Shown piece by piece: positions 1-32,046 of a stretch of 32,046 bases of DNA. Position numbers and translations under genes: made by a program. This DNA comes from a virus: positions 1 through 32,046 of the IMG/VR virus record IMGVR_UViG_3300032242_001320. One strand, written 5' to 3'. The notes under the pieces are model-generated. The model was not told where the DNA came from. It made no database searches and worked only from the letters and a program-made list of their open reading frames with translations. Every line of letters begins with the position of its first letter. Within the stretch, counting starts at the first letter, position 1.

Positions 1-813
1 GGCTTGAACAGTTCCAGCAGCCTTACCTGATTGCCAACGGTAGTTAGCTATATCCATATAGCCTTTTCCTGAAGGACTAAAGGCTGAGCGCCTACCCTCA
101 TGAATAACATCAAATACGGCAGCTCCTTGTTCAACCGCTAACTTTAATGCGGCTTCTGCATTTCTACGAGCTGTATCATTAGTAGAATTGCCTAACTCAA
201 CTAATGCTTTAGAGTAACGGGCAACAATATCTCTTGTCATAGCAGTGTCGCGGGCTACAACTAAATCCCAAGCTTTATTAACGGGTGGCTTATGAATTTC
301 TGGTGTAACAATCCAATCGTCATTGGTAACTGAATAGGCTGCATAAGGCTTAATAGATTTAATATCTTGACTCACATTTACATAAAAAGTAAGTTCAAAG
401 GCATCTAAAAAGTTCTTAGTAAGTGGGTATAGGTCTTCTCTAAAGTTTTCATTAAATAGCGCAGCTATCTGTTTATCACTTAAGGCTTTATATTCTTGGT
501 TAGCTTGCCTAAACAGTAAATAATTAACGCTTATTAAACAGTCTAAATCAGCTGGTGTTCTTGCAGCTGTCCATTGATATGAAATGCCTGAGCCAGCTAA
601 ATACACATGTACATATGCCTCTGGGTTATAGTAATGTCTTTTTAGATGTTCAAATAAAATACGAAGAATTGCTGAACGTACAAAAGGTACAAGCTTTCCG
701 CTGCGAATTAAACGAGGGTCTAGGCCTGCCCCAGGTGAGCTGAAGTATGAGGTTTCAGATGGCTCTACAGATACAGGCTGAGCCTGTGAGACAAGTGCGG
801 CGTAGAAATCCAT
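1..813 (-). CDS. nucleotidyltransferase-like protein (partial, C-terminus outside window)
   Basis: An open frame runs from ATG at 813 to the window edge without a stop, giving 271 residues, so the C-terminus is missing. Residues 72-91 contain the segment LAGSGISYQW followed by DLDC (GSG at 74-76, Asp89 and Asp91). This matches the G-S...D-x-D core of the Pol-beta-like nucleotidyltransferase superfamily, which transfers NMP groups. The rest (for example HEGRRSAF near residue 240) is not recognised. It is the last visible gene of the leftward run of small genes and starts 7 bases after the stop of the preceding gene. The family call rests on one motif; the substrate is unknown. Confidence 0.6.
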   Translation of the reverse strand, partial: MDFYAALVSQAQPVSVEPSETSYFSSPGAGLDPRLIRSGKLVPFVRSAILRILFEHLKRHYYNPEAYVHVYLAGSGISYQWTAARTPADLDCLISVNYLLFRQANQEYKALSDKQIAALFNENFREDLYPLTKNFLDAFELTFYVNVSQDIKSIKPYAAYSVTNDDWIVTPEIHKPPVNKAWDLVVARDTAMTRDIVARYSKALVELGNSTNDTARRNAEAALKLAVEQGAAVFDVIHEGRRSAFSPSGKGYMDIANYRWQSGKAAGTVQA

Positions 814-820
814 TCAGCTA

Positions 821-1024
821 TTATAGTTCTTTTTCGCGCTGTTCCTTATAGATAATCTCATATGACGGGGCACTTTCTTTTACGGGCATGGTTGCCTTTG
901 TCATAAAACCACAACTTTGATGCGAGTTAATAAACTGGTTTGCCCATAGCATTGCTAACGTATCATTCTCATCTGAATCAACTGAAAATGAAGCTGTGCA
1001 ACTGCAGTTCATGTCGATGTACAT
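821..1024 (-). CDS. small hypothetical protein, 67 aa
   Basis: The ATG is at 1024, with GGGA 5-8 bases upstream as a weak ribosome binding site. The protein has Cys-x-Cys near residue 7 and an acidic patch (DSDENDT). The central WANQFINSHQSCGF looks like a short helix. I recognise no domain. It sits between two co-directional small genes and is followed 7 bases later by the nucleotidyltransferase-like gene, so it is probably co-transcribed with it. A TAGTCT hexamer 16 bases before the ATG could be a -10 box. Confidence 0.6.
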   Translation of the reverse strand: MYIDMNCSCTASFSVDSDENDTLAMLWANQFINSHQSCGFMTKATMPVKESAPSYEIIYKEQREKEL

Positions 1025-1051
1025 GAGGGTCCCGTTTCCTAGACTATGTAC

Positions 1052-1318
1052 TTACAGTATACCTTTACTCTCTAGGGCTTGGCGGATTGAACTTGAGGCC
1101 TTTTCTGAGTCACTTTGAGCTAATTTAGATAGTTTAGCTGTAACGGCCTCTGCAATAGCATCTCTTTGTATTGCCTCAACTATTTCAGAACACCCAGTTT
1201 TAATCTCTTGTCTAGTAGCTTGTCGATTTATCTCTAAATCTACTGGGATGCTATTTAATGCTGAGTAGGTTCCATCGCTCTTAAGTACTATTAAGATGGC
1301 GGCTTCTACCTTAGGCAT
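1052..1318 (-). CDS. hypothetical protein, 88 aa
   Basis: The ATG at 1318 shares one base with the stop of the upstream gene (TAATG), so translational coupling is likely. The N-terminus (AAILIVLKSDGTYSAL) looks like two beta strands. The remainder is predicted by eye to be helical and amphipathic (EIVEAIQRDAIAEAVTAKL). There is no signal peptide or membrane segment. The function is not recognised; it may bind a partner through its helical half. Confidence 0.65.
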   Translation of the reverse strand: MPKVEAAILIVLKSDGTYSALNSIPVDLEINRQATRQEIKTGCSEIVEAIQRDAIAEAVTAKLSKLAQSDSEKASSSIRQALESKGIL

Positions 1319-1872
1319 TAGTTATACAAACCTCGTTCTTCATAAGCGCGCTTCTGGTTGTACATTTTAACTGGGCAAAAATCACAAAGGTAAACTTTAA
1401 TCTTAGATGCCGCTAAACCAGCGTCCTTGCGTTCTTTTTCAGTACCAGCTTTAAGTTGTTTACGGTCGCTCTTATAGTCTGGGCATTGACCTTTAGGGCT
1501 ATTATGAACCTTCCAACAAGACATAGCATCTGTAGAGTATGTCTCTTTAAGGTCATAAAAACCTGTACCAAACACATCAAGACCTGTAGAACCGCCACCA
1601 AGAATCTGCTCTTTAATTTGGGCAAGGATACTTTCTTTTAACTTAGGGTTGCCCATCCATGCAACAGTTAAGCAATCTGTAAGAACACCAAAGTGGCCTT
1701 GACGCTCGCACTCACCAATCGCACCTGGAAGCCAAGGATTATCTGTTTGGTCATACTTACCCTCACCCAAAGATTTACCGCCCTTGTAATAAGGGACCTC
1801 TTGGATGGTTTTACACTGCTTGCATATAAGAAGGTTTATTCGGTCTGGCTCTAACTCATCAATTGAAGACAT
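1318..1872 (-). CDS. cysteine-rich hypothetical protein, 184 aa (possible metal-binding)
   Basis: The protein has CKQC at residues 17-20, several single cysteines in the middle, and CDFC near residue 163. Together these suggest a split zinc-ribbon or other metal site; the ligand set is inference. I recognise no enzyme motif. There is no Shine-Dalgarno sequence. Instead a -10-like TAGGCT lies exactly six bases before the ATG, so the mRNA may be leaderless and this may be the first gene of the last visible operon (1872 to 1). Confidence 0.65.
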   Translation of the reverse strand: MSSIDELEPDRINLLICKQCKTIQEVPYYKGGKSLGEGKYDQTDNPWLPGAIGECERQGHFGVLTDCLTVAWMGNPKLKESILAQIKEQILGGGSTGLDVFGTGFYDLKETYSTDAMSCWKVHNSPKGQCPDYKSDRKQLKAGTEKERKDAGLAASKIKVYLCDFCPVKMYNQKRAYEERGLYN

Positions 1873-1891
1873 GGCGTAAGCCTACCACAAA
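1873..1891 (-). promoter_or_regulatory. putative leaderless promoter, TGTGGTAGGCT motif
   Basis: Reading the minus strand, TTTGTGGTAGGCTTACGCC directly precedes the ATG at 1872. TAGGCT (1879-1884) fits an actinobacterial TANNNT -10 box, and transcription would start at or next to the A of ATG. The same TGTGGTAG core recurs at 6245-6256 and 23868-23879. No clear -35 element is visible. Confidence 0.45.
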
Positions 1892-1893
1892 TG

Positions 1894-2304
1894 TTAAAGC
1901 TTACCCTCTTTTTTAGCAGCTTCTAGCTTTTGTTGCGCTTTTTGTAGGTTGCTAACTTTTTTAACTGGGGCTACTGCTTTAGCAGCGGACTTCTTCTCTA
2001 GTTTTTTCTTAGGCACATCTGGAATTGTGACTTTGCCTCCAGCATGAACCAATGCCCCTTTATCGCTAACAAGGGCCTTTATATGCTCTGGGTTATTTTT
2101 ATCTAATTTAATTTCTTTTCTAGGGCGGCTATCTACAGAACCTGTACGTTGGACTATGGCTCTTCCACTCGGCATAACTGTTCCGCCAGTAACCTGACCT
2201 CTATTTGGAAAAGGGTCATCTACAGAACGAAACTGTTTAGACTGTGGGGCTTTAGGCTCTACAGTTCCGCCAAAGCGTTCAATGAGCGACTTACGCTCAG
2301 CCAT
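1894..2304 (-). CDS. lysine-rich hypothetical protein, 136 aa
   Basis: The N-terminus is MAERKSLIERFGG. The C-terminal half is strongly basic, with KKKLEKKSAAKA near residue 100 followed by a predicted helix rich in Lys, Gln and Ala (NLQKAQQKLEAAKKEG). It is low-complexity and probably partly disordered, consistent with binding nucleic acid or acting as an accessory virion protein; both are guesses. The ATG at 2304 overlaps the end of the upstream gene by 8 bases. Confidence 0.6.
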   Translation of the reverse strand: MAERKSLIERFGGTVEPKAPQSKQFRSVDDPFPNRGQVTGGTVMPSGRAIVQRTGSVDSRPRKEIKLDKNNPEHIKALVSDKGALVHAGGKVTIPDVPKKKLEKKSAAKAVAPVKKVSNLQKAQQKLEAAKKEGKL

Positions 2305-2551
2305 TTGTACGAATCTTAATTACAGGGGTTTTTCCAGCTTCTTTAGCTTTTCTATTACGTACAGCAAGGCTGCTGTCTTCACGTGCTGCAAGACCTTTAC
2401 GGTTGCTGTCTGATTGACCCATCACGTCTAGCTTTACGCCTTTTTTATCTGCGTACTCTTCTGGCTCATATCCATACTCATCATAGGCGTGAGCGGTATC
2501 TTTAATAACTTTTACATGACTTTTTGGAAATTGAGTTTCGTTAGTATTCAT
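2297..2551 (-). CDS. small hypothetical protein, 84 aa
   Basis: This is a charged, soluble-looking protein with a tyrosine- and acid-rich stretch (YDEYGYEPEEYADKKG, residues 24-39) and a basic C-terminal half. No domain is recognised. The start at 2551 overlaps the upstream stop by one base (TAATG), and its stop lies inside the next gene. It is part of the polycistron of small unknown proteins. Confidence 0.6.
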   Translation of the reverse strand: MNTNETQFPKSHVKVIKDTAHAYDEYGYEPEEYADKKGVKLDVMGQSDSNRKGLAAREDSSLAVRNRKAKEAGKTPVIKIRTNG

Positions 2552-2829
2552 TATTTTTCATCCAATGCGTGTTTGTCGTAGTCGCCTTCTGGAAAAGAAT
2601 TATTATCATACTTTTTACCACGTACTGAATCTTGTGGCCCAAACTTCTTATGGTAATTTTCAGATATTACATTTACATGTGTTTCTGGTGTTAAACGGCC
2701 AAACTCTGGACCTGCAAATAGACGTTCAGTATTAAGTGGTTCACGCTTAGATGCGCGGCCTAGTGCACCCATCATTTCAGAGTGACTTCCTACTGTACGT
2801 TTAATATCTCTTGCACGGTCTTTAGCCAT
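2551..2829 (-). CDS. small hypothetical protein, 92 aa
   Basis: The N-terminus is basic (MAKDRARDIKRTVG) and the tail is acidic (FPEGDYDKHALDEK). I see no cysteines, membrane segment or known motif. The start and the upstream stop overlap as TAATG at 2829, and the downstream junction at 2551 is also TAATG, so translation appears coupled along this run. Confidence 0.6.
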   Translation of the reverse strand: MAKDRARDIKRTVGSHSEMMGALGRASKREPLNTERLFAGPEFGRLTPETHVNVISENYHKKFGPQDSVRGKKYDNNSFPEGDYDKHALDEK

Positions 2830-3005
2830 TAGTTACCCCAATTTTTTGAACGCATATTAGGCGTTGTTACAGATTTAAGATGGGAAGCTGCGGAATTAAA
2901 TTTTTCAGTTGAATTTTCTCCAGGCAGTCTTTCTACACGCGTCATAGCTTTTAGCACATTGCTATGTGCTTTTGCATATTTTTGCTGTTTAGCCATCTTT
3001 CCCAT
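2829..3005 (-). CDS. small basic hypothetical protein, 58 aa
   Basis: The frame runs from ATG at 3005 to TAA at 2829-2831 and encodes 58 residues beginning MGKMAKQQKYAKAHSNVLKA. An internal ATG at 2996 (MAKQQKY) is an alternative start. The gene exactly fills the space between its neighbours: the upstream stop ends two bases before the start, and the 3' junction is TAATG. That geometry, shared along this run, is the main support. The composition is basic, and the function is unknown. Confidence 0.6.
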   Translation of the reverse strand: MGKMAKQQKYAKAHSNVLKAMTRVERLPGENSTEKFNSAASHLKSVTTPNMRSKNWGN

Positions 3006-3007
3006 AA

Positions 3008-3217
3008 TTAGTTACCTGCTGGGTTTACCTTTGATGGCTCTTCAGAGTTAATGAAGCCATAATTCATATAAGGATGTAGGTCAGCGCGATTTTGCGCAAC
3101 TAACTCATCGCCCATGCCTGCAGCAACAGATGTATTAGGACGGCGCTTACGATACTTACCGTCTGTTGCGCCCTCTTTTAGTGATTCATTTTCTGAACGG
3201 AATTTATTTACTGTCAT
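3008..3217 (-). CDS. small hypothetical protein, 69 aa
   Basis: This is a hydrophilic protein whose central basic patch is KYRKRRPN (residues 21-28). No domain is recognised. The start at 3217 overlaps the upstream stop by four bases (ATGA). The lack of hydrophobic core segments suggests a mostly disordered protein. Confidence 0.55.
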   Translation of the reverse strand: MTVNKFRSENESLKEGATDGKYRKRRPNTSVAAGMGDELVAQNRADLHPYMNYGFINSEEPSKVNPAGN

Positions 3218-3450
3218 TTAACCATACCCCTTTTGAGTAGATTGTGCTGCTGCTTTCTTTTACAGGATGAGCAAGTGTCCTGACTAAACATAGATTGTAC
3301 TGGGTCTATGATGGTTCCGCATGAAGTACAGCTGTTTTCGCCATTATAAACAGTACGGTTTAATTCTCTTTGTGTGCTTAGCGCGACGTCTTCTGCGCCA
3401 GCCATGCCTTCACCCGTTGAATCAGTAAATAGCCCTGGGTCGTTGCGCAT
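3214..3450 (-). CDS. zinc-ribbon protein, 78 aa
   Basis: Two Cys-x-x-Cys knuckles are visible: CTSC near residue 41 and CSSC near residue 60, about 16 residues apart. A basic tail (KRKQQHNLLKRG) follows. This is the zinc-ribbon arrangement seen in small DksA/TraR-like or generic nucleic-acid-binding ribbons. The long helical hairpin of DksA is absent, so only a generic zinc-ribbon call is justified. The start at 3450 overlaps the upstream stop by one base. Confidence 0.65.
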   Translation of the reverse strand: MRNDPGLFTDSTGEGMAGAEDVALSTQRELNRTVYNGENSCTSCGTIIDPVQSMFSQDTCSSCKRKQQHNLLKRGMVK

Positions 3451-3596
3451 TATTTACCCTCATCCATTTCAGCACGAGCATTTAGGTCTTCAGCACCATT
3501 TTCTGAAGATTCATATTCTTTATAGAAGGATTCCATTTTTTTAGCAAAGTTTGAGACACCTTTGCCATCATTAAAATCGGCGTTATTGCGTCCCAT
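3450..3596 (-). CDS. small acidic hypothetical protein, 48 aa
   Basis: The frame runs from ATG at 3596 to TAA at 3450-3452 and encodes 48 residues, beginning MGRNNADFND and ending with an acidic helix-like stretch (AEDLNARAEMDEGK). It exactly bridges its neighbours with a TAATG overlap at both ends, which is the strongest sign that it is real. No function is recognised. Confidence 0.6.
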   Translation of the reverse strand: MGRNNADFNDGKGVSNFAKKMESFYKEYESSENGAEDLNARAEMDEGK

Positions 3597-3973
3597 TAAA
3601 TGGACCCTCCTAATGAGTTAGTGCTAGTCGATTCCTGCGTATTAGGGGTCTGGCTGAAGTCAGACTCTACACGCTGGCTTGTTGCAGCTCTGTTTGGTAA
3701 CTCTACTATATCTTCAATGCCAATTTCTTGGTCGGTGTATCCATAGCGAGCAGGGAATAATTTTATCTGTGGCATAGGTGGTCGTACAAATTCACGAATC
3801 TCATCCGCGCTCATGCTCCAAGCTGCAGTAGATTGGCTGATTAGGCGCTCTTTGTTGCTTTGGAAAGGTCCAATGTACTCTTGTGGAGGGTAAGCGGCTT
3901 CAGTAGGTGCAACCCATGGACGACGATTGTAAACGCCATCTGCAAATCGGCCTCCGCTAGTTGCCTCAGCCAT
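3596..3973 (-). CDS. hypothetical protein, 125 aa
   Basis: The N-terminal third is rich in aromatic residues and proline (GVYNRRPWVAPTEAAYPPQEYIG). The C-terminus is a Ser/Thr/Gln-rich tail typical of disordered phage linkers. There are no Cys residues and no membrane segment. The start at 3973 is one base from the stop of the gene that uses the proposed frameshift, so the two proteins are made from the same message. Confidence 0.6.
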   Translation of the reverse strand: MAEATSGGRFADGVYNRRPWVAPTEAAYPPQEYIGPFQSNKERLISQSTAAWSMSADEIREFVRPPMPQIKLFPARYGYTDQEIGIEDIVELPNRAATSQRVESDFSQTPNTQESTSTNSLGGSI

Positions 3974-4505
3974 TTACTTCCAACCTGGACGCATACGAGC
4001 CATTTGGTCTACGCGCCTCTTGTCTAGTGACATTGGGGATGTGCTGCGCATGTTAGCTTTACCATCATTTGGTAGATGTGGCGCAGGCATAGCCATTGCG
4101 TCTTCTACATTGCGCTTACTGCGGTAAACGTTTCCATCTTTAACAGCTTTCATTTGGCGCGCAATACCGCGCATGTTATCCAAACCTTCTGGATAATAAT
4201 AATCTTGTACATCAATGCGCTCACCACGGTGAATACCACGTTGATATGAACGCTGACCAATACGTACTTTTAATCCATTTAATACACGGTCTGATGAGGA
4301 TGAATCGCGCCCTTTATCATCACGGCGTGAACGAATAGTTCCTAGGTAGCCGTCAGGGATACTCCGCTTGAGGGGTGCGACCCACTCCAATGCGGAGAAA
4401 ATCCAGTTCACTTCTCGCTACGGGCTGTCCTCCGCCACCATATACGGTGTTAGTACCGTACATGCTACCAGCGCCCAAATTTTGTATATTTTGGTGGTTA
4501 TTCAT
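3974..4505 (-). CDS. hypothetical protein, 176 aa, proposed product of a +1 translational frameshift
   Basis: Frame 0 begins at ATG 4505 (MNNHQNIQNLGAGSMYG) and stops at TGA 4353-4355 after 50 residues ending AEYP. Shifting +1 at CCC-TGA continues as DGYLGTIRSRRDD down to TAA at 3974, adding 126 residues. The joined junction, AEYP-DGYLGT, reads as a smooth protein. The downstream frame by itself opens only at a GTG (4411), whose first 19 residues are an overlap of the real N-terminal frame. The downstream part is basic and contains IDVQDYYYPEGLDN. No domain is recognised. The start overlaps the HNH gene end by 8 bases. A one-base sequencing error is the alternative explanation. Confidence 0.65.
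4353..4367 (-). promoter_or_regulatory. candidate prfB-like +1 frameshift signal (GCG GAG TAT CCC TGA C)
   Basis: On the minus strand, frame 0 reads GCG GAG TAT CCC TGA, and the next base is C. In prfB the site is AGG GGG TAT CTT TGA C. The layout matches: an internal Shine-Dalgarno-like GGAG, one TAT codon, a slippery codon, then UGA in the poor UGA-C context. A proline tRNA on CCC can re-pair with CCU after moving one base. Confidence 0.6.
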
Positions 4506-4902
4506 TTATACCCACCAGCTCTCTTCTATTAGATGTTCTTATAGCATGGCAATTTGCGCAAACTACATCACACTTAGCAATTTCAGCCCATAATACATCT
4601 CGGCTACGATTGCCAATTTCCTCACCTATATTAAACAGCTTTTCTGATGAATTTACATGGTCAAACTCTAATGCTGCTGGATGTTTATTAAACCCACAGT
4701 CCGCGCAACCTTTTTTAAGTTGATAGTCATGAATTTCTTTTGTTTTACGTTCAACATTTGGTCTTGTATATTTAACGTATAAACAGCGATTACATTGAGC
4801 CTGCCTAGTGCCAGACTGTCTCCCTTTAGACCAACGTAATTTAAAACTAGTTTCTGGCAAAGTTAAATTACAAGAAGTGCAAACTTTAATTTGAGTATCC
4901 AT
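4498..4902 (-). CDS. HNH endonuclease with two zinc-binding Cys clusters
   Basis: N-terminal knuckles CTSC (residues 8-11) and CNRC (37-40) precede an HNH core: CADC at 66-69, FDHV at 80-83 with His82 as the expected general base, and CANCH at 115-119 followed by RT. The core resembles Cys4-type HNH nucleases of phages, which nick or cut DNA with one metal ion. It could be a free-standing homing-type endonuclease or a packaging/recombination nuclease. Its tail overlaps the start of the frameshifted gene. A -10-like TATACT four bases before the ATG suggests a leaderless start of a new transcript. Confidence 0.85.
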   Translation of the reverse strand: MDTQIKVCTSCNLTLPETSFKLRWSKGRQSGTRQAQCNRCLYVKYTRPNVERKTKEIHDYQLKKGCADCGFNKHPAALEFDHVNSSEKLFNIGEEIGNRSRDVLWAEIAKCDVVCANCHAIRTSNRRELVGINE

Positions 4903-4912
4903 TGTAAGTATA
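4903..4912 (-). promoter_or_regulatory. putative leaderless promoter for the HNH gene
   Basis: TATACT (4907-4912 on the minus strand) followed by TACA lies directly before the ATG at 4902. No ribosome binding site is present. The spacing is two bases shorter than at the other leaderless candidates, so this is weaker. Confidence 0.35.
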
Positions 4913-4936
4913 GGATACCAAAATATATAGGACTAT

Positions 4937-4952
4937 GGGAGGTTTACCTCCC
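4937..4952 (-). terminator. possible weak terminator or attenuator hairpin
   Basis: GGGAGG and CCTCCC form a 6-bp, all-G/C-rich stem with a 4-base loop. On the minus strand it lies 18 bases past the metallophosphoesterase stop. Downstream is AT-rich (TATATATTTT) but lacks an immediate T run, so termination may be partial. Confidence 0.4.
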
Positions 4953-4969
4953 CATGTACGCCTATTTAA

Positions 4970-5986
4970 TTACAGACTGGACTTAAACTCTTTACCCTCG
5001 TAAACAGCCCATTTATCCATGATATGAATAGGTTGCAAGGTGAAATGACCATCGTCATGTACCCAACCAATCATGATTCCCTGTTGCCAATCTTCCCAAT
5101 GCTTAACAGGGCGCCCGTTATCATTAAGACCAGAACCATAAGATGGAACAGCTCCGTCTACACGGCATAGGCATCCAGGACTAGCGGAAACAGACCTGAT
5201 AGGACCATCACCATTAGCAACGGTTTTATATTGTAGTTCTTGTCTGTGTGCGTGCCCAAATACTGTTGATACATGAGGGTTCTTATTTACATATGCGCTG
5301 GCGGTAGAACCATTGCTACGTACGGTAGTTCCGTGGATAGCGCGAAGGTGTGGGGTAATCCAATACTCACCAGCAGGATAGGCGCCTACGTAATTAACGC
5401 CAAGTTCATCAAGGCGCAATAAATACTGGACAGACATTACTGGCCACTCATCGGGTGTTGAGTTAGCGCGCTTAATACCTTTTGATGCCATCGCGTTCAT
5501 AACAACATACTTCTGCATACGGCAATCATGGTTACCCTCTAATAAAGTAATTTTTGCAGTGGGGCATGTGGCACGTTGCTTAGCCAATAGTGCGTGACCA
5601 TAGTCAAGGGCTGGTTGGACTGTATGCGCAAACATTTCTTCCTGTGCATACTTACCCATTGTTGGAAGGTCTAGGTAGTCACCTAGGTGAACAATCTCAT
5701 CTACGCCATAACGCTTTTCTAAATAGGCAAGAAGCTGGAAGTGAACATCGATAGCAGCCTCATCATGAAATGGGTCCAGCGTCCCGTCTTCATATTTACG
5801 GTACCCAATCTGTGGGTCTGGAACAAATACAAATAACTTAAATCCGCCTTTGCTTGCTTGGCGCTCTTTATATTCTGCTGGCTTTATAACAGTCGGCTTT
5901 GCTTGTTGAATTGGTGGCCAAGCCCAATCAACATTAGGAACATCTTTTGCTGCGTTATTTAAAACATCTAAAAAATCTATCGGCAT
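4970..5986 (-). CDS. calcineurin-like metallophosphoesterase
   Basis: The family's metal-binding motifs appear in order in 338 residues: D-P-Q at 57-59 (a phage variant of the usual D-x-H), GDYLD at 102-106, GNHD at 151-154, a His at about 219 (HGTT) and GHAH at 244-247. These form a two-metal phosphoesterase centre. Members hydrolyse phosphomonoesters or phosphodiesters, some of them DNA nucleases; the substrate here is unknown. An N-terminal extension of about 50 residues precedes the catalytic fold. Its start overlaps the preceding small gene by 10 bases, and a hairpin follows its stop. Confidence 0.88.
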   Translation of the reverse strand: MPIDFLDVLNNAAKDVPNVDWAWPPIQQAKPTVIKPAEYKERQASKGGFKLFVFVPDPQIGYRKYEDGTLDPFHDEAAIDVHFQLLAYLEKRYGVDEIVHLGDYLDLPTMGKYAQEEMFAHTVQPALDYGHALLAKQRATCPTAKITLLEGNHDCRMQKYVVMNAMASKGIKRANSTPDEWPVMSVQYLLRLDELGVNYVGAYPAGEYWITPHLRAIHGTTVRSNGSTASAYVNKNPHVSTVFGHAHRQELQYKTVANGDGPIRSVSASPGCLCRVDGAVPSYGSGLNDNGRPVKHWEDWQQGIMIGWVHDDGHFTLQPIHIMDKWAVYEGKEFKSSL

Positions 5987-6207
5987 GTGCAGTAACCTCT
6001 CATATGGGACCGAAAGGCTGTTAGCCTAAAAGGTAGTTTTGTATCGGTATTTAAATCTTTAAACAGTTTTCCAACATTGATGTTGGCATTGTTTTCTTTT
6101 AATTTTGCAAGGGCCTCTTGCTCTTTAGGGTTTAAATTTTGTTCCCATTTACCTACAACGCAGGCCTCTTTAGGCTGAGTTAGATACTGCTCTAATACTT
6201 CAATCAT
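5977..6207 (-). CDS. small probable DNA-binding protein, 76 aa
   Basis: The layout is helical, with a conserved-looking end (LPFRLTAFRSHMRGYCTC) preceded by LNPKEQEALAKLKENN. This resembles small helix-turn-helix proteins of actinophages in which a short helix pair ends in an R-x-H-x-x-G-x-C-x-C tail; the resemblance is from memory and unverified. The start at 6207 has GGGAGAAG as a good ribosome binding site. It overlaps the metallophosphoesterase start by 10 bases, so the two are coupled. It is the first gene after the strong terminator at 6275-6304. Confidence 0.65.
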   Translation of the reverse strand: MIEVLEQYLTQPKEACVVGKWEQNLNPKEQEALAKLKENNANINVGKLFKDLNTDTKLPFRLTAFRSHMRGYCTCR

Positions 6208-6258
6208 GTCTTCTCCCTGTTGTCATCGTGACGCAACGGGTGAAAGACTACCACACAA
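6208..6258 (-). promoter_or_regulatory. putative promoter with TGTGGTAGTCT motif plus ribosome binding site
   Basis: Downstream of the terminator, the minus strand reads TTTGTGTGGTAGTCTTTCAC. TAGTCT (6245-6250) is a -10-like hexamer with TGTGG in front. This gives a leader of about 30 bases that ends with GGGAGAAG before the ATG at 6207. The same core occurs before 1872 and 23842. Confidence 0.45.
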
Positions 6259-6274
6259 ATTAGGACAAAGCATT

Positions 6275-6304
6275 AAAAAACCCCCGCTGTGAGGGCGGGG
6301 GTTT
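6275..6304 (-). terminator. strong intrinsic terminator
   Basis: On the minus strand, ACCCCCGC, a 7-base loop, GCGGGGG and TTTTTT form a 7-bp GC stem flanked by A and T runs. It lies 15 bases beyond the stop of the gene at 6319-6651, in the direction of transcription. The A run on the other side gives some bidirectional potential, but no plus-strand genes exist to use it. Confidence 0.9.
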
Positions 6305-6318
6305 AGTGGCTTACTTTT

Positions 6319-6651
6319 TTATTCAGCCATGCCTGACTTAAAGCTTGGAGCCTGTGACTTCATAGCTGAAGGAAGGATTCTTCCGTTAGCTTGAGTTGCA
6401 CCAGCTTCTGGAGCTGTGCTCTTCTGAAACTTAACTCGTACACCGTAACGTGCGCCAGCGTGTCCTGCATCTGGGCTTGTTACATGCTTACGTGATGGCT
6501 TAGCCATCTTGGTTGGGTCGCCAGCTTGAGCACCTTTCTTTTTCATCAACTTAGTGTTGGCTGAAGGTGCGGCTGAAGCGTTATCGAACTTTACACTCTT
6601 GACGCTTGCATCAGCAGGCGCAATGTGCTTATTGCTCTTGGCTTTTTCCAT
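6319..6651 (-). CDS. basic low-complexity hypothetical protein, 110 aa
   Basis: This Ala-, Ser- and Lys-rich protein has no cysteine, membrane segment or known motif. SRKHVTSPDAGHAGARYGVRVKF near the centre may be a beta-rich core. The start at 6651 has AAAGG as ribosome binding site, within a 12-base palindrome (CCTTTGCAAAGG, 6659-6670). Sixty non-coding bases upstream contain a poor TACATT -10 candidate. The strong terminator directly after it suggests it is transcribed to a high level or insulated from the genes beyond. Nucleic-acid binding is possible from charge alone. Confidence 0.65.
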   Translation of the reverse strand: MEKAKSNKHIAPADASVKSVKFDNASAAPSANTKLMKKKGAQAGDPTKMAKPSRKHVTSPDAGHAGARYGVRVKFQKSTAPEAGATQANGRILPSAMKSQAPSFKSGMAE

Positions 6652-6711
6652 TAGTTTTCCTTTGCAAAGGGGGTTAAATAAATGTACGGTACTTACTAAA
6701 TAAATACAGGC

Positions 6712-7032
6712 TTAATTGGCTTTAACATCAAATACAATGGCAGAAATTTGTCCGTCATGGCTTTCGATTGTTGAAAACCCTGGAACGCATACAAGGTCTA
6801 AGCCTCTTGGTGCGGTGTATCCACGGGCTATAGCAATGGCTTTAACGGCCTGATTTACTGCCCCTGCACCTACAGCACGAATCTTGGCTGTTCGGGTCTC
6901 ATAGACGCTGTGAGCGATTGCTGAGGCTACAGCTTGAGGGTTTGAACCAGCTCCTACACGTAGGATGCCGTCATCTTTTTGTTCTGTCAATTTATGCTCC
7001 TTGGGATTACGAATTGTGGTTCCCCGTGGCAT
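6712..7032 (-). CDS. SpoVS-like (Alba-superfamily) protein
   Basis: Residues 25-104 match SpoVS closely: RVGAGSNPQAVASAIAH, then AVGAGAVNQAVKAIAIARG and LVCVPGF near the end. SpoVS is an 86-residue Bacillus protein needed for normal spore coat and septum formation and has an Alba-like nucleic-acid-binding fold. This copy adds about 24 charged N-terminal residues. In phages its role is unknown; Alba-type binding to DNA or RNA is inference. The start at 7032 follows the zinc-ribbon gene stop by 12 bases. Confidence 0.85.
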   Translation of the reverse strand: MPRGTTIRNPKEHKLTEQKDDGILRVGAGSNPQAVASAIAHSVYETRTAKIRAVGAGAVNQAVKAIAIARGYTAPRGLDLVCVPGFSTIESHDGQISAIVFDVKAN

Positions 7033-7044
7033 AAATTATGGAGG

Positions 7045-7221
7045 TTAACTCCCTGCTTGTCGGTCTAAAGGAGTAGGCGCTTTGGCGTAAGTGCCGCAGG
7101 ATGAGCACTCCATATCTAGAAAATATGTCGACATTTCATAGTCATCAAAAGACGCTTTTACATTCCATACAAATGATTCACAAACTGGGCATATGTGGTG
7201 GACCTCATTGGCATGGTCCAT
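7045..7221 (-). CDS. zinc-ribbon protein, 58 aa
   Basis: With the start at 7221 the protein begins MDHANEVHHICPVC. Two knuckles, CPVC (residues 11-14) and CSSC (39-42), form a classic zinc ribbon. I chose 7221 because AAAGG lies four bases upstream and no overlap results. An upstream in-frame ATG at 7266 would add 15 residues (MSRPIRQLKPDYKGT), overlap the previous gene by 32 bases and lack a ribosome binding site. It may bind nucleic acid or a protein partner. Confidence 0.65.
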   Translation of the reverse strand: MDHANEVHHICPVCESFVWNVKASFDDYEMSTYFLDMECSSCGTYAKAPTPLDRQAGS

Positions 7222-7234
7222 CGTGCCTTTGTAA

Positions 7235-7477
7235 TCAGGCTTTAGCTGTCGGATAGGCCTGCTCATGAAGCTTGTCCAATGCTGTTCGTTGTTCGGCCAT
7301 CATCTTTTCTATCTGTTCTATCTCTTCTGGAGATAGGGTATCTTTTTGGTCTTGGTACAACTTAACACCAGTCTCAAAGTTTTGCTCTAACATGTGTAAT
7401 TGTAAACGACGGCGCTCTGCAACAAAGTCTTCTGATTCGGCTATACGTTGTGCTTTTTTATCCTGTGTTTTACTCAT
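7235..7477 (-). CDS. small coiled-coil protein, 80 aa
   Basis: The protein is almost entirely charged helix, with heptad-like runs such as RRRLQLHMLEQNFETGVKLY and EEIEQIEKMMAEQRTALDKL. It has no cysteine and no membrane segment. Its start at 7477 overlaps the upstream zinc-ribbon gene by four bases (ATGA). A scaffold or adaptor role is possible; nothing specific is recognised. Confidence 0.65.
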   Translation of the reverse strand: MSKTQDKKAQRIAESEDFVAERRRLQLHMLEQNFETGVKLYQDQKDTLSPEEIEQIEKMMAEQRTALDKLHEQAYPTAKA

Positions 7478-7647
7478 TTACAACTCCAACAGTAGTTAGT
7501 GGTTCTGCGTTCAGATTTGGCCATTACATATACAGTAGAACAACGAGCACAACGAGCAAGACACTCGTTTGAGGAAATAACATGTGGAAGTGGCCAATCT
7601 AAAGGCTGACCTTTCCAAATTTTACTTAAAGTGTTTAGTAAACCCAT
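7474..7647 (-). CDS. zinc-ribbon protein, 57 aa
   Basis: The frame runs from ATG at 7647 (MGLLNTLSKIWKG) to TGA at 7474-7476. It has C-x3-C-x2-C around residue 30 (CLARCARC) and CWSC at the C-terminus, a compact zinc-binding fold. It starts one base inside the upstream stop (TAATG) and ends ATGA with the next gene. This fits the continuous coupling and supports a real gene despite the small size. Confidence 0.65.
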   Translation of the reverse strand: MGLLNTLSKIWKGQPLDWPLPHVISSNECLARCARCSTVYVMAKSERRTTNYCWSCK

Positions 7648-7790
7648 TAGTGCAACGGCTTTACTTTAACGTAGCCAGTCTTTTTACGATTCATAGAACC
7701 TGGCTTTTTAAAACCTGAACCTTTAGGCATATTTTCAATACGCTTTTCAAGTGCAGCTTTAATCTTCATTTGATTCTTGTGTGCTCCCAT
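7647..7790 (-). CDS. very small basic protein, 47 aa
   Basis: The frame runs from ATG at 7790 to TAA at 7647-7649. The protein starts MGAHKNQMKIKAALEKRIEN and ends with a Lys-rich stretch (MNRKKTGYVKVKPLH). It joins its neighbours by TAATG overlaps on both sides. The charge suggests contact with nucleic acid, but no domain can be named. Confidence 0.55.
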   Translation of the reverse strand: MGAHKNQMKIKAALEKRIENMPKGSGFKKPGSMNRKKTGYVKVKPLH

Positions 7791-7957
7791 TATTTTCCTC
7801 CCCAACCGCCACCTTTAAAGTATGCTGGTGTTGCTGTCCATACTCTAGACATGTAAGACTGGCAAGAAGTGCAACTAGGACTACTTTCCTCATCAAAGGC
7901 TCTAGTAATCTCTACCACGGTGCTGCACTTCTCACACTTATAATCGTAACTAGGCAT
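7790..7957 (-). CDS. FmdB-family zinc-ribbon protein, 55 aa
   Basis: MPSYDYKCEKC at the start, then CTSC at residues 29-32 and an aromatic/Gly tail (AYFKGGGWGG), match the FmdB-type single zinc-ribbon family. That family typically begins MP-x-Y-x-Y-x-C-x-x-C. Members were named for a supposed regulator of a formamidase operon and their role is unclear. The gene overlaps the Ntn-hydrolase stop by eight bases. Confidence 0.75.
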   Translation of the reverse strand: MPSYDYKCEKCSTVVEITRAFDEESSPSCTSCQSYMSRVWTATPAYFKGGGWGGK

Positions 7958-8501
7958 ACTTTAACTGTTCCACTTCAATAAAAGGTCCAGATGTATAAAC
8001 GTCTAGCTTCTCAGCTATTTGAAGGGATTCTAGTACGCTTGAGCCAGCATGTAAAGCTCCTAGGGCATATGCCGCCCCATTACCTACTGCATATAGACCA
8101 TCTTCAGTGCGGCATACAGATAGGTCATCGGCTATGTCAAAGACCTCCCCATTGACAGCAATAAGGAAGTGAAACCTAGGGCCATTATCTTCTTTTTCTT
8201 GAGCTTCATCAAAATTATAACCGTTGGCTTTAAGCGCCTCTCTTAAAGAAGGCATCACTTTGGTAATCATAAAATGATATGTGTTCTTTTTATCCCCAGC
8301 TGTAGGTGCAGGCGGCTTCCATATATGCTGGGCCACGTCGCAAGGTTGAACCTCACCACTTCCAGCCACTAAAAACGCACCGCGTTCACTTATCTTTGCC
8401 ATGTCTATATGCCTATAAATGCGCCCAGAACCGTCTGTAACCTGGTTATCAGCGGCTAGAACACATCGGTCCTCATATTGGACAGCAACTATAGTGGTCA
8501 T
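7950..8501 (-). CDS. Ntn-hydrolase, HslV/proteasome-beta-like
   Basis: The N-terminus MTTIVAVQYED mirrors HslV and proteasome beta subunits after the initiator: Thr2 would be the nucleophile once Met is removed. LAADNQVTDG carries Asp18 (equivalent to Asp17 of the beta subunit), and AKI carries Lys36 (about Lys33). GNGAAYALGAL near residue 142 matches the G-x-G-x-x-Y-A-x-x-A segment of HslV. The length, 183, is near HslV's. No HslU-like ATPase is seen in the window. It may process a virion or host protein, or may be an inactive scaffold. The first residues make activity plausible. Confidence 0.8.
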   Translation of the reverse strand: MTTIVAVQYEDRCVLAADNQVTDGSGRIYRHIDMAKISERGAFLVAGSGEVQPCDVAQHIWKPPAPTAGDKKNTYHFMITKVMPSLREALKANGYNFDEAQEKEDNGPRFHFLIAVNGEVFDIADDLSVCRTEDGLYAVGNGAAYALGALHAGSSVLESLQIAEKLDVYTSGPFIEVEQLKYA

Positions 8502-9038
8502 CTATCGCTCTCTGAACTTGGGGTCTTGAAGTTTATCATAGACCTCTTTCTCGTATCCCAGTGTATATGCACCTGAAACTAAGTGGGCTAGGGCATATGA
8601 GTCAGCGGCGTTGTCATCTGTAATGTCGACATTCCATTTCTTATATACATAAAGCAGCATCTGGCTTTTAGGCACACCATTACCCTTACCTGTGACGTAC
8701 TTCTTAAGATTGGTGGGTGGGACTATAAGTGGGTAGATGCCAAAGTCTAAAAGTGTTAGCTTAACCATTCCGCCCAGCTCCCCAAGCATATTAGCCATCT
8801 GGGAACCAAAGGCATAGCCTTCCATAGCCACGTCTTCAATCTGGTCAAATTGATGTAACCAGTTCATGGTGTGCGCTTGAATATCACGCAGACGGTCTAT
8901 TCCATGTTTATCAGATTTATAAACTTCTGAATAAAAATCTTCACCTTGAATAGCTGTAATGGCAAACCCTGTATAGGACTGGTCTATACCTAAGTAAACA
9001 GGTTTAGTGGCATCAACGCCACCGCCAAACACCTTCAT
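8502..9038 (-). CDS. RuvC-like Holliday junction resolvase
   Basis: The RNase H-like acidic residues are visible: Asp19 in YLGIDQSYTGFA, Glu73 in VAMEGYAFG, and Asp141/Asp142 plus Asp146 in DDNAADSYALA. This is the RuvC arrangement (D-E-D-D), and the length (178) is close to RuvC (173). It would cut four-way junctions left by recombination and branching. It starts one base inside the upstream gene (TAATG at 9038). A PD-(D/E)XK resolvase-like gene also lies at 10568-11002. Confidence 0.85.
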   Translation of the reverse strand: MKVFGGGVDATKPVYLGIDQSYTGFAITAIQGEDFYSEVYKSDKHGIDRLRDIQAHTMNWLHQFDQIEDVAMEGYAFGSQMANMLGELGGMVKLTLLDFGIYPLIVPPTNLKKYVTGKGNGVPKSQMLLYVYKKWNVDITDDNAADSYALAHLVSGAYTLGYEKEVYDKLQDPKFRER

Positions 9039-9514
9039 TAGAATCTATTTCTATTAGCTGAAGTTCTACGAGTTAGCTCACGACTTGTAAGATTGTAATA
9101 GCGCTCCAGGTTATCCTGCATGGTCTCTAGCATCTTACGATATGCGTATGTGTGCATCTTTGCCAAGTTAAGGCTTTCAATCTCAGGGTCTGTAATAACA
9201 GCAGATTTAAGCATGGTGGCTTTCTCTGTGCTTTTGCCATTGCTTTTACTTAACAAGGCTTTAGCCTCAGCCGTTGTATAAATGTTCTCAGCTTCCATTT
9301 CTGCAAGGGCAGCAAGGGCAACCTGTGTACGAATAAAATTGTAGTTCTCCATGTACTTTGTAGCTAATATCATTAGCTCTTGGTCATCAACAGCTGTGAT
9401 GTCCACGGGAAACTTAGGAACATCAATATCTAGATTTTTTCTAAGTGGTAATCCTTGAGCCTCTAATATAGATAGAACGCTCTTACCTACACCTTGTGCT
9501 ACTAACTCAGTCAT
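9038..9514 (-). CDS. hypothetical protein, 158 aa, in the recombination cluster
   Basis: The protein is mostly helical by eye. MHTYAYRKMLETMQDNLERYYN near residue 120 could be a coiled helix, and the C-terminus (SRELTRRTSANRNRF) is basic. No catalytic motif is recognised. Placement between the Cas4-like nuclease and RuvC-like genes, overlapping both by short stretches, suggests a role in DNA repair or recombination; that is guilt by association only. Confidence 0.65.
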   Translation of the reverse strand: MTELVAQGVGKSVLSILEAQGLPLRKNLDIDVPKFPVDITAVDDQELMILATKYMENYNFIRTQVALAALAEMEAENIYTTAEAKALLSKSNGKSTEKATMLKSAVITDPEIESLNLAKMHTYAYRKMLETMQDNLERYYNLTSRELTRRTSANRNRF

Positions 9515-10349
9515 TGTACCCCTTACATTTAGCGCAACCGTTTGGGCCTATATTACACCGCGGAGGCGTTTTAGCTTTAATAGCATCGCATATCATTTGA
9601 GCCGCTTCAAATATGTGGTCAGTTCCAAAGTTGCTCTTTGGTACTACAAACTCTTTTACCTCTTGATTTGGCTTTGCCTCGTAAATAAGAACTGCCTCCT
9701 GAGGCACGTTCTCATAACCTAGAAGTTCTGCTAAGCGCATATAAACTTGAACTTGAGATATATGCTTCATAAATGGAGCATCCAAAGCTTTCCAAGCCTT
9801 ATCAAAGTTATTGTCGTTATCCATAAGAAGCTCTGGGGCTTCCCATCGTAAGGTACCTACTCCAATGGATTTAATCTCAAGCATTAATGGGTCACCAAGA
9901 CCTACTAACCAACCATCTGCATGTCCTGATATGCGCAATGGCTCGTAATACAAAGGCACTTCACGGTATTCAAGTGGGCCATCGTGACAATCTGAACCGC
10001 CCCAAAACATCTCTTCACAGTCCTGGCAAAACCATTTGCCATACATAACGTTCATCTCATAAAACCACTGCTGCCATTTAGCGTGGATAGCATGTCCTTC
10101 TGCAAATACTGTTTCTAAACGCATACTTGTTTTGCGCGTTTCAATTACTGGTAGACCAGTTAACTGAAAGTATGATGCTCTATGGCACCAATCGGCACTT
10201 ACCATTTCTGATGGATGTAGAACATCTGTTCTACGTGATAAATCTTTGGGACGAGATAATAAGTGGCGTTCTACAGAACCAAGAACTCTAGTATTTTTCT
10301 TACCTATATCTACAAATTTCTTTAAGGCTCCGTTGGGCTTAATTGTCAT
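9507..10349 (-). CDS. Cas4-like / RecB-family PD-(D/E)XK exonuclease
   Basis: The nuclease core shows GHADG (residues 142-146, Asp145) and LEIKS (Glu158-x-Lys160), preceded by EGHAIHAKWQ (His86, His89). Cys55 in the N-terminal part, with Cys265, Cys272 and Cys275 near the end (CNIGPNGCAKC), would hold a 4Fe-4S cluster as in Cas4 and AddB. Additional cysteines at 108, 111 and 121 could hold a second metal site inside an insert. Such phage enzymes degrade or process DNA ends in recombination. There are no CRISPR genes nearby, so adaptation is not implied. Confidence 0.85.
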   Translation of the reverse strand: MTIKPNGALKKFVDIGKKNTRVLGSVERHLLSRPKDLSRRTDVLHPSEMVSADWCHRASYFQLTGLPVIETRKTSMRLETVFAEGHAIHAKWQQWFYEMNVMYGKWFCQDCEEMFWGGSDCHDGPLEYREVPLYYEPLRISGHADGWLVGLGDPLMLEIKSIGVGTLRWEAPELLMDNDNNFDKAWKALDAPFMKHISQVQVYMRLAELLGYENVPQEAVLIYEAKPNQEVKEFVVPKSNFGTDHIFEAAQMICDAIKAKTPPRCNIGPNGCAKCKGYND

Positions 10350-10361
10350 AGGAGTAACCTA

Positions 10362-10679
10362 TCATGAATTGTGGATAGTTACCCATTCCTCAAGTGTTTT
10401 ACCAGCTTTACTAGCTTTACGTTTAAGCGCGTTACGCTCACGGTGGCTCATGCCACCCCATATACCGTGCTGTTCATCCATAGACTCTGCGTACAATAAA
10501 CACTCTTTACGCACTGGACATTCTGGTAAACCGTCTTTGCCGTAACAGACAGCTTTAGATACCTCTGCTATAGCTCTATATTTAGATTTGTCTCTTGGTG
10601 GATACCAAAGTTCGGTGTCCATTCCTTGGCATTTGGCGTCATATCGCCAGCCTTCTTTGTGTCCGACATCGTCGTACAT
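10362..10679 (-). CDS. WhiB-family transcriptional regulator
   Basis: Four cysteines (17, 45, 54, 60) for a 4Fe-4S cluster, the GIWGG turn at 72-76, and a basic C-terminus (RERNALKRKASK) identify WhiB. The middle cysteine pair is spaced C-x8-C instead of the usual C-x2-C, an insertion of six residues. WhiB proteins bind the housekeeping sigma factor and change promoter choice, so this protein probably redirects host transcription. The ATG at 10679 has AGGAG five bases upstream and lies 112 bases inside the upstream gene. A later start would lose Cys17. Confidence 0.93.
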   Translation of the reverse strand: MYDDVGHKEGWRYDAKCQGMDTELWYPPRDKSKYRAIAEVSKAVCYGKDGLPECPVRKECLLYAESMDEQHGIWGGMSHRERNALKRKASKAGKTLEEWVTIHNS

Positions 10680-11002
10680 GTATGCTCCTGAAGAGTATGG
10701 AGCAGTTCAAGAAAATCATCTTCAGTCAACATAACGTAGTTTTCATTATTTAAACTGAAACCGAGGACAGGTGTCCGACTATCAAGAATCGCTTCTTTAA
10801 CAATCTTTTCCAAAACCGCTGCTTTAACGGTAAAGGAAGCTTTGCCCGTCCACTTGTGTTCAATTAAATAATCACTGGAACGAACATCACCTTTACGATT
10901 CCAAAAAGCTCCGCTGGCTGCTGTGCGCTTACCATCAAATACTTTTGCTAATCGTGCCTCGTGCTTCTGAGACTCTTTTTGACCCTTACTCTTCATACGC
11001 AA
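10568..11002 (-). CDS. PD-(D/E)XK Holliday-junction-resolvase-like protein
   Basis: Glu15 (QKHEARLAK), Asp39 (KGDV), and Glu48-x-Lys50 (EHK), with SGAFWNRKGD between, match phage-type PD-(D/E)XK resolvases. The nuclease core ends near residue 100 (DDFLELL). The next 44 or so residues form an unrelated-looking tail whose codons largely overlap the WhiB gene in another frame. Start is ATG at 11002; MKSKGQ at residue 3 is an alternative. It overlaps the RecA stop by 17 bases. Confidence 0.75.
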   Translation of the reverse strand: MRMKSKGQKESQKHEARLAKVFDGKRTAASGAFWNRKGDVRSSDYLIEHKWTGKASFTVKAAVLEKIVKEAILDSRTPVLGFSLNNENYVMLTEDDFLELLHTLQEHTCTTMSDTKKAGDMTPNAKEWTPNFGIHQETNLNIEL

Positions 11003-12029
11003 ACTTAGACCCAGCTTTAATGGAGTCTAATACGTCCCGTTCAAGGGCCTCTTTTAAGTCAATCTCTTCCCGTATTGAGATAAGCATAGCATCACTGCCT
11101 TGCCATTGTCTATCCGCGTACCGATAGTAAGCACCAGCTCTTACAATCACTTTATTGACAATGCCAATAGATAGTATCTCTTTAGCAAAATCAAACTGAC
11201 CTGCTAAATCTCCTGAAAAATAGAAATCAACTACAGCTGTAGTAGAAGGTGGGGCTGACTTATTCTTTAATACACGGACCTTAATAGCCTGACCGATACG
11301 GCGTTTTTCTTGACCAGAACCCTCTTCTAACCAATCATCTCGCTTTACCTCGATACGGCAAAAGAAGGCATAGTCCTTGCCTAATCCACCTGGGGTAGTG
11401 CGTGGGTCTCCATACATAACGCCAATCTTTGAGCGCCATTGGTTGATAATGATGCCGATAAATGGTCTCTCGTATTCTGTCAATGAGCGCTTAGAAGCTA
11501 AACCCACCTTACGAAAGAACTTATTAGTTAAAAGGGCTGAACGTCCTACCGTTGATTCTTCCATTTCTTTATCGTTCTCTGATGTTGGAACCAGAGCAGG
11601 AAGTGAATCAACAACGATACAATCAACAGCCTTGCTTTCCACGATTTGAATGACTGCTTCATAGGCTTCTTCCATTATATTAGTTGATACTACATAGACT
11701 CGTGAAGTGTCTACGCCACACATTTCTGCGTACTTAGGCACCCATTGTTCTGCAGCAACCCACACGGTTGTAAAATCTGGGTTCTTTGCTTGATTAGCTG
11801 CAATAGTTTTAAGCGCTAGTGCTGTCTTGCCATTACTAGCTTCACCGATAATTTCATGCCATTGATTAATTGGCCATCCACCGCCAAGAGCCACATCAAC
11901 AGCAACTGAACCTGTTGTTAATCTATCTAAAATGTCTTCTCTAATATCTGAACCTAAAATAATAGTATCCGCACCCATCTTTTTATTGATAGCGCTAAAT
12001 ACTTTTGCTAAATCTCCTGTTATTGCCAT
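10986..12029 (-). CDS. recA: RecA-like recombinase
   Basis: Walker A is GEASNGKT (residues 62-69), Walker B is DCIVVDSLPALVP near 145, and loop-like segments follow (INQWRSKIGVMYGDPRTTPGG, the L2-type region). The length, 347, is usual for RecA. The chosen start is ATG 12029 (MAITGDLAKVF), which gives a TAATG overlap. An in-frame ATG 33 bases upstream would add 11 residues lying entirely within the previous gene. The C-terminal acidic domain of bacterial RecA looks short. It promotes strand exchange with the resolvases and Cas4-like nuclease encoded beside it. Confidence 0.95.
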   Translation of the reverse strand: MAITGDLAKVFSAINKKMGADTIILGSDIREDILDRLTTGSVAVDVALGGGWPINQWHEIIGEASNGKTALALKTIAANQAKNPDFTTVWVAAEQWVPKYAEMCGVDTSRVYVVSTNIMEEAYEAVIQIVESKAVDCIVVDSLPALVPTSENDKEMEESTVGRSALLTNKFFRKVGLASKRSLTEYERPFIGIIINQWRSKIGVMYGDPRTTPGGLGKDYAFFCRIEVKRDDWLEEGSGQEKRRIGQAIKVRVLKNKSAPPSTTAVVDFYFSGDLAGQFDFAKEILSIGIVNKVIVRAGAYYRYADRQWQGSDAMLISIREEIDLKEALERDVLDSIKAGSKFAYEE

Positions 12030-12415
12030 TAAATGTGTCCAATGATTCCTTGTGGATTCCATCCACCTGTGGCAACTTGTTTTGCTGGAATAGCTGGGCC
12101 ACCTGTTGCTTGTGGACCTGCTGCACCCATTCCACTACCTGATTGAACCAATGGATAACCGCAGTCATAGCAACGCGCTTTTGACTCAGGTGCCATTGGA
12201 GACCTGCCGTAATTTTTACTTCCACAACCTGGGCATGTTGAAGATTCTATTGAGGCAACTGGACGCGCAGTTGATTGCACTTGTGGTTCTTGCATCAATT
12301 CATGCGCTGGGGTTTGATGTTGCATAGGGGCCTGTTGTGTAGGCTGTTGGTAATTAGGTTGTTGAGGTGCTGGTGCACCCATCTTCTTAGCAAACCAATC
12401 TGCACTATTCGCCAT
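12029..12415 (-). CDS. Gln/Pro-rich zinc-ribbon protein, 128 aa
   Basis: Residues 18-45 are a Gln/Pro-rich linker (PQQPNYQQPTQQAPMQHQ). Then CPGCGSKNYG and CYDCG form a zinc ribbon near residues 61-85, followed by a Gly-rich tail. The N-terminus (MANSADWFAKKMGAP) looks like a short helix. It may act as a nucleic-acid- or protein-binding accessory to RecA, with which it shares a TAATG junction; inference only. GGAG lies about 10 bases before the ATG. Confidence 0.65.
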   Translation of the reverse strand: MANSADWFAKKMGAPAPQQPNYQQPTQQAPMQHQTPAHELMQEPQVQSTARPVASIESSTCPGCGSKNYGRSPMAPESKARCYDCGYPLVQSGSGMGAAGPQATGGPAIPAKQVATGGWNPQGIIGHI

Positions 12416-12884
12416 TTAAGTATTTCTCCATATCTACTTCTATGTCTGATGTTATACCTGTTATATGAAAAAGGTCAAGTTCGGCTCCAATTGAGAAAGC
12501 ACCTATTAAAGTAGATAAAGCTACTGCTTTATAGACCGTAATCATGTTAGAAATTTCTGCATCAAATTCTTCTAAAGCCCCTGGGTTATTCTCCTCAAGT
12601 TCTTTAAGGTGTAAAGAAACAAGAACGTTGGCACTTATGTTAGAAATAGTTTCTAAATAAGGTATGACATGAAGAATTTTGCTTATGCGATTATTGCTAT
12701 CTTCTTTCTCTTTAACATCCCCTTCTTCACTTACTAAACTAAGTCCAATATCTTCTGCAAGTTCATTTGGCTCTACTAACTCTGTGTCATAAAGGTACCA
12801 GCGCATGATTGTAGTCATTGGTATGTCAGTCTGGATTGTTTGATACTCAATATCTTTTTTAAAAAACTTACTAAACCAACTCAC
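12405..12884 (-). CDS. hypothetical protein, 159 aa
   Basis: I chose the GTG at 12884, which yields MSWFSKFFKKDIEY and a 4-base GTGA overlap with the polymerase stop. ATG 12899 (MGRSQV) is the alternative. The C-terminal half has two long apolar helices (SNISANVLVSLHLKEL and VYKAVALSTLIGAFSIGAEL). One of these could touch a membrane or pack in a helical bundle. No function is recognised. Confidence 0.65.
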   Translation of the reverse strand: MSWFSKFFKKDIEYQTIQTDIPMTTIMRWYLYDTELVEPNELAEDIGLSLVSEEGDVKEKEDSNNRISKILHVIPYLETISNISANVLVSLHLKELEENNPGALEEFDAEISNMITVYKAVALSTLIGAFSIGAELDLFHITGITSDIEVDMEKYLNGE

Positions 12885-14881
12885 TTGGCTTCGCCCCATT
12901 TCTGAACAATTTTAATATCAGCTATAAGGGGGATTGGAAGTAAATTAATACCTTCCATAGCCTCACGAATGGCTTCTTTGGTCTTCTCTACAAGATTATC
13001 TGGAGCCATGGTGACAAGTTCATCATGCACGGTTAAAAGAAGCTTAGCCTCTTTAGGAATCATCTTATGTGCCCGTATCATAGCAAGTTTAATAATGTCA
13101 GCAGCGGAACCTTGAATGCGCGTGTTGAAAGCTTGACGCTCAGCGCTTGCCCTATCTGCCGTGTTTCTAGAGGTAATTTCGGGAAGATAGCGCCTGCGCT
13201 TAAGGATAGTTGTTACATACCCTTTATTACGAGCAACGCCAATAACCCTAGAACGATACAGGTCTACTGCAGGGAACTTCTCTGAGAAGTCTTTAAGTAG
13301 TTTCTTAGCCTCTTGAGGGGTACATCCTATTTGGCGCGCAATTTTATCTGGGCCAACACCGTATGCAATGGCTAGAACCAAAGCTTTACCTGCTTTGCGG
13401 TTTACTCCCATGGTGTCACCTACAGTGGTATAGATGTCTCCACCATCTACATAGTTTTGCATCATAATTGGGTCTTTAGACATTACCGCAATAATGCGAG
13501 GCTCAATCTGTGAGTAATCGGCAACAACTAATTTATAGTTTTTTGGGGCAGTAAAGACGTTACGAATCATGCGACCATACTGTTTGTCTTCTGGAACTTT
13601 ATCTGGGTCTTCTGGGGCAGGAATGTTTTGAAGGTTAGGGTTACGACTAGAAAAACGCCCAGTCTCGGCGCCCCATTGAACAAAGTCTCCATAAATACGG
13701 CCGTTGATAAGTAGGCTTTCTTTCTCTTCTGTCTTAGACTTTCCATTAACAGTCTTTGTAATTTCTCCACCTAGGTAAGGGATTACATAGGTAGTCATTA
13801 ACTTATTAAGGTCCTGATACTCAAGAAGCTTGCCAACCAATTCATCTTTCTCACGAAAAGGCTCTAAAGACTCGGCTGATACTGAGTACTCCTTATAGGT
13901 TAAAGCCTCACCACCTTGTTGAATAAATATCTTTTCCCCTTTACCTGTGCGCATAACAGGCTTAAGACCTCTACAACCCTCTTCTACAGGACCATACAAT
14001 AGGTATTGCTTCTCCTGATTAGAATTCATATTAAATACTCGACCAGCAATGCGATAAATATCTGAGGTAATGGCCTCAATCTCTTTAGTAAGCTTTTCGT
14101 GCAACATCTCTAAAGTATTTTTATCTACTGGTGCTCCTGTTAATTTCATGTCACATAAGACCTTAAGAACGTCCATCTCTAAATCCATAACAGTAGTGAC
14201 GTCTGCTGCTTCTAGCTTTGGAACCAGCTCTTTCCATAGAAGGAATGTGTACTTGGCATCAAGATAGGCATACTTAGCAACCTCAGTAAAAGAGTAAATC
14301 TCAACCATATACCCAATGCCCTTAACCATTGAGTAACCAAATTCTCTTTGTAAACAGTCATCAAGACCTAACTTACCTGCGTTTCTATTGTTATAAAGAA
14401 AAGAAGCCATAAGGGTGTCAAAGTAAGGCCCTATTGGTGTTTCTCCATAGTATTTTGTAACTGAACCTAAATCAAATACTAGGTTGTGGCCTATCTTAAG
14501 AATCTTATCGTTAAACATTAATGGTTTAAGAGCCTTAAATACCTCTGCTGGAAATAACTGTTCTGGCGCTGGACCAAAAGTTTTAATAGCTTTCTTTTTA
14601 TCTCGTGAGTAATCCAATTCCCGTGGTGGCAAACCTTCTGCTGCTCTCTTTTCACCCTGGCCTGTTAATGGAAAAGTTTCAAATAAAAAATCTCCATTTG
14701 GATGACCCATTGGTATTACATCTCCACGCCCGTGTGTGGCAAGACTAATCCATAGAACCTCATTAACAGCAGGTACGCCTCGACGGTCACCAACAGTTTC
14801 CACGTCAAAAGCAAATGCGTCTTGCTGGAGATAGTACTCAACCATCTCTTCAAGTTGTTCTTTGGTAGTAATAATATTCAA
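12881..14881 (-). CDS. polA: family A DNA polymerase (PolA-like) with 3'-5' exonuclease domain
   Basis: The exonuclease domain carries FDVET (Asp26, Glu28), a HNLVFDL motif near residue 137 and YLDAKYT around 206. The polymerase domain has DYSQIEPR (motif A), an O-helix RKAGKALVLAIAYG, QGSAAD, and VHDEL near residue 620 (motif C). Residue 503 is Leu at the position equivalent to Phe762 of E. coli Pol I. No 5'-3' exonuclease domain is present. The start is a TTG at 14881 with GGGG eight bases upstream, and a 10-bp hairpin precedes it. The sequence extends the replication module. Confidence 0.96.
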   Translation of the reverse strand: MNIITTKEQLEEMVEYYLQQDAFAFDVETVGDRRGVPAVNEVLWISLATHGRGDVIPMGHPNGDFLFETFPLTGQGEKRAAEGLPPRELDYSRDKKKAIKTFGPAPEQLFPAEVFKALKPLMFNDKILKIGHNLVFDLGSVTKYYGETPIGPYFDTLMASFLYNNRNAGKLGLDDCLQREFGYSMVKGIGYMVEIYSFTEVAKYAYLDAKYTFLLWKELVPKLEAADVTTVMDLEMDVLKVLCDMKLTGAPVDKNTLEMLHEKLTKEIEAITSDIYRIAGRVFNMNSNQEKQYLLYGPVEEGCRGLKPVMRTGKGEKIFIQQGGEALTYKEYSVSAESLEPFREKDELVGKLLEYQDLNKLMTTYVIPYLGGEITKTVNGKSKTEEKESLLINGRIYGDFVQWGAETGRFSSRNPNLQNIPAPEDPDKVPEDKQYGRMIRNVFTAPKNYKLVVADYSQIEPRIIAVMSKDPIMMQNYVDGGDIYTTVGDTMGVNRKAGKALVLAIAYGVGPDKIARQIGCTPQEAKKLLKDFSEKFPAVDLYRSRVIGVARNKGYVTTILKRRRYLPEITSRNTADRASAERQAFNTRIQGSAADIIKLAMIRAHKMIPKEAKLLLTVHDELVTMAPDNLVEKTKEAIREAMEGINLLPIPLIADIKIVQKWGEAK

Positions 14882-14905
14882 ATTGTGTTCCCCATGTTTA
14901 AAGCT

Positions 14906-14940
14906 GGAGGGTTAGAACCAGGGTATGAGACTAACCCTCC
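14906..14940 (-). other. 10-bp hairpin upstream of the polymerase gene
   Basis: GGAGGGTTAG (14906-14915) and CTAACCCTCC (14931-14940) pair perfectly around a 15-base loop in the 71-base gap between the ssDNA-binding-like gene and polA. No T run follows on the minus strand, so it is not a typical terminator. It could be an mRNA processing site or a translational control element for the TTG start. Confidence 0.6.
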
Positions 14941-14952
14941 AACAACCAGTTA

Positions 14953-15627
14953 TTAAAGCAGTGAGTTTGCTACTGCTTCAAGCTCTTCTACAGTGTGCTC
15001 TTTAATATCTGCACGTGTAAAAGGCTTCATTGCTACTACTGCTGCTTCAATTGCATTGATATCGGTAATGCCCCAGTCCTCAGCAAGGTCGCGAGGCTTA
15101 ATAGCATTAAGGTGATAAACAGTTGCAGCCATCTTACCTGAACGACTAATTGCCCAATAGTTCTTGGTCAATGGTCCTTGAGGTGAGAAGTGAGCGGCAT
15201 GTAGCGACTTAAATAGTCGTGGGGATGCAATTAGCATTTGGCGCTGTGGCCCACCAGCAGCGCTCAAGTTAGCAATACTAAATGCGCGCTTTTCTTCTGG
15301 CTTGCTATTAAGTTTAGTAATCAACGGGTCATTAGGTCCTGTAGAAACATAAGAACGGCGACCTGTTGTTACTTGAGATAGGAAGTGTTGCTTATAGACT
15401 GCAAATGGACCTTCTTCGTCCAAGAACTTTACAATCTGAAATTCACCATCAACAAATTTAAATTCCTTAGGGAATTCCATTCCTGATGAAGTGTTAGTTG
15501 ACGCTGCTCCCCAACCAGTTTGAATTGCTGTGCTGGTTGATTGAGCTGGGCGGTCTGTAATTGGAGTATCCAAGTTAGCGAACTCGTCGTTCTCTACTGC
15601 GTACTCTGCTGTTTTGTCTATTGCCAT
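14953..15627 (-). CDS. probable single-stranded DNA-binding protein
   Basis: The first 50 residues are low complexity. The body runs through several aromatic beta-like strands (EFKFVDGEFQIVKFLDEEGP, FAVYKQHFL, NYWAISRSG) compatible with an OB-type or T7 gp2.5-like DNA-binding protein. The C-terminus is acidic (HTVEELEAVANSLL). No diagnostic motif is visible, so the call leans on placement directly upstream of polA and on composition. AAAGGA is its ribosome binding site. Unrelated structural roles are possible. Confidence 0.5.
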   Translation of the reverse strand: MAIDKTAEYAVENDEFANLDTPITDRPAQSTSTAIQTGWGAASTNTSSGMEFPKEFKFVDGEFQIVKFLDEEGPFAVYKQHFLSQVTTGRRSYVSTGPNDPLITKLNSKPEEKRAFSIANLSAAGGPQRQMLIASPRLFKSLHAAHFSPQGPLTKNYWAISRSGKMAATVYHLNAIKPRDLAEDWGITDINAIEAAVVAMKPFTRADIKEHTVEELEAVANSLL

Positions 15628-15659
15628 GTTTGCATATCCTTTTTATCATAGTTTTGTTT

Positions 15660-16127
15660 TTAGGTTGTTTCATCAGCACGGATTTTACTCCAAGCCTCGG
15701 CAATCTCATTACTGAGCTGTCGGTGTAAGGACCATTCTATACGCTTTACGTACAGCAGTCCAGCCGACTCAAATAACTTGATTACTGATTCGACCATTGC
15801 CCGTGAATACAGCCTACGGCCTTGATGGTCTTCCCCATTGACATCCTTTTTAGTAGGAAGTCTGTAGGGTGAAGCAGGTAGGTAGCCCTCTTTAATCCAT
15901 GCACGTATGGTTATTACAGGGCGTCCTAGTGCTCCCGCAAGCGCGCCAATAGTAAACATCTCAACGTCTTTACCGTTGGGAAGTGTTTTTTTATATGGTT
16001 TTGAATCCCAACCAGCATCCAGAGTTATCTCTGGCTTTTTAGGTTCTGGGGTTTTGCGCTTACGCTTACTGCCTGGATAATAAACATCCAAGCCAGCAAA
16101 AGTAGAATCAATTAAATCATCTGTCAT
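15660..16127 (-). CDS. MerR-like helix-turn-helix protein
   Basis: Residues 58-85 (FTIGALAGALGRPVITIRAW and IKEGYLP) form a MerR/excisionase-type winged helix. It is preceded by a basic tail with KRKRKTPEPKKPE and followed by GRRLYSRAMVESVIKLFESAG, a typical wing plus helix. The effector-binding coiled coil of MerR regulators is missing, so excisionase-like or origin/operator binding is likelier. It overlaps the upstream gene by 4 bases. Confidence 0.8.
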   Translation of the reverse strand: MTDDLIDSTFAGLDVYYPGSKRKRKTPEPKKPEITLDAGWDSKPYKKTLPNGKDVEMFTIGALAGALGRPVITIRAWIKEGYLPASPYRLPTKKDVNGEDHQGRRLYSRAMVESVIKLFESAGLLYVKRIEWSLHRQLSNEIAEAWSKIRADETT

Positions 16128-16528
16128 TTAGCGTCCACAATAAAGGCATAGCTAGTTTTTGATGGAAACATAAAGTCAATATCTTCTTCTGTTAAATAGC
16201 CTTCGTAAAAGGCAGTCATAATGGCATCCTCATCTAATACAGGAACCATCTTAATACATGCGTCTTTAATACCTTTTTTAGAAAGGACTTCTTCTGCCTT
16301 ATCTATATCTAAATTTTTTGATACCCTGCGTTGGCGAGTAATTTTTACATCACCAGTGGCTTCGTCTTCAATTAGAAGTACTCTGTGACCACTCTCATTA
16401 ACTTCTACCTCTTCCATAGCGGAATCTAAACGCGCTTTTAATTCATTTTGGCGCGAACTTAAAAGAGTAATTTCACTTTTAAGGGCAAGGTATTGACGTA
16501 AGTTATTTTTGACTACTGATAGTTCCAT
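16124..16528 (-). CDS. hypothetical protein with N-terminal coiled coil, 134 aa
   Basis: Residues 5-45 look like a coiled coil (NLRQYLALKSEITLLSSRQN). A beta-rich middle follows (SGHRVLLIEDEATGDVKITR), then a small acidic helix region. No enzymatic motif is recognised. Its ribosome binding site (AGGGAG) sits inside a hairpin that starts one base above the ATG, so its translation may be regulated. Confidence 0.65.
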   Translation of the reverse strand: MELSVVKNNLRQYLALKSEITLLSSRQNELKARLDSAMEEVEVNESGHRVLLIEDEATGDVKITRQRRVSKNLDIDKAEEVLSKKGIKDACIKMVPVLDEDAIMTAFYEGYLTEEDIDFMFPSKTSYAFIVDAK

Positions 16529-16551
16529 GTTGCTCCCTGGTTAGGGACAAC
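16529..16551 (-). promoter_or_regulatory. hairpin hiding the Shine-Dalgarno of the 16124-16528 gene
   Basis: On the minus strand, GTTG-TCCCT-AACC-AGGGA-(G)-CAAC folds into nine base pairs with one bulged G. It ends directly next to the ATG at 16528, and the AGGGAG ribosome binding site is paired. A candidate for a translational switch or repressor site. Confidence 0.5.
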
Positions 16552-16569
16552 AATCTAATCCTGAACTAT

Positions 16570-16716
16570 TTACTTGTCAAGTAGATACGACTCAAGCGCG
16601 GTAATAATTACGCTTGTGACTGTGACGCCCTCTTTGGCAGCCTTCTTCTGGACGGCTTTCCATAGGTCATCAGGTACGCGGATAGTACGCGTAGGGGTCT
16701 TAGGTGCGTTTGGCAT
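16570..16716 (-). CDS. ribbon-helix-helix (Arc/MetJ/CopG-like) DNA-binding protein, 48 aa
   Basis: The frame runs from ATG 16716 to TAA 16570-16572. TRTIRVPDDLWKAV forms the ribbon and first helix, and KKAAKEGVTVTSVIITALES the second, the classic RHH layout in 48 residues. RHH dimers insert the beta ribbon in the DNA major groove and usually repress. It sits between the SNF2-like gene and the next unit and probably autoregulates from the -10-like hexamer 6 bases before its ATG, which overlaps the SNF2 stop codon. Confidence 0.8.
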   Translation of the reverse strand: MPNAPKTPTRTIRVPDDLWKAVQKKAAKEGVTVTSVIITALESYLLDK

Positions 16717-16728
16717 CCGTATATTCTA
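16717..16728 (-). promoter_or_regulatory. putative leaderless promoter for the ribbon-helix-helix gene
   Basis: TAGAAT (16723-16728) then ATACGG sits directly before the ATG at 16716. The TAG is also the stop codon of the SNF2-like gene. No Shine-Dalgarno sequence is visible. Confidence 0.45.
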
Positions 16729-18315
16729 GACGCTCGACCCAATCAAAAAGGCCTTTAAGCTGGTAATAGTCATATCAATTCCGTCTTCTGAGTCAATTCC
16801 TTCACCATCTACAACCGCATCTGCCACAGATGTTTTAAATTGAAGGGCTTGCCATTGGCGCTCTTCAACAGACCCACCTATGAGGATGTCTTGTATAACT
16901 GCAGTTTTGAACCTAGATGAGGCTCGTATGATGCGACCATTTCTTTGAGTAGCTGTGCCTGAAGACCAAGGCAAATCGTAATTAATAAGTAGGTTGGCTG
17001 AAGGTAGGTCTACACCATAACCGCCAGCGTCGGAGCTAATAAGTACTCGGACGTTAGGGTCGGTATTGAAAACTACTTTGTTAGCCTCTTTAGTTTTTGC
17101 GTCTAACTTGCCAGAATATAGACGACATTGTTCTGGGCCCAACCTATCAGCAATCATGTCTAGCATATCTACGTATGTTGCAAATATAACTACTTTGTTA
17201 ACCTCATCTTGTTCCAAAAAGTCTTTAACGTATTGGACCAAGTAATCCAATTTAGGTGAACTACTAATCCCGTCAAGAGCGCCAGTATCAATAAGTTCGT
17301 AAGCATAAGCAGAACCCTCTCCATTCATTAATTTAAACTTTTCTGCGCTGGTGCGCAGTAAGTCTGGGTGCGAACATAGCATTTTAAGACAGGTAACTCT
17401 AGACATTATTCGACCACGTAATTCATCTTCTGGACCACCGCGTCTGCTTTCTAAACCGTAGTGAGCGTTTAGATTAAACGAAGCTCCAAATAAAACTTGA
17501 GCATTTTCTAACTCTTCTAGTACATCATTAGTCATACGAGCATATAACTTAGAGGTTTTACGGTCAAGGGTAATTAACACAGGTTCTTTATGAATAGACT
17601 CTGGCAAATATGGGGCAACATCTGGGTCTTTTTGCGCTTTGCGCACAGCGGCTGACTGTAAAGTTTTATGCAAAGTTGTAAGATTTTTATATCTAACTAC
17701 TCCGCCCCAGCTATTTCTAACAATAAACGTTTTATCAAAAATATCAAAACGGCCCAGCAAGGGGGCATCTACAAATTGCATAATGCTGTAGAGCTCTTCT
17801 GGTTTTCCATTTTCAACTGGAGTGCCTGTAAGAGCAAACCTAAATGGGGAGTTGTTTAATTTCTTTACTTGTTTAGAGCGTTTAGCTTTAAAAGACTTAA
17901 TTGCTGTTGCTTCGTCAAGTACGACAAATCCTCTTGGGAGTTTTTCAACATATTTCCAGTCATTGACAACTTGCTCATAATTGAGGATAACGTAATCGAC
18001 ATTAGACTCTCTCCAGTTATAGGCGTCCTCGTATTGTTTAAGTCGTTTGGCGGGAGTTCCATCAATGACCAAAGAGTTTGAAGTGCCACTTGTAAATTTC
18101 TCAATCTGATTAGCCCACTGGTATTTAAGTGAGGATAAACAAATGATAAGGCCTGGCTCTTTAATTTTCTTCTCATCCATAAGGCGTTCTAAAGCGGCTA
18201 TGGTTAAAACCGTTTTACCTAAACCTAGGTCATAGGCAACTAGCATGCGCGACTCTTCGCACATCCTATTTACTGCCTCAGGTTGGTAAGGAAGCAGGGT
18301 CCCCGTGAAAGTCAT
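16726..18315 (-). CDS. SNF2-family superfamily 2 helicase
   Basis: Motif I is DLGLGKT (29-35). Motif II is DEAT (134-137), where DEAH is usual. Motif III is LTGTPVENG (162-170), and motif VI is QRNGRIIRA near residue 468. The 529-residue length lacks the extra chromatin domains. Phage members of this family are thought to remodel protein-DNA complexes or branched DNA at forks. It overlaps the dNMP kinase stop by 4 bases, so the two are coupled. Confidence 0.93.
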   Translation of the reverse strand: MTFTGTLLPYQPEAVNRMCEESRMLVAYDLGLGKTVLTIAALERLMDEKKIKEPGLIICLSSLKYQWANQIEKFTSGTSNSLVIDGTPAKRLKQYEDAYNWRESNVDYVILNYEQVVNDWKYVEKLPRGFVVLDEATAIKSFKAKRSKQVKKLNNSPFRFALTGTPVENGKPEELYSIMQFVDAPLLGRFDIFDKTFIVRNSWGGVVRYKNLTTLHKTLQSAAVRKAQKDPDVAPYLPESIHKEPVLITLDRKTSKLYARMTNDVLEELENAQVLFGASFNLNAHYGLESRRGGPEDELRGRIMSRVTCLKMLCSHPDLLRTSAEKFKLMNGEGSAYAYELIDTGALDGISSSPKLDYLVQYVKDFLEQDEVNKVVIFATYVDMLDMIADRLGPEQCRLYSGKLDAKTKEANKVVFNTDPNVRVLISSDAGGYGVDLPSANLLINYDLPWSSGTATQRNGRIIRASSRFKTAVIQDILIGGSVEERQWQALQFKTSVADAVVDGEGIDSEDGIDMTITSLKAFLIGSSV

Positions 18316-18845
18316 GCAATAAGCATAGCCATTCTGGTCTTAACGGCAAGTTCCAGGCTATCTAAAGTGCTGTTATTGTGGATAACCCTGTCAAAATCAA
18401 AATCATTTAAATCAAGCTCAGAAGTATGGCCGTTTATAGGACCTACAGATTCACGTTCAATACGCCAAATCTGACCATTTAATTGCTTAATCATATGGGC
18501 TTCATTTTCAAATCTAACATCTGTTATAACATAGTGTTGATTTGGGTCATCCATCTTTCTTAAGGCAGAGATAATCCAAATATCATTTCCCATTATTTCT
18601 CTACCAGCCATACCAAGCTCTTGTAGAAGGCGTCTAACCTCAGAACGTAATTTTAGATTTTCCCAACCAATATCACGAAGCTCTTCATTTAAGCGGCTTC
18701 CATTTTCTAAAATAGGGTTAACAAAAACAAGCATGTCTCTAATAGGGTCTGCAAAAGCTATACGTTCAAACCCATATTGATTTATTAAAGTTTTGGCTAC
18801 AGTGTCTTTTCCACTGCGAGCATAACCAGATAGTCCAACTATCAT
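18312..18845 (-). CDS. deoxynucleoside monophosphate kinase
   Basis: The P-loop is GYARSGKDT at residues 7-15. AFADPIRDML follows at about 31-40, then VITDVRFENEAHMI near 105-118 in the position of the nucleoside-binding/LID part. This arrangement matches T4 gp1-like dNMP kinases, which phosphorylate dNMPs to dNDPs for phage DNA synthesis. The length of 177 is a little short of T4 gp1 (241). It overlaps the primase stop by four bases. Confidence 0.85.
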   Translation of the reverse strand: MIVGLSGYARSGKDTVAKTLINQYGFERIAFADPIRDMLVFVNPILENGSRLNEELRDIGWENLKLRSEVRRLLQELGMAGREIMGNDIWIISALRKMDDPNQHYVITDVRFENEAHMIKQLNGQIWRIERESVGPINGHTSELDLNDFDFDRVIHNNSTLDSLELAVKTRMAMLIA

Positions 18846-19765
18846 ACAATTGCCTTCTCTCCTTGTACCGAGTGTTTTGCCTTTTCTAATCCCTCTAAAA
18901 CTTCTGCTTTACTCATTCCACCTATGTCTTTAGCATCTATATCTCCATAATAGAAGAACCAGCACTCTACACCCATTTCGCGCACAATATTTAATAATGA
19001 TTTAGAAGCAGACCTGCCTGCCTCATCGTTATCCATAGCAAAGATAATTCTGTCAGCTGAGCGTATAAGGTTTATTTGTTCAATAGAAACAGCAGTGCCA
19101 AAAGTAGCAACCCCTCCTTTAATACCTATAGAGGCTAAGCGCACTACATCTAGTGGGGACTCTAAAACAATCATGTCGCCACCCTCGTACTTATTAAAAC
19201 CAAATAAAGTTGTGCTCTTCTTAATGCCTGTAGGAACGTTTTTAAAATGACGCTGATATGCGCCCTTTTCCTGCCACCCCATTAGACGCCCGCTAACGGG
19301 GTTTCTAAGGACTGTAATCCAATTTGCATGGTGCCTATCCCATAGGACCTCGTAATCGTTACAGGCAAGGGGTGTAAGGCCTCTATTGGCCATTGCTTCA
19401 AGAGGCGGCATAGTGAAAGCGCTAAGCATTGATTCGTTTACCCTAGTTGGCTCTGCTATCTCTTCTACCTTCTCTTGAGTTATGCGCCTAAAGCGTTTCA
19501 TCATTGCAGAGGGTTCTATATCAAAGTCAGGTGTATAAGTTCCGCCAGTAATGTACTTAACTAATGTATAAACATTTCCAGCCCAACCGCAGGAGAAACA
19601 AATAAAAGCTGTAGAGTCTGCGTTAATCCAAAAGGAAGGATTATGGTCTACGTGACCTGTTCTTTGTTCGTGAGCAGCGCAATAGCAATTAATCTCGTCT
19701 CCTCGGGAATCAAGTATCTCTATACCAAGGCTGTTAAGCGTCTCTTCCATCTCCTCTATTGTCAT
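18842..19765 (-). CDS. DNA primase (CHC2 zinc finger plus TOPRIM)
   Basis: The N-terminal zinc finger uses Cys27/Cys29, His32, Cys56 and Cys59 (ICFSCGWAG). A TOPRIM-like domain follows around 195-260, with LESPLDVVRLA and IFAMDNDEAGRSA carrying the Glu and Asp-x-Asp metal ligands. At 307 residues the primase lacks the long C-terminal helicase-binding domain of DnaG. It works with the adjacent DnaB-like helicase at 19762-20988, whose stop it overlaps by four bases. Confidence 0.93.
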   Translation of the reverse strand: MTIEEMEETLNSLGIEILDSRGDEINCYCAAHEQRTGHVDHNPSFWINADSTAFICFSCGWAGNVYTLVKYITGGTYTPDFDIEPSAMMKRFRRITQEKVEEIAEPTRVNESMLSAFTMPPLEAMANRGLTPLACNDYEVLWDRHHANWITVLRNPVSGRLMGWQEKGAYQRHFKNVPTGIKKSTTLFGFNKYEGGDMIVLESPLDVVRLASIGIKGGVATFGTAVSIEQINLIRSADRIIFAMDNDEAGRSASKSLLNIVREMGVECWFFYYGDIDAKDIGGMSKAEVLEGLEKAKHSVQGEKAIV

Positions 19766-20988
19766 AGGTCCTCGTCGCTCATCTCTCTAAACTGACCAGT
19801 GTCCCAATCCCAAACCAAAGAAACTTCACTAAGCCCACCATTACGGCTGGCAATAACTCTAAGTGTTCTAAAAGTATCTACGTTCTCATCCTCGCGCTGA
19901 AGACCAAATATAACATCGGCATCTTGGTGAAATGAGGAAGAGTAACCAATAGAGTCTGCGCTTACTTTGCCACCCTTCATTTTCCAAGTAAGGGCCTGGG
20001 TAGAGATAACAATTGGCCTATTAACTTTTTGGGCTAAGCGTTTTAAAGAACGAGTAATATTAGTAATAGCTAGTGGGGTTCCTTGGTCTGCGCCATTCTC
20101 ATCAATCATGAGATAAGTACCATCAATAAAAATAATATCTGGGTTCTTAGTCTGAATTTTGCTGGCTACCGCGCTTACCGTCTGACCATTGGCTGAATCT
20201 ACAAACCAAAACTTATCGGACATAGTCTCAATGCTAGAAGCAATCTTTAGATAGCGTGCTTCCTCTTCTGCTGTCAAAGTTCCTGTCATTAAACGCTTAT
20301 GACTAATCCTTGCGCGCATAGCGTAATAACGGCTTTTCTGCTCCGCGTTGCTCATCTCAAAAGACATAAACATAGGAACTTTATTGGCCAAGTGAGCATT
20401 AATAGCAATCTGCAAAGCAAGGGTTGATTTACCAGTCTTAGGTGGGGCAACAATAACAATAAGCTGTCCAGGTTGTAGGCCTGATGTGGCTTCATCCATT
20501 GTTTTAAAGCCTGTAGGAAGCCCTAATAGTCCTGGGTTGTTTTTACGAAACTCGTACTCTTCTTTTGCTTTCTTTGCTGCTGCTGTAATTTCTAAATCGT
20601 TAGAGCGATTAAGTCCTTCTTCTTCAAGATTAATAAGACCGCGCTCCATGCTTAGAACAGCAGCCTCATGGTCTTTTGTTTTATCTAAAGCTTCAAGCGC
20701 ACCACCTACAGTTTTTACAATAATCGTCTTGCGACGAGCATCAACTAACCTATCTAAAAGATACTGAGAACTATCTTCAACAGGTATAGTTTCATATGTA
20801 GGAAAATTTTCTTTAATAACTTCAAGGCTGGGACATTCTTGATAGTTAGAGTAATGGGCATGTAAGAACTTAAATAACTTTTTATCTGAAGCATCTGCAA
20901 ACCATTCTTCAGAAACCCCTTGCTCAAGAATCTGACCAAGGTTACGGTCTTGAATTATTTTGCTAAGAAGCTTTGCTTCGTTATTCAT
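19762..20988 (-). CDS. DnaB-like replicative helicase
   Basis: An N-terminal helical domain (residues 1-130) is followed by a RecA-like core with GLPTGFKTMDEATSGL, Walker A APPKTGKST (181-189) and Walker B IIFIDGTYL near 285. The length of 408 is in the DnaB/gp41 range. It unwinds DNA as a hexamer and needs the loader at 21701-22390. The four-base ATGA overlap links it to the gene at 20985-21392. Confidence 0.95.
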   Translation of the reverse strand: MNNEAKLLSKIIQDRNLGQILEQGVSEEWFADASDKKLFKFLHAHYSNYQECPSLEVIKENFPTYETIPVEDSSQYLLDRLVDARRKTIIVKTVGGALEALDKTKDHEAAVLSMERGLINLEEEGLNRSNDLEITAAAKKAKEEYEFRKNNPGLLGLPTGFKTMDEATSGLQPGQLIVIVAPPKTGKSTLALQIAINAHLANKVPMFMSFEMSNAEQKSRYYAMRARISHKRLMTGTLTAEEEARYLKIASSIETMSDKFWFVDSANGQTVSAVASKIQTKNPDIIFIDGTYLMIDENGADQGTPLAITNITRSLKRLAQKVNRPIVISTQALTWKMKGGKVSADSIGYSSSFHQDADVIFGLQREDENVDTFRTLRVIASRNGGLSEVSLVWDWDTGQFREMSDEDL

Positions 20989-21392
20989 AAGTTATTGATA
21001 TCCATTCCCCAGTGTCCGTATCGTAGCAGTCGTTCTGGTTTATCCAACACACCTATTACTTCTGGGCGATATGGTAGCTCATCAATCAACTGATTAATAG
21101 AGCTGTAAGCCGTGTAGTATCTAAATGGATTGGTACCCATATTGTCAAGCATGTCATTAACGGACTCTAATTGCTCATCGTCCATGTTAAAAGAAACTAG
21201 TTCAAGAGTAATCCCCTGCCTAGTTGTTACTAAGTAAAGATAACTAAGTAATTCTCTCTTTATCTTTTTGTCGACTTGAGGAACGCGAAGAACCTTAAAT
21301 CGTTTCTTTACTGTGAGCTCCGTTAATAAGAATACGTCTAGTACTACGATTATTCTCTTGGGGAGCTCATTACTGATGTCCCCATTGCGCAT
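20985..21392 (-). CDS. conserved-looking hypothetical protein, 135 aa
   Basis: RIIVVLDVFLL near the start and VIGVLDKPERLLRYG near the end look like paired beta-strand/loop elements with Asp residues (HAD-like or a Rossmann-like fold is possible). The spacing does not fit a known enzyme well. It lies between the SWIM protein and the helicase, so a role in loading or in nucleotide metabolism is a guess. Confidence 0.65.
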   Translation of the reverse strand: MRNGDISNELPKRIIVVLDVFLLTELTVKKRFKVLRVPQVDKKIKRELLSYLYLVTTRQGITLELVSFNMDDEQLESVNDMLDNMGTNPFRYYTAYSSINQLIDELPYRPEVIGVLDKPERLLRYGHWGMDINNL

Positions 21393-21704
21393 TTAAAAAA
21401 CCTCTATTTTTCCAAACTTAAGTATGAATGCTCTAAAGGCTTTGTTTGAACGCTTGGCATTAACAGCATCCTCATCAGTAGCTCTATTGGAAATCTCTAA
21501 AGGATAGTTTCCGTTGTTGCCGTCTATTCGGGCATTTACAAACTTAGTATGTTTGCAAGAAGAACGAGCTAAGTACCCAGGACAGGTGCAATATAGCCCA
21601 CCGTCTTCATCGGCAGAAACCTCAAAAATACCTGGTCCAGGAGTTTGGGTTTGGCTAAGGAAGACTTGAACCAAGCGTAGGTCTTTCACTTTATTCTCTC
21701 TCAT
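21393..21704 (-). CDS. SWIM zinc-finger protein, 103 aa
   Basis: Cys39-x-Cys41-x8-Cys50-x-His52 (CTCPGYLARSSCKH) is the SWIM consensus CxC(n)CxH. The domain usually binds DNA or protein in helicases, transposases and recombination partners. Here it stands alone with short flanks. It is coupled by a four-base overlap to the helicase loader upstream, suggesting it helps the replisome. Confidence 0.85.
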   Translation of the reverse strand: MRENKVKDLRLVQVFLSQTQTPGPGIFEVSADEDGGLYCTCPGYLARSSCKHTKFVNARIDGNNGNYPLEISNRATDEDAVNAKRSNKAFRAFILKFGKIEVF

Positions 21705-22390
21705 TTGCGAAGGTCGCCTTTGGCTGTTGCGATTGGTATATAAAGAAAAGCCTCATTAACGAAACTTTCTGTAGCATCGCCATAAAGACCTGCCCAATCC
21801 TTTCGCTCAACGTTTGTAGTAATAATAGTAGGCAATCCTTTATTAAAACGTGTCCTTAACACATGATGTAACATATTTTTTTGCCAGCCACTTAAACTAG
21901 AGTGCTCTTTTCCAATGTCATCAATAATTAAAACTCTAATATTGTAAGCGTCGTTTAGGCATTCACCTAACATACCTTGGTATATAAGTTCTTGGTCACT
22001 TGTAGGCTCATTCATCATTGCACCTTTTAAATCTAAAATGTCATTAAAGGTAGAAAAGTAACAAGGTCTAACTAAAGTCTTGCCCGCATCTACATCAAAC
22101 TCATCTAAAGATAGATTCAACATAAGCTCTTGAATAATAGCTAAAGCAAGTGTTGTCTTACCGTGCCCAGGAGTGCCCCAGAACATAAGACCTCTACCGC
22201 AGTTTCTGTCATTACTTTTTCTAATAACAGTTTTATTCTTAACAGCCGTAACCCATATAGTTATTTTTTCTAAATCAACATGTGGAATTTGATTGCAATC
22301 TTCTAATGTCCAGCCAAGACGAGCATCTGGAATATTGGCAACTTGAATCCAAGCACGTCGTCGCAACTTTACATCCGACAAATTAAACAT
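21701..22390 (-). CDS. DnaC/IstB-like AAA+ helicase loader
   Basis: Walker A is GTPGHGKTT (72-80), Walker B is VLIIDDIGKE (153-162), and a sensor I Asn lies in TIITTNVERK. The N-terminal part (1-60) would contact the helicase. The length, 229, is close to DnaC (245). An arginine finger is likely among the basic residues near the C-terminus, but this cannot be fixed by eye. It delivers DnaB to DNA opened by the initiator or forks. Confidence 0.92.
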   Translation of the reverse strand: MFNLSDVKLRRRAWIQVANIPDARLGWTLEDCNQIPHVDLEKITIWVTAVKNKTVIRKSNDRNCGRGLMFWGTPGHGKTTLALAIIQELMLNLSLDEFDVDAGKTLVRPCYFSTFNDILDLKGAMMNEPTSDQELIYQGMLGECLNDAYNIRVLIIDDIGKEHSSLSGWQKNMLHHVLRTRFNKGLPTIITTNVERKDWAGLYGDATESFVNEAFLYIPIATAKGDLRK

Positions 22391-23198
22391 GAAAGTCAGA
22401 CCAACCCTTCTCAGCTTCTACCCTGGCAGTTTCAATATCGTATTCTGTAACAGTATCAGCTTTTACCTGCTCTAACAGAGGGGCAAACTGAACTATGAAC
22501 ATCGCCCAAACCTTATTGGGGTCAGTAATGGTTTTATCATGAGCAATCTTGCTAAAGAATATATCCATCATCTTCATCTCAATAGTGCCGTTAGTACCGT
22601 GAGCCTCGCGCTTTTTAGCTAAAGCAAAACGAAGCTTGCTCTCAGTGAGTTTAAACGGAGCAATGTGAAAGATGTTATGCATGCGGTTGGCAAACTCAAA
22701 GGAGGAGTCTGTAACAGTCCACCTGTCAGAATTTCTGGGGTCTCGGCGTTCCATGCGTTTTTCTTTACGGCGGTTATAGGCGTCAACCTTTTCCTGGGCT
22801 TTGCGGGCCTCATGTTTTTGGCGAGCCAAATCCTCTTCCTCTGGAGAGTCGTAGTACTCCATTTCGTTTTCTCCCTTCCGCGAACTCGTTTCGCTATTAG
22901 GTAAATACAAATAAGAATTAGTATTTAGTAATAAATTACTATTCAGCTTATTCAATAGAGTGTATGTACGGGTTTCCAGGAACTGGTTTCCCGCAACAGT
23001 GATTCTAATATCTTTGACCACTCTACCGTTTTTCATTGGGATAGTTACCGTCTCTAGATAGCCCGCTTTGCGCAGGTTGTTTATAGAGGTCTGTACGGCA
23101 TCTCTACCCTCATCTAACTTTTTAGAAATGCCCTTAGCCGCCCCATGGGACGGTGTAAGTGCAATTTCCTCTAGGATAGCTATGTCTCTTGCTTTCAA
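22383..23198 (-). CDS. winged-helix replication-associated protein, 271 aa
   Basis: The N-terminal 70 residues form a winged helix (ALTPSHGAAKGISKKL, VQTSINNLRKAGYLETV). A charged linker with a KEKRMERRDPRNSDR patch follows, then an all-helical C-terminus (residues 160-271) of the sort that contacts DnaC/DnaB. The combination resembles phage replisome organisers (lambda O or DnaD-like) that mark origins and recruit the loader. The initiator role is inference from fold and position next to the loader. Confidence 0.7.
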   Translation of the reverse strand: MKARDIAILEEIALTPSHGAAKGISKKLDEGRDAVQTSINNLRKAGYLETVTIPMKNGRVVKDIRITVAGNQFLETRTYTLLNKLNSNLLLNTNSYLYLPNSETSSRKGENEMEYYDSPEEEDLARQKHEARKAQEKVDAYNRRKEKRMERRDPRNSDRWTVTDSSFEFANRMHNIFHIAPFKLTESKLRFALAKKREAHGTNGTIEMKMMDIFFSKIAHDKTITDPNKVWAMFIVQFAPLLEQVKADTVTEYDIETARVEAEKGWSDFHV

Positions 23199-23842
23199 GG
23201 CTTCCTAGGGCCCTTCTGAGGCTGATTTGAGGCATTCAGCTCAGCTACCACGGCTCTAGCTATTAGCTTTGCCAAAGCTTCCAGCCCTGTAAAGACCTCC
23301 TCGATGATTTCGTCTTCATCATCGAACTCCTCATCGTCTTCATCTTCCTGTTCTTCCCGCTCTTCTTCCCTTATGGTTTCAGCAAAAGGGATAAGGGTAG
23401 GTTCTTCCTTGGGTTTGATGTCCTTAGCGGCTTTAAGGTCGTTAAGCCCATCTGTAAGGTCGTAGCATGGAACATCCAGCTCTTTACAGATAGCAAGGGT
23501 ATTTAGACAGTCTTCGTCTTCATCATCCCAAAGAATAAACGCAACCGCTTTTTCACCCTTGATGTGTTTGACGGCATCTCGGATTGGGTTCTCTGAATTA
23601 GTAAACGCGACTCCTCCAGGTAATCCTTCAAACTCTGCGGAGTCCTTGGAAAAGACGACTATATCTTTACTCTTGTCTCTAGCCAGTTGAGCAGCAAAAA
23701 CTTGCCCTTGACTAGGTTTATCTTTGTAGGCCATTACCAAGATGCCCTCGGCACCATTGGCGTAATAATGGTCTTCCATAAGCGCATCTAAATTAGCGCG
23801 ACTTGTTGTGCCGTTTCCAGCGACTAAAACATAGTACTTCAC
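23195..23842 (-). CDS. hypothetical protein with Rossmann-like start and acidic tail, 215 aa
   Basis: MKYYVLVAGNGTTSRANLDALM and GILVMAYKDKPSQGQVFA suggest a nucleotide-binding-type beta-alpha-beta start. Residues 155-180 are a run of Glu and Asp (EEEREEQEDEDDEEFDDEDE). The GTG start at 23842 has a near-perfect AAAGGAGGT, a stronger ribosome binding site than others here, so expression is likely high. It is the first gene of the replication operon. Confidence 0.65.
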   Translation of the reverse strand: MKYYVLVAGNGTTSRANLDALMEDHYYANGAEGILVMAYKDKPSQGQVFAAQLARDKSKDIVVFSKDSAEFEGLPGGVAFTNSENPIRDAVKHIKGEKAVAFILWDDEDEDCLNTLAICKELDVPCYDLTDGLNDLKAAKDIKPKEEPTLIPFAETIREEEREEQEDEDDEEFDDEDEIIEEVFTGLEALAKLIARAVVAELNASNQPQKGPRKP

Positions 23843-23863
23843 AGTACCTCCTTTGTAGGGGAG

Positions 23864-23880
23864 GCAAACGCTACCACACT
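23864..23880 (-). promoter_or_regulatory. putative promoter of the replication operon (TGTGGTAGCGT)
   Basis: AGTGTGGTAGCGTTTGCC occurs directly after the membrane-protein stop. TAGCGT (23868-23873) is -10-like and leads into a leader of about 20 bases with AAAGGAGGT before the GTG at 23842. The TGTGGTAG core is shared with 1873-1891 and 6208-6258. No clear -35. Confidence 0.5.
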
Positions 23881-24153
23881 TTATTTAACTTGATAGACCG
23901 TTGTCTTGTGGTAGGTAATTCTTTTAACCACTGTATATAGTGAGGCTCCTAGAAAAGCTCCAGAAACAGTGTAAACAACAAATAACTTTGTTCCTTGGAT
24001 GCTTACTAGCCATGTTCCAAATGTCGACAATGATAAAGAGGCTACGGCTTCTACAGCCCTACCACCAATAAATTCTTCTATAAATTCAAATAAAGGAGTT
24101 AACGCGGCAAGGAAGAAAGAGGCAAATAAAGATATAAGTAATAGGTTTAGCAT
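23881..24153 (-). CDS. small membrane protein, 90 aa, at the module boundary
   Basis: LLLISLFASFFLAALTPL (residues 4-21) and LFVVYTVSGAFLGASLYTVV (57-76) are transmembrane helices, with a weaker apolar stretch (residues 36-52) between. The tail is basic (KRITYHKTTVYQVK). Size and topology are holin-like, but no lysis gene is nearby, so only a membrane-protein call is safe. A leaderless -10-like box sits just before its ATG. Confidence 0.75.
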   Translation of the reverse strand: MLNLLLISLFASFFLAALTPLFEFIEEFIGGRAVEAVASLSLSTFGTWLVSIQGTKLFVVYTVSGAFLGASLYTVVKRITYHKTTVYQVK

Positions 24154-24170
24154 GTAGAAAGTCTACTACG
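24154..24170 (-). promoter_or_regulatory. putative leaderless promoter for the membrane protein
   Basis: ACGTAGTAGACTTTCTACATG reads as TAGACT (24160-24165), TTCTAC, ATG. The element overlaps the stop of the large tail protein. GTAG...CTAC also forms a short inverted repeat. No Shine-Dalgarno sequence. Confidence 0.45.
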
Positions 24171-26694
24171 TTTGTGGCTGTGCTATATACACTGCAGCAG
24201 TAGAGCCCATAGGCAATTCAGCGGTTAGAGTTGCCCCAAATAAGCGGGTTTGCACTACAAAACTATTCTTGTAGTAGTGGCTGCGTGCAGCGTTTGCCAC
24301 CCCACCTTCCCAGATAAAGTTACGGTAGTCACCCAGACCTGTAGAGCCATCAAAGTATGTGAGAAGTTGTCCGCTATTTTCAAACAAAGCGTGGTCTAGT
24401 AATAGAACGTGTGTAGATGTTGTAGACCAATCTACCTCAACACTTGCATATGCTGCTGTTGCTGGTGCAGTTCCAGTTACATATGGTCTAGTCCAAGACC
24501 CAGTTGGTATAGAGGTTGTAGTTCCTGTTGATGAACTGATTAAAGAGTAAGAGGTGTTGTACCAGTTAATTTTTAATGTAATTGATTCTGCTGCGGTTAC
24601 TGCTTGAGCATATGTGCTAAATGTGTAAGAGGTATTAGGGTAAAAAATGCCCATAAGTTGAGAGGTGGTTGAACCATCCCAAGACTTAGTTACTACAGAA
24701 CTACCAGAGGCAGTTACTTGTAGTTGATGTCCTGTGGCGTAGACAGAACCTGTTGTAACAGTTGAATTAGACGCCGTTACTGCATAGCTAAATGTGCTCA
24801 GGGTTACTGCTGTAATTGTTCTAGCCCCGTTGTAGTTAGACGCCCCTGTACCAGTAACTCCAGTAATAGTTACTGAAGAGCCTACTTGATATGAATGAGG
24901 GTGATTAAGGGTAACGGTTGCTACATTAGAAACAATGCTTGCTGTAGTAATTGAAAAAGTATCCGTACCTGGTTCTGGATATGTGGTTATGACTGATTGC
25001 GATGCCCCAGTAGATGTCCAAGGAGTAGCTGCTGTAGAGAAATTAGGATTTATTAATTCATTAATTCTATTAGCGCGAAGAGTGATATGTATTTGTCTAG
25101 CCTCATCAAATGATGTAGGTGTACTAGCTGCTTCAAATTGAGCCGCATCAAAGAAATGGTGCTCGTTAGTGGCAGAGCCTCCTACAGATGCAACAGAAAT
25201 TCCTGGGGCAGCATAATAGGCGCCAGTAGGAGCAGCGGCTGATACATAAGGACGGTATGAACCAGAGAATGTAGCTGTGTTATTAGATACCCCAGTACCA
25301 CTAGATGTAGATAAGTAAACACCAAAACGGTTATACCATTTAATTTTTGGGGTCACCGTGCGAGCTGTTGAACCAGCCCCTTTAGATATATAAATACTAA
25401 AACAGTATGTGGTTGCAGCAGTTACGGGTATTCCGTTTGTTATTGGCGCATCATCTCCACAATACAAGTTAAGTGTTTGGGCGCTTGCTGATGTGTTGTA
25501 GATAGAAAGAATACTGTTAGCTTTATTTGGAAATAGGGTGGGTGCTGTTGACTCTACCCATGGGGTTGGGTATGGAGTTATTAATCCATAAGCTCCAGTT
25601 GATTTGTTGTAACCAGTGGTGGCTGTCATGTTAGCACTAGTTAAAGCAAAACTTAAAGAGGTTGCTGTTACCGCCGTAATTGTATAAGGGCTTGCTGAAT
25701 TAAATAAAGGATAAGGAAGGCCACTAATTGTTATAAAGTTTCCAACATCGTATTGTTGATTATAATCTGCGCTAAAAGTTAATGTTGCAACGTTTGAGGT
25801 TACGGATACTGTTAATATATTCATTATTGGCATGTAATGTTTTCCTGCTGTGCCATCTACAGATACCCAATGACCAGTGCCTTCTTCAAATGAAGAGTCG
25901 TTATAGTCCAGCATAATGTTGTGGCCAATAGTGATTCCATTGGTACTTGGGTTAGGTGTGCCAGAGATAGGTACTGGAACTCCCCAGCCACTAAAGTCTT
26001 TAATAAAACCTAGTAATCCTTCTTTAGAACCTTTTTGCTTTGTAAGGGTAACCCCATCACGCAACAAAATGCGGTTTTGTTGAAGACCAATAGCTGGTTC
26101 ATACGTCTGACCAAATTGGTTCATAAGGGTTGGGACTAGCGCTCCATTTACTTTTTCAGGGTTATAGCGCTCTAGTAATAGCTCTGTCATTGTGTGCTCA
26201 TAGTCCAACTCAAAACCAAAGTTACTTAGGAATGAATAGAGGGCTGGATTATCCCAATCAGAAGAGGGGGAGTAAGGCGAAGTAATCTTGTAAATATCAG
26301 GAAGTGAGTTATAAAGATTTGTAGTGCTTCCTTGGTCTTTAACTGAAACCGCAAACGCGCTACCCGCATTAGACCAAGCATATTGAACAAGGTTATAAAC
26401 AAAAATTGTGTAGTAATAAAACTGGCTTGGTGCCAATCCAGTATCTTGATAGATAACAGGGTCTGCTCCGTTGTAGGCAGTTAGTATGATGGTTCCGTCA
26501 GATACATCTATAGGAAATCCGTAAGTGTTTCTTACGACAACTAACTTAGACCAGTTACCTGTTGGGTCTGTCCAGTTTAAAAGTATTTGACCTTGTTTAG
26601 ATGGAATTGCTGTAAAAGGGGTGGCGTCAAACTTAATAGGGTTATCCGTGCCGTAATAGGCTTCACCATAGTAATCAATTCCGTAGCGTGACAT
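24166..26694 (-). CDS. tail/baseplate protein, gpI-like with FnIII-like N-terminus and repeated carbohydrate-binding-like modules
   Basis: Residues 25-120 look like a fibronectin-III-type domain. Residues 128-235 resemble P2 tail protein I (NLYNSLPDIYKI, ELLLERYNPEKV, GSKEGLLGFIKDFSG). Two jelly-roll carbohydrate-binding-like units follow (about 258-521 and 543-773), each beginning N-x-L/Y-x-N style (NELINPNF) and ending near DAAQFE / DHALFE. Each unit is split by a copy of a small beta module (294-362 and 583-650). The C-terminus (774-842) may be an attachment end. It would connect the baseplate to receptor-binding parts. Confidence 0.8.
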   Translation of the reverse strand: MSRYGIDYYGEAYYGTDNPIKFDATPFTAIPSKQGQILLNWTDPTGNWSKLVVVRNTYGFPIDVSDGTIILTAYNGADPVIYQDTGLAPSQFYYYTIFVYNLVQYAWSNAGSAFAVSVKDQGSTTNLYNSLPDIYKITSPYSPSSDWDNPALYSFLSNFGFELDYEHTMTELLLERYNPEKVNGALVPTLMNQFGQTYEPAIGLQQNRILLRDGVTLTKQKGSKEGLLGFIKDFSGWGVPVPISGTPNPSTNGITIGHNIMLDYNDSSFEEGTGHWVSVDGTAGKHYMPIMNILTVSVTSNVATLTFSADYNQQYDVGNFITISGLPYPLFNSASPYTITAVTATSLSFALTSANMTATTGYNKSTGAYGLITPYPTPWVESTAPTLFPNKANSILSIYNTSASAQTLNLYCGDDAPITNGIPVTAATTYCFSIYISKGAGSTARTVTPKIKWYNRFGVYLSTSSGTGVSNNTATFSGSYRPYVSAAAPTGAYYAAPGISVASVGGSATNEHHFFDAAQFEAASTPTSFDEARQIHITLRANRINELINPNFSTAATPWTSTGASQSVITTYPEPGTDTFSITTASIVSNVATVTLNHPHSYQVGSSVTITGVTGTGASNYNGARTITAVTLSTFSYAVTASNSTVTTGSVYATGHQLQVTASGSSVVTKSWDGSTTSQLMGIFYPNTSYTFSTYAQAVTAAESITLKINWYNTSYSLISSSTGTTTSIPTGSWTRPYVTGTAPATAAYASVEVDWSTTSTHVLLLDHALFENSGQLLTYFDGSTGLGDYRNFIWEGGVANAARSHYYKNSFVVQTRLFGATLTAELPMGSTAAVYIAQPQT
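24745..24948 (-). repeat. beta module copy 2 (in the large tail protein)
   Basis: Residues 583-650 read SNVATVTLNHPHSYQVGSSV, then ITGV, NGARTITAVT and TFSYAVTASN. The pattern S-N-V-A-T-V/L-T ... V-G ... I-T-G ... T-F-S-Y/F-A matches copies at 25609-25815 and 26832-27023. Confidence 0.75.
25609..25815 (-). repeat. beta module copy 1 (in the large tail protein)
   Basis: Residues 294-362 read LTVSVTSNVATLTFSADYN, YDVGNFITISGLPYP, YTITAVTATSLSFALTSANM. It shares the frame of conserved positions of the other two copies but with more drift. Confidence 0.7.
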
Positions 26695-26696
26695 GG

Positions 26697-28466
26697 TTAG
26701 CTAAGAATTCCGCCCGTTACGTTTACTGTAAGACTTCCAATACCAGTTGCAGATGAGCTAGCTGTAGTTCCTAGTTCATATAGGGTAGGTATTTCGCTAG
26801 AGGCGCAAACAATATTCCCAACAGTCAAGGCTGTAACTGAACCAGAAGCCGACGCAGAAGATACGTTAGTCGCTACCAGAGCATACGAAAATGTATTAGT
26901 TGTAACTCCAGTGACAACAAAGGTACCGTTAAATGTTGAATCTACTCCTGTAACAGACACTGTCTGACCTACAGTTAGCGTGTGGGTAGCAGAGGTTGTT
27001 AAGGTAGCCACATTAGATGTCAGTGCTTTATTGTTAATTGTATAGGTTTGGTCTTGGTCCGCTCTAACCATTTTAGTTATGCTTTGGTACCCAACCCCAT
27101 CTACTGAAGCAATAGCTGAGTACACATCTGATACAGCAATTGTGTCTCCAAAAACCACGTTATCAATATATAAAAGCGCATTCAAAGCCGCTGTAACGTT
27201 TGTTAATACAGAGGATTGCTTATACTGTGGCAAAACGGTTACATTTACTATTAAGTAGACTCCAACATATTTAGGAGGTTGAAAGGTAATGGTTGTATTA
27301 GCTGGCGCTCTATCTGTTATAGCAGAAAGTACTTTTGTTGATAGGTTATTAAATACGGTTGTTGGGGTCACATTGTCAGAAGCAACTCCAGCATCACCAG
27401 AAGGTGCAAAATACAAAGTAATGGATGTATAAACGCTTGCAGTAGCTACGGCCTTTGCAACTCCAGATACTTGAACAGCAAGAGCTGAATAGTCTGTTAA
27501 AGATACAGCCCTGTTAATTGCACGAATGCTTAATGGAGCATTGATTCTAATAGAATCTGTTGATTCAGCATCTGAACCCCCAGTTGCCGCACCATCACCA
27601 GAAATTGTAATATCTTGATTTGCAACTGTAAGTCCGACAGGAATGGTGGAACTAGGTACATTAATAATATAGTTAATTGTGTTTGAGGCAACGTTTCCTT
27701 GAGAGCCAGCTCCTATTCTATACGTTGCATAAATTGCTACGCCATTAGGCGGAATTCTTCCACTGATACTATCTCCAAATGTTACATATGTGTATCCATC
27801 AGCATTAGTAAATGTTGTGTAAACAGGGTCATAGCTATTAGAATCAATTAAATATTGAACTCTTTGGTATGAAACACCATTAATTGTAATTTGAACTGAT
27901 GAATTAATTACTGAACTATTTGATAATTGATATGATTGATTTGAACTTCCATCAGATGTGCCTATAATTTCATTATAAACTGTCTCACCTTGAGTGGCTA
28001 TTACTGTAGCTGACCCGTTAGCTGCACCAACAGCTGCTGGGATAGATAACGCGGAATTAGTTTCAAATACAATTTGATTTGTAGTTGCATTTTGAACTAA
28101 TGAGGTTGCTACTTGAGTCAACGCTGGTATAGTGATAATAGAACCCGTTGAATTTTGAAAAGTTAAAGTTACAGTAGCTGCTGTAATATCTGTTGGTGTA
28201 TATCCAAGAAGATTAGATATTTGAAGAACGCTTGAGCGCTGAGTAGCTGTGGCAATAAAAGCCTCGTTAGCAGCGCGGTCAATGTAATAGTTTAGGATAT
28301 CTCCCATGTAGGAAAATAGCTCCAACAAGGTCATACCAAAGTCTGCAGGGTCTCTATTTGTCCAATTAGGAGAGAAGTTAGGTATCAAGGTTGTCATATC
28401 AGACAAAATTGATGCGTAGTCTCTAGATGTGTAGTCTATAGACGGTACATAGTTACTTGTTGCCAT
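26697..28466 (-). CDS. baseplate J-like protein
   Basis: The N-terminal half (DYTSRDYASILSDMTTLIPN, FSYMGDILNYYIDRAANEAF, QISNLLGYTP) and the mid region (GSDAESTDSIRINAPLSIRA, LTDYSALA) match baseplate J/gp6-type proteins. Those form the wedge ring of contractile tails. At 589 residues it is longer than P2 gpJ (302), near Mu-like and myophage J proteins. A beta module is inserted at 482-545 close to the C-terminus. GGAGG lies six bases before the ATG. It overlaps the gp25-like gene by 14 bases. Confidence 0.92.
   Translation of the reverse strand: MATSNYVPSIDYTSRDYASILSDMTTLIPNFSPNWTNRDPADFGMTLLELFSYMGDILNYYIDRAANEAFIATATQRSSVLQISNLLGYTPTDITAATVTLTFQNSTGSIITIPALTQVATSLVQNATTNQIVFETNSALSIPAAVGAANGSATVIATQGETVYNEIIGTSDGSSNQSYQLSNSSVINSSVQITINGVSYQRVQYLIDSNSYDPVYTTFTNADGYTYVTFGDSISGRIPPNGVAIYATYRIGAGSQGNVASNTINYIINVPSSTIPVGLTVANQDITISGDGAATGGSDAESTDSIRINAPLSIRAINRAVSLTDYSALAVQVSGVAKAVATASVYTSITLYFAPSGDAGVASDNVTPTTVFNNLSTKVLSAITDRAPANTTITFQPPKYVGVYLIVNVTVLPQYKQSSVLTNVTAALNALLYIDNVVFGDTIAVSDVYSAIASVDGVGYQSITKMVRADQDQTYTINNKALTSNVATLTTSATHTLTVGQTVSVTGVDSTFNGTFVVTGVTTNTFSYALVATNVSSASASGSVTALTVGNIVCASSEIPTLYELGTTASSSATGIGSLTVNVTGGILS
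26832..27023 (-). repeat. beta module copy 3 (in baseplate J)
   Basis: Residues 482-545 of the baseplate J protein read LTSNVATLTTSATHTLTVGQ, VSVTGV, NGTFVVTGVT, TFSYALVATN. It matches the module found twice in the next gene. It splits the J C-terminus between YTINNKA and LTVGNIVC. Confidence 0.7.
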
Positions 28467-28866
28467 ATGGAACCTCCGTAATTACATCCCCAGCTTGGCT
28501 AAGAATATCAGTTTTAACTGTTACAGTCTCAGGGTTCTGAGAGTTTCCGTACTTATAGGTAATTGACACATCTAAATGCCCGTCATCTTGACTTATAGAT
28601 GGGTCTAAAGAAATAAGAGTTAAGTAAGGAAGCATATTTGCAAATCCTTGTGATATTTCTTTTTTAATCATGGCTACCGCTGCGTTATTGTTTTCAAAAG
28701 ATGAGGCGCGAACCCTTGTGCCATATCCAGGTCGCATTATTCTTTCACTAACTAAAGTCATAATTGCAAGAACTACTCTATCCTGTATTATCTTCTTCTG
28801 GTCAGTAGTGCTGTAGATAGCCCCATTATCATCAAAAGAAAAAGGCAAAGCTATTGCTTTACTCAT
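28453..28866 (-). CDS. gp25/gpW-like baseplate wedge protein
   Basis: The 137 residues carry the gp25-type signature ERIMRPGYGTRVRASSFENN (residues 41-60), here with the Pro-Gly-Tyr-Gly-x-x-V/L core, and flanking helices. The strand SITYKYGNSQNPETVTVKTD lies near the C-terminus. In T4 this protein clamps sheath to baseplate. It overlaps gpV-like by four bases and baseplate J by 14, in the conserved V-25-J order. Confidence 0.85.
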   Translation of the reverse strand: MSKAIALPFSFDDNGAIYSTTDQKKIIQDRVVLAIMTLVSERIMRPGYGTRVRASSFENNNAAVAMIKKEISQGFANMLPYLTLISLDPSISQDDGHLDVSITYKYGNSQNPETVTVKTDILSQAGDVITEVPYGNK

Positions 28867-29327
28867 AGTTCAACTCCCATCCATACTGGAAAATTAGGGT
28901 CTCCTGCGATAAACATAACCCATACTTTTTGTTTAACATCTGGAACTAGTCTGTGAGGCGTATGTTCTAAAGCGCTTGTCAAATCATTATAGGCGCCAGA
29001 AGAGGCGTTCCATTTATTACTTTTGTTTACTGTTGTTACGTGTGGATGAGTTAACTGAAGACCTGTAGTTCCTTGAATAGAATGCGTATGAGACGGTGAA
29101 CCAGCACTAGTCATATTTAATAAAGCAGCTACTTGAGCAGCCGTATGCGCTATGTGGTCAGGGTGATTAGAGTTATCTGTTACAGGAAGGCATGGCTTTG
29201 CCCAATCTGTTTCAGAATCGCCTAATACTTGAGGCACTTTTAGTTTAATCATAGATTTTTTAGTAGGGTCTTGATTATTGGTGCAGATTCCCTCATATAT
29301 TCCGTAAAAGCGCTTGTCTTCGTTCAT
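28863..29327 (-). CDS. gpV/gp5-like baseplate spike protein with His-rich insert
   Basis: The first 50 residues (GIYEGICTNN, MIKLKVPQVLGDSETDWAKPCLPV) and the last 30 (VKQKVWVMFIAGDPNFPVWMGVEL) form an OB-type fold as in gp5/gpV. A His-rich segment (55-125) with HTH (80-82), HPH (94-96) and EHTPH separates the halves. The spike tip of P2 gpV binds metal with His-x-His. That this insert does so is inference. At 154 residues a full beta-helix spike would be absent. Confidence 0.75.
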   Translation of the reverse strand: MNEDKRFYGIYEGICTNNQDPTKKSMIKLKVPQVLGDSETDWAKPCLPVTDNSNHPDHIAHTAAQVAALLNMTSAGSPSHTHSIQGTTGLQLTHPHVTTVNKSNKWNASSGAYNDLTSALEHTPHRLVPDVKQKVWVMFIAGDPNFPVWMGVEL

Positions 29328-30655
29328 AGTATTCCAGGTATCTTTGTTAATAGTCGATTAGAGGTTTGAGAAGTGCTTCCAACTGGTTGCGCTGCTGGGT
29401 TAAGTGTAGCTGTTGCTGAAACCCAAACTGGACCATTAGTTGTAGTTTTAGCTCTATTAGCTAAAGTTCCAAATGACCCTACCGATTGAGGGCCTAGGTT
29501 AGGTGATGTTTTTAATATGTTAGAGGCTGGCACAATTGCTGTTTGGCGCACATTTGGTATAACAGTTCGTGCTGGAGTAGCGGCTGGTTGTGTGATTACT
29601 TTTCCATCTGTCCAGGCAACAGCAGCCCCCAAAGAATCAGTTCCTACAGTAAGAATAGTTGTATAAATTTGGCTATTTCTTTCTTTCTCTATAACCTTAT
29701 GCTCTGCGCTAAGGATGGTCCAATAGCCAGTATAGTAATTGCCTAAACCGTCTAAGTAAATAGGCAAATCTGGTCTTAAAGTAGGATTGCCTAATACTTC
29801 TACTGTAGCTCTGTAAGGAAATGCGTTCCTATCATCAGCTGCTTTGGATTCATGCTTAGCAACTGCTGCAGTTGTTGCTACCACATGGGTATGAAACTTA
29901 TCATAAAATTCTGTAGATGATTTGGCTTTAGTTACTTTTGCTTTGTTTTTAGTTGTTAAAGCTATAGGTGTAGTTGTTGCTGTATCTAAACCAGATACCG
30001 CCACCGCAGCCTTCATATCGCCGTCATAAGTTAAAGACTCACCTATCATAGGTTCAAAAGAATATATAGTGGAGCCATTAGGGTCATTTGAATCTCGCAT
30101 TACAAAATAAGCCGCTTCTGACCGTTTACTTGTGTATTCATAAAGCATTGGCTGAAAATAAATCTCTGTGTTTTCGGCTCTTAGGCTATATCCTGATTGT
30201 TTAGCCAACCTAACCATTAGCTCCCAATCTGTATGACCAGCTTGGGATACTTGAGGATATATACGGGGATGCCCAACGGTAAATGCAACAAATTTATATT
30301 TTTTAGCAATCTTTTGAATAATTGCATCAGCAGATAGGCCTTTATAAACGTATTGTGATTCATTTTTCATAACCATTGAGGCGCCTACCACCACAACTTC
30401 AGTTAAAAAAGAGCCAGGAGTTCTGCTCACATTTACATGGTGAACATAGCCTTTAAATGTTTTTGAGGTTTTAGTGTTACCTATAGTAAACTGTATTGGA
30501 GAACCGCTTTCCACAACATCATACCTAACAGCCCAGTCTCTAAATTGAATTACAGCTATCTCATGCTCATATTTAGTTTGATAAAATTGCATGGAGTATA
30601 CATATGAGGGTCCTACTGTTGTATTTGGAAAAGTTACTGTAACGTAATTAAACAT
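29324..30655 (-). CDS. gpD/gp27-like tail hub protein
   Basis: The 443 residues fit the late-control-D/hub family. Strands at the start (FQFYQTKYEHEIAVIQFRDW) are of the gp27 beta-barrel type. A hub-typical GLSADAIIQKIAKKY follows near residue 104, then DWELMVRLAKQSGYSLRAEN near 145 and strand-rich barrels after it. The C-terminal 100 residues are a Thr/Pro/Asn-rich tail. In T4-like tails this hub trimer holds the spike. The gene overlaps gpV-like by four bases and the LysM-like gene by eight. Confidence 0.87.
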   Translation of the reverse strand: MFNYVTVTFPNTTVGPSYVYSMQFYQTKYEHEIAVIQFRDWAVRYDVVESGSPIQFTIGNTKTSKTFKGYVHHVNVSRTPGSFLTEVVVVGASMVMKNESQYVYKGLSADAIIQKIAKKYKFVAFTVGHPRIYPQVSQAGHTDWELMVRLAKQSGYSLRAENTEIYFQPMLYEYTSKRSEAAYFVMRDSNDPNGSTIYSFEPMIGESLTYDGDMKAAVAVSGLDTATTTPIALTTKNKAKVTKAKSSTEFYDKFHTHVVATTAAVAKHESKAADDRNAFPYRATVEVLGNPTLRPDLPIYLDGLGNYYTGYWTILSAEHKVIEKERNSQIYTTILTVGTDSLGAAVAWTDGKVITQPAATPARTVIPNVRQTAIVPASNILKTSPNLGPQSVGSFGTLANRAKTTTNGPVWVSATATLNPAAQPVGSTSQTSNRLLTKIPGIL

Positions 30656-30929
30656 TTGGTATTTTTAAAACCGTCCCTACTGGAATAGCTGTAAAGTCAG
30701 CAACTTGAGGATTAAATTCAGGAATAATCCACCAAAAAGCTGGGTCTTTATAATACTTAAACGCAATTTGGTCTAGGCGTTCACCTTCAACGTATTCATG
30801 CTCAATATAAGTTACCCCACCTAAAGTTGTAAAATCATAAAACACAATTGGATTAGCTTGACCATTTACAGTTTTAGAAACAAAATCAATTGTAGAGTAC
30901 TCATATCTAGAGCCTTTATATATTGTCAT
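30648..30929 (-). CDS. LysM / gpX-like tail protein, 93 aa
   Basis: Residues 47-91 (YVEGERLDQIAFKYYKDPAF, WWIIPEFNP, TAIPVGTVLKIP) make a LysM-type fold close to P2 gpX / T4 gp53. Such proteins sit in the baseplate hub or wedge and recognise glycan or the tube. The first 30 residues are basic/aromatic. The gene overlaps the hub gene by eight bases and follows the tube-like gene by two. Confidence 0.85.
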   Translation of the reverse strand: MTIYKGSRYEYSTIDFVSKTVNGQANPIVFYDFTTLGGVTYIEHEYVEGERLDQIAFKYYKDPAFWWIIPEFNPQVADFTAIPVGTVLKIPNV

Positions 30930-30931
30930 TA

Positions 30932-31999
30932 TTACCCCTTACTTAATAATGAAACACGAGAGAAGGCATTAAATGACATAGTAATTTCTGAATGAATTGG
31001 AATCATATCTTCTGTAAACATAGTGTGGTTTATATTTAAACTCTCTATCCAACCTACATATGAAAGGCTGTCTGGATTTGGACCTAATTGAAGTGCAATT
31101 GCGGTAGGGGACAAAAATGATAAATCTGCTGTTTCTCTATTTAGAGCATTGACCCAAACAAGGTCTTTTCCAGACTTATCTACACGTCCAGAACCATTAA
31201 TCATTTTATACATAAACTCAATATCTGCCATAGTACCTTTTTTCATTAAGTCATTAATAAGAGCAGATGTATTTTGTTTAACTCCAGCAGTTCCTCCAGC
31301 CGTATAAAATTGAGTATATCCACCAGGGGTATTTAAGCTTTTAAAACAAGCAAAGTCATTAACTCTATCAATTACAATAGTTAATTGAATTGCCTCCATA
31401 GCGGTAAATAGACCACTTAAAGCTGCGTGTGCATCTAAAGCGCTAGGAACTACATTAGCGTTTCTAGTTAATACGCTGTTAAATTGTTGAGGATTCCATA
31501 AAAATTGAAAACCCCAATGCGTATTTGCATCACTAGATTTAGTTGTTCCAGTGGTTGATGCAGTTGCTGCGGTATTGCTTGGGGTCAAAATACCATTACT
31601 ACTAACACCCGTTGCATCTGCGTAATACCACATGATGGCTCTACGTGTTGAGTTATCTACAGTATTACCTTTATAAATAGAGGTATCTGTTGTTGAAGGT
31701 TTTACAGGTAAACTCCAAGCATGTGGGGGTAAATTAAATTGCATTGTTGTAGGTGCGGCATAGGAAGCTGGTGTAAACGGCGCTGGTCCAGGTTTTGTTT
31801 TTCCAGCTGCCGCTGCCGCTGCAGTTTTTTTAGCCATATATAAAAGACCTGCATTTTGTCGAGTAGTTATTGGTGCATTAACATTAACCCCAGCAGGTAC
31901 TTTGGTAAAAAAGTTTGCTATTCCAGTTATAGCTCTTCTTAAAGGGGTACCTGTATTAGTTTTTGTAGCTGAACTTTTACCAGAAGTTGTACTTGCCAT
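30932..31999 (-). CDS. contractile-tail tube/baseplate-cap-like protein, 355 aa
   Basis: Residues 165-355 contain a pattern resembling tube-initiator / CIS tube proteins: FQFLWNPQQFNSVLTRNANV, then LSYVGWIESLNINHTMFTED and MIPIHSEITMSFNAFSRVSL. The N-terminal half is Ala/Thr/Lys-rich and likely disordered (AAAAAAGKTKPGPAP). The gene directly precedes the LysM-like and hub genes. Together these support a role joining the tube and baseplate. AGGAAAG is the ribosome binding site. Confidence 0.7.
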   Translation of the reverse strand: MASTTSGKSSATKTNTGTPLRRAITGIANFFTKVPAGVNVNAPITTRQNAGLLYMAKKTAAAAAAGKTKPGPAPFTPASYAAPTTMQFNLPPHAWSLPVKPSTTDTSIYKGNTVDNSTRRAIMWYYADATGVSSNGILTPSNTAATASTTGTTKSSDANTHWGFQFLWNPQQFNSVLTRNANVVPSALDAHAALSGLFTAMEAIQLTIVIDRVNDFACFKSLNTPGGYTQFYTAGGTAGVKQNTSALINDLMKKGTMADIEFMYKMINGSGRVDKSGKDLVWVNALNRETADLSFLSPTAIALQLGPNPDSLSYVGWIESLNINHTMFTEDMIPIHSEITMSFNAFSRVSLLSKG

Positions 32000-32046
32000 T
32001 TATTTCTTTCCTATCGTTTGAGTAGGATTTTGTAAAATCTTTTTAA
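32000..32046 (-). CDS. C-terminal end of an upstream gene (partial)
   Basis: The last 14 residues, KKILQNPTQTIGKK, end at TAA 32000-32002, one base before the next ATG at 31999. It is in frame to the window edge. The placement suggests a tail gene, but too little is visible to name it. Confidence 0.5.
   Translation of the reverse strand, partial: KKILQNPTQTIGKK

Follow-up and report, generated by a model that had tools for sequence, protein, structure and literature searches.

In phages very likely to infect Actinobacteria, an HNH endonuclease gene is closely linked to a one-base shift in the gene that follows it, and the two frames of that gene can be joined by a prfB-like +1 frameshift. 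We consider it quite probable, reading across related sequences, that the HNH protein cuts the site in unshifted phages, that the one-base insertion is the resistant allele and that +1 frameshifting rescues the protein. The locus lies in a 32,046-base virus record, analysed whole and called the window here; position numbers refer to the whole stretch (Table 1).

The shift signal and the predicted joined product

The first-pass annotation had described a 50-residue frame from ATG 4505 to TGA 4353–4355 and a 126-residue frame that joins it after a +1 move at CCC; both hold on the minus strand, and joined they would give a product of 176 residues. The +1 shift site in the target gene is GCGGAGTATCCCTGAC, and the window's junction reads GCG GAG TAT CCC TGA CGG. 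An SD-like GGAG (4365–4362, within GCG GAG) sits three bases upstream of the slip codon CCC (4358–4356), with the single Tyr codon TAT (4361–4359) in between, and the stop TGA (4355–4353) is followed by C (4352), which is the prfB-like layout that had been claimed. With CCCT read as Pro, T4355 is skipped, GAC (D51), GGC and TAC follow, and 126 codons run to the stop at 3974–3976, so that one 176-aa protein would come from both frames.

Table 1 Features of the window around the shift site
Feature	Coordinates	Strand	Remarks
Target gene, zero-frame 5' part, 50 codons, ending at TGA	4353..4505	-	ATG 4505; C-terminal PQAEYP
Target gene, +1-frame 3' part, D51 to K176 plus stop	3974..4354	-	single-frame relatives
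Shift signal GCG GAG TAT CCC TGA C	4352..4367	-	kept in 25/25 distinct shifted alleles; putative conversion-tract border; putative HNH target in unshifted relatives
HNH endonuclease gene, 134 aa	4498..4902	-	phrog_2255, E 6e-31; putative freestanding homing endonuclease
Putative homing/co-conversion tract: HNH insert and divergent first ~150 nt of target	4353..4955	-	comparison with L001
Metallophosphoesterase gene, upstream flank of insert	4970..5986	-	phrog_20266, E 2e-91

The downstream frame had also been said to lack an ATG near its beginning and a good ribosome binding site, and the point about starts holds. Before the site, the window's +1 frame offers GTG 4411 and one TTG as its sole start candidates, and four alleles (L085, L095, L101 and L105) carry no start codon near the junction in that frame. 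We give very little credence to two separate proteins with the second made by internal initiation or reinitiation: some alleles, the window's among them, do have a GTG or ATG before the site in the +1 frame, but the four start-less alleles argue against this, as does the fixation of the SD-like motif, CCY and UGA-C.

Slippage at CCC_UGA is plausible, because the tsh genes of Listeria phages PSA, A118 and A500 undergo +1 shifts there and E. coli pheL shifts at CCC_UGA with 15% efficiency (PMC5009743).

Shifted and unshifted alleles in the family

Relatives of the joined protein were confirmed in 173 stretches of viral contigs. Among the 80 of these listed, nearly all encode it in a single frame, including the sister contig L001 (99% protein identity), while L059 has the identical shift with several synonymous differences close by. 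Scanning for the shifted sequence pattern gave 27 contigs, 26 of them in the target-gene family; the other, L082, is unrelated and matched the DNA pattern by chance. With the window included and duplicates removed, there were 25 distinct shifted alleles and at least 147 distinct unshifted ones. The shifted or unshifted label needs 15 changes on the gene tree, and well-supported branches force at least 13 of them. The conserved CCC-TGA in independent genomes, for which the first-pass annotation had advised looking, is present in these 25 alleles, with CCC or CCT as the slip codon. That annotation had also counted single-frame homologues lacking a slip site as evidence against the shift; most of the family is indeed of this kind, but the shift is not refuted, since the shifted form is one variant that recurs in the family. 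A one-base read error had been its other concern. The extra base does fall within a run of C, but the same +1 arrangement recurs in 25 distinct alleles, drawn from many metagenomes and in part reading CCT-TGA instead of CCC-TGA, which leaves sequencing or assembly error with practically no probability.

All 25 distinct shifted alleles read GCG-GAR-TAY-CCY-TGA-C. The slip codon is never CCA, TGA C follows it in 25/25, and the SD-like element (GGAG, or GGAA in 5 of the 26 matches) keeps the same spacing in every shifted allele. Unshifted relatives encode the same residues mostly as GCA GAA TAT CCA GAT. After dereplication at 80% identity, which left 14 shifted and 90 unshifted genes, GCG was used in 14/14 shifted versus 9/90 unshifted genes (Fisher 1e-11), GAC in 14/14 versus 30/90 (Fisher 1e-6) and GAG in 12/14 versus 27/90. 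Median predicted anti-SD pairing was −6.1 kcal/mol in shifted versus −1.7 kcal/mol in unshifted alleles (p 7e-14). Part of this codon conservation reflects the common ancestry of a transferred cassette. The 60 nt after TGA had no unusual RNA structure (mean z −0.29 shifted versus 0.31 unshifted).

The ratio pN/pS was 0.42–0.48 in both halves of the gene and equal in shifted and unshifted genes, so the shifted genes are not decaying. A broken pseudogene left behind by homing, with no frameshifting, would account for an inserted base and an in-frame stop in a gene otherwise read in one frame, but is scarcely credible when both halves evolve as in unshifted relatives and the shift signal persists among alleles with wide differences in the rest of the gene. 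Conservation of the signal across divergent phages, purifying selection on both halves and the start-less alleles, all read from sequence comparison, support the earlier proposal of prfB-like +1 programmed frameshifting.

The target protein matched no Pfam or PHROG family, and its AlphaFold model was poor (pLDDT 53). We considered whether the target gene might be prfB (RF2) itself and rejected this, as its product has no such match. The window carries a WhiB transcription factor gene (10362–10679, minus strand), and cellular-genome relatives of the target family are all in Actinobacteria; the host is therefore very likely actinobacterial, and likely of the class Actinomycetes. In sampled Actinomycetes genomes, above-cut-off prfB matches cover the model from positions 1–5 in one open frame; because the sampled prfB is unshifted, the phage appears to rely on a prfB-like signal that the sampled host class does without in prfB itself. 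Elsewhere on the minus strand of the window, long predicted proteins at 24166–31999 resemble, from translations read by eye, tail and baseplate parts of contractile-tailed phages, and 7950–8501 encodes a proteasome-subunit-like protein that fell under the Pfam cut-off.

An HNH gene tied to the shift

The end of the HNH gene overlaps the start of the target gene by 8 nt. The gene lies outside any intron and adjoins its presumed target, and in many relatives without HNH the target gene directly follows a metallophosphoesterase gene. The HNH residues are invariant among the HNH proteins, with the catalytic motif intact; top Foldseek matches were beta-beta-alpha-Me nucleases, but weak, and a sequence comparison with the PDB gave no significant match.

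Among loci for which 1 kb or more upstream was available, HNH was immediately upstream in 15/21 shifted and 0/136 unshifted cases. In the tree set (at least 600 bases upstream), HNH-bearing loci were 15 shifted and 0 unshifted, and HNH-free loci 6 shifted and 134 unshifted (Fisher 2e-16). On the tree of the 3' part, on which HNH presence needs 11 changes, about 9 of 11 independent pairs agree with the linkage of HNH to the shift and none is opposite. A scan seeded on HNH only, and blind to the state of the target, returned 19 close loci, some near-identical. The site was altered in every one of them: 17 were shifted, one unshifted locus carried D51E (L234, codon GAA) and another E48T (L250), and the canonical in-frame site occurred in none. 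The site is otherwise nearly invariant, AEYPDGYLG, in tblastn relatives, with D51E only in L234; E48T in L250 may be lineage drift. The six shifted alleles without HNH (L084, L085, L086, L101, L105 and L106) we read as apparent products of short conversion tracts or of HNH loss.

Other genes also occur in this neighbourhood. L084 has a different HNH-like ORF farther upstream of the target gene, an unrelated 192-aa ORF is directly upstream in L085, and other ORFs occupy this place in L116 and L201, which suggests that the region upstream of the target gene is a candidate insertion hot spot. A second HNH gene of L083 (6121–6513; 32% identical) lies about 6.6 kb farther upstream on that contig, and more distant HNH relatives adjoin other genes in L251–L264.

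Comparison of close relatives revealed how the gene's 5' part differs from its surroundings. L001 lacks HNH, and its flanks are about 98% identical to the window; across the target gene, identity is 72–86% from the start codon to the shift site and 96–100% thereafter. This divergent patch, ending exactly at the shift site, appears to be the mark of intronless homing with co-conversion. L105 and L220 have flanks 97–100% identical, with a patch of about 95 nt of almost purely synonymous differences that ends at the same base. L105 carries no HNH gene, as expected if repair copied a short tract only. Likelihood change points fell 2 nt past the slip codon for window/L001 and L105/L220 (LLR 24.7 and 20.3). 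Others fell at +8 to +14, and the tract border is not always at the shift, because some tracts run to +80 to +120 nt past the site. Shifted alleles also resemble one another in the 5' part but not in the 3' part (identity 0.91 versus 0.73 for L083/L103; 0.87 versus 0.74 for L086/L098), and the 5'–3' identity difference was 0.057 for shifted versus nearest unshifted alleles and 0.009 among unshifted ones. With the 3' part controlled for, HNH distance tracks that of the target's 5' part (partial r 0.67, p 2e-4); no such correlation holds in the converse test with the 3' part (0.14, p 0.12). The close unshifted sisters were also considered as revertants of the shifted allele, which is unsupported, as their 5' parts differ. 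Presence or absence of HNH among close relatives, together with co-converted flanking DNA, is the pattern of a freestanding homing endonuclease.

A real +1 frameshift could instead serve regulation, with dose set through RF2 and UGA as in prfB and HNH a mere hitchhiker nearby. The prfB layout of the signal and the six HNH-free shifted alleles fit this, but we regard it as unlikely: most relatives encode the protein without any shift, HNH accompanies 15/21 shifted versus 0/134 unshifted alleles, conversion tracts stop at the shift site, and prfB is unshifted in the sampled Actinomycetes. The prfB-like shift proposed in the first-pass annotation is supported; that annotation missed both the upstream HNH linkage and the gene-conversion tracts ending at the site; given these, the likely purpose moves from regulation to a nuclease-resistant allele.

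In the proposed explanation of a resistant allele rescued by recoding, the HNH protein would be a freestanding homing endonuclease directed at the AEYPDGYLG-coding stretch of the downstream gene, and it would cut or nick this conserved stretch in unshifted phages. With residues that hardly vary, such a target is difficult to alter through amino-acid changes. A single base inserted right at this stretch would block recognition or cleavage of the carrier's own DNA; such an insertion would be tolerable only where the ribosome corrects it, and the shifted allele carries the prfB-like signal because the insertion alone would destroy the protein. The ribosome would pause at UGA, the SD-like GGAG would help the P-site tRNA-Pro to advance one base, and this move would restore a full protein of about 176 aa in vivo. 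During co-infection the unshifted genome would be broken, and repair would copy the gene's 5' part from the shifted phage, often with HNH. The synonymous differences in shifted tracts could themselves give resistance, the inserted base then being incidental.

Relation to known recoding and homing systems

In phage T4, the 50 bypassed nucleotides of gene 60 may have protected against the nuclease activity that spreads the adjacent homing endonuclease (Atkins et al. 2016, PMC5009743; for the gene 60/mobA arrangement, PMC3014915). As with gene 60 and MobA, the window has a putative HNH homing endonuclease gene upstream of a gene that would depend on recoding, relatives without the endonuclease encode the protein in one frame, and the inserted bases are thought to be protective, although for the window we infer this resistance. 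The mechanisms differ: T4 bypasses 50 nt by means of a hairpin and the nascent peptide, whereas the window has a single extra base and a predicted prfB-type +1 shift, with no long coding gap between matching take-off and landing codons. T4 has the gene 39/60 split, whereas the window's target gene is whole. Gene 60 is a single known case, but the shifted allele turns up repeatedly in different phages, and the family's tree calls for about 11 gains or losses of HNH.

The window shares with prfB an SD-like motif spaced three bases ahead of the slip codon, a UAU codon, and UGA followed by C; unlike prfB, its family has CCY rather than CUU as the slip codon, the product is not a release factor, most homologues are unshifted and the gene has no known autoregulation. 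Listeria tsh is likewise a phage gene with a +1 shift at a proline CCC before UGA. There the shift makes a second product from the major tail protein gene, whereas in the window UGA stands at codon 51, the shift joins what is a single protein in relatives, and an endonuclease is linked. The freestanding T4 endonucleases Seg and Mob promote intronless homing (PMC2988022). They resemble the window's case in lying beside or near the target, in co-conversion and in a donor presumed here, too, to be resistant through an altered site. Their resistant alleles are described as replaced or divergent sequence, and the window would add a frame-breaking insertion rescued by recoding. Our literature search, with most subscription journals outside it, returned no account of a programmed frameshift acting as a homing-resistant allele.

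We think it likely that nuclease and frameshift form one mobile unit, and that the shift evolved as homing immunity and spread repeatedly in actinobacterial phages, with nuclease-free copies serving as resistance alleles. Naturally occurring shifted and unshifted sister phages allow this reading to be tested directly. To our knowledge, T4 gene 60 has long stood almost alone as an example of recoding coupled to a homing endonuclease; if our reading is true, the present gene is a second case beside it, widespread and with a different mechanism. It would also point to translational recoding as something that can emerge as a defence against selfish nucleases, and would thereby account in general terms for the odd frameshifts of single genes.
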